Below, piece by piece: positions 1-64,000 of a stretch of 64,000 bases of DNA (the stretch's first letter is position 1; each line of letters opens with the position of its first letter). The position numbers and the translations under genes were made by a program. The DNA is from Opitutaceae bacterium EW11 (lineage in GTDB: Bacteria > Verrucomicrobiota > Verrucomicrobiia > Opitutales > Opitutaceae), in NCBI GenBank assembly GCA_003054665.1, contig QAYY01000014.1:1-64000 (forward strand), written 5' to 3'. Under the pieces are notes generated by a model. The model was not told the origin of the DNA and did no database searches. It saw only the letters and a program-made list of their open reading frames with translations.

Positions 1-448
1 CTTTTGGGGTCCACCTCACTGGAGTGCCAGCAGAGGTAAGACAGCGTTTTGAATGAACTAGCCAAGCGGCTAACATCTGCGCCGTCACCGTCGTTTCGGC
101 GCTTCACTGCGCGCCGCTCTTTTTGCGTCTGCTGCTTCGCTGAACGATCAATCCCAAATTGCTGCCGAGCTTGCTTCGGAGTTATACAAGGCAGGCGCTT
201 AAGGTTGCTGAGCGAGCACTCGCTGGAGAGCCGAAAAACAAACTTGCGCTCAGCGTCCGCGCAGATGGTAAGCGAAGGTTGCCGGAACAGGATCACGATG
301 ACTTGCGGTTACCATGATCCGAGCGACATATCTCGCGCGAGCCCTTCGTCGCTTCGATCGCTTGCGGGCACTCCGTCCGGTAGAGTGTTGCCCGACGGGC
401 CGGGGCCTCGCCGGTGCGGTAGACGGGGCAGAGGCGGCGCCCCTGTAG
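1..448 (+). pseudogene. possible degraded coding debris
   Basis: I do not recognise a gene here. Three short plus-strand stretches in different frames read like protein: one ending at the stop at 200-202 (ends ELASELYKAGA), one from 204 to the stop at 315-317 (ends DHDDLRLP), and a 44-codon frame from the ATG at 314 to 448 whose start overlaps the previous stop as ATGA. None has a family match I can name. In DNA this GC-rich chance frames are common, so this may be nothing. If real, it is the broken 3' part of a gene that begins before the window. Confidence 0.2.
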
Positions 449-571
449 GGCTGCGCCGATGATCTTATTGCGATCACCATTAACTACACATCGGAAGCTT
501 TCGCTCGTCTTCGTCGCTTTGCAGTGATCTGCTCTGAAATGCTCTGCAGGAGGACATATCTCACGATTTGG

Positions 572-2125
572 ATGTCTCGTTTGATTCGAAGGTTCCCGTA
601 TCTGGTCATCGGATCCAGCGCGGCCATTCAGCTTGGAATGGCGTTCTCCGAATCCAAACCGTCGTCTGGGCGGATGCCTGGGGCTACTTCGTGGGTTGTG
701 CCACGAACGCCCAACGGTCTTCTACCGCGCCAGGCTTGGCTGTCTGTAGCTTCTACTCCAGTGGGGGATATCTACGTGGCGGGCTCCGACCATAGGACAA
801 ATTCGGCTCTCTACTTCCTGAAAAACGGTGACGACACGCTGACCTATGTCGGCGATGCGCGCGCCGCGTCAGAAGAGGTCGCCAACTGGCAGCCAGCGGA
901 AACCGCCGAGAAGTTTCACGTGCGTCCGACCTTTTTTCGTGGTCGTGTTTACGTGGCGACATCGGACTACTCTCGTGCTGACGGTGGATACCTAAAGCGA
1001 AGAGGATTCCATTGGTATGCCTACGACGAAGGAAATCGGCAACTGGTGGACTTGAGCTCTGTGGAACCCGGTGGCGTGGGTGGCGCACATGCTTCGATCT
1101 TTGCGCTCGCGGTCGACGCGAAGAACGGTCTGCTCTATGGCCACGATTCACCGCGCGGACATTTATATCGCTACGATATCGAAAAGGGAAAGACGACTAA
1201 TCTGGGTCGGCCGTCGTCTCTGCCGGAGGGGTTCTACATGCCAGGACGCTATATCTGGGTGAATAGAGACGGTCGTGTGTATTTTACGATCTCAAAATGT
1301 GAATACGTACAATACTACGATCCCCATACTGGTTTCGGTGAGCGTAAGGATGTGTCGATTTCGGACCAACGTTACCCGAATAACGTGTTTCGTACCGGGA
1401 CTCGCTCGCTCGACGGCCGGTACGTTTGGGTTGCCGACCGCGAGGCGCACATCTGGAGGTACGACGATGCCACGGACAAGTTCGCCTACTTGGGGCAAGC
1501 GGTGGGGGAGGGGGCAAGGAATAACTCAAAAACGACGCTCAAGATAAGATGCTTCAACGTGTCGGCCGATGGAAAGAAGCTATACCTGATCAATGACGAC
1601 GCTCAGGAATGCTGTTTGTGGGAATACGACTTGATCTCGCAGAAGACGCAGAAGTTGTGTGCGCTTGGAGAGTTTGACGAGCGACTGGGCGCAAAGGAGT
1701 ACATTAATCACTGCGGCAATGACACCTGGGACGGTGTAGGGAATTTCTATTTTTGTTCCTTTGGCGGCGACACGTCCGAATCCACGGACCTTATCTTTTC
1801 ACGTCTCAACCCCGTAAGAATGAAGGTCTCCCTCGGGATCCTGCCAGAATACGTGGAGGTGAGTGCGAAGCCACTGATTGGCGGCCGCTGTATAATTGAG
1901 CGCACCGGCTCCACAAAACGTGCGCAGGATGTGATCATAAAGGAGGTGCATTCTGAGCTGGCGCAGCCGAGATTCTGCACATTTACCATTCCGGCAGGGG
2001 AGCAGTCGGTCGAGATTCCTCAGATGCTGATGGGCGTTCAGCCGGTCACTTTCACCGTCATGGGAAACGGCAACGACTACTGTGCGGCGCGCGCGAACCC
2101 TTGCGAAGTAAAGATCGATGACTGA
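572..2125 (+). CDS. secreted beta-propeller protein, unknown function
   Basis: The protein has about 517 residues from the ATG at 572, chosen because it gives an N-terminus with basic residues then a hydrophobic stretch (MSRLIRRFPYLVIGSSAAIQ) that looks like a signal peptide or anchor. Upstream ATGs at 524 and 539 add a non-signal-like extension. AGGAGG at 548-553 lies a little far upstream. The body has repeated blade-like segments with YDxxTGK/LYxxD-type strands (for example YGHDSPRGHLYRYDIEKGK) typical of WD40/YWTD or SMP-30-like propellers. A short beta-rich C-terminal tail follows. It is convergent with the TonB receptor, 38 bp away. Substrate and partner are unknown. The call of a propeller fold is by pattern, not by a named family. 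Confidence 0.65.
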   Translation: MSRLIRRFPYLVIGSSAAIQLGMAFSESKPSSGRMPGATSWVVPRTPNGLLPRQAWLSVASTPVGDIYVAGSDHRTNSALYFLKNGDDTLTYVGDARAASEEVANWQPAETAEKFHVRPTFFRGRVYVATSDYSRADGGYLKRRGFHWYAYDEGNRQLVDLSSVEPGGVGGAHASIFALAVDAKNGLLYGHDSPRGHLYRYDIEKGKTTNLGRPSSLPEGFYMPGRYIWVNRDGRVYFTISKCEYVQYYDPHTGFGERKDVSISDQRYPNNVFRTGTRSLDGRYVWVADREAHIWRYDDATDKFAYLGQAVGEGARNNSKTTLKIRCFNVSADGKKLYLINDDAQECCLWEYDLISQKTQKLCALGEFDERLGAKEYINHCGNDTWDGVGNFYFCSFGGDTSESTDLIFSRLNPVRMKVSLGILPEYVEVSAKPLIGGRCIIERTGSTKRAQDVIIKEVHSELAQPRFCTFTIPAGEQSVEIPQMLMGVQPVTFTVMGNGNDYCAARANPCEVKIDD

Positions 2126-2163
2126 CGTCAGTGATGGGGATGATTCAGTTTGTTTGAGGAATC

Positions 2164-5100
2164 TTAGAACTCGATCTTCGCCGTGAGCGAGTAGCTGCGC
2201 GGGACCTGATAGGCGTACGGGTTGTAGACCGTTTCGCGGGCCGGCGAGGTGAAATCGCCGCCTTTCGGGCGCAGGGTGGACGTGGTGTCCGTCCAGATGA
2301 CATCGTCCTCGTTGAGCAGATTGTTGATGCGGAAATCGAGGCTGACGCGCTGGCCGCTGCGCAGCTTCCAGGTGTAGCCGCAGGAAACCGTGTAGAGCGT
2401 CGAACCAGGAGCGACGACCACCGTGTAGCCGTTGACACTCGGATCGTCGATCGAGCGCGCGGGATTCGCCGGGTCGACGATCGAATCGCCGCCGCGATAA
2501 CCGACGACGCGCGAACCGCGGTAGTTCATGCCGGCGCCGAACTTCAGCCCCTTCAGCTTGCCCTCGCGGAAGGTGTAATCGGTGAAGATGTTCGCCGTGT
2601 GCGGCGACGTGGTGGTCGGGCGCTCGTTCACGACGAAATTCGCGACGTTGGCGAAGATGTTGTTGTACGCGTTGACCGCGCGCTGCGCCTCGTTGCCGCT
2701 GGTTTCGTTGCCGTTGCTTCCGGTGTCGGCGACGCCGGGCCGGCGGACCGCGATGCCGTCGGAGCCGACCGTGCCGCCGGCGTCCTCGAGGACCTGTTTG
2801 AAGAGCGCGGCGTTTTCCGCGACGTAAGCGCGCGTCATCGGGCCGTATTCGCGTTCGGTGTTTTTCGGCAGGGCCAAGTTGGCCGTCAGGCGCCACGATT
2901 TCGTGAGGTTGGCGACCAACTCGAACTCGTAGCCCTTGGCGAACCTCGTCCGGGTGTCGCGAACGAGGCCATTGATGTCGGCGGCGTTTCGTTGGTTGCG
3001 ACCGCCGACGGTCGTGTCGCCGAGGACGTTGGCCTGGTAGAGGGTGTTGATCTGGTTCGTCACCGACGTCGGGTCGATGTAGTTGCCGTACTCCTGATTG
3101 TTGTAGTACGTGGCGCTGAAATTCATCTTCCCGCCGAAGAGCGTGGTGCGAAAGCCGGTGTCCCAGCCCTTGCCTTCCACGACCGGCAGCAGCTTCCCGT
3201 AAACGTCAGGCGCGGCCGCGGTGTTAAACGAGATCGCCTTCGAGTAGTTGCCGAAGACGGACAGCCATTTCGTCACGTGGACGACGGAGCCGGTGGACGG
3301 GCTCCAGACCTTCGCCGTAACGGGGAGGGGATTGTAGTCGTCCATGAACCGCACGTTGGCGTACGCCGGATTCGCGATCTGCACGCCGTTGCTGTTGGCG
3401 GTGCGCGGCCGGGTCGTGGCGTAGATCGGGTTCGCGGCGCCGGCCGGCGTGTACCTGAGCGAGAGCCAGTCCGAAGGCGCATCGGGGCGCCAGAGCAGCT
3501 GCCGGCCGTCCCACGAATCTGAGAAATCGCCCTGACGCACGAGGTAAGTGACCTTCTGCTGCGAGTCGTCGTAGCGCATCGCGCCGAGCACGACGAGCCG
3601 GCCGTTGAAGTACTTCGCGTTCATCGCAGCCAGGAGGTAGTTGTAGTCGTTGCGGTTCTTCGCGACGTTGTTGGAGCTGTCGTCGGCGATCGCATACACC
3701 CACTGCGGCGTGGCGGTGGACGTCGCGCCGGTCGAGGAAACGTACGTGATCGAACTCGGCGGAAGCACGTAGGCGCCCGAGTCGCCCCAGTACAGGCGCT
3801 GGCGGATGCCGTTGTTCAGGTTGCCCCATTGGCGATGGTCGGCGAGTTGCCCCTCGGTCACGCCGGGGGAGAGCACCACGTTGTAGACGTTCAGATCCTG
3901 GCGGGTCATGCCGCCCATGAAGTTGAAGCTGTAGTTGCCCCATTTCCCGAGGTCCTTGATGTACGCGACGCCGAAGCGGCCCGACTTCGCGTCCGACTCG
4001 CGCTGCGTGTTCCAAAACCGCGCGTCGCCGTAGGGACGGAGGAAATTGGGGTTGGACTGTCCGTTCGGCAGGTTCGGGTTGATGTCGATGTAGGTCGTGA
4101 TCGCGTCCGCCTCCGCGCGGTTGATCGTGCTGTGCACGGAGTTCACGTCGCCGGCGATCTCGATGAAAAGGCTGTCGCCGATCTGGTGGCTCAGCGTGAT
4201 CTGCGCGTCCTTGAACTTGGAGTCGATCAGCGGCGTCAGCGGCGCGTTGGTAAACTCGGTATCCGGGATCTGGAACTTCGAGTTGGCGATGGCGCGGGCG
4301 AAACGGTCCGGCACGACGTCGACGGCGTTCAGGATCGTGGCGTTGGATTGATTCCAGCTCACCTGGCCCACCTGGGTGTAGTTGCCCGCTGGAGTCGTCG
4401 ACGTATCGCCGGCGCCGCGCGTGATCGCCCAGTTGGTGTAGCTCATCACGGCGTCCGGACCGGAGACCGGATTGTAGACAAAGTAGTTGCCGCCGCGGCG
4501 GTCGATGCCGAGGGCGCCGTTGTTCGAGGGAAGCGAGGTCAGCAGGTTGGCGGTGTACGTGCCGTTCCAGCCGGCGAGGCGATCGTTGAGTTTCGCGTCG
4601 GGAATGCGGCGCTGAATGTTGCCCGCCTCGCCTTCGACGCGCAGCTCCGTGTGTGCGGCGAGCTTGTAGGCCGCCGAGGCGAAGACCGCCTTGCGCTTCT
4701 CGAATTCCCGCATGCGCCACCCGTTTCGGTCGGAGAACAGTCCGGCCACGCGCAGGGCGAACTTGTCGCCGAGCGCGCGGTTGACGTCGAGCACCGCGCG
4801 ACGGTTGTCCCAGGAGCCGTAGGTGAGTTCGACCGACTCGAACGATTTGTCGAACCGCGGCCGCTTGGTCATCGTCACCTGCGTGCCGCCGATCGTGCCG
4901 TTGCCGAAGAGAACCTGGTTGGGGCCGCGGCCGAAGTCGTAGCGCTCAATGTTGTAGCTGTCGTTCTCCGAGTAGTACGGGAAGAAGTTGCGCTGCCGGA
5001 GGGGATTGTTGCCGAGAATTCCCCGCACGGCCACCGGCGTCGTGATGTTGAACGTGTCGCCGCCGCCCGCGCCGTCGGGAAACCGGAACGAGTTGGTCGT

Positions 5101-5424
5101 CCACTCCGCGGCCTGGGTGAGATCGGTGATGCCGAGGGCGTCGATCAGCTCGCGGTTGATCACGGAGTAGGAGACCGGCGTGTCCTTCAGGTCGGTCGCG
5201 AGGCGTCCGCCGGCCTGCGCGCTGGCGGCGATGAAGCCGGTGTCCTTGTCGGTGCGAACGACGAAGGGCGAGAGTTCGACCGTATCCGGCGCTCCGCCGG
5301 ACGACTCGGAGGTTGACGGAGACGTCTGCGCCGAGACCGCGCCGGCGAGCAGGCCGGTGGGAACGACGGTCCACAGCTTCAGACGACGAAGGCGCGCGAG
5401 CCGATTCTGGGTGAGAGCTTTCAT
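2164..5424 (-). CDS. TonB-dependent receptor (1086 aa)
   Basis: This is an outer-membrane active transporter driven by TonB/ExbBD. Residues 1-32 form a signal peptide ending in an AVSAQ-type site. It is followed by the verrucomicrobial linker VELSPFVVRTDKDTGF, a plug domain around residues 65-200 (TPVSYSVINRELIDALG, then RYDFGRGPNQVLFGNG) and a long 22-strand-type barrel ending in the usual aromatic residue (SLTAKIEF). No STN domain precedes the plug, so no FecR-type surface signalling is expected. Many such receptors in Opitutaceae serve glycans or siderophores, and the substrate cannot be read from sequence. It appears to stand alone. The ATG at 5424 has a Lys/Arg-rich n-region, supporting this start. 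Confidence 0.93.
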   Translation of the reverse strand: MKALTQNRLARLRRLKLWTVVPTGLLAGAVSAQTSPSTSESSGGAPDTVELSPFVVRTDKDTGFIAASAQAGGRLATDLKDTPVSYSVINRELIDALGITDLTQAAEWTTNSFRFPDGAGGGDTFNITTPVAVRGILGNNPLRQRNFFPYYSENDSYNIERYDFGRGPNQVLFGNGTIGGTQVTMTKRPRFDKSFESVELTYGSWDNRRAVLDVNRALGDKFALRVAGLFSDRNGWRMREFEKRKAVFASAAYKLAAHTELRVEGEAGNIQRRIPDAKLNDRLAGWNGTYTANLLTSLPSNNGALGIDRRGGNYFVYNPVSGPDAVMSYTNWAITRGAGDTSTTPAGNYTQVGQVSWNQSNATILNAVDVVPDRFARAIANSKFQIPDTEFTNAPLTPLIDSKFKDAQITLSHQIGDSLFIEIAGDVNSVHSTINRAEADAITTYIDINPNLPNGQSNPNFLRPYGDARFWNTQRESDAKSGRFGVAYIKDLGKWGNYSFNFMGGMTRQDLNVYNVVLSPGVTEGQLADHRQWGNLNNGIRQRLYWGDSGAYVLPPSSITYVSSTGATSTATPQWVYAIADDSSNNVAKNRNDYNYLLAAMNAKYFNGRLVVLGAMRYDDSQQKVTYLVRQGDFSDSWDGRQLLWRPDAPSDWLSLRYTPAGAANPIYATTRPRTANSNGVQIANPAYANVRFMDDYNPLPVTAKVWSPSTGSVVHVTKWLSVFGNYSKAISFNTAAAPDVYGKLLPVVEGKGWDTGFRTTLFGGKMNFSATYYNNQEYGNYIDPTSVTNQINTLYQANVLGDTTVGGRNQRNAADINGLVRDTRTRFAKGYEFELVANLTKSWRLTANLALPKNTEREYGPMTRAYVAENAALFKQVLEDAGGTVGSDGIAVRRPGVADTGSNGNETSGNEAQRAVNAYNNIFANVANFVVNERPTTTSPHTANIFTDYTFREGKLKGLKFGAGMNYRGSRVVGYRGGDSIVDPANPARSIDDPSVNGYTVVVAPGSTLYTVSCGYTWKLRSGQRVSLDFRINNLLNEDDVIWTDTTSTLRPKGGDFTSPARETVYNPYAYQVPRSYSLTAKIEF

Positions 5425-5592
5425 GGGGGCGTTTGCCGGTGGCGCAGGGGGTGCGCCGGGCGGGGGATCTCCCCGCAGTCCGATGCTGCAAAGATGCCGG
5501 CAGCTGCCCCGGCCCTCAAACTCGCCCGGAGTTTATGGTAAACGACCTCGTGAAGTCCGCGCAGCGAACACGGGAGCGAGCTCCGCAATGCG

Positions 5593-5625
5593 CTTCCGCG
5601 CGGGGCGGGCACGCCTCGCGCGGAA
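5593..5625. terminator. GC-rich hairpin between receptor and propeller genes
   Basis: CTTCCGCGCGGGG at 5593-5605 pairs with CCTCGCGCGGAAG at 5613-5625, a 13-bp stem with one mismatch and a 7-nt loop. It lies 22 bp beyond the stop of the minus-strand propeller gene and upstream of the receptor gene. No T-run follows on either strand, so it may be a transcript-end stabiliser or a weak terminator rather than a canonical intrinsic terminator. Confidence 0.4.
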
Positions 5626-5647
5626 GGAGAAGTATCGATGGGCCGGA

Positions 5648-7060
5648 CTAGGGGCCGTCGTTTTTCCAGCAGTAGATGCAACCGTCGTCGCTGCCTCCGA
5701 CGAGTGTCTTGCCGTCGACGGAAATCGTCATCGGCCAACTCGGCTGGTGAACGGGATGACGCCACGCGGGTGTCGTCGGCACGGCGGTATCGAAGAGGTA
5801 GAACGAGCCATCGGGCAGGTCCGGCGAACCGTCGGCGACGACGACGTACTTCCGCTGCGCATCCATCGCCATTCCGGGATTCGGCGGTTTCGCCGTCACG
5901 CCGGACCAGATCGTCTTGTCGTGATCCCCGCCGCCTTCGTGCAGGAGCTCGAGCTGTCCGACGTCGTACTGCTTGGTCGCCGGATCGTAGGCCGACGACG
6001 ACGCGAGGACGTACGCCTCGGCTCCGCCCGCCGCGCTGTAGGCCCGCGCTCCATACGCTGCAAAGCCGGCGGTTTTGTGGCCGAAGACCTCCTGAAACGG
6101 ATCCCGTTTGAGCAGGTAGACATGGCCGTTGCTGAACGCGACCGCGATCCACGTCCCGTCCGCGCTCATGTCGAGAAAATGCGCCGAGACTTGGGAGACG
6201 CTGCTGCCGGAGCCCACGTCGGAGGCGGGCACTTCCCAATACGGTTGCGGCGTCGGCGAGCCTGGCGGCTGGTAGTTCACGACCTTGATCGTGCCGTCGG
6301 GCAGGCGCTCCCAGATCCGGACGCGGCCTCCGTACTCCGCCGACGCGATCCAATGCCCGTCCTCGGACATCGACATCGTCTGAATATTCTGGGAGTTCGT
6401 GAACTCCGCCGTCTTCACGTAGGTGTAGATCGTCTTGAAGCGGAAAAACGGACCCTTCAGGTGAAACGGCCACGAACTCACGATGGGGGAGCGCAGGCTG
6501 CCGTTTGCGAAGGGCGAGCGCACCAGGACGGAGCGCGTCTGCCGCTGGTACACTCGGACGCCACTGCCGTTGTAGCAGCAAGCGATCCACGCACCATCGC
6601 CCGAAATCGTCGTCGTGTTCACCCGCCCCGCCACGCGGTCGTCGAGCAAACGCGCTCCAGTTTTCAGATCGTAGGCCCGCACAAAACCTTTCAACCCGGA
6701 GTTCGCAATCTGTCCGCCGGCGACGCCGAAAGTCGCGGTTGAGTCGACCGCGGTCCAGTAGGTGCCCTGCCAGGCGCCGCTCAACGTGTCCCGCCACCGT
6801 TCGTTACCGGTCGCAGCATCCAGGCAGCACACCGCGAAATCGGCCTGCGTATTGAGCTTGTAGGTACCGGTCAGGATCGTCGTCCCCGCCGGATCAATCG
6901 AGACCCAATTGACCCAGTAGGGCCCGAGAGAGTGGGGCGGCCACGCGGGCGTTTCGGTCGTGGCGGCGGAGAGACTCGCGCTGGCGGCCGCGGCGAAGAA
7001 CAGCGTTTGAAGAAAGCGCCGGCGTTGCCGCCGTGGGGGAGCAGAGGGAGATGGAGCCAT
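5648..7060 (-). CDS. secreted WD40/PQQ-like beta-propeller protein
   Basis: The protein has about 470 residues from the ATG at 7060. I chose this start because it opens a good Tat/Sec-like signal (PRRQRRRFLQTLFFAAAA, with AAAASASLSAATT as a cleavage region). An open frame extends upstream to 7189 without signal features. The body holds repeated blades with WD-type strand ends, such as WIASAEYGGRVRIWERL, GDGAWIACCYNGSGVRVY and GKTLVGGSDDGCIYCWKNDG, spread over residues 60-470. This suggests a 7-8 bladed quinoprotein/WD40 propeller. No PQQ or enzymatic motif is clear. The gene lies upstream of, and in the same direction as, the TonB receptor, about 220 bp away, so co-function is possible but not shown. 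Confidence 0.75.
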   Translation of the reverse strand: MAPSPSAPPRRQRRRFLQTLFFAAAASASLSAATTETPAWPPHSLGPYWVNWVSIDPAGTTILTGTYKLNTQADFAVCCLDAATGNERWRDTLSGAWQGTYWTAVDSTATFGVAGGQIANSGLKGFVRAYDLKTGARLLDDRVAGRVNTTTISGDGAWIACCYNGSGVRVYQRQTRSVLVRSPFANGSLRSPIVSSWPFHLKGPFFRFKTIYTYVKTAEFTNSQNIQTMSMSEDGHWIASAEYGGRVRIWERLPDGTIKVVNYQPPGSPTPQPYWEVPASDVGSGSSVSQVSAHFLDMSADGTWIAVAFSNGHVYLLKRDPFQEVFGHKTAGFAAYGARAYSAAGGAEAYVLASSSAYDPATKQYDVGQLELLHEGGGDHDKTIWSGVTAKPPNPGMAMDAQRKYVVVADGSPDLPDGSFYLFDTAVPTTPAWRHPVHQPSWPMTISVDGKTLVGGSDDGCIYCWKNDGP

Positions 7061-7537
7061 TGTAGCTGGATACTGGTGACAAACGTGCTGGCTGATGGCG
7101 GATACTGAGGCGCAAGCCGAGGCTCGCCAAGAACCGTCTTTTACTGGCGATTCGCCGACCGCCCGGGAGGCATCGGGAATGGAGCGCACCGGAGAATCTG
7201 GAACGTGCGCGGCATGAGCGGCGTTCGTCGTGGGGACTCCGGTGAACAGGCGTTACTTCCGAAAAGGTGAAGCGCCGTTACACGTCCCGGGCGCCAGACT
7301 CTTCCGGCCGGAAGGTTTGGCTCGACGTTGGCGCCTATCGGGTGAGGCGACGCGAAGCGCTGGCGCCGTCTGGATATCCATCTTTCGAATGCGCCTCCGG
7401 TATTTGGTTAAAGAAGGGATCTCCGATCTGTGGCATTGCTCGCTGCGGGGAAAAGCGGAAGAATCTCCAGACGAGGCGACCGCCAACCTGAATCCCCTGG
7501 GCGGACGTCATCAGGAGTTCCTCAACCCCGGAATATC
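7061..7537. other. divergent intergenic region, no gene seen
   Basis: This 477-bp spacer separates the minus-strand propeller gene from the plus-strand DUF6144-like gene. Open frames here are short, mutually overlapping and lack family resemblance. It should contain both divergent promoters, but I cannot point to convincing -35/-10 pairs. Confidence 0.4.
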
Positions 7538-8101
7538 ATGGACAGGAAACTATTCCTCAAATCGTGCCTGAGCGGAGCGTGTGCCTGTGCGATGGGCTCA
7601 GCTTCCAAACTTGCCGCCGCCGACTCCTCCCAACCGGCGCCGCAACCTCCCGACGCGTGGCGAATCAAGTTCGCCCAGGACCGCTACGCAAAGCTCCTGG
7701 AGCTTCTCGGCGCGCAAGTCGGTGCCGAAGCCAGCTCCCGACTTCTCCAATCGCTGGGTGGTTACTGCGCTTCGGGTCTTCCGCACTTGGCGCGCCACCC
7801 CGGCGATCTCGAGGGTTTCATCAAGGATTTCGCCGAGGCCGGGGATAAAATCACGTACGACCCCGAAAAGAAGACCGTCCTAATTGAAGGATCTCCGCGG
7901 GAGGAGTGTTTCTGTCCGCTGATCGACAAGCACAAGGCGCCGAAGACCGTCTGCGACTGTTCTCTCGGATGGCAGCGGCACATCTATCAAACCTTGCTCG
8001 GGCGGAAGGTGAACGTGGAGCTGGTGGAGTCGGTGGTCCGCGGCGGCAAACGCTGCGTCTTCAAGGTTCAGATCACGGACGAAAAGCTGCCCGCCGCCTG
8101 A
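7538..8101 (+). CDS. DUF6144-like / amino-thiazoline hydrolase-type protein
   Basis: The protein has 187 residues from the ATG at 7538, which starts the signal-like MDRKLFLKSCLSGACACAMG. The frame is open further upstream without a better start. An ordered N-terminal helical part (residues 40-110) precedes a cysteine-bearing beta part: PREECFCPLI, TVCDCSLGWQRHIYQTLLG and a final RGGKRCVFKVQITD. The G(G)xxCxFxI ending and the CxC pairs resemble the DUF6144 / L-2-amino-thiazoline-4-carboxylate hydrolase-like and V4R-type small-molecule binding folds. Such proteins are often cytoplasmic, so the apparent secretion signal, with Cys14 and Cys16, is odd. The reaction is unknown. The paired Cys residues may bind metal. 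Confidence 0.6.
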   Translation: MDRKLFLKSCLSGACACAMGSASKLAAADSSQPAPQPPDAWRIKFAQDRYAKLLELLGAQVGAEASSRLLQSLGGYCASGLPHLARHPGDLEGFIKDFAEAGDKITYDPEKKTVLIEGSPREECFCPLIDKHKAPKTVCDCSLGWQRHIYQTLLGRKVNVELVESVVRGGKRCVFKVQITDEKLPAA

Positions 8102-8706
8102 GGCGCGCGAGCGAACGCCGCGACGGTCGCACACGGCTGTCCCGGCGTTCGGCGAGGGCGGCCGAACGCAAAGAATCGACCGCCGCTGTCCGGGCTCGGG
8201 TCCCGCGGCGCGTTCCTCCGACGAGCGCTCGGGATCGCAGTCCGTGGCCCGTCTGAAATCTGTAGCCGGTATTCGACTACAGAGCCGGCGGCACTTGACT
8301 AAGTCGCTTTCCCGCGTTGGTTGGGGGCGTATTCCCGCCATGAACACCGTCGCACCCATTCATAAGCTCCCGCAAACGGGCTTGGTGCTGCGTATCTGTC
8401 ATGCGGCGCCCGGTCTCACGCGCTGACGGGTAGGGCGGCTGATTTCGCCCGAGTCCGCCGAACGCCGCGTCGTGACCGGGGTGTCCTCGAGGCTGTTTAG
8501 CCACGCTGCGGCGGAGCTTTGACTCCGTCTTTCTTCAACTGCGCACAGCTCCGGCGCTTCCCGCGCCCAGGAGCGTGGCATCCGTCCGTCGCGATTTCGC
8601 CCAGACGGACTCCGACGCGTTCGGACGTTCGCCGTTTCTGAGACGGCTCCGGTCCGCCGCGTCCATGCGACGACACAGAAAACCCAACCCAGAAAGCTCC
8701 ACCTCC
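8102..8706. other. intergenic region, no gene seen
   Basis: About 600 bp separate the DUF6144-like gene from the Rnk gene. The open frame of the latter extends upstream to 8575 but has no family resemblance before 8707. A small inverted repeat, CTGTAG/CTACAG, is at about 8258-8281. TTGACT at about 8296 could be a -35 box but lacks a convincing -10. I see nothing else supportable. Confidence 0.35.
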
Positions 8707-9096
8707 ATGAAATTGCCCGTTTATCTTTCCTCCGAAGACCACTCGAAGCTCCGCCTTTTGCTCGCCGCCGTGATGCGGGGCAAACGGAACGTCAATGTCT
8801 CCCGTCTCCTCGACGAATTGGGTCGAGCCATCGTTCTCGAGCCGAGCGCCATGCCCAACCGCATCGTTCGCCTGGGCTCCCGCGTCGAGATCGAGGACTT
8901 GGATTCCGGCGACATCGATGCCTACACGCTTTGCATGCCGGACCGCGCGGACGCCGAACAGGGTCAGCTCTCGGTCCTCGCCCCGATCGGCACGGCCCTT
9001 CTCGGTTACGGGGAAGGGGATGTGATCGAATGGGAAACGCCCGGCGGTCTTCGACGCCTGCGCATCCGCAGCGTCGCCCAACCCGCTCTCGTCTGA
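8707..9096 (+). CDS. rnk: Rnk/GreA C-terminal-like transcription elongation regulator
   Basis: The protein has 129 residues, matching Rnk (regulator of nucleoside diphosphate kinase, about 135 aa). An N-terminal short helical region (residues 1-45, LPVYLSSEDHSKLRLLL) is followed by the FKBP-like GreA/GreB C-terminal domain (RIVRLGSRVEIEDLDSGD ... LSVLAPIGTALLGYGEGD, then VIEWETPGGLRRLRI). The APIGxALLGxxxGD block is diagnostic of this domain. Rnk binds RNA polymerase near the secondary channel, as Gre factors do. The ATG at 8707 starts exactly at the family N-terminus, so the upstream open frame is ignored. It is 30 bp upstream of the aldo/keto reductase gene on the same strand, possibly co-transcribed. 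Confidence 0.85.
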   Translation: MKLPVYLSSEDHSKLRLLLAAVMRGKRNVNVSRLLDELGRAIVLEPSAMPNRIVRLGSRVEIEDLDSGDIDAYTLCMPDRADAEQGQLSVLAPIGTALLGYGEGDVIEWETPGGLRRLRIRSVAQPALV

Positions 9097-9126
9097 CGTC
9101 GCCAACCCTCCACTACGAAAGGAAAC

Positions 9127-10185
9127 ATGCATCATCGTACTTTGGGCCGAACCGGATTGTCCGTGTCGGAACTCTGTCTCGGAACCCTGAACTTCGGTTG
9201 GTCTGTCGACCGTGTCACTTCGGAGCAGCTGCTCGATCGGTTCGTCGCCGAAGGCGGGAACTTCATCCAGTCCGCGGGATTGGCGCCGGCTTCGCCGCTG
9301 CAGGCGGGCTGGACCCGCTTCTCCGAAAGCTACGTGGGCGATTGGCTCAGCGAATCCGGTTTGCCTCGGTCGAAGATCGTCCTCTCCACGCGACTTTCGC
9401 TGGCGCAGCCCGTGGTCGACGGCACGAGCGCCGTCGAGACCCTCGGCCTCGCCTGCGACGACTCGCTGCGACGCCTCCGCACCGACTACATCGATCTGCT
9501 GATCTGCCATTGGCATCCGGCGTTCTCGCCGTTGGAGGCTCTGCTCGAAGAACTCACGAAACGGGTTCAGTCCGGCAAGATCCGCTACTTCGGTTTCGCG
9601 GGCTTCCCGTTCTGGCGGGTCATGGAGTCCATCGATCGATCCACGCGCAAAGCCTTCTGCCGGCTGGAAGCCTTCCAGGCCGACTATTCGCTTCTCGAGC
9701 GCGACCCTGTCGAACGGGAGGGGCTAGACCTATGTCGCGATTACCGCATCGCCTTTCTGGCGCGCTCGCCGCTGGCGGGCGGGTTTCTCGCCGCACGAGT
9801 CGTGCCGCAGGAGACGGCCCGGAACGAGCGAGACCGCTGGCTCGCGCAGCGCTACGGAAATCGGCGCGGCCTCTCCGTGTATTCGGAGGTCGAATCCATA
9901 GCGGCCGGGCGACAGGCGAGTCCCGCAGGCGTGGCCCTCGCGTGGGTGTTGCGCAAGCCGACGGTGACCTCGGCCGTGATCGGCGCGCGCTCGGTCATGC
10001 AGCTCCGCCAGGCCCTGGAGGCATCCGGCATGGCGCTTTCGCACCGGGAGATCCTCCGTCTCGACGGACTCTCCGCGCGCTCCTCAACGCCGAAGCCGTA
10101 CCTGAGCCGGGGCGAATTTGAACAGGCCAAGCGATCGATTGCCGGCCGATTGGCCGGGCGCCGGATCGATCGATGCCGCTCCTAG
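9127..10185 (+). CDS. aldo/keto reductase family protein with degenerate active site
   Basis: The 352-residue protein has clear AKR architecture: MHHRTLGRTGLSVSELCLGT at the N-terminus, a LRRLRTDYIDLLICHWHP strand in the middle, and the NADP-binding end AVIGARSVMQLRQALEA. The catalytic Asp-Tyr-Lys-His tetrad is mostly absent. The usual NFIDTAxxY segment reads NFIQSAGLAPASP (Gln48 for Asp, no Tyr), and the Lys of the TK motif is Arg (VLSTRLS). Only His in ICHWHP remains. Cofactor binding may persist, but normal carbonyl reduction is unlikely. It follows rnk by 30 bp and has GGAAA upstream of the ATG. It could have become a binding or regulatory protein. It is full length, not an obvious pseudogene. 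Confidence 0.85.
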   Translation: MHHRTLGRTGLSVSELCLGTLNFGWSVDRVTSEQLLDRFVAEGGNFIQSAGLAPASPLQAGWTRFSESYVGDWLSESGLPRSKIVLSTRLSLAQPVVDGTSAVETLGLACDDSLRRLRTDYIDLLICHWHPAFSPLEALLEELTKRVQSGKIRYFGFAGFPFWRVMESIDRSTRKAFCRLEAFQADYSLLERDPVEREGLDLCRDYRIAFLARSPLAGGFLAARVVPQETARNERDRWLAQRYGNRRGLSVYSEVESIAAGRQASPAGVALAWVLRKPTVTSAVIGARSVMQLRQALEASGMALSHREILRLDGLSARSSTPKPYLSRGEFEQAKRSIAGRLAGRRIDRCRS

Positions 10186-10347
10186 GGCGCGGGACAGTTC
10201 CGGAGGTGCGGGATTGGGCGCTGCGCCCGTTCGATCCCGTGCCCCGCTCTAGCGAGCGCCGGTAATGAGCGCTTCACGCAAGCCGGCGGCCGAGTCCTGG
10301 ATAATGCGCTAGCCTCGTCGTCTCGCCGGAGCTAACCTCCCGGGCCG

Positions 10348-10686
10348 ATGGAGGAGTATCCAGAAGTCCCGGACGGAGCCAAAACTCGTCGCGCCTACTT
10401 GCTGAAAGACAGGGCGAAGACGCTGGCGATTTTCCCCTTTGTCGTCGCCGCGGCGCTTCTGGCCGGGAACGGTGCCGCAAGTCCACATCGACGGACGTTG
10501 GGCATCGCCGTCGGTGTTTCCGCGGTGCTTTTCGCTGGCTGGGCGTTTCTCAGTCCCACGCGGTGCCCGCGCTGTGGCGGCCGCATGAAGCGGCGGGTGG
10601 AAGCCGGCTTCGGCGGCGAACTGTTTCTGGACTGCGAGAGGTGCCGAGCCCGCGTGGACCTGGATTTGACCGATCCCAACCCATAG
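10348..10686 (+). CDS. small membrane protein with C-terminal zinc ribbon
   Basis: The 112-residue protein is of unknown function. Two hydrophobic helices (about residues 27-41, LAIFPFVVAAALLAG, and 52-68, LGIAVGVSAVLFAGWAF) are followed by a cytoplasmic or periplasmic tail with CPRCGG...CERCRA. This is a two-CxxC zinc ribbon of about 35 residues. It has no enzyme motif. The gene stands alone between the reductase and the VOC gene, in the same direction. The regular CxxC spacing and good hydrophobic profile support a real gene. Confidence 0.6.
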   Translation: MEEYPEVPDGAKTRRAYLLKDRAKTLAIFPFVVAAALLAGNGAASPHRRTLGIAVGVSAVLFAGWAFLSPTRCPRCGGRMKRRVEAGFGGELFLDCERCRARVDLDLTDPNP

Positions 10687-10824
10687 CGGAGTTGGAGCCG
10701 CGAAGGTGCACATCCCCGCGGCCCTCGGTGCAGCAACGCCGATGACCCGGATTCTTGCGCCGGGATTTGCGAGCGCGCCGGGACAACGTTAATGGTGGCA
10801 CCGGCCGCTCGGCCTTTCGCGACC

Positions 10825-11214
10825 ATGGGACGCCTTTTCGATCACATCGATCTCCGCGTGCATCGGATGGAGGAGTGTGCGCCGTTTTATCGGGAATTTC
10901 TGCCGCTACTCGGCTTCACCGAACGCGTGGAAATCGAAGGATGGCTGCAGTTCGAGGCTCGCGGCGCCGGCATCACGGAATTCTTCGGACTGACGGAGGA
11001 CCGCGGACATCGCCCTAATCGGACGCGCATCGCTTTCTGGGCGGAAACCCGCGAGCAACTCGACGCGATCGCGCGGGAGCTCCTGCGGATCGGCGCGCGA
11101 AATATCGAAGGCCCGGAGTCCATCGATCCGACGTACTACGCGATATATTTCGAGGATCCCTCGGGAAACGCCCTCGAAATCTGCCATCGAGAGAGGAAGT
11201 TCAACGACCCATAG
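10825..11214 (+). CDS. VOC (glyoxalase/bleomycin resistance) family protein
   Basis: The protein has 129 residues from the ATG at 10825, the start that puts MGRLFDHIDLRVHRMEECAP at the family N-terminus. The frame is open back to 10792. The two beta-alpha-beta-beta-beta modules are visible: HIDLRV ... FYREFLPLLGFTE (residues 6-35), then RIAFWAETREQLDAIARELL and YYAIYFEDPSGNALEICH. His of HIDL, the FEDPSGNxLEI block and His near the end are the usual metal-ligand positions. The specific substrate (glyoxal, aromatic diol, antibiotic or none) cannot be assigned. Confidence 0.8.
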   Translation: MGRLFDHIDLRVHRMEECAPFYREFLPLLGFTERVEIEGWLQFEARGAGITEFFGLTEDRGHRPNRTRIAFWAETREQLDAIARELLRIGARNIEGPESIDPTYYAIYFEDPSGNALEICHRERKFNDP

Positions 11215-11594
11215 ACGGCTTGCGCCTCGCGCCACGGCTCCCGGATCCGCGCGCAGCCCATTCAGCAACCGTAGCGGCCTCCGGATTCTTCGATCTCCCG
11301 CTGGTGTGAGATAAGGGTCTGTAGTTGAGCACCGAATTCGCCGGCTGGCGCGGACGATCGAATACTGTCGTCCTGCCATGTCAGGTCGGCGCTCCGGACG
11401 TTTTCAGCTGTCCACCAAACGAATGAACGGATGCGGCGGTTGCTGCTGCGGTGTCACACGTTTTCGCTACAGGCACGGAACGAGTCCGTCTGGTAAGGTG
11501 GGCTCGCCGTGTCGGCCCGGGGCGGCTCTCCGGGTCTGATCAAGCTGGACGTCCACGTCGTCGATTCCCCTCAGCGTTCCCCCTTTATCCCTTC
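11215..11594. other. intergenic region upstream of GH2-GH12 gene
   Basis: These 380 bp have no convincing gene. A 38-codon Cys-rich frame (11423-11539, starting MNGCGGCCCG) is present but has no support beyond being open. The frame of the downstream glycosidase is open back to 11451 but the region before 11595 is not signal-like. Confidence 0.3.
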
Positions 11595-14500
11595 ATGAAC
11601 CTCCGATTCTCGACCTTCAGTCGATTGTTCCTGACGACGCTCGCCGTCGCCATTTCGTTCAGCCTGCGGCAGGTGGTTGCAGCCGAGAGTTCGGCCGCGC
11701 CGCGTGAACGCGAGTCGTTCGACGTCGGATGGCGTTTCGCGTTCGGTCACCCGCTCGATACGGCGAAGGATTTTAGCCACGGTACGGCGTACTTCTCCTA
11801 TTTCGCCAAGGCCGGATACGGCGACGGTCCCGCCAGCCCGAAATTCGACGCGAGCGCCTGGCGCGAACTGGATTTGCCGCACGATTGGGCCGTGGAAGCC
11901 CCGTTCGACGGCAAGGGGAGTCACAGCCACGGATACAAAGCGATCGGACGCAACTTTCCGGAGCGAAGCGTCGGCTGGTACCGGAAAACGTTCGAGATCC
12001 CGGCTTCCGATCTGGGGCGCCGAATCTCTCTGGAGTTCGACGGTATCCACCGCGACTCGTTTGTCTGGGTGAACGGGTTTTTCCTTGGCCAACAGCACAG
12101 CGGCTCCACGAGTTTCGCCTACGACATCACCGACTATCTCAACTACGGCGGCACCAACACCGTCGCCGTCCGAGTCGATGTCACAATGGAGGAGGGATGG
12201 TACTACGAGGGGGCAGGCATCTATCGCCACACGTGGTTGACGAAAACGGCGCCTCTCCACGTCGCGCACTGGGGCACGTTTGTCAGCACCCAGGTCAGCG
12301 ATGATCTTTCGACGGCCGACGTCACCGCCCGGGCCACCATTGCGAACGACGGCAGCAACCAGGCGGACTTCCAGCTGGAACAAACACTGTTCGGTCCCGA
12401 TGGAACTCAGCTCGCGTCGAAAACCGTCTCCCACCTCAGCGTGGCGCCGAAGGACACCGGCGAGTTCTCCGTCGTGATTCCCTTGAAGCAGCCGCGTCTC
12501 TGGTCGCTCGACACACCGGACCTGCACCGGGTTGTCACGGTCGTGCGCGGCCCGGACGGGGCCGTGCTGGACCGCTATGAAACGCCCTTCGGCATCCGGA
12601 CGCTTCGCTGGGATCCCAACCAAGGGTTCTTTCTCAACGGGAAACACGTCCTCCTCAAGGGCACCAACAACCATCAGGATCACGCCGGCGTCGGCGTCGC
12701 CGTGCCGGACGCATTATTGGACTTTCGGATACGGCGGCTGAAGGATTTCGGCTGCAATGCCTATCGCTGTTCCCACCATCCCCCGGCGCCGGAGCTGCTC
12801 GAGGCGTGCGATCGGCTCGGTCTGCTCGTGATCGACGAGAACCGGCTGATGGGCGCCAATCCCGAGCAGCTGGGGACGCTCGAGGCGATGATTCGCCGGG
12901 ACCGCAATCACCCGAGCGTGATTCTTTGGTCGGTGGGCAACGAGGAATGGTCCATCGAGGGCAACGAGAAGGGCGCGCGCCTCACCGCGACCATGCAGTC
13001 GTTCGCACGCCGCCTGGATCCGACGCGACGCACCACCGTGGCCATCAGCGGCGGCTGGGGCAAAGGCTCGTCCACCACGGCCGACGTGATGGGCTACAAC
13101 TATTTCACCCACGGCAGCACCGACGAGCAGCACGCCCAGTTTCCCCAGCAGCCCGGCGTGGGCACCGAAGAAACCACGGATCAGGGCACGCGCGGCGTCT
13201 ATTTCGACGACAAAGCCAAGGCCCACCAGACTCCGCCGGTGAAAGGCGACTCCGGAGGCAACGTGATGATCGGCTGGCAGCATTTCGCCGCGCGGCCGTA
13301 CCTGGCGGGCCTGTTCTACTGGACGGGCTTCGACTACCGGGGCGAATCCAACCCCTTCGGATACCCGGCAGTCAGCTCCCAGTATGGAATCCTGGATACC
13401 TGCGGTTTCCCAAAGGATCAGGCATATTACCTCAAGTCCTGGTGGACGGAGAAGCCCGTGCTGCACGTTTTCCCGCACTGGAACTGGCCCGACCGCGTCG
13501 GCCAGGAGATCAAGGTGGGGTGCTACAGCAACCACGAGGCCGTCGAACTGTTCCTGAACGGCGTTTCGCTCGGGAAAAAGGAGATGCCCCGCAACGGAAA
13601 ACTGGAGTGGCAGGTCGCGTATCAGCCCGGAGTTCTTGAAGCACGCGGATACGGCGCCGACAAGGTCGTGGAAACCAAGCGCATCGAGACCACCGACGCC
13701 CCGGCGCGGCTCGTGTTGACTCCAGACCGCAACGCGATCGCCGCAGATGGTTCGGACGTCGTCGTCATCGACGTTTCCAGTGTCGACGCGAAGGGCAGGC
13801 ACGTCCCGACCGCCGCCAACCTGGTGAAGTTCTCCGTCACCGGCGGCCAGATCATCGGCGTCGGCAACGGCGACCCGAGCTGCCACGAATCCGACAAGGG
13901 GCACGAACGCAGCCTGTTCAACGGCTACGCCCAGGTGATCGTCCAGGCGCCACGCCAGCCTGGCGAGATCCGTTTGGTCGCGCAGGCCGAAGGGCTCACA
14001 CCTGCTGAAGTCGCCATCGTCTGCGAGACCCTGACGAAGGACAACAAGCCCATCCAGGAAACCGATACGCGCCTCGTTTCAGGGTACCTGCTCAACAACA
14101 ACGTGTGGGGTAAGGAAAAGTCGCCGCAGGGTTGGCAGCTGGTCGACGTGATCTCCGCGGGCCAGAACCTGTCGTGGGCCGTCCGCTACAACTGGCCGGT
14201 GGGCTCCGACCGCAACAGCGTGAAGTGCTACCCCAGCGTCGTGACGGGATGGCAATGGGGCGTGTGGTCGTCGGATGGACGGCTGCCCGTGCGGGTGTCG
14301 GATCTCGCCCGCGTCACGAGCGGCGCCCGGGCAAAGCTCGATCATCCCGGCGTGCAGAACCTGGCGTACGATCTGTGGTTTCACGCCTCGGCGCCCGTGC
14401 GCAGCGAGGATAAACCCTCCGACGAACTGATGATCTGGGTGGGGCGCCACGGCGGCGCGGGACCGCTCGGCACACTCCGTGGAAAAGTCGAAATCGATGG

Positions 14501-14756
14501 CGCCACCTGGAGCCTTTTCGTGGGTGATATCGGCTGGAAGGTATTCTCGTTTGTGCGGGAGCAGAACACCGACTCGTGGCAGCTGGATATCAAGGCCTTC
14601 ATCGACCACCTCGTCGCCCAAGGGCTGATGAGCGGGACAAAGCAGTTCTCCAGCATCCAGTTTGGGACCGAGGTCTTTTCCAGTCCCGGCAAGGCGCGCC
14701 TCGAAATCTCCGACTACAACGTCGAAATCGAGAAACGCTCCGGACTGACGCGCTGA
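11595..14756 (+). CDS. secreted GH2 beta-galactosidase fused to GH12-like domain
   Basis: The protein has 1053 residues from the ATG at 11595, which begins a signal peptide (NLRFSTFSRLFLTTLAVAIS, cleaved near AAES). Residues about 45-300 are the GH2 sugar-binding and Ig-like domains (ERESFDVGWRF, LPHDWAVE). Residues 310-600 are the TIM barrel with acid/base Glu450 in WSVGNEEW and probable nucleophile Glu525 in GVGTEETT, followed by LFYWTGFDYRGE. A DUF4982-type domain (about 610-690) and an invasin/Big-type Ig domain (about 700-805) come next. Residues about 820-1050 look like GH12: NNNVWG, YDLWFHASAP, Glu944 in DELMIWVG and Glu1026 in QFGTEVF, matching both GH12 catalytic glutamates. Inferred role: removing beta-galactosyl groups and cutting the backbone of a glucan such as xyloglucan. 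Confidence 0.88.
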   Translation: MNLRFSTFSRLFLTTLAVAISFSLRQVVAAESSAAPRERESFDVGWRFAFGHPLDTAKDFSHGTAYFSYFAKAGYGDGPASPKFDASAWRELDLPHDWAVEAPFDGKGSHSHGYKAIGRNFPERSVGWYRKTFEIPASDLGRRISLEFDGIHRDSFVWVNGFFLGQQHSGSTSFAYDITDYLNYGGTNTVAVRVDVTMEEGWYYEGAGIYRHTWLTKTAPLHVAHWGTFVSTQVSDDLSTADVTARATIANDGSNQADFQLEQTLFGPDGTQLASKTVSHLSVAPKDTGEFSVVIPLKQPRLWSLDTPDLHRVVTVVRGPDGAVLDRYETPFGIRTLRWDPNQGFFLNGKHVLLKGTNNHQDHAGVGVAVPDALLDFRIRRLKDFGCNAYRCSHHPPAPELLEACDRLGLLVIDENRLMGANPEQLGTLEAMIRRDRNHPSVILWSVGNEEWSIEGNEKGARLTATMQSFARRLDPTRRTTVAISGGWGKGSSTTADVMGYNYFTHGSTDEQHAQFPQQPGVGTEETTDQGTRGVYFDDKAKAHQTPPVKGDSGGNVMIGWQHFAARPYLAGLFYWTGFDYRGESNPFGYPAVSSQYGILDTCGFPKDQAYYLKSWWTEKPVLHVFPHWNWPDRVGQEIKVGCYSNHEAVELFLNGVSLGKKEMPRNGKLEWQVAYQPGVLEARGYGADKVVETKRIETTDAPARLVLTPDRNAIAADGSDVVVIDVSSVDAKGRHVPTAANLVKFSVTGGQIIGVGNGDPSCHESDKGHERSLFNGYAQVIVQAPRQPGEIRLVAQAEGLTPAEVAIVCETLTKDNKPIQETDTRLVSGYLLNNNVWGKEKSPQGWQLVDVISAGQNLSWAVRYNWPVGSDRNSVKCYPSVVTGWQWGVWSSDGRLPVRVSDLARVTSGARAKLDHPGVQNLAYDLWFHASAPVRSEDKPSDELMIWVGRHGGAGPLGTLRGKVEIDGATWSLFVGDIGWKVFSFVREQNTDSWQLDIKAFIDHLVAQGLMSGTKQFSSIQFGTEVFSSPGKARLEISDYNVEIEKRSGLTR

Positions 14757-14775
14757 GTCACATCGCTCGACGCCC

Positions 14776-14823
14776 CGTCGTCCGAAAGAGTCTGCAACCT
14801 CGTTCGGACGACGCGGCGGGATG
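14776..14823 (+). terminator. hairpin after GH2-GH12 gene
   Basis: CGTCGTCCGAA (14776-14786) and TTCGGACGACG (14813-14823) form a perfect 11-bp stem about 20 bp after the glycosidase stop, between two convergent genes. No T-run follows, so it is a terminator-like hairpin and could act on either strand. Confidence 0.4.
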
Positions 14824-14881
14824 CCTCAGGCGCAAGCCCAGTCGGACCGGCACCATGTCGGTATCCGGCCCGGCGGTTCGT

Positions 14882-17800
14882 CTATGCGCTCGATTTTTCC
14901 GGGCGCCGCTTCGCATCGGCCTGGTCGCGTTCGAAACGCTCGTACAACGCGGGCAACAGGAGGATGGTGAGAAAGGTCGCGCTGACGATTCCGCCGATGA
15001 CGACGGTCGCGAGCGGACGCTGCACCTCCGCTCCGGCGCCTTGGGCGAGGGCCATCGGAAGGAACCCGAGGCTCGCGACCAACGCCGTCATCAGCACCGG
15101 CCGGAGCCGCGTGAGAGCCCCCTCGATCACGGCCTGGCGCACCGTGCGTCCGCGTTCCCGGAGTTCGTTGAAGTAACTCACCATCATGACGCCGTTGAGC
15201 ACGGCCACGCCCGAAAGCGCGATGAATCCAATGCCGGCCGAAATGGAAAACGGCAGTCCGCGTGCCCAGAGAGCGAATACGCCACCGGTCACCGCGAGAG
15301 GAATGCCTGTGTAGACGATCAACGTTTGGCGGAGACTCCCGAAGGTGAAGAAGATGAGGAGAAAGATAACCGCCAGCGCGGCCGGTACGATCACAGCCAA
15401 TCGGCCGCGCGCTTCCTGCAAATTTTTGAACTGCCCGCCGAATTCGACCGTGTAGCCCGGAGGCAGCTTGATGGTGTCCGCCACCCGGGCCTGCGCCTCG
15501 CGGACGAAGCTCTCCACATCGCGTCCGCGCAGGTTGACCATGATCGCCGCGCGCCGCTGGCCGGATTCGCGTGCGATTGCGTTTACCTGCTCGGAGACGA
15601 CGAAGTCGGCGATCTGCCCGAGCGAGATCACGCTCTCGGCATGAGCCGAACGTAGGGGCAGGGTCTTCAGCGTCTCCACCGCGGCCCGGGCCGTTTCGGG
15701 TAATCGCACCAGGATGGGATATCGCCGATTGCCGTCGACCAGCTTGCCTGCTTCACCACCGGCGAGAGCGGCGGCGACCGTCGCATTCACCTCGGCCGCG
15801 TGGACACTGTAACGGGTCATCGCGTCGCGCTTCAGCTTGATTTCGAGCATCGGCGCCTTGCCCAGGGCGTCGAACTCGACGTCCGCGGCTCCGGGGACCT
15901 TCTCCAGAACCTCGCGGGTTTCCGCGGCGATCCGCTCGATCACGTCAAAGTCCTCGCCGAAAACCTTCACAGCGATGTCGGCGCGCGTTCCTTCCAGCAG
16001 TTCGTTGAAACGCATCTCGATCGGCTGGGAGAAAAGATACGACTGCGCCGGCAGCTGCCTGCTGAGTTCGGCCGCCATGCGGGTTGCGATCTCGTCTTTC
16101 GTCGGGCGGTGGCCGTGTCCGTCCTTCGGCCACTCGTCGAGCGGTTTGTAGAAGATGTAGGTGTCGGCGACGTTCACGCCCATCGGATCGGTGGCGACCT
16201 CCGCGGTCCCGATGCGGGAAAACGTGAAGGTCACCTCGGGAAACGTATCCTTCACGATTTTTTCCGTGCGCTCCTGCATCGCGATCGACGCGTCGAGTCC
16301 GATGCTCGTCGTGCGGATCATGTGCGCGGCGAATGAGCCTTCGTCGAGCTGCGGAACGAATTCCGCGCCGAGCCGGCCGAAGACCGCGATCGAAAGGGCG
16401 AACAAGGCCACTGCCGCGCCGACAAAAAGCCAGCGCAGACGCAGAGCGGCACGCAGCGCCGGCTCATAGATCTTTTTGGCAAACCTGAGAGCGAAGTTGT
16501 CCTTTTCCGCAATCCTCCCTCGCAACACGAAGGAACAGAGGACCGGCATCAGCGTGAGCGCCAGGATCAGCGCGCCGACGAGCGCATAGATGACCGTCAG
16601 CGCCATCGGGCGGAAGGTTTTCCCCTCGATACCCGTGAGCGAGAGGATCGGCACGTACACGATGGTGATGATCAGCACGCCGAAAAACGTCGGACGGCCA
16701 ACCTCCTTGGCGGCGGCAAGCACGGTATGTGTTCGTTCCTCGCGGTTGAGCCGGCGACCGAGTTCGTGTTGCCGGATTCCGAGACGCCGGACGATGTTCT
16801 CCACCATCACGACCGCGCCGTCGATCACCAGGCCGAAGTCGACTGCTCCAAGGCTCATCAGGTTTCCGCTCACGTCGGTCTGCACCATCCCGACGATCGC
16901 GAAAAGAAACGAGAGCGGGATCGCGAGCGAAACGATGAGCGCCGCGCGCCAGTTTCCGAGGAGGGCGAGGAGCACGGCCACGACGAAGACGGCTCCCTCG
17001 AAGAGGTTCTTTTCCACCGTCGCGATGGTCCGATCGACAAGATCGGTCCGATCGTAAACCGTCGTGAGCTCGACGCCGGGCGGAAGCTTCGGCCGGATTT
17101 CTTCGAGCTTTTCCGCCACGCGTTTTGCCACGATCCGGCTATTCTCTCCGGACAGCATGAGCGCGGCACCGAGCACCGCCTCGCGGCCGTTGTACGTCGC
17201 CGACCCGGTGCGCAACGTCGATCCGATCACCACCTCGGCGAGGTCGCCGATCAGCAGCGGAGCGGAGGAGGCGCCGCGAAACTTCACGGGCAATCTGGCG
17301 ATCTCGTCGACGGTTTGGACGCGGCCCACCGCGCGGATCGCGAGCTGCTCGCCTCCGATCTGCACCGCGCCGCCGCCGGCGTTCTCGACGTTTTCGCCCA
17401 CGATGTGGACGAGGTCGTCGAAGGTCACCCCGGCCGCCACGAGGGCGTCCGGCCGCGGCTGGACGATGATCTGCTTTTCGTATCCGCCGGAGGAGTTGAC
17501 CTCCGCGATGCCGGGCACGATCCGGAGCGAAGGTTTCACGACGAAGTCGTGGATCAACTTAAGCTCCATCAGCTGTGCTTCGCGCCTCGCGGGTTTGCCC
17601 CGCGCGTCGTCGGCGTAGTCGACAACGTAGTAGAAGATTTCGCCGAGTCCCGTGGTGATCGGCGCGAGCTTCGGCGTGACTCCGGCCGGAAGTTCGTCCG
17701 CCGCATTCTGCAGCCGTTCGCTCACGAGCTGCCGCGCCCGATAGATGTCGGTCTTCTCGCCGAAGATCAGCGTGACCTGAGAGAGCCCGGTCTTGGACAA

Positions 17801-18052
17801 CGATCGCAGCTCGGTCATGCCGGGCAGTCCGCTCATCTCGGTCTCGATGGGAAACGTGACAAGCCTCTCGATTTCCTCCGGCGCCAGGCCTTTGACCTCG
17901 GTGTTGATCTGCACCTGGACGTTGGTGATGTCGGGCACGGCGTCGACCGGAAGTCGCAGCGCCGCCCAGACTCCCGCGCTCAACAAGACGATTGCGCCGA
18001 GCAGCACGAATACGCGCTGCCGCAGGGAAAACTCCAGAATTCTGTCGATCAT
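14882..18052 (-). CDS. czcA: heavy-metal efflux RND transporter, CzcA/HME1 type
   Basis: The 1056-residue inner-membrane trimeric proton antiporter is the usual length for HME-RND pumps. The N-terminus is MIDRILEFSLRQRVFVLLG, with twelve membrane helices in two halves and two large periplasmic loops. The TM4 motif reads DFGLVIDGAVVMVEN, the DFG-x3-DGA-x3-VEN form of CzcA/CnrA pumps for Co/Zn/Cd/Ni, rather than the form of Cu/Ag CusA pumps. Specificity is therefore inferred as divalent cation. It is last in a minus-strand set behind the outer-membrane factor and adaptor, 18 bp after the adaptor stop. No regulator is adjacent. Confidence 0.93.
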   Translation of the reverse strand: MIDRILEFSLRQRVFVLLGAIVLLSAGVWAALRLPVDAVPDITNVQVQINTEVKGLAPEEIERLVTFPIETEMSGLPGMTELRSLSKTGLSQVTLIFGEKTDIYRARQLVSERLQNAADELPAGVTPKLAPITTGLGEIFYYVVDYADDARGKPARREAQLMELKLIHDFVVKPSLRIVPGIAEVNSSGGYEKQIIVQPRPDALVAAGVTFDDLVHIVGENVENAGGGAVQIGGEQLAIRAVGRVQTVDEIARLPVKFRGASSAPLLIGDLAEVVIGSTLRTGSATYNGREAVLGAALMLSGENSRIVAKRVAEKLEEIRPKLPPGVELTTVYDRTDLVDRTIATVEKNLFEGAVFVVAVLLALLGNWRAALIVSLAIPLSFLFAIVGMVQTDVSGNLMSLGAVDFGLVIDGAVVMVENIVRRLGIRQHELGRRLNREERTHTVLAAAKEVGRPTFFGVLIITIVYVPILSLTGIEGKTFRPMALTVIYALVGALILALTLMPVLCSFVLRGRIAEKDNFALRFAKKIYEPALRAALRLRWLFVGAAVALFALSIAVFGRLGAEFVPQLDEGSFAAHMIRTTSIGLDASIAMQERTEKIVKDTFPEVTFTFSRIGTAEVATDPMGVNVADTYIFYKPLDEWPKDGHGHRPTKDEIATRMAAELSRQLPAQSYLFSQPIEMRFNELLEGTRADIAVKVFGEDFDVIERIAAETREVLEKVPGAADVEFDALGKAPMLEIKLKRDAMTRYSVHAAEVNATVAAALAGGEAGKLVDGNRRYPILVRLPETARAAVETLKTLPLRSAHAESVISLGQIADFVVSEQVNAIARESGQRRAAIMVNLRGRDVESFVREAQARVADTIKLPPGYTVEFGGQFKNLQEARGRLAVIVPAALAVIFLLIFFTFGSLRQTLIVYTGIPLAVTGGVFALWARGLPFSISAGIGFIALSGVAVLNGVMMVSYFNELRERGRTVRQAVIEGALTRLRPVLMTALVASLGFLPMALAQGAGAEVQRPLATVVIGGIVSATFLTILLLPALYERFERDQADAKRRPEKSSA

Positions 18053-18070
18053 GGATACAGTTCCGATGGG

Positions 18071-18781
18071 TTAGTGGCTGTGACCGCCGCCTTTGGTGAA
18101 GCGCAGTTCGGTCAGCCAGAGTTGTTCGACGCCCGCGGAAGCCACCGCTTCGCCGACGGCCGGACCCTTGACGATCTCGACGTACGAGTCGTCCGCCGCG
18201 CCCAGCGTGAGCTCCCTGCGCTGCCACCATTCGCCCGTGGCAACATAGACGAACGCGCCGGTGGCCGTCCGGTGGACTGCGGAACGAGGGAGAGCGCGCA
18301 CACGGCGCTCGGGCCCCCGGAGAACGACCTGCACGGAATCTCCGACTGCCGCCGCACCCTCGAGGGCAAACACGATTTCGACCTGCTTGAGCGCCGACGC
18401 GACATCGCGGCGCACGGAAATCAGCTCCGCACGCTCGGGCCGGCAGCGCTCGATCTCGTCGGCCAGTTCGGCTGGAACGAGCGCCAGCGCCCGGGCGGTC
18501 GAACCGGTTTCGAAGACGCTCGCCGCGACCGTCAGCCTCGGGGCGAGGATGCGTTCCTCGACTTGCGCCGTCCTGATTCCCAGTGCGGATGCCGTTGCGA
18601 CGGGAAGCCTGAGCCCGCGCCCTTCTTCAAACGCAACCTCGGTCTCGTCATGGGCGGCTTCACCGTGCTCGTGATCGCCGGCTTCTGCCCGATCGTGGGC
18701 CGGCGGCTTCTCCGTGCAGGAGGCCAGAAGCGGAAGCAGAAGTGCCGTAGCCAGTGTAGGGATAACACGGAGACGTTTCAC
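18071..18781 (-). CDS. czcB: short CzcB-like efflux adaptor lipoprotein
   Basis: The 236-residue protein has a GTG start at 18781. The GTGA overlap with the upstream czcC stop and the signal peptide support this start. The N-terminus is a lipoprotein signal (LLPLLASC, lipid Cys about residue 22) followed by a His/Glu-rich stretch (DHEHGEAAHDE). A strand-rich region LRLPVATASALGIRTAQVEE then leads directly to the beta-barrel and membrane-proximal parts (GDSVQVVLRGPERRVRALPR, VYVATGEWWQRRELTLG). The protein ends GGHSH. Typical CzcB/CusB adaptors have 380-520 residues with a lipoyl domain and alpha-helical hairpin. Most of that central part is missing here. His-rich ends suggest periplasmic metal binding. 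The frame is intact. Confidence 0.82.
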   Translation of the reverse strand: MKRLRVIPTLATALLLPLLASCTEKPPAHDRAEAGDHEHGEAAHDETEVAFEEGRGLRLPVATASALGIRTAQVEERILAPRLTVAASVFETGSTARALALVPAELADEIERCRPERAELISVRRDVASALKQVEIVFALEGAAAVGDSVQVVLRGPERRVRALPRSAVHRTATGAFVYVATGEWWQRRELTLGAADDSYVEIVKGPAVGEAVASAGVEQLWLTELRFTKGGGHSH

Positions 18782-20070
18782 GGGACGACCTCCACAAACT
18801 GGGATCCCAGTCCCGTCAGCTGCTGCAGTTTCAGCCCGGCCTCGATCGCCTCGCGCTGCGTCTCCAGCAACGCTTCCACCGCGTCGAGATAGCTGGTCTG
18901 AAGCTCGACGTAGGTCGCGATCGGAACGGCTCCGAGCCGGTAGTGCCGGTCGGCGAGATCGGCGGCCTCGCGGAATTTCGTCACCGCGTCCGGCGCCCAG
19001 CGTTTCGACTCGGCAACCTTGAGCGCGAATGACTCGGCCGCGATCAACACGTCCCGGGTCAGTTCGCGTTCCGCGAGAATTGCCGCGGCTTCCGCCTGGC
19101 GTTGACGTGCCGAGGCCATCTCGACGGCACCGCGCGTCCTGCCGGAGATCGGCAGTGGGAGGCTCACTCCGAGGCCGAGCACCGTCTCGCGGTCTCCGGC
19201 GGTTTCGCGGGAGACAAACGGTTTCACGTCGATAGCGGGGTAGCGCTCATGCCGCGCCAGCCGCACCTCGTAGCCCTGCTGCTGCAGTTCGACGCGGCGG
19301 ATGCGAAACTCGAAGTTGTTTTCCCTAGCCGCAGCGAGCAGCGCTTCACTCGACGGGCCGTCGTTGAACGCGAACTTCGGCGGCGCGATACGCAAAGCCG
19401 CATCCGGTTCGAGTCCGCGCAGCTGGTTCAACTCGATCAGCGCGGAACGGACGGCAAGCTCCGCTTCGACGGCGCGGCGTTGCAGCGCCAGTTCGCTTGC
19501 CTCGATCACGCGGGTTTCCAGGAGCGGTGTGATGCCTCCGGGGTCGCGCCCGACGAAGACCTGCTTGAGCGCCGCAAATCGATCGGCGACTTCGCGCACG
19601 GCTGACGCTTTGGCATTGGCGGCGTACAGTCCGAACGCAACCGCGCGAGCACGTGCGGCCAGTGCATTCTGGAAACGCGCAAGCCCCAGCTCCGCCAATT
19701 CCACCTGGCGGTTGGCGATCGCCTTCCGGAGCGACAAACGCCCCGGCCATTCAAACGTCTGCGTCACCGAGACCGACCACGCCGTGCCCGATCCCAGGAG
19801 AACGCCGGACCGGTCTTCGACGCGCTTGTGGCCGACGTCGACCGAGAGTTCGGGATCCTTGATCGCAGTCGAGATCCTAGCCGCGACTTTGGCGGCGGAG
19901 ATCTCCGCCTCGTAAAAGCGGAGCTCCGGATTCTTCGCGACGATCTCGTCGACAATTTTCTCGAGAGGAACCGGCGCGACCTCGGGCGGCGTCTGAGCCG
20001 GCAGTGTGGCCGCCAGGACGAAGACAGCGCCGAAAAAGTAGTGGGACGGAAAATACAAAATGGGTTTCAT
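18778..20070 (-). CDS. czcC: CzcC-like outer-membrane efflux factor (TolC family)
   Basis: The 430-residue protein starts at the ATG at 20070, which gives the signal peptide MKPILYFPSHYFFGAVFVLA with cleavage after PAQ. The open frame before it is not signal-like. Two OEP repeats are visible: residues about 40-220 (LVAKNPELRFYEAEISAAK-type helix, ALAARARAVAFGLYAANAKA) and 230-425 (NNFEFRIRRVELQQQGYEVR ... RHYRLGAVPIATYVELQTSY). This is the TolC/CzcC architecture. It overlaps the adaptor gene by 4 bp, showing translational coupling, and forms the outer-membrane channel of the metal pump. Confidence 0.9.
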   Translation of the reverse strand: MKPILYFPSHYFFGAVFVLAATLPAQTPPEVAPVPLEKIVDEIVAKNPELRFYEAEISAAKVAARISTAIKDPELSVDVGHKRVEDRSGVLLGSGTAWSVSVTQTFEWPGRLSLRKAIANRQVELAELGLARFQNALAARARAVAFGLYAANAKASAVREVADRFAALKQVFVGRDPGGITPLLETRVIEASELALQRRAVEAELAVRSALIELNQLRGLEPDAALRIAPPKFAFNDGPSSEALLAAARENNFEFRIRRVELQQQGYEVRLARHERYPAIDVKPFVSRETAGDRETVLGLGVSLPLPISGRTRGAVEMASARQRQAEAAAILAERELTRDVLIAAESFALKVAESKRWAPDAVTKFREAADLADRHYRLGAVPIATYVELQTSYLDAVEALLETQREAIEAGLKLQQLTGLGSQFVEVVP

Positions 20071-20196
20071 GGAGGCAGGAGAGGGGAGCCGCGGCACAAC
20101 GCCGCGGCAGGGCACGACGGTGCCCAGTGACTTGCGGACGCTTCGGAGCGTCAGCGCAGGGTTGCAGGTTCGCCTATCGGCCCGCGCAGGGGCCGT

Positions 20197-20577
20197 TCAG
20201 GAGAGGAGGACGGTTGGGGCGCGCGACGGCGGCGCCGTTCGCCGTACGAAATGCCACGTCGAAACCCAATCGAGGGGACGTGCAAGAGGCGCTCGACGGA
20301 GATGCTCGTCGTCGCGTTCGACGTGGACGAGCGTGATGAAGCTCAGAAGGAACGGATCCAGCGTGCGGACCGCAGGGGCTCCGATCGCGTCCGCCCGTTC
20401 GCTTGGACGATATGCGCCGTGCTGTTCCTCCGCGCACGTTCCGATGCCGCAGGGTCTTTCCGGCAAACCGGTGTCGCACGAAGGCAGAATTCCGGCCCCG
20501 ACCAAGTCGCAGTGCTGCGTCCCCGAAATCCAGAGGACCAGCAGCAGAAGCGAAAAAAGACGCAGCAGTCGCGGCAT
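20197..20577 (-). CDS. small secreted Cys-containing protein upstream of czcCBA
   Basis: The 126-residue protein starts at the ATG at 20577. The first 17 residues are a strong hydrophobic signal (LLRLFSLLLLVLWISG). The mature part has TQHCDLVGAGILPSCD and later CGIGTCAEE, then ends APTVLLS. Similar short secreted proteins with an early HC and a second Cys pair are, as far as I recall, found next to CusCBA/CzcCBA sets in Verrucomicrobia, and the position here, 127 bp before czcC on the same strand, fits. Inferred role: periplasmic metal binding or sensing. The open frame runs upstream into the ADOP gene, but that part is antisense-quality sequence and is not included. Confidence 0.55.
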   Translation of the reverse strand: MPRLLRLFSLLLLVLWISGTQHCDLVGAGILPSCDTGLPERPCGIGTCAEEQHGAYRPSERADAIGAPAVRTLDPFLLSFITLVHVERDDEHLRRAPLARPLDWVSTWHFVRRTAPPSRAPTVLLS

Positions 20578-20669
20578 GAGCGAGCGCGAGACCGTGCGAA
20601 GCCGAAGGACCGTGTCAAGCGGAGAGGACTCTTCGCGGTCGAGCGGCGCGGCGAAGACTCGCGTCGCCG

Positions 20670-23045
20670 TCACTCGGCGCGAAGTGCGTCCAGCGGGCTC
20701 ACGCGGGTGGCCCGCCACGCGGGCAAAAACGCTGCGGCAAGTGCGGCTAGCGCGAGAACGCCGACCGAGACCAGATAGCTCAACGGATCGCTCGTACCGG
20801 ATTGGTACAGCAGCGCGGCGAACAGCCGTGTCGCGGCTAGCGCGCCGGCGATGCCCACGATTCCGCCCAGAAGGACAAGTCGAAATCCTTGCCCCAGAAC
20901 CAGGCGCAGGATGTCGCCTGTCTGGGCCCCGATTGCGATACGCACACCGATTTCCCGAGTGCGCTGTTGAACCGAAAAGGCGACGACTCCGTAGGTGCCA
21001 AGTGAGGCGAGGGCGAGCGCCGCAGCGGCAAACCCACCGAGGATCCCGGTGATCATGCGTTCACGGCTCAGGTTGTCCGACCGCAGATCCTGGAGCGTCC
21101 GGATCCCGAATACAGGCACGGACGAATCGGCCTTCTTGACCACGCTCCGGACCGCGGCGGCCAACGGCGCCGTCGAGCCCGTGGTGCGTACGACCAACTG
21201 CATCGGCCCGTAGAGAAACCGATGCATCGACCAATAAAAAGTCGGGGTGGGCTCCGCATCGAGACGCTCGAGGACATCACCCACCGTGCCGATCACGGTC
21301 AGCCTATCTCCGCCAACGCGGAGTTGCTCAATCTCGCGCCCGATCGGGTTTTCGTCTCCGAAAAGCAGCTTGGCGAGCGACGCGGACAAAACGACGGCGT
21401 TGCGCGCCTCGTCCGGCGACAATCCAGAAAACGTGCGGCCGCGTAGCAGCGGAATCCGCATGGCATCGAAGTAGCCCCCGTCGACCAGCCGCCAGCTCGA
21501 CTGAATGGATTTGCCGGGCGGAAGCGGCGTCGGACCGACCGGGAAAACGTTGTTGCTCGTATTGCCGCCGGTGAGAGGGAGGCTGCTGATCAGTCCGACG
21601 CGGGTGACGTTGGGTAGCGCGCCGACCTGCGCGGCGACTGCTTCGTAGAACGAGACGGCGCTGGGTCGGTCACCCGGCTGCAGCGAAGCCGTCAGCACCT
21701 GTTCGACGGCAAATCCGGGATTCACGTGGGTCAGTCGCCAGAAATTGCGAATGAAGACGGCGGCTCCGACGAGGAGCGAAAGAGACAAGCCAAGCTGGGC
21801 GACGACCAGGGCATTGCGCGTGCGAGCGTGGCTGCCGGCCCGAGCGGACTTCTGTTTCAACGCCTCCTGCGGATCGGCGTGGGAGGTCGTCTTGAGCGCG
21901 GGACTCAACCCCGCCAGGAATCCGACCAGCAGCGTAATGCCGCAGGCCGCGAGAAGGACGCGGACGTCTACGGAAATCTCCGTGGCACGCGGCAGATTCG
22001 CCGTGCGCATTCCGGCGACTGCCCAGAGCGACAACAAGATTCCAAAGAGGCCGCCGATGCCAGTGATGATAAAGCTCTCGATGACCAGTTGCCGGACGAT
22101 GCGCCATCGCCCGGCACCAAGCGCGGCGCGGATCGCCAGTTCGTGCGCACGAGCCGAAGCACGCACGAGGAGCAGATTTGAAAGATTGGCGCACGTGATG
22201 AGCAGCAAGAGCCCGACGGCTCCAAGCAACAGGTACAAGCGCGTGCTCACTTCCGGCCCGACGACCACTTTGGATAACGGCACGGCCTCGATGCTCCAAT
22301 CTCGGTCGGAGTCGGAGTACTCGCTATACAGCTGGGCCGCGATCGCCTTCAGCTCCGCCTCGGCTTGCTCGCGTGTATAGCTCGCTTTCACCCGTCCGTA
22401 GACGGCAAGAACGTGCTCGTATCGACGATCGGTGGTGCGGTCCTCGTCCCGGAGGGGAATGGCGATCTCCAGGTTGCCCGGGAAGAACGCGTCCGCGGGC
22501 ATCACGCCGACGATGGTGTAACGCGTCCCGCCAAGTGTGACGGACTGCCCAACCGCGTCGGGCCGGCCTCCGAAATGTCGCTGCCAGAAACCGTGGCTGA
22601 GGATCGCCACCTGATTGTGGCCCGGGCGATCCTCTTCCTCGAGAAAGCCGCGCCCCACGGCCGGTTCCAGACCGAGCGTGGACAGGAGATTCGCGGTCAT
22701 GACGTGAACGTTCACCAGTTCGGGCTCGCCGCTGCCGCCCGTGTAACTCATGGACCGATCGGTCATCGCAGCCAGCGACACCCAATTCGTGTTGCGACTT
22801 CGCCAGTCGCAGTAGTTCGGATACGAGACGGCAAATCTCTGGATCTGGCGCGGCAGATTCGCCTCGTAAATGACGGCAAGCCGTTCCGCCTCCGGCAACG
22901 CCACGGGACGAAGCACCAGCGCATTGACGGCGCTGAACATCGCCGTCGCCGCACCGATGCCCAGCGCGACGACGACGATCGCGATGAGCGTGAACCCTGG
23001 GGACTTGGTCAGTTGGCGGCAGGCAAAACGAAAATCGGAGAGCAT
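20670..23045 (-). CDS. ADOP-type ABC transporter permease (MacB-like, orphan)
   Basis: The 791-residue protein is an acidobacterial duplicated orphan permease. The N-terminus LSDFRFACRQLTKSPGFTLI and first helix (AIVVVALGIGAATAMFSAVN) lead to a MacB periplasmic core domain (about residues 50-235, HVMTANLLSTLGLEPAVGRG). Three helices and a FtsX domain follow (LLGAVGLLLLITCANLSNLL), then the whole unit repeats (second core 430-640, second FtsX near the C-terminus ending RVSPLDALRAE). No ATPase gene is adjacent. Such proteins have no proven substrate. It lies just upstream of the small Cys protein and czcCBA, but a functional link is not evident. Confidence 0.92.
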   Translation of the reverse strand: MLSDFRFACRQLTKSPGFTLIAIVVVALGIGAATAMFSAVNALVLRPVALPEAERLAVIYEANLPRQIQRFAVSYPNYCDWRSRNTNWVSLAAMTDRSMSYTGGSGEPELVNVHVMTANLLSTLGLEPAVGRGFLEEEDRPGHNQVAILSHGFWQRHFGGRPDAVGQSVTLGGTRYTIVGVMPADAFFPGNLEIAIPLRDEDRTTDRRYEHVLAVYGRVKASYTREQAEAELKAIAAQLYSEYSDSDRDWSIEAVPLSKVVVGPEVSTRLYLLLGAVGLLLLITCANLSNLLLVRASARAHELAIRAALGAGRWRIVRQLVIESFIITGIGGLFGILLSLWAVAGMRTANLPRATEISVDVRVLLAACGITLLVGFLAGLSPALKTTSHADPQEALKQKSARAGSHARTRNALVVAQLGLSLSLLVGAAVFIRNFWRLTHVNPGFAVEQVLTASLQPGDRPSAVSFYEAVAAQVGALPNVTRVGLISSLPLTGGNTSNNVFPVGPTPLPPGKSIQSSWRLVDGGYFDAMRIPLLRGRTFSGLSPDEARNAVVLSASLAKLLFGDENPIGREIEQLRVGGDRLTVIGTVGDVLERLDAEPTPTFYWSMHRFLYGPMQLVVRTTGSTAPLAAAVRSVVKKADSSVPVFGIRTLQDLRSDNLSRERMITGILGGFAAAALALASLGTYGVVAFSVQQRTREIGVRIAIGAQTGDILRLVLGQGFRLVLLGGIVGIAGALAATRLFAALLYQSGTSDPLSYLVSVGVLALAALAAAFLPAWRATRVSPLDALRAE

Positions 23046-23099
23046 CGGAAAGGTTATGGGGCGAAGCGTGCTTGAGGTTCTTCCAGCGGAGTCGGAGCT

Positions 23100-24308
23100 C
23101 TAGCCTGCGGCATTCGCCGACGAAGGATCAGCGGCGGGTCGTGTGCGCTTCGCTGGAGGAGCGTCGCTGACTGTCGTTGTCCGGCCGGTGAGTACCGCGT
23201 CCTTGATCGCGGCGATCACGGTCATGTCCGCCAGCCCTTCTTCGCCGGAAACGCGCGTCGAGCGGCCTTCGATGATGCAGCGGGCGAAGTCGTCCATCTG
23301 CACCGTCGTTTGGTTCACGCGGGCGATATTCAGGCTCCCTTCGTGAGTGCGGCCGATGGGAGCCTGTGCACCGCCTTGAAACGCCGGCTCGAGTTCTATC
23401 CATCCGCGCCCCTGGGAGGAGGCTGCATAAAGCCGATCCACATAAGACGAGTAGGAGACGGTGTGCGTCGAAATCGCTCCGTTCGGAAATTCCATCTGGA
23501 AATGATACGACTCAGGGATTTCGATAAACCGGTCTTTTTCGAACGTATAAGCCTGCGCGGTCACTCGGACAGGATTCTCGCCGGTGAGGTAGCGCGCGGC
23601 TTCCACGCAATACACGCCGAGGTCCATGATCGCGCCGCCACCGCCTTCCTTGATCTTGAAACGCCAACTCTGCGGGTTGGGATAGTTGAAGCCGAGACTG
23701 GCCTCGATCAGTTTGATCGGACCGAAGACCTTTTCCTGTCCGATCCGCATGGCTTCGAGGTGAAAAGGATCGAACCGCAGCCGGTATCCGATCGACAGCT
23801 GGCGGTTGGCACCGCGGCAGGCGGCGATCATCTGCCGGCACTCCTCGGGATTCATCGCCATGGGTTTTTCGCAGATCACGTGTTTTCCGGCTCGGGCTGC
23901 CCGGATTGTATATTCCGCGTGAAGGAAATTCGGGAGGACGATATAGACGATATCGATATCCGGATTATCCGCGATCTGGTCGAAATGTTCGTAGTCGTAG
24001 ACGTTGGCGGCCGGTAGGCTGAAATCCCTTGCCCAGGTCGAACGCTTCTCCGGCGAGCCCGAGACGATGCCACGCAGTTCGCACCAACGCGTCTCGCGGA
24101 GCGAAGGTCCGAGCATGGATTGGCTGTAATTGCCGAGGCCGACGAGGGCGACGCCCAGCTTTTTGTTTGCCGGGGCGGGAGCGGCTGCGTCGTCAGCCCT
24201 CGCCGGAAAAGCTCCAGAACCCAGGACAGCGAGACCAATGCCGCCTCGGGCCATGAGTTGCAGCGCCTCGCGCCGTGAATACTGAGCCGTGGCAGCGGAT
24301 GATGTCAT
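23100..24308 (-). CDS. Gfo/Idh/MocA family oxidoreductase, Tat-exported
   Basis: The 402-residue protein has a Tat signal: SRREALQLMARGGIGLAVLG with cleavage near ARADD. The NAD(P)-binding Rossmann domain begins LGVALVGLGNYSQSMLG (residues about 50-170) and carries the family signature AGKHVICEKPMAMNPEECRQ, in which Lys of EKP is catalytic. The C-terminal GFO_IDH_MocA alpha/beta domain (residues 180-375) has GGGGAIMDLGVYCVEAARYL. Such exported enzymes resemble glucose-fructose oxidoreductase and act on sugars in the periplasm. Substrate unknown. It is upstream of, and parallel to, the ADOP gene, 55 bp away. Confidence 0.9.
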   Translation of the reverse strand: MTSSAATAQYSRREALQLMARGGIGLAVLGSGAFPARADDAAAPAPANKKLGVALVGLGNYSQSMLGPSLRETRWCELRGIVSGSPEKRSTWARDFSLPAANVYDYEHFDQIADNPDIDIVYIVLPNFLHAEYTIRAARAGKHVICEKPMAMNPEECRQMIAACRGANRQLSIGYRLRFDPFHLEAMRIGQEKVFGPIKLIEASLGFNYPNPQSWRFKIKEGGGGAIMDLGVYCVEAARYLTGENPVRVTAQAYTFEKDRFIEIPESYHFQMEFPNGAISTHTVSYSSYVDRLYAASSQGRGWIELEPAFQGGAQAPIGRTHEGSLNIARVNQTTVQMDDFARCIIEGRSTRVSGEEGLADMTVIAAIKDAVLTGRTTTVSDAPPAKRTRPAADPSSANAAG

Positions 24309-24588
24309 AGACGTTTCTCGGAGCTTAAGAGGGACTGGTGAGGGAAGAGAGTTCGCCGAGAGGGGGTTCGGTGAATCTAGCGGCGGTGTGAATACACGGG
24401 AGCGAGTACCATTCGCTCTCGCGTACCGTGTGACGCAGATCGAATGCCAGCTCGCTTCGAGGATCCTATGAGCCTCTCTCGCCGCCGCTTACGCAATCAT
24501 GGAAACTGCTCGGCGTGTAGTGGAGTTTCGATACCGAAATAGGCCTTTCCCGAGACTGGGATCTCGTTCGCCGCGCTAAAGCCGATAA

Positions 24589-24680
24589 GGAAAGAATCGA
24601 GGGGGGCCAGGCGGGCCGAAAAGAGGTGGGCCTGCGGCCCATGCTTTTCGGCACAACGCCGCCCGCCTCGATTCTTTTCC
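24589..24680. repeat. large compound palindrome 1
   Basis: Outer arms GGAAAGAATCGAGG (24589-24602) plus GGCGGGC (24610-24616) pair with 24661-24680, interrupted by a 7-nt bulge. Inner arms GCCGAAAAG (24615-24623) and CTTTTCGGC (24644-24652) are perfect. The core TGGGCC/GGCCCA (24627-24641) closes the tip. The whole 92-nt unit folds into a near-continuous rod on either strand. It looks like a dispersed repetitive palindrome (REP/MITE-like) or a structured RNA. Confidence 0.6.
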
Positions 24681-24702
24681 CACCCGAAGGGCTGGGGCGG
24701 AA

Positions 24703-24781
24703 GCGAGCACGGTGCGGCGTTGTGAACAAGGGGCAGGGCTGAAAGCCCAGCTCCCTTGTTCCCGCCTTGCACTCTGCTCGC
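24703..24781. repeat. large compound palindrome 2
   Basis: Outer arms GCGAGCA (24703-24709) and TGCTCGC (24775-24781) and an inner stem GAACAAGGG (24724-24732) with CCCTTGTTC (24753-24761), tip AGGGCT/AGCCC, give a 79-nt imperfect hairpin directly after palindrome 1. Between the arms the two strands differ by several positions but remain largely pairable. Confidence 0.55.
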
Positions 24782-24851
24782 TCCGTTCCCAGGTGAGCCC
24801 ACCTGCGTTTCCCCTCGTCTGTTTTGACCCGTCAGAGCCGTCGAGGGGCGC

Positions 24852-24869
24852 CTACGACCAAAGTAGTAG
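24852..24869 (+). promoter_or_regulatory. candidate operator upstream of sensor kinase
   Basis: CTACGAC and GTAGTAG separated by CAAA make a 7-4-7 inverted repeat with one mismatch, 120 bp before the kinase start. Similar CTAAAGTCG(T/C)AG strings lie about 100-140 bp upstream of the GT2 gene (40626-40637) and the GH115 gene (43714-43725), in the same orientation relative to the gene. A NarL-type regulator, such as the one encoded at 28010, is a possible reader. This is inference. Confidence 0.35.
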
Positions 24870-24989
24870 CCCAAATCGCTCGCCTGGGGGAGGTCTTGCG
24901 ACAGAATTGAGCAAGACAAGAATACGACCCTCGATGCGCAGGCATGTGGCTGTGCAGCACGGGGCGTTGGTCCTCTGTGCAATCCCAGT

Positions 24990-27900
24990 TTGATATCCGT
25001 CTCACGTTTCATTCTCTGGCTGTGTCTTTTGGTTTCGATTGCGGCGACAACCGCTGCGGCGTCCGTCCCCGTCGGCCATCCGCCGACGCGCCGATATTCC
25101 TTTGAGGAAATTGGCTTCGTGGCGCGCGGCACCCCGCTGACGTTCGATCAATACGGCAGAATCGGGATTTCGGGGACCGACGCTTTTGTCGTGCTGAACG
25201 ACAATGTCTGGAAAAACCTACTCGAAGCGGGCGCGGACCCAATTCCACTCAACGCCGTCAAGACGGATTCTGACGGCACTCTCTATTACGCCTCTCTCGC
25301 GTCGTGGGGACGCCTCGAAAAGACACCGTCGGGATGTTATAGGGCGACTCCCCTTTTGCAGGAAGCTCCGCCGAGCTGGGTTCTTTCCACGCACTTTGAT
25401 CGTGTTTTGCTCACGTCGGACAGCGTTTATATCGCAGGCTTTAACGGCATGATCCGTTGGGACCGGGCGTCGCGAAAGACGACTTTTTTCGAGGTGCCGA
25501 ATCTGTCGAGCATCTATGTCTACGAAGGAAATGTGTTCATCTCCACGCACTCCCACGAGCGGCTGAGATTGGACCTCCAGACCAACACGCTGGAGAGGGA
25601 CACGAACGACGCGTCGGAGACGTTTGCCGTTCGGCACTTCGTGGACACCGGACCTCACACGGCGTTGATCGCCACGATGGGCCGTCATCTTCTCCGCTTG
25701 GCGGGCGACACAGTCGAACCGGTAACGGGTCGGCTGGGCGGAGAACTGCCAGGCCCGGTGCTCGCGATGCAACGCCTCCCCGAGGGTGAAATCGCCGTCT
25801 CCGTTGCCGCAATGGGCGTTTTTCTCGTGGATTCATCGGGGCGCGTCAAAACGGAGATCGCCGGCCCGAATGATCCGCAGATCACCAATCTCGCGTGCAT
25901 GGAGCCGGGAGTGCTGTGGGGCGCGACTGAGCACGGGGTTGTGAAGATTTTCTATCGCAGCCGTTTCGACACATTTGGCCAGGCGGATGGAATCCCGGTG
26001 GTTTGGCCGCAAATCGTGTCGTGGGACGGGGGAGTAATCGTGGCCTCAGGTGGTCGCTTCTATGAAAGCGTGCCCGAGAGCGGGACGGGCGAACGGCCGT
26101 TTCGGCCGCTGCAGGACGAGCCGAAAGTCGGCGGATGGGGGATCGCAACCTCGGGAGACACTCTCTTCTTGGGGAACAACCTCGGGGTCTTTGCTCGCAC
26201 CCCGGGCAAGCCGTTCGAGTGCGTGTTGGCGGGACTGGATGCGTTTCGACTCGCTGCTTCGGAAGACGGCACCTGCTTCGTGATCGGCGAGCGGGAAATC
26301 GCCGCTCTTCGGAAGACAAATGGCGAATGGCGCGAGGCCGCACCACGCATCAAGGGCGGAGGGAATCCGTACAACGTTCATTCCGTCGACCGCGCCGTCT
26401 GGATCGAACTCGGGGTCAATCGCGTTGCGCGACTAACGATGAAATCCGGCGCGATACAGCTTCAGACCTTCGAGGACTTCGGCTGGGATCCCGGTTGGAT
26501 TCACGTGTCAAGTGTCGGCCATCGCGTGATCCTGGCTGGAGCAAAAAACCATCGCGCTTACTACAACGAGGACTTGGAGCAATTCACTTCGGCGGCAGAG
26601 CTCGACCGCGTGTTGTCTGCGTCTCCCGTTCCTGTTCGCCGTCTTTTGCGCGATTCCCGGGGTGTGTATTGGGGCTCCTACGACAGCGGCGTGCTCACCC
26701 TTACGCCGCGGGGGGCCGATCTTCAGGTCGACCAACGAGGGTTGGCGGGAATTTCGGAGGTGGTTCCCCGTTTGCAGGTTTTGGAGGCAGGGACGGATGT
26801 CTGGGTTTGCGGTCGACACTCGCTGGCCCGTGTCTCGATCGACGCCCCGGCTTCGGACGTCAGCATGGCACCCGCTCCGACACTGGTCAGCGCGCGGGAT
26901 GACCGCACAAATCTTGATCTCCTGAATGCGAACTCGGCAATCGAGTGGCGTCGGCTTCCGTATCGGAACAACAGTCTCACGTTGGCGTTCTTCCGAGGCA
27001 CTTACGTCGGGTATCGCTCCCATGGTTACCGCCATCGGCTGAACGACGGCGGTTGGGTGACTGAGAAGAACAGTTCTCGCGTTTCGCTGTATGACCTTCG
27101 CGAGGGAGACTATCGCCTCGCGGTACAGGCGGTGGACGACGCGGGGCCGTTTGGGGCCACCAGCACCTTCGAGTTCGCTGTCCTGCCTCCGTGGTACAGG
27201 ACATGGTTCGCCTTTGCGGCATACGGCAGCCTTGGCGTTATTCTACTTTTTGCGGCGTCGCGACTGTCGGCCCGGCGCACGCGCGCCAGAAACCGGGAGC
27301 TGCAACGGCTCGTGTCGGAGCGCACCCGGCAGTTGGAACGCACGATAGTCCAGCTGGGGGAAGAGGCGAGGGAGCGAGCCACGTTGGAGGAGCGCAATCG
27401 ACTGGCGAACGAGATCCACGACAGTCTCGAGCAAGGATTCACCGGACTGGCCATGCAGTTGGAGGCAACCTCGCGATTGCCCCTTGTGGGGCCGGAGGTG
27501 TCGGCGGGAATTCAAACCGCGATCGAGATGATCTCGTTTTGCCGGAAAGAAGTGCGCAACGCGGTGAGGAATCTGCACTCCGCGATTCTGGACAACCGGG
27601 GGCTGGACAATGCGCTCGGGCAGCTAATCAAGCAGCTCGGGCTACCCGACGGGGCAGCGAGCTTGGAAATCATCGGGGCGCCACGCCCGCTCAGTTCATC
27701 GGTTGAGCACCACCTGATCCGTATCGCACAAGAGGCGATTGCGAACGTCGTGAAGCACGCACGCGCCCAAACCGTGGCCGTCACGTTGAACTACACGGAT
27801 GACGCGGTCAGCCTCACCGTGGCCGACGACGGCGTGGGACTCGCGACGGCTAGGCCCAGCGGTTCAGCGTCGGGGCACTTCGGCGTGCCGAGCATCCGCG

Positions 27901-28010
27901 AACGCGTGAAAAAGATGGGGGGCTTGTTGGAGATCGTCAGCAGCCCGGGCAAAGGCACCCGCTTGAAAGTCCAGATTCCCACTCGCACTCCTGTTCTACA
28001 ATCCAATTGA
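24990..28010 (+). CDS. propeller-sensor histidine kinase (HisKA_3 type)
   Basis: The 1006-residue protein has a TTG start at 24990 directly before a signal or anchor (SVSRFILWLCLLVSIAATTA). Residues about 40-640 form two-component-regulator-propeller-like blades facing the periplasm. A Y_Y_Y domain follows (about 650-740, HRLNDGGWVTEKNSS ... GDYRLAVQAVDDAG). A membrane helix (about 745-765, FAAYGSLGVILLFAASRL) and a coiled coil come next. The HisKA_3 dimerisation helix carries His810 in EERNRLANEIHDSLEQ, and the HATPase_c domain has an N-box (IAQEAIANVVKHA) and G-box VADDGVGL. Its stop overlaps the next ATG as TGATG, so it is coupled to the NarL-type regulator. Propeller sensors of this kind often answer to glycans. 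Here the ligand is unknown. Confidence 0.92.
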   Translation: MISVSRFILWLCLLVSIAATTAAASVPVGHPPTRRYSFEEIGFVARGTPLTFDQYGRIGISGTDAFVVLNDNVWKNLLEAGADPIPLNAVKTDSDGTLYYASLASWGRLEKTPSGCYRATPLLQEAPPSWVLSTHFDRVLLTSDSVYIAGFNGMIRWDRASRKTTFFEVPNLSSIYVYEGNVFISTHSHERLRLDLQTNTLERDTNDASETFAVRHFVDTGPHTALIATMGRHLLRLAGDTVEPVTGRLGGELPGPVLAMQRLPEGEIAVSVAAMGVFLVDSSGRVKTEIAGPNDPQITNLACMEPGVLWGATEHGVVKIFYRSRFDTFGQADGIPVVWPQIVSWDGGVIVASGGRFYESVPESGTGERPFRPLQDEPKVGGWGIATSGDTLFLGNNLGVFARTPGKPFECVLAGLDAFRLAASEDGTCFVIGEREIAALRKTNGEWREAAPRIKGGGNPYNVHSVDRAVWIELGVNRVARLTMKSGAIQLQTFEDFGWDPGWIHVSSVGHRVILAGAKNHRAYYNEDLEQFTSAAELDRVLSASPVPVRRLLRDSRGVYWGSYDSGVLTLTPRGADLQVDQRGLAGISEVVPRLQVLEAGTDVWVCGRHSLARVSIDAPASDVSMAPAPTLVSARDDRTNLDLLNANSAIEWRRLPYRNNSLTLAFFRGTYVGYRSHGYRHRLNDGGWVTEKNSSRVSLYDLREGDYRLAVQAVDDAGPFGATSTFEFAVLPPWYRTWFAFAAYGSLGVILLFAASRLSARRTRARNRELQRLVSERTRQLERTIVQLGEEARERATLEERNRLANEIHDSLEQGFTGLAMQLEATSRLPLVGPEVSAGIQTAIEMISFCRKEVRNAVRNLHSAILDNRGLDNALGQLIKQLGLPDGAASLEIIGAPRPLSSSVEHHLIRIAQEAIANVVKHARAQTVAVTLNYTDDAVSLTVADDGVGLATARPSGSASGHFGVPSIRERVKKMGGLLEIVSSPGKGTRLKVQIPTRTPVLQSN

Positions 28011-28648
28011 TGAATACACCATCAGCATCCCGGAAGACTCGCTTAATGCTGGTAGACGATCACCTGATCGTGCGTATGGGACTATCATTCGCGTTGAACA
28101 ACGAGCCGGACTTTGAAGTCATCGCGCAGGCCGAAGACGGACTGGAAGCATCGGAGATGTACCGAGAGCATCGTCCCGACGTGGTCGTTCTCGACCTACG
28201 GATGCCGAAGCGTAACGGGATTCAGACGATCTCTGCTTTGCGGCGTGAGTTTCCGGGCGCCCGAATTCTGGTGATGAGCAACTATGGCGGGGGAGACGAA
28301 GTCGCGGCGGCGCTGGAGGCCGGCGCGGCGGGGTTCATCGGCAAGGACACCAATCTGGCGGGACTTCTCGCCGCGATTCGCAAGGTGCGCGACGGCGAAG
28401 CGGCGGTCGCGACCGAGCTGGCGCAGCGTCTAGCCTCAAAGGTCTCATCGCACCTGTCCGCGAAAGAAATGCAGGTGCTGACGCTGATTGCGAAAGGCTA
28501 CAGTAACAAACAGGTGGCGACTGCGATGAACGTGGTGGAGTCCACCGTGAAGGTTCACGTCACGAACATCCTCTTGAAGCTGCACGCCAGCGATCGCACG
28601 CAGGCCGTGCTCGTCGGCATCAAGCGCGGACTCATTCACCTCGAATGA
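28010..28648 (+). CDS. NarL/FixJ-family response regulator
   Basis: The 212-residue protein starts at the ATG at 28010, one base into the kinase stop. The receiver domain (residues 10-128) has the acidic pair VDDH and phospho-acceptor Asp62 in VVLDLRMPK, with the conserved Lys in FIGKDT. The LuxR-type HTH (about 145-210) reads LSAKEMQVLTLIAKGYSNKQ, then VATAMNVVESTVKVHVTNIL. It is the cognate regulator of the preceding sensor kinase. Likely targets are nearby sugar-use genes, and the inverted repeat at 24852-24869 may be an autoregulatory site. Confidence 0.93.
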   Translation: MNTPSASRKTRLMLVDDHLIVRMGLSFALNNEPDFEVIAQAEDGLEASEMYREHRPDVVVLDLRMPKRNGIQTISALRREFPGARILVMSNYGGGDEVAAALEAGAAGFIGKDTNLAGLLAAIRKVRDGEAAVATELAQRLASKVSSHLSAKEMQVLTLIAKGYSNKQVATAMNVVESTVKVHVTNILLKLHASDRTQAVLVGIKRGLIHLE

Positions 28649-28682
28649 GGAGCGCGCGGCTGGAGCACTGCCCAAACACGCC

Positions 28683-30059
28683 CTACAACCGATAATACTG
28701 TTCCCACTCGGGCCGCGGCGCGGCGCCTGCGAGCATCGCGTCGGCTTCCTTGTGATTGGTGATTCGCTTCGTCTTTCGGTCGAACGCCAAGGTGGCATTG
28801 TACCGCTGCGCCAAGACGCCGAGCACCATCGTTTGGCACAGAGGCCCGGCCACGGAGAACGAGGAGCGGCATTTCTCCTCTCCTTTGCAGGCCAGGATGA
28901 AGTTTTTGAAATGATTGGAGGGGCTCTTCGGATACTCCGGCAATTTCGGCGTGTTTGGATCTTCGCCGACGACCTGCAGTGTGGAGCCATGCGAGCCGCC
29001 CTTGAAGGTGCGACCTTCCGCATAAATCACTTTGCCCGGAGGCCGCATCTTCGTGTCGATCGATCCGCTCGAGGGAGGGGGAATATTCGGATCGACGACG
29101 GCGACGCCCATGTTTTCCGGAAGCGGTGGAAAGTTCTTCTGCCCATCATACCACGTGAGTTCGACGGGCGGTTTTGCGCCGCGGGCTGGAAAGCGAAATG
29201 CGAGCGTCGACGCCTGTGGAAAGATGTAGGGGCTCCAGCCGTCCAGCTTGACGGCAGCCACTTCCGACGGCAGCCCGAGATCCAGGAACTCGTGGGCCGT
29301 GTCGAAAATATGGGCGCCCCAATCGCCCAGCGCGCCGTTTCCAAATTCATACCACGAGCGCCAGTCGCCGTTCATATATTTGTGGTTGTACTCGTGGGCG
29401 GGCGCTGACGCGAGCCACTCGCTCCAGTCCAACGAAGCGGGAATCGGCTCCGCGGGCAAAAAGCCGTCGACGGTCATTCCGTGCCAGCGCCGCGGCGAGT
29501 TCATGAAAGCGGTGATCTTCGTGACGTTTTTGATCACCCCCGCTTCTGTCCACGCTTGGAACTGAAAGTAGTTCGCCTCCGAGTGCCCCTGGTTTCCCAT
29601 TTGGGCCGCTACTCTGTATTTCTTCTCAGCCTGCATCATCAGCTCGATTTGGCGGAAGCTCTGCCCCATCGGCTTTTCACAATAGACGTGTTTCCCGAGT
29701 GACATCGCGAGCATCGCAATGGGGAAATGCGAGAAGTCGGGAGTGCCGATACTGACCGCGTCGATGGAATTGCCGAGCTGGTCGAACATCTTCTGGAATT
29801 CCTGGAAGCGCGGCACGTTCGGAAAAAGCTTCAGAATCTCCAGGGTGTGCGGTGCCCCCATGTCGGTGTCGCACAAAGCGGCAATATTCACCAAGCCGGT
29901 GGCGTACAGCTCCTTGATTACGGCCGCGCCGCGGTTACCTATTCCACAACAGGCGAGGTTTACCTTTTCATTCGCCCCAGCCGCGCGCAGGTGCTTCGGC
30001 AGGAGGGACGATAGAGCGGCGGCAGTTAAGGTGGTTTTGAGAAAATCGCGACGTTGCAT
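28683..30059 (-). CDS. Gfo/Idh/MocA family oxidoreductase (Tat signal, long form)
   Basis: The protein has 458 residues from the ATG at 30059. This start opens the twin-arginine signal MQRRDFLKTTLTAAALSSLL. The open frame before it is not coding-like. The Rossmann domain begins VNLACCGIGNRGAAVIKELY and includes GKHVYCEKPMGQSFRQIEL. The central block WSEWLASAPAHEYNHKYMNG followed by WRSWYEFGNGALGDWGAHI is typical of the planctomycete/verrucomicrobial dehydrogenases with an extra C-terminal segment (residues 380-458, LACKGEEKCRSSFSVAGPLC). The gene lies 43 bp after the DUF1080 gene on the same strand, the usual pairing in 3-keto-sugar pathways. Substrate unknown. Confidence 0.9.
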   Translation of the reverse strand: MQRRDFLKTTLTAAALSSLLPKHLRAAGANEKVNLACCGIGNRGAAVIKELYATGLVNIAALCDTDMGAPHTLEILKLFPNVPRFQEFQKMFDQLGNSIDAVSIGTPDFSHFPIAMLAMSLGKHVYCEKPMGQSFRQIELMMQAEKKYRVAAQMGNQGHSEANYFQFQAWTEAGVIKNVTKITAFMNSPRRWHGMTVDGFLPAEPIPASLDWSEWLASAPAHEYNHKYMNGDWRSWYEFGNGALGDWGAHIFDTAHEFLDLGLPSEVAAVKLDGWSPYIFPQASTLAFRFPARGAKPPVELTWYDGQKNFPPLPENMGVAVVDPNIPPPSSGSIDTKMRPPGKVIYAEGRTFKGGSHGSTLQVVGEDPNTPKLPEYPKSPSNHFKNFILACKGEEKCRSSFSVAGPLCQTMVLGVLAQRYNATLAFDRKTKRITNHKEADAMLAGAAPRPEWEQYYRL

Positions 30060-30102
30060 GGCAGTTGTATAAAATGGAAAGAGTGGGGGGGAAAGATGAG
30101 CG

Positions 30103-30840
30103 TTATTGGGCCGAGAGTTCCCGAATGCGTATATTGCGATATGAGACCTCATCGCCGTGGTCCTGGAGTAAAATGTGCCCTTGCGGCCACTCACCAAATT
30201 GCGGGATGTCTTTATACTTACTTTCAGCGACCAGCTGTCGGAATGTTTCCGAGCCGCGCTCGAACTCCAGGGTCTTTGCGCCGTTCAGCCAGAACTCCAC
30301 ATGAGTACCGCGGGCCAGGATTCGAGCCTGATTCCATTCACCCATCGGTTTCACGATCTTGTGCGAGGCTGCAGGAATCAGATCGTACAGCGAGCCGAGG
30401 GTGCGATTGCCGCCGCGTCCGAGTTTTGCGTCGGGGTGGCGCTGATCATCGAGAACTTGGAATTCCATTCCAATCGCTGAGCCGATGGCCGTGGGTTTGC
30501 CGGTGACTTTGTCGATCGGCGAGAGGTTGGGTTGGACGAATATCTTGATCCCGCTGTTGCAGCCGGGGGTCATTTTGAACTCCGCCTGGAGTTCAAAGTT
30601 GCTGTACTGCGAGCGGGTAATGATGTCGCCGCCTCCGCGCGACTCTTCGCCGCCCGCCTTGTGGATCGTCAGCACGCCATCCTGAAACGTCCACCCTTTC
30701 GCCGGAAACTGCTCGTTCTTGGCGCTGCGCCATGCGTCGAGTCTACCGTTCTCGAAGAGGTCCACCCACCGCTCTTCGGCGAGCGCGACGGTGGAATAGA
30801 CGGAGGCGGCGAGGGCAAGTGCGATGGGGAGGAGTTTCAT
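30103..30840 (-). CDS. DUF1080 / 3-keto-disaccharide hydrolase family protein
   Basis: The 245-residue secreted protein starts at the ATG at 30840, giving the signal MKLLPIALALAASVYSTVALA. The mature part is a single LamG-like jelly roll: WVDLFENGRLDAWRS, then WTFQDGVLTIHK, SNFELQAEFKMTPGCNSGI and EFQVLDDQRHPDAK. The N-terminal LFNGxxLxxW-type motif and the NSG(I)xF/EFQVLD pair are diagnostic of DUF1080 enzymes, some of which hydrolyse 3-keto-disaccharides. It precedes a Gfo/Idh/MocA gene, which could supply the keto-sugar. Confidence 0.9.
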   Translation of the reverse strand: MKLLPIALALAASVYSTVALAEERWVDLFENGRLDAWRSAKNEQFPAKGWTFQDGVLTIHKAGGEESRGGGDIITRSQYSNFELQAEFKMTPGCNSGIKIFVQPNLSPIDKVTGKPTAIGSAIGMEFQVLDDQRHPDAKLGRGGNRTLGSLYDLIPAASHKIVKPMGEWNQARILARGTHVEFWLNGAKTLEFERGSETFRQLVAESKYKDIPQFGEWPQGHILLQDHGDEVSYRNIRIRELSAQ

Positions 30841-31042
30841 GGGATAATCAGGGATTGAGTGAGACTTCTGTGCCCCGGACGGCGTGAGATAATCGAGACG
30901 GCAAGACACCGTTGCCGTGGGGGCACGCACTTCTGGGTATATATGCCGGCAGCAGCGGGAGTGCAGCGCCTAGTGAAGAAGTATCCGCGCCAGGGCACAA
31001 CGCGGCGGAAGTCGTAGTTTTTCTTACCGCAAAGTCGGAGAC

Positions 31043-31072
31043 AAAAAAGGCGCCGGAATCGATTCCGGCGCC
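31043..31072 (-). terminator. intrinsic terminator of the large TonB receptor gene
   Basis: A 24-nt perfect palindrome (31049-31072, arms GGCGCCGGAATC and GATTCCGGCGCC) lies 25 bp beyond the receptor stop. On the minus strand it is followed by six T residues (A-run at 31043-31048). This is the clearest rho-independent terminator in the window. Confidence 0.85.
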
Positions 31073-31096
31073 TGATCTTCGTGTAAGGAAGGCGAC

Positions 31097-34000
31097 CTAG
31101 AACTTGAAGGTATTCGTCACTTCCCACGTCATGCCTTCGGCGATGCGGTAGGCCGCACCAGTGCCGTCGGGCTGGACGGTGATGGGCACCAGATGCGCCT
31201 TCTCACCGAGATTGCGCAGATTGGCCTGGATGCGGCCGCTCAGCCTGCGCGGGAGCTTGTAGTTGTAGCCGAAGAACAGGTCGAAGTGACTCTCTTCAGG
31301 GCCGTAGTACGGCTTGCTCGGGTCGAGTTTAGCAATGGCCGCACGAACCGACTGAGTGGTTGAGCCAACTTGCCGCGTGACCTCGGCATCTGTCTCGGTA
31401 AGCCCAAATCCGATCACACTCCGCTGTTCCCAGCGATAGCCGCCGCCGATGAAGGCGCCCTTCAGTCGGCCGCGCGATACGTTGTAGTTGGTCACGACGT
31501 TGAATCGCCAGGGACGGAGTTCGGGTACGTTCGCGCCTTCCAGTGCATGGAATTCGCTGAAGAAGCGATAACCATTGCGGCCGAACCGCGCATTACCGGA
31601 AGAGACGTTGCCCTGGCCACCGCCGAACCAGCGGACATCGCCAGCCAAAAGGCCGCCGGGATACTCTGGATCCGGCTCGTTGTAGAGCGCCCAGCGATCC
31701 TGCAGCCACTTCGAGGCGTTGCCCGCCAGATTGACACGCGTCGCGAAGGTCTTCGCTGCGTTCATGGAGACTGTCCAGTTATTGGTGGGACGAACAACGA
31801 GTTCAAACTCAGTGCCGCGCGAAACCGTGTCACCTGTGATCGCAACGCCGGCCGGCGCCGTGCTGGTGATGTTGTTATTGGCCAGTGTATAATCCCAAAG
31901 CGAAGGATCGATATTGTTGGCTTTGAGGAATTGTTGAGCCATCGGGGTGTTCAGACTGCTCATAAACGCGTCGGCTGCGCGGTAGGCATGCGCCTCCTCT
32001 GCTTGCCACTCCTGGAGGGTCCACGGGTTGTCCGCCGTCGCAGGACGGGCCGGTTCCCAGGGAAACCAGTGATTCGCGCCTTCCGGTATGGCCGCACTGC
32101 TTCCGCCGGTGACGGTGGCGCGGTAGAAGTATCCGCCATTGCCTGCCGTCGGGGCGCTGTCCGCACCATGACCGGCGGCGTTGAAGTCACGAACATACTG
32201 GACGGATTTTGCGAACTGAATGCCACGGACCACTTCGTCGCGAACGAAGTTGAGGATGGAGTTGTCCGGCAGCGTCGCCCCGCGGATCTTCGTGGAATAG
32301 CGGGTCACGCGCAGCGAGACTTTTCCATCCAGGGCGTTGACAAGCACGCCGTAGTCTAGCGTCGCGCCGGTGGGCGGCGTCAACGAATCGCCCGTGATTA
32401 CATCCTTGCGCGTGGCAGGTTGGAAGTTTTCGGAGCGACTCCAGAACGGACTGATTTCGATTCCAAGCGGCAAACGCCGACGCAGGAACGTTGGCGTATG
32501 CAGCACCGCGCCATACGTCTTCAACCAGGGACTGGTGAAACTCGAACTGGCTTCAGTCGGATACTCGAAGGGGGCGTCCCAATCGACGACGCCGGTGTTG
32601 TTCGGAACCACACGCGAGCCCGTGCGAAGCGGTGAATCTGCCGCGAGGAGCGGGTTGCCAGGCGTGTAAGTGCGAATAGTGTCGCGGCGCAAGCCCGCCG
32701 TGACGACGACGTTGTCGCCAAGGAGTTTCCACTGATCCACGAGCGCTTTCGACGTGGTGACGCTCTTGGTAAGCGATGCTCCCGTGGCGAACGGTTTGTA
32801 CTCACCGGTGAGATTCTGCACGTCAACTTGCAGGGTCCGCGGGGTGCTGCTCCAACCGCGGTAGTTGGCCGGGTTTTCGGCCTGAGTGGCGTCGTTCCCA
32901 CTGGTGGGTCCAACGGCATTCGGAGCGAGACCCAACGCGGGCCGATTGAAGACGGCGCTGGCTCCGCCGGGAAGGGCCGCTCCGGTCCAAGTGGAATCGA
33001 ACCAGTACGCGTTGTTGACGTAGGTGTTGTTGCTATTGGAAGTTAGTGCATTGCTGGGCAACTGCACGGCATTGATTGCCGAAAGATTCAAGTCGTGTTC
33101 CGACGTCGCGTTGAGAATCGACGACCCGATGTACGAGTATGTCGCGATGTTGCGTTCACTACCGGTCGCGGTGCGGTTTGGACCGAAGATGGCTGCGGCC
33201 TGCTGCGCTTCGACGGCATACCGATAGTAAGTCAGGCTCTCGCGTTCCACGCGGTTCCGTTCCCACAACCCTGTGATCGTATGATGACCGATAATCTGAG
33301 GGATGACGCCTTTATTCTTCAGCAGCTGGCGTGCGTCGATATCGACGAAGGGCGTTACGCGGACGGTATTGCGGTCTGTCCGCGAGCGGTTGTTTCCGGT
33401 GGAGGGACTGACCACGTAGGGCCGGCCGAAGTTAGGATTGTCGACAGGTTCGTATAGTCCGGTCGAAGGATTCAGCAGTGCAACGGGCAGTTTCGTGAAC
33501 ACGTCGAGGGAGATCGACGGGTTGTTCAGATTCGCCCAACGCCAGCTCGTGTACTCCTGCTGGTCGAACGCGACCTGGAAGCCGGCGTGGTCATTCCAGA
33601 ACGTCTGATCGATCGCGGCGTTGAACGACTTGAATTTCGAGCCTTCGCCCTTATTTGGGCCGTCGATCAGCTTGTTGTAGAAGTCGAAGACCGTTGGGTC
33701 CGTGAGGGTTTTGGACCGCCAGACGCCTTGCAGGGTGTAGAGCAAGGAGCCCAAGCCGCGTTGCGAGTAGTTGGTGATCGTGGTCAGGCCCTGCATATCC
33801 GGGCCGCGGATACCCGTGATGCCGTTGCCGTCGCGGACGCCATTCGAATTCACGGCGTAGTACACGGTGTTGCCGATACCCGGGTAGAGGAAACGGCTGA
33901 CCGAACCTGAATTCGGATCGTCGAACTGGGCCCACCATGCGGAATAGCCGCCGTTGGCCGGGTCAAAGCCGCCGCCTGACTGGGAGCCGCCTTGATCGGT

Positions 34001-35137
34001 GGTCTTGGTGAAAGCACCCAGCCAGGGTTCCGCGTTCGGGTTGGTCGTCGCGCTGTAATTGGCACGGGCGCCGACGTCCAGCCGGCCCGCACCTAAGGTT
34101 GATGCTTGCGCGATACCTGTGACGAAGGGGTCGTATCCGGCGTGCGTCTTGAGAGGCGTAAGTGTGCCGAGGTAGTGATCGTCAGTCCCCGAGGGGCGAC
34201 CCAGGGCATAGGGTGAACTGAGCACTACGGGGTCTTTGATGAACCAAGGGTAGAGATTGTCGTTGATCGTGTTTACGCGAGGACGGTTGGCGTCGATATT
34301 GCCGTTCTCGAATGACACGCGGAATGTGGTCTTTGCCGACCCCTTCTTCAGGAAGGCCGGCTCGTATCGCAGCGCGCCGTACTGCCTGACGTCGTGATTG
34401 AACGCGGGGTCCTGCTGATAGTACTTCTTGTCGTTCAGCAGCGCGATGCGAATGGCCAGTTCGTTCTTAATCAGCGTTCGATTCAGGTTTAGGCTTTCCC
34501 GCTGGCTGCCGTATTGCCCGTAGCGGACGGTGACGGTGCCGCTATTTGAACCGATTTGTGCGCCATCGACACCTGCATTGATAATACCGGCGCCGCTTCC
34601 GTTGCCGAAAAGAATCGAGTTGGCGCCGCGTTGAATGTCGATGCGCGACGTGTTGTACGTATCGAACGGGATGTCGGTGAGAAAGAAATCGCGCGTGTTG
34701 TCCGCCGAATTCAGGCCGCGGATACGGGTGTTGCCCTGAGGGTTTTGGCGCGCCGCGTTATCATTGATCTGCGGGGTGTCGCCGATCGAGGATCCGAGCA
34801 GGAAGTTGCCTCCCACACCACCGACCTCAGAGCTCGTCATGTACTGCAAGAGCGTCTGCGCGTCGGTCGCGCCGATGTCGCGCATGAACTCTCGTGTCGC
34901 CACGGAAATCGCCGAACCGACGTCGCGCAGATCCGTGCGGATGCGGGTTCCGCCCAAGGTGTCGGTGGCGAGATATCCGGTATCTCCGCCTGCGCGTACC
35001 TCGAACGGGGAGAGTTCGATGGGTTGGTCAGCGGGAGCGTTCTCGTCAGGTGCAGGCTTCTGTTGCGCCAGCAAACTTGGCCGGATGGGTAGCACCAGTC
35101 CCGCCAGGATATATAATCCAATACGCTTCTTCTTCAT
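31097..35137 (-). CDS. very large TonB-dependent receptor (1346 aa)
   Basis: The outer-membrane TonB-gated transporter is at the long end for the family. Signal peptide residues 1-24 (KKKRIGLYILAGLVLPIRPS) are followed by the linker IELSPFEVRAGGDTGY. The plug domain is at about 55-190 (TLLQYMTSSEVGG, GNTRIRGLNSADNTRDFFLT, RIDIQRGANSILFGNGSGAG). A very long barrel with extended loops ends VTNTFKF. AGGTGA at 35150-35155 is a suitable ribosome-binding site for the ATG at 35137. It is single, with its own terminator. Neighbouring Gfo/Idh/MocA and DUF1080 genes suggest a glycan or glycoside substrate. This is inferred only from context. Confidence 0.93.
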   Translation of the reverse strand: MKKKRIGLYILAGLVLPIRPSLLAQQKPAPDENAPADQPIELSPFEVRAGGDTGYLATDTLGGTRIRTDLRDVGSAISVATREFMRDIGATDAQTLLQYMTSSEVGGVGGNFLLGSSIGDTPQINDNAARQNPQGNTRIRGLNSADNTRDFFLTDIPFDTYNTSRIDIQRGANSILFGNGSGAGIINAGVDGAQIGSNSGTVTVRYGQYGSQRESLNLNRTLIKNELAIRIALLNDKKYYQQDPAFNHDVRQYGALRYEPAFLKKGSAKTTFRVSFENGNIDANRPRVNTINDNLYPWFIKDPVVLSSPYALGRPSGTDDHYLGTLTPLKTHAGYDPFVTGIAQASTLGAGRLDVGARANYSATTNPNAEPWLGAFTKTTDQGGSQSGGGFDPANGGYSAWWAQFDDPNSGSVSRFLYPGIGNTVYYAVNSNGVRDGNGITGIRGPDMQGLTTITNYSQRGLGSLLYTLQGVWRSKTLTDPTVFDFYNKLIDGPNKGEGSKFKSFNAAIDQTFWNDHAGFQVAFDQQEYTSWRWANLNNPSISLDVFTKLPVALLNPSTGLYEPVDNPNFGRPYVVSPSTGNNRSRTDRNTVRVTPFVDIDARQLLKNKGVIPQIIGHHTITGLWERNRVERESLTYYRYAVEAQQAAAIFGPNRTATGSERNIATYSYIGSSILNATSEHDLNLSAINAVQLPSNALTSNSNNTYVNNAYWFDSTWTGAALPGGASAVFNRPALGLAPNAVGPTSGNDATQAENPANYRGWSSTPRTLQVDVQNLTGEYKPFATGASLTKSVTTSKALVDQWKLLGDNVVVTAGLRRDTIRTYTPGNPLLAADSPLRTGSRVVPNNTGVVDWDAPFEYPTEASSSFTSPWLKTYGAVLHTPTFLRRRLPLGIEISPFWSRSENFQPATRKDVITGDSLTPPTGATLDYGVLVNALDGKVSLRVTRYSTKIRGATLPDNSILNFVRDEVVRGIQFAKSVQYVRDFNAAGHGADSAPTAGNGGYFYRATVTGGSSAAIPEGANHWFPWEPARPATADNPWTLQEWQAEEAHAYRAADAFMSSLNTPMAQQFLKANNIDPSLWDYTLANNNITSTAPAGVAITGDTVSRGTEFELVVRPTNNWTVSMNAAKTFATRVNLAGNASKWLQDRWALYNEPDPEYPGGLLAGDVRWFGGGQGNVSSGNARFGRNGYRFFSEFHALEGANVPELRPWRFNVVTNYNVSRGRLKGAFIGGGYRWEQRSVIGFGLTETDAEVTRQVGSTTQSVRAAIAKLDPSKPYYGPEESHFDLFFGYNYKLPRRLSGRIQANLRNLGEKAHLVPITVQPDGTGAAYRIAEGMTWEVTNTFKF

Positions 35138-35402
35138 TTTTTGTGGTATTCACCTGCGCCAAGCCACGGAGCCGGGCCAAGTGAGGGGTGTTAGTATTCG
35201 AGCATGAGCGGCACTCCGACGTCCGCCGGGTCTAAGCCGTACCCGGGGGCGCCGCGTCTTCACTATGGGGTAATAAAGGCGCGCGATGCTTGTGCTGCTG
35301 CGTACGTTGATGCTGGGCCGCAATCCAGCAGCAAACCGTCTTTGGTCGGTGGAGCGCTTAGCCTTTGGTAGGGGGCGGGTTTTTGCCCCGGCTGCTCGGT
35401 GC

Positions 35403-37613
35403 TCAGTCTTTCGCGTTCACTCCCGACAAAGCCTCCAGCGCCACGCGACAGGATGGATCGAGCTCCAACGCGCGATGCAGCTCCCGCCTGGCATCGGCGC
35501 TCCGGCCTGGGATCAAACCAAGCGCTGCCCCGTAGTTGCCGTGCGCTTCCGCGGAATTGGGCCGCAGTCGGACCACGCGCTCCAGAAGCTCGGCCGCTTC
35601 GCGGCGCGTCTCCGTGGCTGCTACAAGGACGCGCGACACAGTCGTGAGAAGCTCCGAATCGTTTGGCTGCATCTCGACTGCCTCTCGGAGGAGCGGAAGT
35701 CCCTCAGCCACGCCGCCAGTCGTTCTCGAAAGCAGAAGCCCGAGGTTAAAGCGGGCGTCGGCGGAACGGGGGTCGAGTCGACACGCCTGACGCAGCAGGG
35801 CGATCGCCTCACCGACATCATTTGGGCTGTCGGCGAGCGCCGCTGCGAGGTTGACCAGCGCAGCGGTGTCGTTGGCTCTCATCCTGAGCGCTTCACGATA
35901 GTGGGCGATCGCATCGCGTCGTCTTCCGGGAAGGGCGAGGAGCACGTCCGCGATCGCCCGGTGGGTCTCCGCGCGCTGCGGCGCCAAAACGAGTGCTCTT
36001 TCGTACGCTGCCAGGCTTTCCTGCTCCCGACCAGACTCCGAAGCCAGCGTATCGGCCAGAGCCAGCTGCGCGTCCAGGTAACGGCTGTCTAGTGCCAAGG
36101 CGGCGCGAAACTCGTGGAGGGCGTCCGCCGTGGGCGCACCGGCGGCCCGCAATGCGAGCCCGAAATTTGCGTGAACCGCGGGAACGTTATATTGAAGTTC
36201 GAGCGATCTCTGGAAGTGATACAGCGCCGGCTCGTATTTCTGCTGCCGAGCTAGAAGCAGCGCATAGTCGTTGTGAGCTCGCGCGTGGTCGGGGAACAGG
36301 CGCAGTGTCTCCTCAAGGTGGTATTGGGCCTCGGCGGCGCCGTCTGGCTGATCCATCAGGATCACGGCCAGATTATGATGCGCGAGCCACGCAGCGGGGT
36401 TCCGCTGTACGGTATCGCGGTAAAGTTTCTCCGCCGAGGCGTAGAGTTCTGCGCGTTGAAAGGTGAGCAGGCCCAAAAGCGTGCAAACCAGGAGACCGAC
36501 GCCGGATGCGGTGGGCATACCCCACGCCCGGGGAGACCGCCAAAAACTCCCAAGGAAGGCACCGCCCGGAATGATGAGCGCCAAGCTTGGCAAGTACTGG
36601 AAGTGGTCGGCGACGTAGGAAAACCAAAACCAGTTGATATTAAGAAAGCCGAGTACCGGGAACAGCATCCCTGCAAAGAGCAGTACAATGGCCAGGCCGG
36701 TCCGCGAGCGCCGGCGATCGAAAAAGAAGGCGATGGTCAGCGCCATGAGAGCGCCAATATAGCTGAAAGAGGAGAGTCCGGACGGATGCACCGACCAACG
36801 CTGAGGGATGTAGCTGAGATCGGTTGGCCAGACGAGTTTTGTGGCGTAGAACCAGATCGCTCGACCTGCGAGGAGGAAGCGCTCCAGCCAGGAGAGCTGG
36901 AAGGTGTCACCTTCGGCATGACCATACGACTGCTCAAACCATGCGGACAACAAACCGAGGGCGGCGCCGATGACGATCCAGGGAAGCACTGGCATCAGGT
37001 CGCGCCGCGTATCCAGTTTTCCCCGTTTCCACCAGAATGCGACGAGCAGAGCCGGCCCGAGCACCGCTGTCACCGTTTTGGTCAGCAGCGCGCTGACAAA
37101 GAGGAGGAGTGCAATCGCGTAGGAGCGTCGATCGCGCGTTCGGTCGAATCGCAGATACACCGCCGCGGCCGCCAAACCAAGGGCTGTCGAAAGCGTGTTC
37201 TTTTGTTCTGAAATCCACGCGACAGAGTCCACGTGCACGGGATGAAGTGCGAAAAGCAGAGCGCCCAAGAGCGCGCCCGGAAGCGATAACTGACGCATGA
37301 TAATGCAGACGATTCCGGCGGCACAGGCGTGCTGAAGTATATTCGCAAAGTGATAAGGGGCGGGTGCGTCGCCCCAGAGGTGAAACTCCGCCCAAAACGC
37401 GGTGTTCAACAAAGGGTAATAGTGAGCGGTCGCGCCGACCTCGAACCAGATGCGCCAGAGTCCACCGAGGCTGCGCAGCTCGGGCCGGGTGATGTGCCCG
37501 TCGTCATCCATGAGGAGTCCGCCGTGCATCGCCGGCAAATAGACCAGCAACGTTGCCGCCACGATCAAAGCGAACGGCCCGAAGCGGCGAAGCCACGTGA
37601 ACACCGTATTCAT
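35403..37613 (-). CDS. TMTC-like membrane glycosyltransferase with TPR tail
   Basis: The 736-residue protein starts at the ATG at 37613, four bases into the asnB end (ATGA overlap). The N-terminal half (residues about 10-410) has about ten membrane helices and the early luminal/periplasmic acidic motif LLMDDDGHITRPE, plus the second-loop block ALHPVHVDSVAWISEQKN, which is diagnostic of TMTC/PMT-type GT-C enzymes. The C-terminal half (about 420-730) is a run of TPRs (YNVPAVHANFGLALRAAG, RSADARFNLGLLLSR, RPNSAEAHGNYGAALGL). GT-C enzymes use polyprenyl-phosphate sugars, and the GT2 gene in the same operon could make that donor. Role inferred: protein or glycan mannosylation at the periplasmic face. 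Confidence 0.85.
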   Translation of the reverse strand: MNTVFTWLRRFGPFALIVAATLLVYLPAMHGGLLMDDDGHITRPELRSLGGLWRIWFEVGATAHYYPLLNTAFWAEFHLWGDAPAPYHFANILQHACAAGIVCIIMRQLSLPGALLGALLFALHPVHVDSVAWISEQKNTLSTALGLAAAAVYLRFDRTRDRRSYAIALLLFVSALLTKTVTAVLGPALLVAFWWKRGKLDTRRDLMPVLPWIVIGAALGLLSAWFEQSYGHAEGDTFQLSWLERFLLAGRAIWFYATKLVWPTDLSYIPQRWSVHPSGLSSFSYIGALMALTIAFFFDRRRSRTGLAIVLLFAGMLFPVLGFLNINWFWFSYVADHFQYLPSLALIIPGGAFLGSFWRSPRAWGMPTASGVGLLVCTLLGLLTFQRAELYASAEKLYRDTVQRNPAAWLAHHNLAVILMDQPDGAAEAQYHLEETLRLFPDHARAHNDYALLLARQQKYEPALYHFQRSLELQYNVPAVHANFGLALRAAGAPTADALHEFRAALALDSRYLDAQLALADTLASESGREQESLAAYERALVLAPQRAETHRAIADVLLALPGRRRDAIAHYREALRMRANDTAALVNLAAALADSPNDVGEAIALLRQACRLDPRSADARFNLGLLLSRTTGGVAEGLPLLREAVEMQPNDSELLTTVSRVLVAATETRREAAELLERVVRLRPNSAEAHGNYGAALGLIPGRSADARRELHRALELDPSCRVALEALSGVNAKD

Positions 37614-39472
37614 AGAGGCTGCGCCTTTAGCCAGGCCGCCAGGAGGTGAGCGCTCCACAGAAACGCGCGCTGATCCTCCGTCCCATCTCGGTGTGACTTC
37701 TCAGCCCGCTGTGCGAAGCCGGGAGAGAGCGAAGGCGGCAATTCGCTTATATCAACCGGGAAACTTCCTCGTTTCAGCCACGATCCGATCGGCATGCCGA
37801 AGCCTTTCTTCGGTCGGTCGATCAGCTTGGCCGGCAATAGAGAGCGCACGGCTTGCTTCAAGAGGTATTTGGTTTTGCCGCGTCGCAGCTTCCAGCACGT
37901 GGGTAGCTTTCGCGCAAAGTTAATCACATCCAGATCGAGGAAGGGCGCGCGCACCTCCAGCCCGTTCAGCATGCTCGCACGGTCCGACTTCGGGAGGATG
38001 TCGTTCTCCAGATATACGTCGGTGAAGTAGTAGAGGGCACGGTCCGCAAGCGGGAGTCCGCGGCCGCGTTCCCACGCAGCGATGGCTTCGGAGAATATTC
38101 CTTCCATGGGCGCGGGTTGCTGAAACAGCTCGTTGAGTTCTGCCTGGCTGAGCGGAGACATCCACGTCGGCAGCCAAAGACTCGGCGGGTGCTCAACTCC
38201 GCGCAGAAACCGTCTCAGTCGGAAGTCGAGCGACATGTTGCTTTGCCCAACCGGGAGGAACCGCATCAGGTGGACGATGGCGTCGTGGACGGGACGGGGG
38301 CAGCAGGCGCGATGTGCCCGCGCCAGCGTCAGGGCCCGGAAGGGATCGTACCCGGCAAACAACTCATCGCCGCCGTCCCCGCTGAGGGCCACGCTCACAT
38401 GGCGCCGCGCGAGCGCAGCCACTTGGAAGGTGGGGACGAGCGAAGGATCGGCGAGTGGTTCATCCAAGCGCGCGGCGAGCGCCCGACCCGCCTCCTCAGC
38501 TGCGCACAAGTCGGTTCTCTCGACGTTGACGCGGCAGCCCACGAGCTTCCCGGCCAATTCAGCGTAACGCGTCTCATCGAAGCTTCGGTCGTCAAATCCC
38601 AACGTAAACGCGGGGAGGGCGCCGCGGCCGCTCACCTCCGCGGCAAGTGCGGCGATAGCCGACGAATCGACCCCGCCGCTGAGCAGAATCCCCACGCCCA
38701 CATCCGCCCGGAGCCGCTCGCGGACAGACTTCTTGAGAAGGTTGAGCAGTTCCTCGGCCCAGGCGTGCTCTGAGTTTTTTGGCACGATCGCGGGCTCCAG
38801 GACAAACTGCCAGTAGCGCTGCACCTGCAAGCCCCGGCCGACGATATCGTAGAGAAACCAATGCCCTGCGGGGAGTTTCTTCACGCCCTGGAGAAGTGTG
38901 TGGGGCGCCGGGATGAATCCGTACGCGAAGTACTTCCTCAACGCCATCGGGTCCACGCGGCGCGGGCATTGCGTGTGCGCCCGAACAGCGCCCAGCTCCG
39001 AGCCGAAGACAAAGCCCTGCTTGCTCTCGGCGTAGTAGAGCGGCTTTTCGCCAAAGCGGTCGCGGCTTCCGAAAAGATGGTTCAGATCGCGATCGTACAG
39101 GACGAAAGACCACATCCCGTTCAGGTGCCGCGGCAAGCTGACACCCCATTCGCGATAGCCATGGAGCAGGACTTCGGTGTCTGCGTGCTGGCTGCGAAAC
39201 GAGTGGCCCCGCTTCTCCAACTCGGTGCGAAGCGCGCCTGCGTTGTAGATTTCTCCGTTGTAGACCAGGGCCAGTCGGCCGTCGTCCGACAGCATTGGCT
39301 GACTGCCGGAGTCGCGATCGATAATGGCGAGTCGGGAGTGCGCGAGATGGACTGCTCCGTCCCGGCTCGTCCAGCGGCCTTGGGCATCGGGCCCCCGGTG
39401 GCTGACGGCGCGGTTCATCGCCTCGAGAACTCCCGGCAACTCCTGACCGGTGTAGCCTGCGATGCCGCACAT
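37610..39472 (-). CDS. asnB: asparagine synthase (glutamine-hydrolysing) family protein
   Basis: The 620-residue protein begins MCGIAGYTGQ, so Cys2 is the glutaminase nucleophile after Met removal. The class II glutamine amidotransferase domain (residues 1-215) has the SHRGPDAQG and LVYNGEIYNAGALR motifs. The synthetase domain (about 235-600) has the ATP-binding SGGVDSSAIAALAAE and LSGDGGDELFAGYDPF. AsnB homologues in glycan operons often amidate sugar acids or peptides rather than make free asparagine. Its place between a GT2 gene (1-bp gap) and the TMTC-like gene (ATGA overlap) suggests such a modifying role here. Residues lacking for either activity are not apparent. Confidence 0.92.
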   Translation of the reverse strand: MCGIAGYTGQELPGVLEAMNRAVSHRGPDAQGRWTSRDGAVHLAHSRLAIIDRDSGSQPMLSDDGRLALVYNGEIYNAGALRTELEKRGHSFRSQHADTEVLLHGYREWGVSLPRHLNGMWSFVLYDRDLNHLFGSRDRFGEKPLYYAESKQGFVFGSELGAVRAHTQCPRRVDPMALRKYFAYGFIPAPHTLLQGVKKLPAGHWFLYDIVGRGLQVQRYWQFVLEPAIVPKNSEHAWAEELLNLLKKSVRERLRADVGVGILLSGGVDSSAIAALAAEVSGRGALPAFTLGFDDRSFDETRYAELAGKLVGCRVNVERTDLCAAEEAGRALAARLDEPLADPSLVPTFQVAALARRHVSVALSGDGGDELFAGYDPFRALTLARAHRACCPRPVHDAIVHLMRFLPVGQSNMSLDFRLRRFLRGVEHPPSLWLPTWMSPLSQAELNELFQQPAPMEGIFSEAIAAWERGRGLPLADRALYYFTDVYLENDILPKSDRASMLNGLEVRAPFLDLDVINFARKLPTCWKLRRGKTKYLLKQAVRSLLPAKLIDRPKKGFGMPIGSWLKRGSFPVDISELPPSLSPGFAQRAEKSHRDGTEDQRAFLWSAHLLAAWLKAQPL

Positions 39473-39473
39473 G

Positions 39474-40526
39474 CTAGTTCTTGCTCTGAAGGCGCAGTTT
39501 TTCCTTCGGCGCGTCGAAATTGAAGGTGGTGGCGATGCGGTACGTGCCGTGGTCGCGGCCCTCGTGATAGATCCGCATCACCACCTCCGCGATCAGCCCG
39601 AGCAGGAAACACAGGACCCCGATGAAGAACATCGTGGACCAAACCCATGGGAGAGGCGTTTCGATGAACGACTTTCCTCCCCAGAACTTGAAGTAGACCA
39701 TCGCGCCGGCGGCCAGTCCGCTCACAAGAAGCGATGCGAAGCCGCACGCACCGAAGACGTAGATCGGCTTTTGTGCATACCGGTGAAGAAAAACGACGAC
39801 GAGGAGATCGAGGATCACCTTCGCCACCCGGTTCAGGCCGTAGTGAGAGGATCCTGCGCGCCGGGGGCGATGCCGCACGGGAAGCTCGGCAATGCGGGCC
39901 CCGTTGTAGCTCGCATAGGCGGGGATGAACCGATGCATCTCTCCGTAAAGGTTTACGCCCTCCAGGATCTCTCGCCGGTAGGCTTTGAGAGTGCAGCCGA
40001 AATCGTGGAGCCGCACGCCCGTGGCGAAGGAGATCAGGCGGTTCGCCACGCGCGAGAGGAGAACGCGTCGGATGCTCTGGTCATTCCTTTGTACCCGCCA
40101 CCCGGATACAACATCGTAGCCCTCGCCGAGCTTGGCCAGGAGATTGTCGATGTCGGCAGGGTCGTTTTGCAGATCCGCATCGATCGCGACGAGGATCGAC
40201 CCGCGGGCTGCTCGGAATCCGGCCATCAGCGCGGCAGTCTGCCCAAAACTGCGCCGAAACCGGATCACCTTTAGCCACGGTCGGTCGGCAGCCATGCTGC
40301 TGAGAATCCGGGGCGTGGCGTCCCGACTCCCGTCATCCACCACGATGATCTCAAAGCCGGCCGTGATGGAGTGCAGACTGGACGCGAGTCGTTCGACCAG
40401 TTCCCCGATCGTGGCGCTTTCGTCGAGGCACGGAATCACCACTGAAATTTCGTGTGGAAACTTCGGAGGCAGGGCGCGCGGCTCATATTCGAGGCGGGCG
40501 GGGGCGGGGAGGGTGCACTCACCCAT
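39474..40526 (-). CDS. GT2 polyprenyl-phosphate glycosyltransferase (DPM1/ArnC-like)
   Basis: The 350-residue protein has the GT-A domain at residues about 27-250: ISVVIPCLDESATIGELVER, EIIVVDDGSRDATP, SFGQTAALMAGFRAA and the DXD-type metal site AIDADLQNDP. Two or more C-terminal membrane helices (about 258-320, YVFGACGFASLLVSGLAAGA, WSTMFFIGVLCFLLGLIAEV) anchor it. This is the DPM1/GtrB/ArnC layout that moves a sugar from a nucleotide to undecaprenyl phosphate. It is first in the minus-strand operon with asnB and the TMTC-like gene. A CTAAAGTCGTAG string (40626-40637) lies about 100 bp upstream. The first 26 residues are not conserved-looking, so a slightly later start is possible. Confidence 0.9.
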   Translation of the reverse strand: MGECTLPAPARLEYEPRALPPKFPHEISVVIPCLDESATIGELVERLASSLHSITAGFEIIVVDDGSRDATPRILSSMAADRPWLKVIRFRRSFGQTAALMAGFRAARGSILVAIDADLQNDPADIDNLLAKLGEGYDVVSGWRVQRNDQSIRRVLLSRVANRLISFATGVRLHDFGCTLKAYRREILEGVNLYGEMHRFIPAYASYNGARIAELPVRHRPRRAGSSHYGLNRVAKVILDLLVVVFLHRYAQKPIYVFGACGFASLLVSGLAAGAMVYFKFWGGKSFIETPLPWVWSTMFFIGVLCFLLGLIAEVVMRIYHEGRDHGTYRIATTFNFDAPKEKLRLQSKN

Positions 40527-40671
40527 GGGGCAGGGGATTCCCGGGATGCACGTGGGGAGTAGAATTCCCGAATGAGCAGGATTTGCCTGCGGCGGTCCGG
40601 CAATCCGGCAAAAGGCGAAGCGCTCCTACGACTTTAGTCGAGCTGGGCGCGCATACGTGACGTGCTGAATC

Positions 40672-43572
40672 TCAGCGGCGAGGACTTTCCGGCGGACCGT
40701 AGTAGCTGGTTCGCACGTCACCAAAGCTGAGCAGAAGCCGCTGCAGAACGACTCCGGGATCAACTCTCCAGAACTTGATCACGTGTGCTCCGGGCCTTGC
40801 GATCTTGTGCTTGGTGCTGGTTTTCCGAACCCCTTCGAGGACCGTTTGACCCCATGCTTCGCGTCCGTCGCCCACCGGAATCTGCAGATCGACGAGCTGA
40901 GGTGGCTCGTCGTCGACGGAGATGGCATAGCGAAGTCCCCGCCTGGGCGTGAAGGCCAAGGTGGGCGAAAGCGTCAGTTCGATCTTCGCCTCTCCTTGCG
41001 AGTCCGTATGGACAACATACTCGAGATGGGCTGCGCTCGGCCCTGGCATCCGGGATTCGGCCGTGACCGGAACGGTGGTGACGCCGCCGTCGGTTCGCCC
41101 AAAGGACGGCAGCACGCTCCATTCGGCCCCGTCACCGGCCACCGCTCGCGCAAAATGGGTCGCTTCAATTGAAACAAATCCTTCCGCCTCAAGAAACGCT
41201 CCGGGAGCCGGATCGACATCGGCAGGGTACTTGATGACAGGGACCCGTATGCCCACGAAGACACCCCGTTTATCTTTCACCAGGAGCCGGGCATCGGTGG
41301 CACCGACAGGAGCGTCAGCCCAGTCCACGCTTACGCCGATCCGTGCCGTGGCAGCGCCGCTCAGCTCTCCTTCCGCTGACGTTACACGCAGCCACGGGAC
41401 GGAGGGCGAGACGGTGAACGCGATGCGTTCCTTTCCTCGGTTGAAGACTTCTATCCAGCGCGATGGGCGCGTGAGTGAATCGAGCGCGGGAAGCGACGGG
41501 CGCTTTTGCCCGGGAATCACCTCCGGCCATGCCGGCCTCATCCCTTCGACCGCGACGCCGATTTCGCCGTAACTCGTCGCCTGAATTTCAGAAACCGCTG
41601 GCATGGTATTCCGTGGTGGCTGCTGCCAATTCACGTAGCCGAGGTGCGTCTGGTCGGCGAAATGCCGCCAGCGTCCTTTACCGAGCTCCTCGTTAAACTG
41701 GAGAGTAAGGGCTGCATCGGCGCGGAAAAGTCCGCGCACCGTCTCGGCCGTTCGATTGGTCTCGGCCCTTCCTTGTAGGGTGTACAGGCGATTTAGCCCG
41801 GCGGTGATGGACATCCGGTAAACGATGGAGCAGCCGCGGATCGGCCAGAGGACCAGTTGGAAGTAGGCGTCACGGGCGTCTGGTGCGATCTGCGACTGGA
41901 GGGTGCTGGCGAGCGATTCCAGTTCGGTCCATCGATCGAGCATCCGCTTCGCTTCGTCGTAATTCACCGTGCTGAATGTGTCTGCGGAAACGCACTCCGG
42001 TTTGATGGCTCCAGTGAGTTTCGTGTACCCGGCGATCAAACCGGCAATCTGTTTGGCGTGCTCGGGCCCAAATTCACGGGCGGCCCAGAGTTCGCCAAAC
42101 TCAGTCAGCCTCTCGTACGGCCAGTCGGCGGGCGCCCAAGCGTACCGCATCGCGAACTCAATGGGGAACTCCATCGGCTTGAGGTCGCCGACGTTGAAGA
42201 TCCAGATGCGCGTTGCGTCGTACTGCCAGGCGAGGTGCATCTGCTCCCAAACTTTGAAGATCGGGGTCACGTTCAACCACTTGTAGGAACGCGGCCACCC
42301 CACGTAATCGAGGTGGTAATAGATCCCCGCGCCGCCGGAGCGGTGACGCTCATCGGGGGACGGCAACCGTCGTATATTGCCGTAATTATCATCGCACCAG
42401 AGGAGCGTGACGTCATCGGGGACCTTCATGCCGCGCTCGATGTATTCCTGCACCTCCTTGTACAGCGCCCAGAGTTGAGGAACCTGTGCCACGTCTTTCT
42501 TCATCTCTCGGGCAAGGATCCCGCGCTGGTCATGCACGATTCTCTCCAGCAACTGGATATTGGCCGTCTCGCCCATGGCCATGTCGCCGTCGCCCCGCAT
42601 ACCCAAGGTGATGATGCTTTCGAACTCGCGGTTCCGGCGGACTCCGGCGCTCCAAAACTCCGCAAGGCCAGCGGCATTCTGCTCGTAGTTCCAGGCTCCG
42701 TGTCCGTGCCGATGCCACTCCTGTTGTGAACGAAGCATGGGTTCATGGTGGGAGGTGCCCATGACGATGCCGTATTCGTCCGCTAGCCGGGGATTCTCCG
42801 GGTCATCTTCATTGAAGGCGTTGCTCCACATCGCCGGCCAGAGGTAATTCCCGCGTAGCCGTAATAGCAGTTCGAATACGTGCGCGTAGAATCTGCTGTT
42901 CAGCCCCCCGAACTTCTCGTTTGCCCAGCCGCTGAGGGCTGGCGCTTCGTCGTTGAGGAATATGCCGCGGTACTTCACCGCAGGTGGAGGGTGAACCACG
43001 AGGCCCGGCATCACCCAAAGCTCGGCATGCTGTTTCGGAGGGACGTCTGCCCACCAGTACCACGGGGAGACGCCAATTTGTTCGGACAAGTCGTAGGCGC
43101 CGTAGATGGTCCCTCGTTTGTCGCTTCCAATGATGACCACGGCTCGATCGACGTTCGGGAAGGGTTGCTCCACGGTCGTCGTGATCCACGCCTCCCACTT
43201 TCCCTGGATCGACGAGACGTCGACTTTTCCGCTCCTGACGAGTTCATCCACGAGCGAGCTCTTTCCCAAGGTTCCGAGTATCACGGCCGCTTTGGCGCGG
43301 TGCGGGTGCGACAGCGCCAGTTCGGGCCGAACGCCAGCGACGCGTTCGATGTCTGCTTGTACATCGCGGGCCGTACGGACGACGCCCGGCCAGTCGTTAG
43401 CGTCGGCGAAGATCGGGGAGGCCGAGCGATTCTCTACAAGCGGGATACCGTTTTCCGTCGCGGTGAACGTGACAATTGAGCGTTCGCCCAACGCGGCGAA
43501 GAGCGGCGTCGTAAGGACGCCGAAAAGCGCCCACGCGCGGATGCAACGCAGAAAACCGGAAAGTGCGACCAT
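40672..43572 (-). CDS. GH115 alpha-glucuronidase, secreted
   Basis: The 966-residue protein has a signal peptide at residues 1-27 (ALSGFLRCIRAWALFGVLTT, cleavage near FAALG). An N-terminal hexosaminidase-like domain (about 30-185, RGTIYGAYDLSEQIGVSPWY) precedes the GH115 catalytic barrel (about 195-560) with the hallmark blocks KYRGIFLNDEAPALSGWANE, LLRLRGNYLWPAMWSNAFNE, GTSHHEPMLR, DDNYGNIRRL and YYHLDYVGWPRSYKW. Helical and Ig-like C-terminal domains follow (GH115_C, about 790-960). GH115 enzymes remove (4-O-methyl)-glucuronic acid from glucuronoxylan. With the GH2-GH12 protein this points to hemicellulose degradation. It is a single gene on the minus strand. Confidence 0.95.
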   Translation of the reverse strand: MVALSGFLRCIRAWALFGVLTTPLFAALGERSIVTFTATENGIPLVENRSASPIFADANDWPGVVRTARDVQADIERVAGVRPELALSHPHRAKAAVILGTLGKSSLVDELVRSGKVDVSSIQGKWEAWITTTVEQPFPNVDRAVVIIGSDKRGTIYGAYDLSEQIGVSPWYWWADVPPKQHAELWVMPGLVVHPPPAVKYRGIFLNDEAPALSGWANEKFGGLNSRFYAHVFELLLRLRGNYLWPAMWSNAFNEDDPENPRLADEYGIVMGTSHHEPMLRSQQEWHRHGHGAWNYEQNAAGLAEFWSAGVRRNREFESIITLGMRGDGDMAMGETANIQLLERIVHDQRGILAREMKKDVAQVPQLWALYKEVQEYIERGMKVPDDVTLLWCDDNYGNIRRLPSPDERHRSGGAGIYYHLDYVGWPRSYKWLNVTPIFKVWEQMHLAWQYDATRIWIFNVGDLKPMEFPIEFAMRYAWAPADWPYERLTEFGELWAAREFGPEHAKQIAGLIAGYTKLTGAIKPECVSADTFSTVNYDEAKRMLDRWTELESLASTLQSQIAPDARDAYFQLVLWPIRGCSIVYRMSITAGLNRLYTLQGRAETNRTAETVRGLFRADAALTLQFNEELGKGRWRHFADQTHLGYVNWQQPPRNTMPAVSEIQATSYGEIGVAVEGMRPAWPEVIPGQKRPSLPALDSLTRPSRWIEVFNRGKERIAFTVSPSVPWLRVTSAEGELSGAATARIGVSVDWADAPVGATDARLLVKDKRGVFVGIRVPVIKYPADVDPAPGAFLEAEGFVSIEATHFARAVAGDGAEWSVLPSFGRTDGGVTTVPVTAESRMPGPSAAHLEYVVHTDSQGEAKIELTLSPTLAFTPRRGLRYAISVDDEPPQLVDLQIPVGDGREAWGQTVLEGVRKTSTKHKIARPGAHVIKFWRVDPGVVLQRLLLSFGDVRTSYYGPPESPRR

Positions 43573-44270
43573 GGTAGAACGTTCGGAAGGCCTCCGCGGG
43601 CTCGGTCACGGTCCCTGGATTGGAACTGGGGAAGTAACGAGCTGTACGCGGTTTCCCCGGCAACTAACCTGCACGAGGAGGTGAAGTTCAAATCTCCATT
43701 GGTCGCAGTGCCGCTGCGACTTTAGCGCTAGATTGCTCAGCTGGCCCGAGAGCAGTATCCCGGCTCCGGGTGAAGCAGGGGACAGATGAGTCACGCGCCT
43801 TGAAGCAGTTCCGCGTGACTTATCCGCCCAGCCCCCAGGAGCCTCTGGCGCGACGTAAGTAGACATAATGTTTATTGTGCGATTAAGCCTCCGGGTGAAC
43901 GACTTCCGTTTCACCCATGGCTTCCAACATAAATGCATGTCGCATAACGGCGCAATTCTTGTGACAAAACGGGCGCAAATGTTGTGACGTTGTGCCGGAA
44001 ACGTCTTTGCGGAAGCCTGCTCGAACGCCGCAAGACCCGAGGAAGTAGCTCTCTGCCACCTGAACCAGCTGTACTCTGCTGGCTGCACCTTGGCGAGCGG
44101 CGGCCGCTCTTCAGGCAGATCCTGCGTAAATCCTGTGACATGCCATGGAGACGGTTGGCTTGCGCGCGGCCTAAACACCCGATTCTGCGCGACTGTCGGA
44201 GCGCCTGCTAGTGCGCACTCTGGTTCGGCCCAGCAATCGGTGCACGGGCATCATTTCATTCATTCGGACG
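43573..44270. other. intergenic region upstream of GH115 and duplicated unit
   Basis: About 700 bp lack a recognisable gene. Near 43702-43720 GTCGCAG/CTGCGAC forms a 7-bp hairpin that ends in the CTGCGACTTTAG string shared with the GT2 upstream region. At 43950 and 43973 two GCGCAA...TTGTGAC units recur at a 23-bp period. From about 43941 the sequence aligns with that at 55112, the start of the second copy of the duplicated unit. Confidence 0.45.
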
Positions 44271-44870
44271 ATGAAAATTGGGCTGCGGATCGGAGAAACT
44301 GGCGGACCGGACGGGTATTCTGCGCCACTCCCCCGTTTCGGCATCTATCGCATGGCAAAAAAATCTATGAAGAAAGCCGCATCAGGCACTAAGCTCGGGA
44401 GCCTCGTCAAAGATAGCATCACAGGATTCACGGGGATCGCGATCGGTCGCACGGAATTTGGGTTTGGATGTGTCCACATCCGCATCCAGGCACCGGGCCT
44501 GACCGAGGCGGGAACGCCAATTCCGGTGCAGACGTTTGATGATCAGCGTGTGGAGGTTCTCGCTCCTCCTTCAAAGCTGTGGGCCGAACCCGTCGAAACG
44601 CCCGTGAAGCTCGGCGACGTTGTGCGTGACTCCCTCACAGGCGTTGTGGGTGTCGCAACCGGAAAGACCGTCGGCCTGGATGGGCAGATCAACCTCTTTG
44701 TCGAACAAGTTGGGCTGACGGCAGACGGTGAGCCCAAGTCGCCGCTCTACATTAATGCGGCATCGGTAGTCGTGGTTGATAGGCGCGAACTCAAGGTGAG
44801 CAAGGACAGCGTCGCGACGAGCGGAGGCCCGATGCCACGCGAGATCGTTCCGCTTTCAGCTCCGCATTGA
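44271..44870 (+). CDS. tandem-domain phage-type hypothetical protein, copy 1
   Basis: The protein has 199 residues from the ATG at 44271, or 172 from the ATG at 44352. I prefer 44271 because it, and not 44352, is conserved in the paralogue at 55200 together with the downstream frame (YSAPLPxFG). The body is two related domains of about 55 residues: VKDSITGFTGIAIGRTEFGF with IRIQAPGLTEAGTPIPVQ, and VRDSLTGVVGVATGKTVGLD with LFVEQVGLTADGEPKSPLY. Each resembles the short phage-associated TGFxGIATxxxEYLxGC proteins of unknown function. No membrane or catalytic motifs are seen. Confidence 0.7.
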   Translation: MKIGLRIGETGGPDGYSAPLPRFGIYRMAKKSMKKAASGTKLGSLVKDSITGFTGIAIGRTEFGFGCVHIRIQAPGLTEAGTPIPVQTFDDQRVEVLAPPSKLWAEPVETPVKLGDVVRDSLTGVVGVATGKTVGLDGQINLFVEQVGLTADGEPKSPLYINAASVVVVDRRELKVSKDSVATSGGPMPREIVPLSAPH

Positions 44871-44907
44871 GTATCGCGGCGCGTATCGTCGGCGAGGGCG
44901 GTATTCG

Positions 44908-44939
44908 GGACCGTTTATAATTGATCTTTAAAACGGTCC
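44908..44939 (+). terminator. 3' hairpin of duplicated unit, copy 1
   Basis: GGACCGTTT (44908-44916) and AAACGGTCC (44931-44939) form a perfect 9-bp stem with an AT-rich loop, about 38 bp after the gene. The same element follows copy 2. It may be a terminator or a recombination landmark. It has no T-tract beyond the stem. Confidence 0.5.
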
Positions 44940-45049
44940 ATCTTTAGAGCTTGCAGCTACGGCGAAGACCGCTCGTGTGCTTCGATTTCGTGCCCCGAGC
45001 GTTTCAGATTGGCGGTTGCTTTCCGGCTACCTCCGTATCCGACGGTTGG

Positions 45050-45223
45050 TTACTCCGCATCCTCCTTTGAATCCGCGAGCTTCGCGCAGATCCAGCTTTG
45101 CGCTAGGTCGGCGACTTTGGCGACGGTCAGAAGATTGTCGCGGCCGAAGCTGTCGCTATTCTTGAGCGTTTCACCGTCGCGGTAGGTGCGGGATACGGTG
45201 ACATTGTAGTAGGGGTTACTGGG
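45050..45223 (-). pseudogene. truncated remnant of a mobile-element small protein
   Basis: On the minus strand 57 codons read like a real C-terminus: NPYYNVTVSRTYRDGETLKN, then SFGRDNLLTVAKVADLAQSW, ending with the TAA at 45050-45052. An in-frame TAG at 45224-45226 and the absence of any Met show that the N-terminus is lost. The YNVTVSRxYKDG...DSFxRDDLxxVAKVAD pattern is that of a short (about 90 aa) protein common on plasmids and integrative elements, function unknown. It marks this region as former mobile DNA. Confidence 0.5.
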
Positions 45224-45658
45224 CTAAACGGAGTTCAAAGAACGCTAAGGCGATTCTCATTTTTGGAAAGAACGGTGTCGGTGTGTCGGGAGTACGCTAC
45301 CGTTGTGATGCGGCAACGCCATTTGCTATTTGTTTAGGAGAAAATGCGCCCTATGGAGTCTGCAGAGGATTTCGAAGCCGATTGAATACAGCGCAGTCAT
45401 CCGCATTTCTAGACCAACCACGTGGTTCAACGCTGACCACTGAAATGGGCTTCTGCATACAGTTCCTCAGAACGTAACGTCAGCGTTCGAACAATCTCTG
45501 TGCGCGGTCGCGGGAGCATGGGCGTAATTGAACACTGAGTGTTCGCACCGCGCGAGTCGCAGTCGACACGCCCCTGAAGGAAACGTCCATGTTTGCGCCG
45601 CAAACATGCTCCCTAACGTATCGGTGTCTCCGCAAAAGGCAGAGAAACGCCGAAGCTT

Positions 45659-45681
45659 GGGCGCGAGGATTCCACGCGCCC
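45659..45681 (-). terminator. hairpin after LytTR regulator gene
   Basis: GGGCGCG/CGCGCCC, a 7-bp stem with a 9-nt loop, sits 8 bp past the stop of the minus-strand regulator. No T-run follows, so its role as terminator is only likely by position. Confidence 0.4.
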
Positions 45682-45688
45682 CCGCTAG

Positions 45689-46438
45689 CTAGAGTGTACT
45701 ACGCTCGCGGAACAGTTTCGCCTGACGACGCGAGAGTTCGACAGAACGTCCGCCTGTGAGCGTCACCTTCAGCCCGCCGCTGAACCAGGGCTCTACCGCT
45801 TGGACTTGCCGGAGGTTGATTAATTGGGACCGGTTGGCCCGGATGAAGTCGTCGCCTGGCAGGCGGTTTTCCAAGACCGCCAGCGAACGCCTGATTACCG
45901 GCGTGGCCTCGGCCAGCCAGATGAGCGAGTGAGCGCCGAGGGATTCGGCTCCGATGATCTGGTGCACCGGAACATACCACATGCGCTCAGCATCCCCGAG
46001 GAGAACTTTGTCGTCGGGTCGCAAGGAACGCGGCGGCATACCTGCGTCGCCGTCTGTCTGCGGCGTCTCGTCGGGCACCATTCCGGGCGAGGAGACGGAG
46101 ACCCGCCGCAGGGCGACCGCAAGTCGCTTGGGCACGACGGGCTTGAGCAGATAGTCGGCGGCGCCGAACTCGAAGGCCCGCAGGGCGTAGGTGTCGTAAG
46201 CGGTGGTGAAAATGATCCGAGGCGCGTCTTGTCCCAGGGAATTCAGGAGCTCGAGCCCGCTTTCCTCCGGCATCTGAATGTCGAGGAACACCAGATCAGG
46301 CTTCAGGAGCGCGATCTGTTCGCGGGCGCGCGGCGCATTTGGCGCTTCTCCCACCACACGCACATCCGGCAGATGTTTCAGTAGGCCGGCAAGCTCTTCG
46401 CGGGCATGCCGTTCGTCATCAACGATCAACACATTCAT
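45689..46438 (-). CDS. LytTR-family response regulator
   Basis: The 249-residue protein starts at the ATG at 46438, which shares a base with the kinase stop (TGATG). The receiver domain (residues 1-118) starts MNVLIVDDERHAREEL and has phospho-acceptor Asp53 in LVFLDIQMPEESG and Lys in LLKPVVPKRL. The LytTR DNA-binding domain (about 145-245) has IIGAESLGAHSLIWLAEA, LPGDDFIRANRSQLINLRQV and VTLTGGRSVELSRRQAKLF. It pairs with the adjoining LytS-like kinase and is divergent from macA-macB-nodT, the likely target operon. Confidence 0.92.
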   Translation of the reverse strand: MNVLIVDDERHAREELAGLLKHLPDVRVVGEAPNAPRAREQIALLKPDLVFLDIQMPEESGLELLNSLGQDAPRIIFTTAYDTYALRAFEFGAADYLLKPVVPKRLAVALRRVSVSSPGMVPDETPQTDGDAGMPPRSLRPDDKVLLGDAERMWYVPVHQIIGAESLGAHSLIWLAEATPVIRRSLAVLENRLPGDDFIRANRSQLINLRQVQAVEPWFSGGLKVTLTGGRSVELSRRQAKLFRERSTL

Positions 46439-47499
46439 CAAGTGCCCTCCTGCACGGTTACGGGCCAACAGGCTTCTGCTACCACTTGGCCGTCGCGTTC
46501 GGCGATCACGAGTGAAGCTTCGTCTCCATACAAAAGCGCGAGGCGCTGTCTAAGGTTGACCAGACCTGTCCCGGTCGAGCTGCCACGCTCGACGAGACGC
46601 CCGCCATTTGTCACGCGCAGGCAGAGGCCCCGGCCGGCCACGCGGATCGCGTAGCGCACCTGCACCCCGGCGAGGCTTTGGTCGATGCCATACTTCACGG
46701 CGTTCTCTATCAATGTATGCAGGAGCATTGGAGGGATCGGCAGGTGACGCAGCTCGTGGGGGACATCGGCGTCGATCCGCAGTCGCTCTTCATAGCGCAA
46801 GCGTTCCAGTGCGAGGTAGGCATCAACGAACTCCAGCTCGTCGGTCAGAGGGATCGTATTGCAGCGCGAGACGGAAAGAGAGTGCCGCATCATCTCGGAT
46901 AGGTGTGTGATAGAGTCCCGGGCCGCCTCCGGATCCCGTTGCACCAGCGCTCGCAGAAGGTTGAAACTATTGAATAGAAAATGCGGGTTGAGCTGATTGC
47001 GCAGTGTAGAGAGCTGGAGCTCCTTGGTTGCAGCCGCCAGTCGCACGCGGTCCATTTCAGTTTTGCGGCTCACATCGTGATAGTAAAAGGCGAGGAAGAA
47101 ACCGCCCCACATGGCGAGCACACCCGTGTTGCTGACGTAATCGACGACCAGCCAGAGTTCATCTGAAGGTTCACTCTGCGGACTGGCAGCTTCGGCCAAC
47201 GGAAAGAACACTAGAGTGAGCGCCAAGCCTCCGAGCGCGCATGCCGCCGCGCCTTTCCTGAGTAGACGCACTCGTTCGAGGGCAAACCATTTCCATGATT
47301 GCGCCACTTTGACGATCACGTGGGAGAGCAGCGCGGACCCGAGGATTCTGCCCAGCTCGACCGAGATCGACTCCCAGCGCCACATCTGGGGATTGGCAAC
47401 GGCGAAGAGCAGTATGTAGCCGCCCAGAAATCCCCACGCGAACAGTTGGAAGCGCCGGTAGGATCGAGGTTCCATATGCGATAGTTGCCCGGCACTCAT
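46438..47499 (-). CDS. LytS/YehU-type sensor histidine kinase
   Basis: The 353-residue inner-membrane protein has four hydrophobic segments between residues about 18 and 145 (FAWGFLGGYILLFAVAN, ACALGGLALTLVFFPLA, TGVLAMWGGFFLAFYYH) with no large sensor domain. The His_kinase domain has the phospho-His in LRNQLNPHFLFNSFNLLR (about residue 178). The HATPase_c part has MLLHTLIENAVKYGI and GTGLVNLRQRLALLYG. It is translationally coupled to the LytTR regulator. Such pairs often respond to cell-envelope stress or antimicrobials, which suits control of the divergent MacAB-type pump. Confidence 0.92.
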   Translation of the reverse strand: MSAGQLSHMEPRSYRRFQLFAWGFLGGYILLFAVANPQMWRWESISVELGRILGSALLSHVIVKVAQSWKWFALERVRLLRKGAAACALGGLALTLVFFPLAEAASPQSEPSDELWLVVDYVSNTGVLAMWGGFFLAFYYHDVSRKTEMDRVRLAAATKELQLSTLRNQLNPHFLFNSFNLLRALVQRDPEAARDSITHLSEMMRHSLSVSRCNTIPLTDELEFVDAYLALERLRYEERLRIDADVPHELRHLPIPPMLLHTLIENAVKYGIDQSLAGVQVRYAIRVAGRGLCLRVTNGGRLVERGSSTGTGLVNLRQRLALLYGDEASLVIAERDGQVVAEACWPVTVQEGT

Positions 47500-48026
47500 G
47501 GTTCCGTCCCAGCATAGCCCAGGGCTATGGCATGTCTACAGAGATGCGTCCGGCCGTCGGATTGTGAAGAACGGCTCGAGCAATTGGTGCTGAATTGTAG
47601 GCCGGGAAGCTGGTTCATGTATGGAGGCGTCGGCACAACAGCGCGACGCGAAGTTGCTAGGCGATCCACAGCCACGCGCGAGTCCGGGAGATACTCTCAG
47701 TCTGGAATCCATTTGCGCGATTGCTGACCTGACCGATCCGTGTGCGCTACTGAACGTCAATGAACGGTCGATTCTCGCGATCCGGCGGTTGGGGAACGCA
47801 CCGAAATCAACGCTCCGCACGGCGCCCTGTCGCTCCAGCAGCAAATCCCGCGAGCACGGCTTTGAAGCCGAATGCGCGGAGCGCCGGACCGACACTCGGC
47901 ACCGGAGAGCAGCCGCCCTCCCCCTTGCCGTCGGATGAGCAAGACCGGCAGCCGCTCGATCGCGAATAACGACCGCTCCGTTACATTCCCTCGTGGACCC
48001 AGCTGATTTGACCGGAATCCGCCGCA
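47500..48026. other. divergent regulatory region, kinase/macA
   Basis: These 527 bp separate the minus-strand sensor kinase from plus-strand macA. Several overlapping open frames on both strands show no family resemblance. Promoters for both operons and LytTR sites are expected here. AACGACCGCTCCGTT at about 47968 is a short imperfect dyad about 45 bp before macA, the only candidate I can name. Confidence 0.35.
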
Positions 48027-49214
48027 ATGAAGTCGAAAACGAACCGACGTCTTGCGATTCTGGCGCTGCTCGTCCTCCTCGCTGCAAGCTTTCAAATCTG
48101 GAGAAATCTCCAACTGAAGACGCTCTACGAAACGTCTCCCGTAACGCGGGGCGACATCGAAGCGCGGGTTACCGCGTTGGGCGTCCTGCAGCCGCGATCG
48201 TACGTCGATGTGGGTGCGCAGGTCTCCGGGGTCATCCAACGACTCGCTGTCCAGCCGGGGTCCAAGGTTGCTAAAGGCGACTTGTTGGTGGAGATCGATC
48301 CAAGCGTGCAGCAAGCCACCGTGGATGCGGGCCGCGCGGCCTTGGCGATGCTGCGCGCACAGCTGGCGGAGCAGAAGGTCCAGCACCGGCTGGCCACGCA
48401 GCAGCTCGAGCGCCAGCGCGAGTTGGCAAAGTGCGATGCGACTCGCGCGGAAGACGTCCAGGTCGCTGAGGCGGGCGCCGCGTCAGCCGCGGCTAGGGTC
48501 GAGAGCATCCTCGCCCAAATCGCCCAGACGGAGGCGGCACAGCGAGCCGACGAAGTCCGCCTGGGCTACACGCGCATCTACGCTCCCATGAGCGGGACCG
48601 TCATCTCGGTGGACGCCCGTGAAGGGCAGACGCTGAACGTCACGTTTCAGACCGCCAGTCTCCTCCGCATCGCTGACCTCTCCTCCATGACCGTATGGGC
48701 CGAGGTCTCCGAAGCGGATGTGCGCCGCGTCAAGCCTGACCTACCCGCCTACTTCACCACGCTAGGTGGCGACAAACGCCGCTGGCAGGGAAAGGTTCGC
48801 CAGATCCTGCCAGCCCCGCCAGGTACGGGCCGGACCGCGGACGATTCCGCTGCATCGGCCGGGGCGCCCAAGGTGGTCGTCTACAACGCGCTCTTCGACG
48901 TGGACAATCGCGACGGAGCTTTGATGCCGCGGATGACCGCCCAGGTCAGCTTCGTCGAAGCGTCTACCTCGCGGGCTTTGATAATTCCGGTCTCCGCGCT
49001 GACTCCATCCGACGCCCAGGCAGATGGGACGCAGACGTCCCGGAAGGTGCGAGTGCTGCAGTCCTCGGGTGACGCAAAGGATGTAGCGGTGAATCTCGGC
49101 ATCCAGACTCGCGTGCAAGCCGAAGTGCTCTCTGGCCTGAAGGAGGGCGACCTTGTCATTACCGGCGAGATCGATCCGACACAGCCGGACAAGTCGAAGG
49201 AGTTCCTGCCATGA
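48027..49214 (+). CDS. macA: MacA-like periplasmic efflux adaptor
   Basis: The 395-residue membrane-fusion protein has an N-terminal anchor (residues 9-23, [17 protein letters not shown]). The lipoyl/barrel-sandwich halves are [20 protein letters not shown] with [20 protein letters not shown] and [20 protein letters not shown]. The coiled-coil hairpin between them (about 100-175) is Ala/Gln/Glu-rich. The beta-barrel and membrane-proximal domains follow ([36 protein letters not shown]). It links the MacB ATPase to a TolC-type channel. Its stop overlaps the macB start (ATGA). Confidence 0.93.
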
Positions 49215-51184
49215 GCCCGCAGGATTCGGAGGCGGATTCGGGCCCAGCGCTGATCGAGTTGCGCGACCTGCGCAAACGCTATGGCCAAGACCAGGCGGCA
49301 ACTGACGGACCACCACCGGTGGAGGTTCTCCACGGTATCAACCTACGAATACACGCCGGCGAGTTCGTCGCGATCGTCGGCGCCTCGGGCTCCGGTAAAT
49401 CGACCCTGATGCACCTGCTCGGCTGCCTCGATCGCCCGAGCTCCGGCACCTATCGGTTCAAAGGGCGCGACGTCTCGACGCTGGATGCGGACGCGCTGGC
49501 CGACCTCCGCCGGCAGGACTTCGGGTTTATCTTCCAGGGTTACCATCTGATCCCGACGGAGTCGGCACAGGAGAATGTGGAAGTCCCCGCGCTCTATGCG
49601 GGCATGCCGAAGACCGAGCGCACCGGGCGCGCTGTTGCCCTGCTCACCCGGCTCGGCCTAGGGGACAAGTTGCGCAACCGCCCCAATCAACTCTCCGGCG
49701 GGCAGCAGCAGCGCGTCTCCATCGCGCGCGCGTTGATGAACGGCGGGAAGGTCATTCTCGCCGACGAGCCGACAGGTGCCCTCGACACCCGCAGTGGCGC
49801 TGAAGTGATGACATTGCTCCACGAACTAGCAGACACCGGACACACCGTCATACTGATCACCCACGATCGACAAGTCGCGCAGCAGGCTCGCCGGGTCATC
49901 GAGCTGCGCGATGGCTCCATTGTCAGCGACACTGGCGACGAACCGCCCACGCACGCCTCGCCCCAATGCTCTGAGCCTAAAAACGAAACCGCTTCCGCCG
50001 CTCTCGCCGAGATGCGCGCCACTCTCCGCGCGGCTTGGCGGGTCATGTGGGTAAACCGCTTTCGCACTAGCCTCACCCTCCTTGGTATTATCATCGGCGT
50101 TGCCTCCGTAATCGTGATGCTGGCGGTCGGCGAAGGCTCGCAACGACAGATCATGGCCCAAATGGCCGCCTTCGGCGCCCGCACGCTCCAGATCTACCCT
50201 CAGTGGAGCAGCGCCCAGGTCCAGCCAGCCAAGATTACGCTGGACGACGTCGCCGCCGTCCGCGACGTCCGACAGGTTGTGGCCGCCGCCCCCTACATCG
50301 AGGGCACACTCACGATTAGGCGGGGCAATACCGACCACAAAGCGAACACGGGCGGCACCACCACAGATTTTCCTCGCACCATGAACTGGGGCATGGCGCG
50401 GGGCGCATTCTTCACCGAGGCCGACGAGCTCGCCCTCGCGAAGGTCGCCGTCCTCGGCCACAGCGTCTATCGCAAGCTGTTCCCGGCAGGAGGCGATCCG
50501 GTTGGCCAGGAGATCCTCATCGACAACCAGCCTTTCCTCGTGGTCGGCGTCCTCAGGAAAAAAGGTGCCAGCATGGGCGAGGATCAGGATAACCGCATCG
50601 TCGTGCCGTTTGACACGGCGGCGACTCGGCTGTTCGGCCGCCGGAATCCCGACTGGATTGCCGTGCTGATCGAAAATCTCCAGTCGGCTGGGGCTACAGG
50701 CGAAGCAATCCAGGCCGAACTCACCCGCCGTCGCGACGCCGCCGATCTCCAGATCTGGAATCAGGCCGAGGCGATCCGGGTGCAGTCGCAGACCGACCGA
50801 ACTATGACCCTCATGCTGGGCCTCATTGCCGCGATTTCCCTCGTCGTCGGTGGCATCGGGGTGATGAACGTAATGCTCATGGCGGTGCGCGAGCGTACCC
50901 GTGAGATCGGTATCCGAATGGCGACCGGCGCCCGCGGTAGCGACATCCTGCGACAGTTCCTCGGTGAGGCGGTGCTGGTCACCGTCACCGGGGGGGGCAT
51001 CGGAGTCCTGGCAGGCCTGATGATCGGTGGCGCCCTGCTGCTCGCCAATGTGCCCTTAGCCTTTTCGTGGACCGCCATCTTCGTCGCGTTTTTCTGCGCC
51101 GCATCCTGCGGACTCGTCTTCGGCTACATGCCCGCCAAGCAGGCGGCGCAACTCGACCCGGTGGTCGCCCTCGCGTCGGAATGA
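49211..51184 (+). CDS. macB: MacB-like ABC exporter (ATPase-permease fusion)
   Basis: The 657-residue protein has an N-terminal ATPase (residues about 15-245) with Walker [11 protein letters not shown], the MacB/LolD signature LSGGQQQR, Walker B VILADEP and the switch His in ILITHDR. A linker precedes helix 1 (about 290-315, [20 protein letters not shown]), the periplasmic core domain (about 320-520) and three C-terminal helices with the FtsX motif [18 protein letters not shown], then IRMATGARG. MacB drives mechanotransmission-type export of antibiotics, toxins or siderophores. It is the middle gene of macA-macB-nodT and starts 4 bp before the macA stop. Confidence 0.95.
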
Positions 51185-51191
51185 TTCATCT

Positions 51192-52673
51192 ATGAATACT
51201 CACTGTTCACGCTTTAGCGGCTTGCTGGTAGTCGCCCTGTTCACGGGATGCGCGTCCACCGCCCGCAGACCCGCTGCTGTTGTTACGGAGGCCCCGCCGC
51301 GATGGCTGCACGCCATCGCGGCGGACGCCCCGGTCGCAGGGCCCAACTGGTGGGATAGCTTCGGAAGCGACGAGCTCCGACAGTTCGTGCGCCAAGCAGA
51401 CAGTCGGAATCTCGACCTAACGTCGGCCGTTGCCCGGGTTCGTCAGGCACAGGCGAATGCCATGATGGCCCGCGCTGGCCTGTTTCCGAGCTTGGTTGGC
51501 AGTGCCGGCGCTGAGCACCGGAATCTCCCCTCAGCGTCGTCGGTGGAGCGGGAGAACAACTACAGTGTGGCGCTCAATGCAAGTTACGAAATCGATTTCT
51601 GGGGCGGCAATCGTGCGGCCAGAGACAGCGCCCGGCATGCGCTGCGCGCGAGCCAGTTCGAACTGGAGACGGTGCGCATGACGGTCACGGCCGGGACCGC
51701 GTCTCTTTGGCTCCAAGCCGTCGGCCTTCGAGAGCGAGTCAGCTTGGCTGAAAAAAGCACGGCGAATGCGGAGCGCGTGCTGGGCATCGTCGAAGCCCGG
51801 GTAGCTTCGGGTGCGGCCACGAAGCTCGACCTCGCGCAGCAGCGCGGCCTTGTTGCGGCGCAACGACGGGCGGCGCTGGCCCTGCAGCAACAGTCTGATG
51901 AGGCAGTCATCGCCCTAGCCCGGCTGCTTGGTCAGCCGGTCTCGGAACTGTCTCTTCGCACCGCGTCGCTTCGTTCGCTGCGCGTTCCCTTACCTACGCC
52001 GGTTATGCCATCGGTGTTGCTCACCCGACGACCCGATATCGCCCGGGCAGAGGCGCAGCTCGCTGGTGCCGAGGCAGATGTGGCGAGCGCCCGCGCCGCG
52101 ATGTTCCCGCGATTGAATCTATCAGGGGGAGTGGGCGCGAGCGGCGGGCGCCTGCGGTCTCTCGTGGACAATCCGGCCTACAGCGTGGCCGCGGGGCTGA
52201 CGGCGCCGATCTTCAGCGCCGGCCGGTTGGTGGCCGGGAAGGAGCTGGCGCAGGCCCGGCGCGAGGAACTGCTCGTTGCCTATCGTGCCACTATTCTGTC
52301 GGCGTTCTCCGACGTGGAGACCGCGCTGAATGCAGTCGCAAGCCTCTCGGACCAGACGGCTTCGCAAGCGGAACAGCAGATGCAGGCCACGCGTGCCTTG
52401 GCGCTCGCAGAGATTCGTTATAGGGCGGGAGCTGAAACACTTCTTACCTTGCTCGAAGCGCAGCGCGCTGTCTATGCGGCGGAAGATGCCTGGGCACAAC
52501 TGCTGCTCGATCGCCTGCTTGCTTCCGTATCGCTTTACCGGGCGTTGGGCGGCGGCTGGACAGTTCCGACGACTCCAGCTGAATCCGGATCAAGCTACGT
52601 CCGTTCGCCAGCTCGGAAGCTAGCAGAGGGGGCTGACAAGGCCGCCTGCGCAAACCGACTAGATACGCGCTAA
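51192..52673 (+). CDS. NodT-family outer-membrane efflux lipoprotein
   Basis: The 493-residue protein has a lipoprotein signal (FSGLLVVALFTGCAS, lipid Cys about residue 17). Two OEP repeats with NodT signatures follow: WWDSFGSDELRQFVRQADSR and NLDLTSAVARVRQAQANAMM, RGLVAAQRRAALALQQQSDE, LLTRRPDIARAEAQLAGAEA and a C-terminal RYRAGAETLLTLLEAQRAVY. It provides the outer-membrane channel for MacAB and starts 7 bp after macB. The final 40 residues are a low-complexity tail. Confidence 0.93.
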   Translation: MNTHCSRFSGLLVVALFTGCASTARRPAAVVTEAPPRWLHAIAADAPVAGPNWWDSFGSDELRQFVRQADSRNLDLTSAVARVRQAQANAMMARAGLFPSLVGSAGAEHRNLPSASSVERENNYSVALNASYEIDFWGGNRAARDSARHALRASQFELETVRMTVTAGTASLWLQAVGLRERVSLAEKSTANAERVLGIVEARVASGAATKLDLAQQRGLVAAQRRAALALQQQSDEAVIALARLLGQPVSELSLRTASLRSLRVPLPTPVMPSVLLTRRPDIARAEAQLAGAEADVASARAAMFPRLNLSGGVGASGGRLRSLVDNPAYSVAAGLTAPIFSAGRLVAGKELAQARREELLVAYRATILSAFSDVETALNAVASLSDQTASQAEQQMQATRALALAEIRYRAGAETLLTLLEAQRAVYAAEDAWAQLLLDRLLASVSLYRALGGGWTVPTTPAESGSSYVRSPARKLAEGADKAACANRLDTR

Positions 52674-53373
52674 GCCGTCTACGACGTTACGAATCTTACA
52701 TGTAACAATTGATGCCGGCCCCCCGACGATCACTCGTCCTAAACGAGGTTCCTTTCCTATTTGGAATATACCACACCGGCAAAAATGGTGCGGATGACAG
52801 CACTTGCACCTGCACGACCTTTCGGTCCCAACGCTCTCAACGCTGGCCGTCTACTACCTCCGTCACATCCGCGTGAATACAAGTGGAGCTGAACACGGGA
52901 CTTGCACCCGTCGCCACTGCTCACCAATCAGGGCCCGCGTTATCTCGGAGTGATCAGGATAGAAATGGTCGGCCAGGATCGGGGATTACGCAGCTGATAC
53001 AGGCGTTCCCGGCAGCAATCAGGATCTACGTGGCGAGCCAGCCCGTGGACATGAGGAGTTGTTCAATGGGCTGTGGAGCGCGGCCTGCGAGCAGCTCCAG
53101 AATAATCCCGAGAGCGGTGCGGTGTTCTCCATTGTCAATGCGGAGCGCACGCGACTGAAGCTCTTATACTGGGATGGTGCAGGCGTGTGGGTGCTCGCGA
53201 AGCGCTTGGAACCGCGCCGCTTCTCCTAGCCAACGGTAACCGATGTCCGAAAAGCAGATTCCTGGAAGGAGACCTTAATGACCGCTCCGTGCCCGCAAAT
53301 GACCGTTCGGTGATTTCTAGGCGCGAACTCGCCGCAAAGTGGATCTTTGAGGCCCTCTACTTCGCGATACGCT
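52674..53373. other. gene-poor region with IS66 relic
   Basis: Besides the IS66 TnpB remnant at 52982-53229, this 700-bp stretch after nodT holds only short frames. GTTAC/GTAAC dyads occur near 52685-52704. I find no IS66 terminal repeats and no other transposase parts. Confidence 0.4.
52982..53229 (+). pseudogene. IS66 family TnpB (Orf2) remnant, frameshifted
   Basis: The first part reads ITQLIQAFPAAIRIYVASQP with VDMR, then the match continues in another frame as LFNGLWSAACEQLQNNPESG and RLKLLYWDGAGVWVLAKRLE to the stop at 53227-53229. IS66 TnpB normally has RIYLAxGPTDMRKSFDGL... LQxDPxSGxxFxF...KLLYWDGxGFWLxxKRLE. The shift lies close to 53057, consistent with one lost base. TnpA and TnpC are absent, so the element is dead. 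Confidence 0.8.
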
Positions 53374-53526
53374 ATGCAAACCCAACTCTCATTTGCCCTC
53401 AGGGGCCAAACCCTCTTCGAAGGCTGTCAAACCCGGTATGATCAGGCGCTTAACCACATGTCGATCATGGGGATTCTGCTGGTCGTGGCGTGTCCTAGGG
53501 CGGCTTCTTACCTCATTGGGCAATGA
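53374..53526 (+). CDS. possible small membrane ORF coupled to DUF535 gene
   Basis: A 50-codon frame starts MQTQLSFALRGQTLFEGCQT and ends with a hydrophobic segment (MSIMGILLVVAC) and ASYLIGQ. Its TGA overlaps the ATG of the DUF535 gene as ATGA. The overlap and membrane-like C-terminus are the only evidence. There is no clear ribosome-binding site and no known family. It may be a leader peptide or chance. Confidence 0.35.
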   Translation: MQTQLSFALRGQTLFEGCQTRYDQALNHMSIMGILLVVACPRAASYLIGQ

Positions 53527-54578
53527 GCACGAAACCAATCTCCCCGGTGGGACCGGCTCCGCTCGGTTCCTTAGCGCGGAAGTCTGCTTCGTCTGGGGGA
53601 CTGGGTTATAGCTTCCTCGGCTCTTTCTTCCTGAAGTATTCCAATGGCGAGCAGCCTAAATTGGTAGACCAAGTCAAGTACCTGCTCCGTATCCTTCTAC
53701 ACCCGGTCATCAGTTACCAGTGGATCACCTGCCTTTCTGAGCCGGGAACAAGGGACCTATGGGCGCTTAGGCCCAGACTAGCGACCAAGTTGCAGAGGCC
53801 GTACTTAGCGAAGACCTTAGGGGCACGGCGCCGCAAAGAAGCGCTGGTGAACCATTATCATCTGATTCGCGCGCTGATTTCTTACGAACGGCTCGTAGAA
53901 ATCTATGGCAAGGGTCATGTCCTGCTCTCGATTTACTCAAGAGAACACGATCGACGTTGGGATCTGCGCCTTGGGTATTTCAATGAACTGGAGAAAGAGG
54001 GTGAGCTAACAATCTCTTTAGTTGATACGCAGACAGCCCTCCGCATCGCGAATCTTACGTTTTGCCTGTACGTCGAGAATCAGAGCACGGTTGCCATGGT
54101 GGGGGGCTTGCAGTCAACAAGGCACGAAAACACGCGGCACGCCATTCGGGATACTTCGAAGCTCATGTTTGGGCTACGGCCTAAGGCAACGGTCCTTTGG
54201 ATGCTTCGAGAGATTTTGAATGCGTGGGGCGTTCAACAGTTGAAGGCGGTATCGGACAAGACCCACATCTATCAGCACTGGCGGAAACGAAAGCAGCTCG
54301 ATTTCAAGTATGATGAGTTCTGGGCTGAAGCAGGAGGTGTCATTGGAGCGGATGGCCTTTGGATCTTGCCGCTCCAGGAAGGGAAACGTTCGCGAGAGGA
54401 CCTAAAGCCGAACCGCCGGAAAACGCATGAATTACGCTACGCGTTCCTCGGACGCCTCAGGGAGGTTTCTCACGAGGCCATTGAACGCTTGCGCCCCAAC
54501 TTGGGCCAGCGTGCTGCATTAAGTGGCACGATTCTATCCATCGAGCTTTCCGAGCCGTCACAAAGCGTTCCACTGTAG
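53523..54578 (+). CDS. DUF535 (VirK/YbjX family) protein
   Basis: The 351-residue protein carries the family landmarks in order: KEALVNHYHLIRALISYERL (about 115-130), RRWDLRLGYFNELEKEGELT, STVAMVGGLQSTRHENTRHA, TSKLMFGLRPKATVLWMLRE, QQLKAVSDKTHIYQHW and DFKYDEFWAEAGGV. VirK/YbjX proteins are cytoplasmic or envelope-associated and linked to resistance to antimicrobial peptides in enterobacteria. The biochemical function is unknown. The gene stands alone in plastic DNA between an IS66 relic and the second duplicated unit and is lower in GC than its surroundings, suggesting transfer. The N-terminal 35 residues are not family-like, so a later start is possible. Confidence 0.85.
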   Translation: MSTKPISPVGPAPLGSLARKSASSGGLGYSFLGSFFLKYSNGEQPKLVDQVKYLLRILLHPVISYQWITCLSEPGTRDLWALRPRLATKLQRPYLAKTLGARRRKEALVNHYHLIRALISYERLVEIYGKGHVLLSIYSREHDRRWDLRLGYFNELEKEGELTISLVDTQTALRIANLTFCLYVENQSTVAMVGGLQSTRHENTRHAIRDTSKLMFGLRPKATVLWMLREILNAWGVQQLKAVSDKTHIYQHWRKRKQLDFKYDEFWAEAGGVIGADGLWILPLQEGKRSREDLKPNRRKTHELRYAFLGRLREVSHEAIERLRPNLGQRAALSGTILSIELSEPSQSVPL

Positions 54579-55199
54579 GAAATGGCCGCGAGCATTACTG
54601 CACACCCCTTCGGGCGCTGAAGCGGGCGGGCTATGATAGCATTTCGACTATGCCTCCTGCTGGATTTGAGAGCGTGCGCGAGTACTTGGGCTCCGCGCAG
54701 AATTCGGACAATAAAGTACGACATCCAGAACTGGCGCTCACCGGCAGAAACGGAGCTAAGCCCCATCTTCGTTAGAAGTCCCTATGGCTTAAGCTCTTGA
54801 GAAGCTTACAGAGCCACAGACCACTCTAATTCTTATGACAATGCCCCTCTGATTCTGATGACAAACAGACCAAATTTGATGACGCGGCATGCAGACTCAG
54901 TACTGAAACTGATGACATGTTCAGGAAATCTTGTTGGTCCTTCGAAATAAAGATCGCCCCGTCTCGAAGCAGTATTCCCACCACTCCGTCCGCGATATCG
55001 AACCCCGGCCCATATCTTGGAGGAGTTCTCTCGACGGAAATCGCGGAACGGATCCAGGGCGCTGGGAGTGCCCGTGTGACTTGGTTGTGGCGCGTCGTCA
55101 GGCACGCGGGCCGCATAGCGGCGCAATTGTCCTATGACACGCGACGGAGACGGTTGTCCTGCGTTCCGACATGAAAGCACGATTTCGTCCGTTCGGACG
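54579..55199. other. gene-poor region with spaced ATGAC repeats
   Basis: TCTNATGACA-like units occur at 54835, 54858, 54879 and 54912 (intervals 23, 21, 33) and again at 55134. Multiple subterminal repeats with a period near 22 bp resemble ends of IS21-type elements. A 41-codon frame (54650-54775) has no support. From 55112 the sequence aligns with copy 1 of the duplicated unit. Confidence 0.4.
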
Positions 55200-55787
55200 A
55201 TGCGCACTGGGACGCCAATCAGACAGACTTGTGGACGCCGGCGTTATTCTGCGCCGCTTCCCCTTTTCGGTTTCTCTCATATAGCAAGAACAACCACGAA
55301 GAAAGCTACCCCAGGGATTCAGCTGGGAAGTCTAGTCAAAGATAGCATCACGGGATTCAAAGGAATCGCGATTGCTCGTACCGAGTACGGGGTCGGATGT
55401 ATCCACATCCGCATCCAGGCACCGGGCCTGACCGACGCGGGAACGCCCATTCCGGTGCAGACGTTTGACGACCAGCGCGTAGAGGTTCTCTCCCCTCCGA
55501 CAAAGCGTTGGGCGGGCCCCATCGAAACTCCCGTAAAATTGGGCCATGTAGTCCGGGACTCACTTACGGGCGTTGTCGGTATCGTCACAGGCAAGACGGT
55601 GGGGCTGGATGGGCGCACTAATCTCCTTGTTGAACAAGCTGGAATGACATCAGACGGCGAGCCCAAGCCGCCAATCTACATTAATGCTGCGTCTGCAATC
55701 GTGATTGATCGACGCGAACTCGAGGTCAGTAAGGACAGCGTAGCCACGAGCGGAGGCCCGATGGCGCGGGCAGCCGTTGCCCATTGA
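55200..55787 (+). CDS. tandem-domain phage-type hypothetical protein, copy 2
   Basis: The 195-residue paralogue of the protein at 44271 starts at the ATG at 55200, embedded in the conserved TTCGGACGATG. The internal ATG used by a shorter reading of copy 1 is ATA here (HIARTTTKK against RMAKKSMKK). The two domains are conserved: LVKDSITGFKGIAIARTEYG with IRIQAPGLTDAGTPIPVQ, and VVRDSLTGVVGIVTGKTVGL with LVEQAGMTSDGEPKPPIY. Conservation of frame and domain, despite many DNA changes, indicates selection on the protein. Function unknown. The domain resembles short proteins found in phages. Confidence 0.7.
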   Translation: MRTGTPIRQTCGRRRYSAPLPLFGFSHIARTTTKKATPGIQLGSLVKDSITGFKGIAIARTEYGVGCIHIRIQAPGLTDAGTPIPVQTFDDQRVEVLSPPTKRWAGPIETPVKLGHVVRDSLTGVVGIVTGKTVGLDGRTNLLVEQAGMTSDGEPKPPIYINAASAIVIDRRELEVSKDSVATSGGPMARAAVAH

Positions 55788-55879
55788 GTTCGGCTCCAGA
55801 ACCGCTGCAGGCAGTCGATCGGTTCTGGCCCCGATTGACGCTCTTTCCGGTCTGTTGGTGCGTACCGACCCTCCCTTGA

Positions 55880-55909
55880 GGACCGTTTATAAGTGATATT
55901 TTAAACGGT
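55880..55909 (+). terminator. 3' hairpin of duplicated unit, copy 2
   Basis: GGACCGTTT (55880-55888) pairs with AAACGGT (55903-55909), leaving the same loop size class as copy 1. It lies about 92 bp beyond the gene stop. Confidence 0.45.
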
Positions 55910-56210
55910 GCATTCGGAAAATGCAGCTTCTGCCATGACCGCTCGTGCAGTTCGAGTTCATGCCCCCGTCCCGCAACCGGAAAACTCAGGCCGGCCGTGC
56001 ACTCCCATCGGGAACGAATTCCAAGTACCCAATTGGGAATGCGGCAACGTTCATTCAATTCCAGGGGCAGCGACAGGAGCAAAGATGTGAGCCCCTCCCG
56101 TGTGCCTGAGGTCGGAAAAGTTCTCGTAAAGGTGGGTTTTGAAGTGCTTCTCCCCTAACCTGTCACCCTGCGCAAGATGAGCAGCAGAGCTGCGATCAGG
56201 GGCTCGGTTC

Positions 56211-56238
56211 GCGGGTTCGAGTCCCGTCCATCCCGCCA
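56211..56238 (+). other. attL candidate: tRNA 3'-end block
   Basis: The 28-nt block is a T-arm (GCGGG, loop TTCGAGT, CCCGT), a 7-nt acceptor strand CCATCCC, discriminator G and CCA. It matches 63434-63461 at 27 of 28 positions. No 5' half of a tRNA with GGGATGG lies upstream, so this is a tRNA fragment left by integration rather than an intact gene. Confidence 0.75.
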
Positions 56239-56252
56239 TTTTGGCGATTTTT

Positions 56253-56290
56253 GCAAAAGGCCTGTTTCCCTCGCGGAACGGGCCTTTTGC
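56253..56290 (+). terminator. hairpin downstream of attL
   Basis: GCAAAAGGCC (56253-56262) and GGCCTTTTGC (56281-56290) form a perfect 10-bp stem, with a further TCC/GGA pairing inside the loop. The A-run and T-run flanks make it look like a bidirectional intrinsic terminator of the kind found after tRNA genes. Confidence 0.7.
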
Positions 56291-56376
56291 CTATGTATCT
56301 ACGACTTACGCGGGGTTCCACCGTTTGCACGATCGGTCACGATTGCGCTCCGTTGTGCACGATTAGCGGTTCTAGA

Positions 56377-56386
56377 AACCACCAAA
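56377..56386 (+). promoter_or_regulatory. candidate integrase arm-type site (left)
   Basis: AACCACCAAA occurs here, about 140 bp inside attL and 48 bp before the integrase ATG. Two tandem copies occur near the right end (63359-63378) in the same orientation. Paired repeats inside both ends of an island are the usual arrangement for arm-binding sites of tyrosine recombinases. Confidence 0.45.
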
Positions 56387-56433
56387 CGCGGCCATCAATT
56401 CGACGGCTTCGTTTATTGTTAGGAAGGGCTACG

Positions 56434-57763
56434 ATGATCACTATCACCGGGCCCCATTACGACAAAACGAGGAAGCGCTGGTACCTGTACTGGACCACGC
56501 CGCGGAAGAATCCCGACGGGACAATTCAGCTTCGGCCGAACGGCCGGCCTGTTCTCGATCGGCACCGTCCGCCTTACCCGACGCGCGCCGAAGCGGCAAC
56601 CGACAAAGCCCGCATCGAGGCTCAGTACGAGCAGACTGGCTCGGGCGAATTCCTCTTCGATCGCGCCGCTGCTGCCGATTACGAATCGGCCGCAAAGATC
56701 CTCGGCGAGGTACCGATGGTGGAGGCCGCTCGGTTCTGGCGCCTGCACCACCCAGAGCAGCCGAAACTCACGATGGCGCAGCTCTACCCGCTGTTTCTTG
56801 AGGCCCTCTTAAAGCGCTTCAAACGCGAGACGCGGCACACCCGTGATCTCAAATCGCGTGTTGGGATCTATGTGAAAACGGTAGCGAACCGCTATCCCGA
56901 GACCGTAACCCGCAAGGGAATCCTCCAGTACATCGAGGACCTGAAGGTGGAGCCTCGCACGGCTCGCAATCACAAGCAGTCGATCTGCCGGTTCTTCAAT
57001 TGGCTGGTTGGAAAAGACTACATCACGACGAATCCCGCAGGTGGAATCAAAAAGAGCGACCTCGCAGTTGGACCAGGTCGAGCGCTACCTTCGCTCTCTC
57101 GAACGGTACGACCCCGACTTGGTTCCCCACGAGATCGTGCAACTCCTGTCCGGGGTGCGTGCTGACGATGAAATGGCGAATTTTGACACGAAGTACGTGC
57201 TTTCTGAAACCAAGGGGATCGTAGTTCCCGGCAGCATCTCGAAGATGGGTGAGCGCGACGTCCTTGAAGGCGTGGAAGAATGCTTTTGGAACTGGTGGAC
57301 CGTGTACGGGAAGGACGAAGGGCTGCTGCGGGTCAAAAACTACGAACCGCGGTGGTTCCGGGTCCGCGTTCTCGCCTCAATTCTCGACCAAGCTCGGGCC
57401 GATGAATTCGCGCGGCTGCCAATCAAAAGCCTACTAAAAATGGACCTCGCCACGAAAGCGCTCGCCGACCGGCCATGGAACGCCCGCCGCCGCACGTTTT
57501 GTACGTATCACGTCGCAAAGCATCAGAGCGCCGACAAGACCGCGATGCTCATGCGTCACCAAGGCGGCACCGCAACTCTGTGGAAGTCCTACCGCGGGCT
57601 CGGCGTCACACAGGCGAAAGGCATGGCGTATTTCGAGATCCAGCCGTGCCCCGTCGCGCATCCAATCCGGCCGGAACGCCCCCTCCGCGGAATCGTCCGC
57701 AAACAGGCAGAGTATTCTCAGCCGATTTGCCGAATCGACATATCGGCGTCTGGATGCGCATAG
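56434..57763 (+). pseudogene. tyrosine recombinase/integrase, frameshifted
   Basis: The N-terminal part, from the ATG at 56434, reads a DNA-arm region (ITITGPHYDKTRKRWYLYWT) and a SAM-like core-binding domain (TRKGILQYIEDLKVEPRTAR with NHKQSICRFFNWLVGKDYIT, TTNPAGGIKKSDL). The catalytic domain continues in the +1 frame: LDQVERYLRSLERYDPDLVP, LLSGVRADDEMANF (likely catalytic Arg), RRRTFCTYHVAKHQ, MLMRHQGGTATLWKSYRGLG (His and nucleophile Tyr). The switch lies about 57045-57070, at the domain linker. One extra base or two missing bases would explain it. A CAAAAAG run is there but lacks a full A-AAA-AAG heptamer. It sits 195 bp inside attL, as expected for the island integrase. A sequencing error is possible. 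Confidence 0.85.
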
Positions 57764-57800
57764 CCCAAGTCGTGACCGACGACCTAGGCGAATATGGATG

Positions 57801-58148
57801 TTATCGGACGCCCGACCAGGGCGGCGTCGTTTGGCACGGCAATTCACCAAGCCGACGCGTGAGGTTATGCCGCAACACGTCTTCCAGTAGCTCTCTTGTG
57901 GTGCCGCGTGATACCGCTAAGGCAGTCGCCAGATGAGGCATATCGAGCGGATTTGCAGGACGTCCTTCCTTCGCGATAATGGGTATCGGGCCGAATAAGC
58001 GCTTCGATCGAAGGTCAGCACCAGCCCTTATCAAAACAGCCAGTACAGCCGCGACCGGAGTCCACTGAATCAGCGGCACGGGAGGTAAAACAAAATATAC
58101 GGATTTTTTGTTATCGGGTTGGGTGACGACGAACAAAGACCAGCCCAA
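57801..58148 (-). CDS. hypothetical protein, weak support
   Basis: A 115-codon frame with a TTG start has a plausible composition: SVYFVLPPVPLIQWTPVAAV, LAVLIRAGADLRSKRLFGPI, then LATALAVSRGTTRELLEDVL. GGGGAG lies 3 nt before the TTG, too close for an ideal site. I recognise no family. It lies between integrase and excisionase on the opposite strand, where a regulator would be usual, but no HTH is evident. Confidence 0.3.
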   Translation of the reverse strand: MGWSLFVVTQPDNKKSVYFVLPPVPLIQWTPVAAVLAVLIRAGADLRSKRLFGPIPIIAKEGRPANPLDMPHLATALAVSRGTTRELLEDVLRHNLTRRLGELPCQTTPPWSGVR

Positions 58149-58326
58149 GCGCTCCCCAATCGCCCCTCACGGCCCGCGTTCAGATGGCGTCAGCCCCGAG
58201 TCAACCACGCGTAGCGCGACGGAATCGGAAACGGCGTGTCAAACCGAGGACCGGCGGAAATCCACTAAGGAATTCCAGTAAGGTCTCTGGGATCGATGGC
58301 CCAAGCCAGACGATTGGCTGTATCGG

Positions 58327-58518
58327 ATGGATCTGTACGAAGCTGCAGCCTTCTTGCGCGTCTCACCTGCGACCGTAAGGCGTGCTGTACAGACCGATCG
58401 TGCGGGCCGTGCACAGCTATCTCACCAGCGGATCCTAAGTGCCTTCCGTTTTCGGCGATCGGATCTGGAGGTTTTCGGTTTAGTTCTGCCGCAGCACCAG
58501 ACGGGTCTCGACCACTAA
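58327..58518 (+). CDS. excisionase-like HTH protein
   Basis: The 63-residue protein has the layout of small MerR/excisionase-type DNA-binding proteins: MDLYEAAAFLRVSPATVRRA (helix-turn-helix, residues 1-20), then a basic wing-like part ending AFRFRRSDLEVFG. The pattern LtxxEAAxxLxVSxxTVRR ... RFRRxDLE is that of island recombination directionality factors. It lies about 560 bp after the integrase and inside the att boundaries. The expected Arg-Val wing segment is somewhat degenerate. Confidence 0.55.
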   Translation: MDLYEAAAFLRVSPATVRRAVQTDRAGRAQLSHQRILSAFRFRRSDLEVFGLVLPQHQTGLDH

Positions 58519-58543
58519 AGTCCAACCGGTTCTTCCTCTAACT

Positions 58544-59485
58544 TCACCGGATGCGCGCTGAAATGCGCAGAATTTCGTCAGTCTCCCGATGCTTCGACAG
58601 AGAAGTGAGAACACCCTCAAAAATTGCCTCGAAGCTGTTGGCTGCTATCCATTCCAACGGTCGGCCGTGATACTGTTCCCACAGTCGAACCCCTTGGAGA
58701 ACCAGAAGCCGGCAGTGACTGACTGGTTCCGGAGCGATTACCGTCAACGCATTCTTGATCCTTTCATCGGAGTCCGGATGCCTACTGTGAACCAGTGCCT
58801 TGTTGAGCATCAGCAAAGCACTGACCGCTACAGCCCCGCCGAACTGTCGCGTGAGTTGAATCTGGTTCGTCACCGGCGAAGTAAATCCATGCTCCCATGC
58901 CCAGCGGTCTGCTTGCCGCTCTTCGTCGATGAGTTGCCACCGAGGTTGAACTGCCGCAGAAACCTGGGTGTGGCCGCACGCCACGTGACCGATTTCGTGC
59001 AGTAATACGAAGTTGGCCGCGTAACAGAACACGGCGTTTACTTTTTCAACCAACGTCTGATCGGCGGCTACGCCAAAGACGGGGTTGGGTACGGCATCAG
59101 GCCATTCTGCGTATGCGGAAACGAGACTCATCGCATAATCGAACGCCTGACGCGCCTTCGTACGCACGGGCGAATCGTCTGAGCTGAGCAGCGTGTCGTA
59201 AAACGCAAGCAAGCTGTACGACATGCACCAGAGGTAACTCAGGAAGGTCTCAGAAAGTTGCACTTGATGCGTTCCATCGTGGACACAGGCCGCGCCGACT
59301 TTCCGAAGAGGCTGTTTGCCCTTAACTATTTCGATCCCCGGTTTGAGGCCGAACCTGGTAATTACATCACGCGCCGTCTGAACGAAGGCTGGATCGGACG
59401 CTTCAAGCGTGTGGACTAGATTGTTGCCCAGCACGGTGGCCAACTGATCTCCTTTTTGCAGCGTCCGGAAGTCGTAGTCGGGCAT
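58544..59485 (-). CDS. HEXXH metalloprotease, Lit-like (peptidase U49)
   Basis: The 313-residue protein has a zinc-protease core at residues about 165-205: FCYAANFVLLHEIGHVACGH (HEIGH) followed after about 22 residues by DEERQADRWAWEHG, whose Glu/Asp would be the third metal ligand. There is no signal peptide or membrane helix, so it is cytoplasmic. The HEIGHxxxGH...EExxAD arrangement and length match the Lit phage-exclusion peptidase family and some ImmA-like proteases. Lit cleaves EF-Tu when triggered by a phage protein. The target here is unknown. It is on the minus strand of the island, convergent with the excisionase-like gene. Abortive-infection function is inference from family and location. 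Confidence 0.65.
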   Translation of the reverse strand: MPDYDFRTLQKGDQLATVLGNNLVHTLEASDPAFVQTARDVITRFGLKPGIEIVKGKQPLRKVGAACVHDGTHQVQLSETFLSYLWCMSYSLLAFYDTLLSSDDSPVRTKARQAFDYAMSLVSAYAEWPDAVPNPVFGVAADQTLVEKVNAVFCYAANFVLLHEIGHVACGHTQVSAAVQPRWQLIDEERQADRWAWEHGFTSPVTNQIQLTRQFGGAVAVSALLMLNKALVHSRHPDSDERIKNALTVIAPEPVSHCRLLVLQGVRLWEQYHGRPLEWIAANSFEAIFEGVLTSLSKHRETDEILRISARIR

Positions 59486-60502
59486 AGCCGCGATACGCTA
59501 CACTCAGCCAAGCAGCATTCAACAGCGACAGGCGCAACAACGCTAGGATACCGACGCCGCCCAATCTCTGGTTGCGCACATGTAGGCGGCCGTTCGGGCG
59601 CGTATGACGAATGACTGGGAATAAAGCGAACCTGCAGACGACGATCGAGCGCTGGCGACGATTCAGGCCAAATTGTCACCTGTGCGGTTAACGTGCGCCG
59701 CCGACCGGAACGGAGTGCACCCGAACCCCTCTCTGCGCATGAGCCTGTTGGCGCTGTATTGAGCATCGGAAGCACCGGCAATCCGGCTCCGCGGGTTTTT
59801 GCATTTCGGGCCACTATCTCTCCCGTGATGAAACTCGAATTCACGGAAGAACAAAAAGCCTGGCTACGTGCCCGGCTTAATAATCCGGCGGACCAACTGG
59901 TCGTCGCCTTGGCTGTCTCGGTAGGTTGAGTTGGCCGGAAATCGCTCGTTATGCTGCGCGACGTGCCGGAAACGTCGCTCGTGTTCTGCGATCATCGAGT
60001 ACAGCATAGCATGGGGCCTGGGACATCCATAGTCCCACGGCACTTTTTCTAAACCCGAGTGGAGCGTGCTGCGGGTATTCTTATTGCTACGAGGCATCGC
60101 TACGTCCAAAACGCCTAGGAACGTTACCGATCTCTGTCGCGTGACGAAGGCCCCGCCAAGGTGAGTCGGCGCGGCCCGGCCTGCTCCTCGGAAAACAGGA
60201 TAACCCGACGCGATGACGCGCATTGGACCCCAGTGGGCGATTGATCACGCCTCCCCAGCTTTATGGGGTAAGTGGTAGCCCCGTGTTCTTCATCAACCAG
60301 TACAAATCGCCACTGGATTTCCTCGCTTTGCCGATACCGAGGATTGTCGGGATTGCGATTGAGTGTCACGTCAGACAGAAAGCGGTCGTGGTGACGCGTT
60401 TCAGTCTGCTATTGGCGCTGTTGCATCGGCACTTTCATGGTCCCGATGATCCGGCGGCGCCTTCCCTAGTGACGCTGCAAGTGTAACAAACACTCAACTA
60501 CA
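59486..60502. other. region with gene fragments
   Basis: About 1 kb between the metalloprotease and the AbiGi-like gene. It holds a 33-codon frame 59828-59929 (MKLEFTEEQKAWLRARLNNP, stops early) that looks like the start of a truncated gene, and a serine-protease-like fragment (60223-60486). The rest has no coding character I can support. Confidence 0.4.
60223..60486 (+). pseudogene. trypsin-like protease C-terminal fragment
   Basis: An 87-codon frame from a TTG carries PPQLYGVSGSPVFFI, the GxSGSP active-site motif of trypsin-like serine proteases, then LPRIVGIAIECHV-type strand order (PIPRIVGIAIECH) and a C-terminal VVVTRFSLLLALLHRHFHG. The His and Asp parts of the triad would lie upstream, where the frame is broken (in-frame TGA at 60214-60216). 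Probably the 3' remnant of a protease gene. Confidence 0.4.
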
Positions 60503-61138
60503 ATGCCGCAAGACGATCCGGGACGGCTAACTCTTTATACGAGGTCTGATCTTACTCCGTACCTTATCCACCTTACCAAGAATACCAAAAAGGCGGATTC
60601 GTTTTCGGCCTATCAGAATCTAGTGAGTATCCTGGAGAAAGGTGAAATCTGGGGTAGCAATACCAAGGGAGGATTCATTAAAGGTCCGAACCCCGCTGCG
60701 TGCTTCATGGATGTTCCTTTTACCGCGCTTAAGGTTCTACTAGACCGTGATAACGCTGACCCCGAATCTCCGCGGTATGAGGCGTACGGTGTCGTGGTGA
60801 CAAAAAAATACGCATACAAACGTGGCTGCCGCCCCGTGCTTTATCTTTCAGACGCGGAAATGGTCGGACTGAGAATTCCTGAAGATGAGAAGTGGCGCGT
60901 CGTTCGTTTTGAAGATACGAAGACGCGAAAGATCAGTTGGATTCACGAACGAGAATGGCGGTGCAAAGGCGCGTTCCGTGTGCCCGCCGAACCGCTGGCG
61001 GTGTTGGTTCAAACGACAAAGGATGCTGCTAAACTTACGGCTGCGATTGCAAAGAACCCAAATTGGAAATCACGACCGCTGTCAGTTATTCCCGTCGAAA
61101 TTATGTGCCAAGGTCTCCCGTACCTCACGGAGCAGTGA
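60503..61138 (+). CDS. AbiGi/DUF2971-like protein, candidate defence gene
   Basis: The 211-residue soluble protein reads LIHLTKNTKKADSFSAYQNL, VSILEKGEIWGSNTKGGFIK, PAACFMDVPFTALKVLL, then YEAYGVVVTKKYAYKRGCRP with VLYLSDAE, and ends with WIHEREWRCKGAFRVP. The order HLTK ... LxxILxxGxI ... CFxDxP ... YGxxxxKxYAxxxGxxPVLY is that of the AbiGi abortive-infection and DUF2971 group. A basic/Trp-rich REWR block resembles a nucleotide-binding or ADP-ribosyl-type fold, but this is speculative. It is first of three plus-strand genes, 27 bp before the HEAT-repeat gene. Confidence 0.55.
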   Translation: MPQDDPGRLTLYTRSDLTPYLIHLTKNTKKADSFSAYQNLVSILEKGEIWGSNTKGGFIKGPNPAACFMDVPFTALKVLLDRDNADPESPRYEAYGVVVTKKYAYKRGCRPVLYLSDAEMVGLRIPEDEKWRVVRFEDTKTRKISWIHEREWRCKGAFRVPAEPLAVLVQTTKDAAKLTAAIAKNPNWKSRPLSVIPVEIMCQGLPYLTEQ

Positions 61139-61165
61139 ACTTAGCCGATCGAATTGTCGCTAAGA

Positions 61166-62791
61166 ATGACAATGCTTTCTGATGATCGATTGAATGCCGT
61201 GGTCGCAAAGGCACGCGCCGACACCATCGGAGAATCAGATTTCCGCGCCGCTATTGAACAACCTTTTCAGACCTTACTTTCCTCGTGGGAGCTGTGGGTC
61301 TTGGTTGCGCTTCTGAGCCATGAGCGGCGGCAGAAGTGGGTCGGGTTTGTAGTTGAGTCGAAGCTGGGTGCCTCGGCACATGACCTCGGCACTTCTGGCG
61401 CACTCGGCCATCCCGAGGCCAGTGGTGACGACAAGCGCGTTCCGGATCTGCCGGAATGGACATACTACTTTCACGGTATTGGCTGTTGCTTGACTCACCA
61501 GGACGGCACAGTCCTGGACGTCGATTTCGGTCGGGATGGATCAGCACTTGAGATTGATCCGTACTTCTTTGGTCGGTTTCTGGAAACCGCACCCACACTC
61601 GATTGGAGTGACCGCCGACTTCGGCATGCGTCACCATTAGAAGACGCGTGGCTCTTTGATCTCGGCCGATTGAAAGCTCTCCGGCTGATTCATGGAAAAT
61701 GGCGAATCAGTCTGACAGAAGAGGGACGGACATTTGCTGAGCGCATTGAACCTGTGATCGATCAGGTCAATCGCCTCACAGCCGACGGATCGCCGCGCAG
61801 CCGATTTGTCGCCAGTTGGCTTGTCACAGTTTTGGGCGATACGCCCGGGGCAGTTGAGATCATCGATGTTGGATACCCGGAATTGACGGAGCTACTTCAG
61901 AAAGCAGCCGCCGAACGTTTCGAGTCTCGGGCGGGTGTTCTTCGACATGCATTTCGGTCCGGAGACGAAAATACTCAGAGAACAGCTCTGAAGGCGTTGG
62001 CCGCGCTCGGCCGCGAGTATGCGGAGACAGAAGTGCGGGGTGTCTTGGACCGGACGCCGGCGTCCTCCCTCCATTTGATCGCTATCCGGCTAGTCGAGAG
62101 TTGGCGCGATGCCGCCTGCGCCCCCGGCGTGATATCGGTCATCGAGCGTTTCACGTCGAAGCCGACATTCTTTCAACGAGTCTTCCGGAAGTTACCAGCC
62201 GACAGCTCTGAGACGGTACGCCCGCGCAATGGTCTGCTCGTCGCGGCGGCGAGAATTGCGTTCATATACAGCGAGCCGGAGATGCTGCCAGCGCGATGGC
62301 GAGCGGTTCTGCTGCGGGCACTCCAGGGCGATCGCGCAGGGTGTGATGCCGAAGCGGGATTGATGCTCTTCCTGTTGGATCCGATCCAGGGCATAGCGAA
62401 GCTCAAGGCTAACCTCCGAAACAGGGTTCCAATCACTCGTTCCGAATCCGCCATTTTCCTGGGGATGATAGGCACATCAGACGCCATGCGAATACTTGTG
62501 GAGAGCGCCGAAGGATCGCCCGACGATGGCGGCCATGAAGCGGCTTGCGTACTATCGCTGCTCGATCATCCGGCTGCGATCGCCGCCGCGGAACAGTGGA
62601 CCCGTCGGAACGACGGCTACGAAGAATCCGAGGGCCGCGATGTGACGATTGGCGGCCGCACCATCAAAACGTGGAAAATGGATGAAGTGAGGCGTGCGTC
62701 GATGCGGGAGCATATTCGCTATGGAATGGAGCGATTGAGAAGGGACTACGGCCTGCTGCTACTGCGGTGGAGCACGCCCCACGGAGGTTGA
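61166..62791 (+). CDS. DUF6896-HEAT-repeat protein
   Basis: The protein has 541 residues from the ATG at 61166. The frame is open from a TTG at 61154. An N-terminal domain has the DUF6896 hallmarks LPEWTYYFHGIGCCLTHQDG and VLDVDFGRDGSALEIDPYFF (residues about 90-135). A winged-helix-like part follows (about 165-205, KWRISLTEEGRTFAERIEPV). HEAT-like helical repeats fill about 210-500 (DENTQRTALKALAALGREYA; ITRSESAIFLGMIGTSDAMR, GGHEAACVLSLLDHPAAIAA). There is no catalytic motif. HEAT platforms in islands often act as sensors or scaffolds. DUF6896 is frequent among polymorphic-toxin immunity and island proteins. Co-oriented with its neighbours. Confidence 0.6.
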   Translation: MTMLSDDRLNAVVAKARADTIGESDFRAAIEQPFQTLLSSWELWVLVALLSHERRQKWVGFVVESKLGASAHDLGTSGALGHPEASGDDKRVPDLPEWTYYFHGIGCCLTHQDGTVLDVDFGRDGSALEIDPYFFGRFLETAPTLDWSDRRLRHASPLEDAWLFDLGRLKALRLIHGKWRISLTEEGRTFAERIEPVIDQVNRLTADGSPRSRFVASWLVTVLGDTPGAVEIIDVGYPELTELLQKAAAERFESRAGVLRHAFRSGDENTQRTALKALAALGREYAETEVRGVLDRTPASSLHLIAIRLVESWRDAACAPGVISVIERFTSKPTFFQRVFRKLPADSSETVRPRNGLLVAAARIAFIYSEPEMLPARWRAVLLRALQGDRAGCDAEAGLMLFLLDPIQGIAKLKANLRNRVPITRSESAIFLGMIGTSDAMRILVESAEGSPDDGGHEAACVLSLLDHPAAIAAAEQWTRRNDGYEESEGRDVTIGGRTIKTWKMDEVRRASMREHIRYGMERLRRDYGLLLLRWSTPHGG

Positions 62792-62843
62792 CAGAGCGGC
62801 AAATGCGTTCGCATCACACCATAAGTGAGTCGATACTGCCAAC

Positions 62844-63317
62844 GTGAGAACACTCGATCTGCTGTTCAAAAGAGCACGCGGGCAAGCAGCTCGAGAAGAC
62901 TACGTTGATTGGGCAACCGAGCTACTCGGCTCTGGCCGCGACGCACGAGCATTGATGAAGATCGCGGCGGATCCCGACATCGATGCTACTGAGCGTGACC
63001 GAGCTCTCGCCGAAGTGTTACCGGAACTTGGCTTCAGAATGCCGACTGACTCTCAGGATCTCATCGCGCTGCTTGAGGAGGAGTTGATCAAGGAATACTC
63101 AGATGGACTGATCTCTGGCATGGCCCTGATCCAGCGATGCTACGAGTTCTGGCGCCTGTCCGAGTATTCGCCGCGATTCCGACTTTGGCACGACCTCGGC
63201 GAGGACATTAGGCTGTCGGAAGAGGGCTACGGGCCGATTTTCTACGACCTGAGAATGGACGATCTGGAAGGCGGTATCCTGACTGTGCTACGAAAGGAGC
63301 ACCGCGTTCCAACATAA
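62844..63317 (+). CDS. hypothetical acidic helical protein (157 aa)
   Basis: The GTG-started protein of 157 residues is acidic and helical: RTLDLLFKRARGQAAREDYV, DWATELLGSGRDARALMKIA, DLIALLEEELIKEYSDGLIS, then YEFWRLSEYSPRFRLWHDLG and a C-terminal ILTVLRKEHRVPT. The size, charge and ALIQRCYEFWRLS segment are reminiscent of small immunity-type proteins, but I cannot name a family. It follows the HEAT-repeat gene by 52 bp and is the last gene inside the island. Confidence 0.55.
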   Translation: MRTLDLLFKRARGQAAREDYVDWATELLGSGRDARALMKIAADPDIDATERDRALAEVLPELGFRMPTDSQDLIALLEEELIKEYSDGLISGMALIQRCYEFWRLSEYSPRFRLWHDLGEDIRLSEEGYGPIFYDLRMDDLEGGILTVLRKEHRVPT

Positions 63318-63358
63318 CTGCCCAGTTCGTAGGCCGAAATCCATTTTCCTTCTTTCGA

Positions 63359-63378
63359 AACCACCAAAAACCACCAAA
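63359..63378 (+). promoter_or_regulatory. tandem candidate integrase arm-type sites (right)
   Basis: AACCACCAAA is repeated twice head to tail, 56 bp inside attR. The single copy near the left end (56377-56386) has the same orientation. Arm-site role is inferred from position and repetition. Confidence 0.45.
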
Positions 63379-63433
63379 TCGACGTCGCTCAGTTCCCTAC
63401 GAGGGAAGCAGACCTTGAAAAACGCCGAGCGGC

Positions 63434-63461
63434 GCGGGTTCGAGTCCCGTACATCCCGCCA
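63434..63461 (+). other. attR candidate: tRNA 3'-end block
   Basis: T-arm plus acceptor strand ACATCCC, G and CCA, 27/28 identical to the left block. Upstream, CGCCG-AG-CGGCG resembles the long variable arm of a type II (Ser/Leu) tRNA and CTTGAAA an anticodon loop of a Ser tRNA, but the anticodon stem does not pair, so no intact tRNA is present. Confidence 0.75.
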
Positions 63462-63465
63462 ATTT

Positions 63466-63501
63466 GAAAACCTGTTAACCCTTAAATGGTAGCGGGTTTT
63501 C
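63466..63501 (+). terminator. hairpin downstream of attR
   Basis: GAAAACC (63466-63472) and GGTTTTC (63495-63501) pair, extended by one mismatch then a G-C pair. It sits 4 bp after the tRNA CCA, as a native tRNA terminator would. Confidence 0.55.
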
Positions 63502-63631
63502 TGCTTCAAAAATCTGCGTAACTGGGCAACAAGCCCACCCCTGCGCATGGCTGTTCACCGACGTTCATGAGGCAAAGAAACGCACGGCCGGACACGATAT
63601 CACGACGATGATGGGTCAGGCGTCTGCCAGC
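63502..63631. other. short region right of the island
   Basis: No gene is seen between the attR hairpin and the stop of the partial minus-strand gene. A plus-strand frame from 63608 overlaps that gene in antisense and is ignored. Confidence 0.3.
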
Positions 63632-64000
63632 TTAAATTCGGGCGTCGAGGACGATCGACCGCACCACGGCCGGTGTCTCGGTTCCGTCATGTCGGCGCAC
63701 CAACTCAGCCAGTTCGTCGCGCGCAGCCACGACCGTTTTCGCCTTCATGCGCACCTTTCGCGTGTCGTTCGGATCGTTCCATTTTTTGCAGTCTGTCCAC
63801 ACGACCAAGTAGATCCCGTGCGTTTTCCCTGAACGTAGGAGGTAGTCGTCGACCAGTTGGTCTTGGTGCGCGGTCCGCACCTTCGGGTGCCAGCAACCCT
63901 TCACTTCGACGGAGATTTCCAAAGGCCGCACGTTCACAACATCGACGGCAACCGCCCGCACCTCGAAGTCGGTCCGCTTGTCCCACTGCACTTGCACTTC
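63632..64000 (-). CDS. C-terminal part of a PD-(D/E)XK nuclease-like protein (partial)
   Basis: At least 122 C-terminal residues are in the window, and the frame runs off the right edge, so the start lies outside. A GTG at 63997 is only an internal codon. The visible part has RPLEISVEVKGCWHPKVRTA (E-x-K core strand), HQDQLVDDYLLRSGKTHGIY and LVVWTDCKKWNDPNDTRKVR. An EVKGCW...QLVxxYLxxxxxxHGIYLVxW pattern is a restriction-endonuclease-like domain often found at the C-terminus of large island-encoded NTPase/HEAT proteins. It lies just outside attR, so it may belong to a neighbouring island. Role in defence is inferred. Confidence 0.55.
   Translation of the reverse strand, partial: EVQVQWDKRTDFEVRAVAVDVVNVRPLEISVEVKGCWHPKVRTAHQDQLVDDYLLRSGKTHGIYLVVWTDCKKWNDPNDTRKVRMKAKTVVAARDELAELVRRHDGTETPAVVRSIVLDARI

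What the first reader, a model, noticed from the sequence alone, without database searches (positions are those of the whole stretch)
56211..63461. 7.25-kb integrative island bounded by tRNA 3'-end repeats with uncharacterised cargo
A 28-nt T-arm/acceptor block (27/28 identical) lies at both ends. The integrase is directly inside the left end and a small excisionase-like gene follows. The remaining genes (HEXXH protease, AbiGi-like, DUF6896-HEAT, 157-aa acidic protein) have no housekeeping role and look like a conflict or defence cargo.
Basis: partly seen in the sequence, partly recalled or inferred. Interest (0 to 1): 0.68.

Follow-up and report, generated by a model that had tools for sequence, protein, structure and literature searches.

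The report
Decayed tRNA-Asp island with antiphage cargo
A small DNA element that once inserted itself next to an aspartate tRNA gene, and whose integrase is now broken, carries likely virus-defence genes into the chromosome of an Opitutaceae-type bacterium; the element is an ordinary kind, but one passenger gene looks like an unrecognised toxin-like enzyme.

Summary
The repeats are real (27/28 at 56211-56238 and 63434-63461, none expected by chance) and mark the two ends of an integrative element. They match the 3' end of tRNA-Asp(GTC). Integrase homologues in three other genomes of the family sit directly beside intact tRNA-Asp(GTC). A 12.9-kb element at an intact tRNA-Asp in another genus has near-identical ends (95% over 177 bp left, 80% over 180 bp right) but different contents. 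Arm-type repeats (AACCACCAAA) lie only at the two ends.

Corrections: neither block is part of an intact tRNA. The genome's only intact tRNA with this 3' end is on another contig, with no element beside it. The integrase is a pseudogene (32-nt frameshifting deletion). A related element carries a TrwC-type relaxase, so this is best read as a decayed mobilizable element.

Cargo: a Lit-family peptidase; an AbiGi-family protein with a confident ADP-ribosyltransferase (DarT-like) model; two patchy orphans (DUF6896-HEAT, 157 aa). Defence genes continue past the right end and the window (two STAND-like NTPases, a Schlafen AlbA protein, a SPARTA-like pair).

A new member of a known kind. Best lead: AbiGi, labelled "antitoxin" in Pfam, looks like a stand-alone ADP-ribosyltransferase effector.

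The parts
56211..56238 (+). left att block, 3' end of tRNA-Asp(GTC) (34-nt repeat 56210-56243)
   Evidence: identical to the intact tRNA-Asp on contig C3
56254..56289 (+). terminator-like hairpin carried by the element just inside the left att
   Evidence: sequence; equivalent hairpins in the left arms of L021, L047, L049, L050, L051
56377..56386 (+). arm-type repeat AACCACCAAA, left
   Evidence: only three copies in 95 kb of the contig, all at the element's ends; equivalent repeats in relatives
56434..57165 (+). integrase, N-terminal half (pseudogene part 1)
   Evidence: 52% identity to residues 3-217 of an intact 471-aa homologue; Phage_int_SAM_4 weak
57008..57763 (+). integrase, C-terminal catalytic half in another frame (pseudogene part 2)
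   Evidence: 57% identity to residues 215-447 of the homologue; 32-nt deletion between the halves
58327..58518 (+). excisionase-like HTH protein, 63 aa
   Evidence: HTH_17 1.7e-5; 57-64% identical homologues beside the integrase in L047 and L053
58544..59485 (-). Lit-family (Peptidase U49) metallopeptidase, HEIGH motif
   Evidence: Pfam 1.5e-11, PADLOC Lit 3.3e-22, NCBIfam PRK09672 9.7e-29 but below its cut-off
60503..61138 (+). AbiGi-family protein, predicted ADP-ribosyltransferase fold
   Evidence: 30 of 57 aligned relatives match Pfam AbiGi; model pLDDT 88, best structural matches DarT
61178..62791 (+). DUF6896-HEAT protein, 537 aa (ORF listing start at 61154)
   Evidence: DUF6896 4.7e-16, HEAT_2 2.3e-5; found in 1 other of 150 family genomes and weakly in 1 other of 288 phylum genomes
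62844..63317 (+). 157-aa orphan protein
   Evidence: no family; 2 distant relatives in 288 phylum genomes
63359..63378 (+). paired arm-type repeats AACCACCAAA x2, right
   Evidence: same position as in the right arms of four other scars/elements
63434..63461 (+). right att block, 3' end of tRNA-Asp(GTC), one mismatch

Best explanation
Window 56211-63461 is a decayed, probably formerly mobilizable, integrative element of an Opitutaceae family that recombines at the 3' end of tRNA-Asp(GTC). A divergent tyrosine recombinase with paired about 11-bp arm sites near each end, helped by a small HTH excisionase, joined a circular element carrying a copy of the tRNA 3' end to a chromosomal copy of that 3' end, leaving the two direct repeats and supplying a terminator after the left one. 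Here the integrase is dead and the target was a bare tRNA-Asp 3' fragment, not an intact gene, most likely a scar of an earlier event (inferred). The cargo most likely acts by abortive infection: a Lit-type protease that would cut a translation factor when triggered by a phage product (inferred from Lit), and an AbiGi protein that would ADP-ribosylate a cellular or phage target (inferred from fold). The DUF6896-HEAT and 157-aa genes probably sense or regulate, or are separate accessory genes (weak inference).
For: Repeats exact and not chance. Integrase homologues beside intact tRNA-Asp(GTC) in G070, G058 and G097. G006 element at an intact tRNA-Asp with the same ends and different interior. 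Arm repeats only at the ends, conserved in layout. Xis homologues beside integrase in two genomes. TrwC relaxase in the G058 element. No integrase relative in phage, plasmid or viral collections. 32-nt deletion in the integrase. Lit and AbiGi assignments and ART fold. Low G+C against the flank. Cargo patchy.
Against: No intact tRNA at the locus and no empty site seen, so the integration event here is inferred, not observed. The sequence left of 56211 is neither a decayed tRNA-Asp nor a recognisable right arm of another element. No relaxase or transfer gene in this element. No defence activity shown for any gene; two cargo genes are unassigned. The Xis-like gene is oriented differently from its homologues.
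Confidence: 0.8

Rival explanations
1. The right repeat is the junction with a second, larger element of the same family, so the small island is one unit of a tandem array of tRNA-Asp elements that includes the STAND/Schlafen/SPARTA block.
For: Defence genes continue without a break from 63632 to about 77.9 kb and end at another tyrosine recombinase. In G161 an integrase-end block without tRNA is preceded by a right arm with paired repeats while an intact tRNA-Asp elsewhere carries a similar left arm, which fits tandem accretion; accretion and CIMEs are described for IMEs (PMC5704250).
Against: No third att copy right of 63461 in the genome; the recombinase at 76891 is of a different family; the left flank has no paired arm repeats; no tRNA-Asp on this contig stretch.
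Confidence: 0.3
2. A second tRNA-Asp gene once stood here; the element inserted normally and the 5' half of the tRNA was later lost.
For: The left end is the integrase-proximal end, which in relatives is fused to the intact tRNA; another intact tRNA-Asp exists, so loss would be tolerated.
Against: No trace of the 5' half upstream (local alignment no better than random windows, P=0.51); relatives carry one intact copy each among those examined.
Confidence: 0.25
3. A prophage or phage satellite remnant.
For: Integrase, excisionase and defence cargo next to a tRNA sequence is also satellite-like; Lit is prophage-borne in E. coli e14 (PMC3014915).
Against: No phage structural or packaging gene; the integrase is not found in 50,697 phage records, plasmids or IMG/VR; a relative carries a TrwC relaxase.
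Confidence: 0.05

Closest known systems
Integrative and mobilizable elements / CIMEs (cis-mobilizable elements) at tRNA 3' ends
   Same: Flanked by direct repeats of a tRNA 3' end, integrase next to one end, Xis-like gene, accessory cargo; decay to an element that keeps att sites but lacks a working integrase.
   Different: No relaxase in this copy; both att blocks lie away from an intact tRNA; the integrase family has almost no Pfam match.
Lit (T4 exclusion, e14)
   Same: Peptidase U49/Lit match over most of the protein, HEXXH motif.
   Different: Scores below the NCBIfam equivalog cut-off (100 vs 274 bits); substrate and trigger unknown; not prophage-borne.
AbiG (AbiGi component)
   Same: Family match at borderline score for this protein, supported by relatives.
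   Different: No AbiGii neighbour; mostly a single gene in 80 relatives' loci (47 without a close same-strand neighbour).
DarT ADP-ribosyltransferase
   Same: Predicted fold; best solved matches are DarT (Z 8.8).
   Different: No sequence-profile similarity to a family DarT; no conserved antitoxin partner gene.

Membership tests
tRNA-targeting integrative element | direct repeats of a tRNA 3' end at both ends | tested here: met
tRNA-targeting integrative element | intact tRNA at one end | tested here: not met
   only fragments at both ends
tRNA-targeting integrative element | integrase family associated with that tRNA | tested here: met
   three homologues beside tRNA-Asp(GTC)
tRNA-targeting integrative element | empty site in a related strain | not tested
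   no congeneric genome among those searched
Autonomous integrative element | intact integrase | tested here: not met
   32-nt frameshifting deletion
IME | mobilization gene (relaxase) | tested here: not met
   none among the element's genes; present in the G058 relative
CIME | att sites kept, integration and transfer genes lost | tested here: met
Lit | Peptidase U49 domain with HEXXH | tested here: met
   HEIGH in the translation
Lit | NCBIfam equivalog cut-off | tested here: not met
   100.5 vs 274 bits
Lit | EF-Tu cleavage on a phage trigger | not testable with these tools
   needs biochemistry
AbiGi (PF10899) | score over the gathering cut-off | tested here: inconclusive
   21.3 vs 22.4 bits for this protein; 30 of 57 relatives match at E up to 0.1
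AbiG system | AbiGii partner | tested here: not met
   no such neighbour in the element
ADP-ribosyltransferase superfamily | ART fold | tested here: met
   predicted model only
DarT | sequence-profile match and DarG partner | tested here: not met

The most novel reading that the evidence does not exclude
The AbiGi family, labelled an antitoxin in Pfam, is a large stand-alone family of DarT-like ADP-ribosyltransferase effectors that spread on mobile elements and act alone in abortive infection.
Probability: 0.45. Interest if true: 0.6.

Novelty: new member of a known kind. Interest (0 to 1): 0.36.

Why it matters
It adds a well-documented example of a tRNA-Asp element family in the Opitutaceae group, with recognisable ends, a recombinase family nearly invisible to Pfam, and exchangeable cargo. 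If the AbiGi fold assignment is right, it gives a direct and testable enzymatic hypothesis for a widespread abortive-infection family whose mechanism is unknown and which carries the label 'antitoxin'.

Tried and rejected
Decayed tRNA-Asp body left of the left block: not supported. Right arm of another element left of the left block: no paired repeats (best 7/9, reached in 30% of random windows). Phage or plasmid origin of the integrase: no relatives found. The HEAT protein: no relatives in genome contigs, plasmids or viral contigs, and its single-sequence model is useless (pLDDT 40). Lit-like protein in viral contigs: none. Conserved partner of the AbiGi-like gene: none, apart from an AAA_13 ATPase near it in six loci. 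tRNA-Leu at 52786-52872 as island boundary: it has no match in 79 relatives at E 1e-15 and no flanking repeat. Rfam: nothing in 52000-64000.

Full report
Setting. The window is the first 64 kb of contig C6 (157,151 bp) of a 6.4-Mb genome in 45 contigs. Its order-level relatives and a 73%-identical AbiGi homologue in an Opitutaceae MAG place it in or near Opitutaceae (inference). Core genes up to about 52.7 kb have about 65% G+C; the region from there rightwards has 52-60%.

The repeats. Two 28-nt blocks, 27/28 identical, lie at 56211-56238 and 63434-63461; shuffled sequence gives none. They equal the 3' end of tRNA-Asp(GTC). In the whole genome the pattern occurs three times: the two blocks and the intact tRNA-Asp on C3:570016. 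That tRNA has its own terminator and I see no element beside it. ARAGORN finds no tRNA at either block.

It is a real element. Integrase homologues (49-57% identity over the C half) were found in a minority of family genomes, and in G070, G058 and G097 an intact tRNA-Asp(GTC) lies immediately beside them. In G006 an intact tRNA-Asp is followed by a 12.87-kb stretch ending in the same 3'-end repeat; its left end is 95% identical over 177 bp to window 56209-56385 and its right end 80% over 180 bp to 63332-63505, while the interior differs. The shared ends therefore define the element. Inside the ends are arm-type repeats: AACCACCAAA occurs three times in 95 kb of this contig, at 56377, 63359 and 63369. 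Relatives have paired repeats of other sequence but the same 11-bp spacing in the left arm and 70-81 nt before the core in the right arm.

It is broken. The integrase halves are in different frames. Between two conserved motifs there are 46 nt here and 78 nt in each of four homologues, a 32-nt difference, so a frameshifting deletion and not a homopolymer error. The HTH gene has homologues convergent with the integrase in L047 and L053 but is co-directional here, which suggests rearrangement. About 1 kb between the Lit-like and AbiGi-like genes has no recognisable gene.

Where it sits. The left block, which in relatives is the end fused to the intact tRNA, is here fused to other DNA. That DNA is neither a decayed tRNA-Asp nor an arm of a known element, and has no close match in 94 relatives. 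Similar orphan scars exist elsewhere: G058 has tRNA-Asp plus integrase at 1,421,182 and a right-arm scar at 1,052,846 in the same orientation, 368 kb away; in G161 an integrase-end block is preceded by another element's right arm. I infer a history of accretion, decay and rearrangement, as described for IMEs and CIMEs (PMC5704250). The details at this locus remain unexplained.

Type. The G058 relative carries a TrwC relaxase. No integrase relative was found in phage, plasmid or viral collections. I therefore read the window's element as a decayed mobilizable element, functionally a CIME, rather than a prophage.

Cargo. 58544-59485 is Lit/Peptidase U49 family. Lit of e14 cleaves EF-Tu when T4 Gol is made (PMC3014915); the same action here is inference. 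60503-61138 is AbiGi family. A 57-sequence alignment gave a model with pLDDT 88; solved structures closest to it are DarT (Foldseek 8e-4; Z 8.8), followed by Tpt1 and other ADP-ribosyltransferases. Invariant residues include H23 and the HEREWR motif at 148-153, which would suit an H-Y-E type active site (inference). Profile comparison with one family DarT found nothing, so it is not filed as DarT. The family is widespread (194 tblastn-confirmed stretches) and usually a single gene. 61178-62791 (DUF6896-HEAT) and 62844-63317 (157 aa) follow closely on the same strand and may form an operon with it; their relatives are rare and not found together.

Neighbourhood. Right of the element, outside the window, lie two large STAND-like NTPase genes, a Schlafen AlbA_2 protein, a short pAgo and a TIR protein with APAZ-like matches (a SPARTA-like pair; PMC11156904 describes SPARTA) and a tyrosine recombinase.

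Verdict. It is an ordinary kind of element in good company; the AbiGi fold is the point worth following.

Noticed in passing
G000:C6:63632-77871 (L007): Second defence block directly right of the element: two STAND-like NTPase genes, Schlafen AlbA_2 protein, short pAgo plus TIR/APAZ-like protein (SPARTA-like), and a tyrosine recombinase; only its first 370 bp are in the window.
   Followed up: partly
L047 and L166 (G058:C1:1421182 and 1052846): In another genome the tRNA-Asp with integrase and an orphan right-arm att scar lie 368 kb apart in the same orientation: either a giant element or a rearrangement.
   Followed up: partly
window 44211-44996 and 55134-55967: Paralogous genes with similar start and downstream sequence (78% over 89 bp downstream), one just left of the element.
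   Followed up: no
window 52786-52872: Predicted tRNA-Leu(gag) with no similar sequence in 79 relatives, at the G+C step; possibly foreign or a false prediction.
   Followed up: partly
L064, L067: Distant relatives of the AbiGi-like and 157-aa genes sit among many small ORFs with repeated intergenic sequence, resembling integron cassette arrays.
   Followed up: no
L068, L069-L072, L083: AbiGi-like genes of the close clade lie near an AAA_13 ATPase gene in six loci.
   Followed up: partly
L047:9902-15055: A 1717-aa methyltransferase-helicase protein next to the TrwC relaxase in the related G058 element.
   Followed up: no
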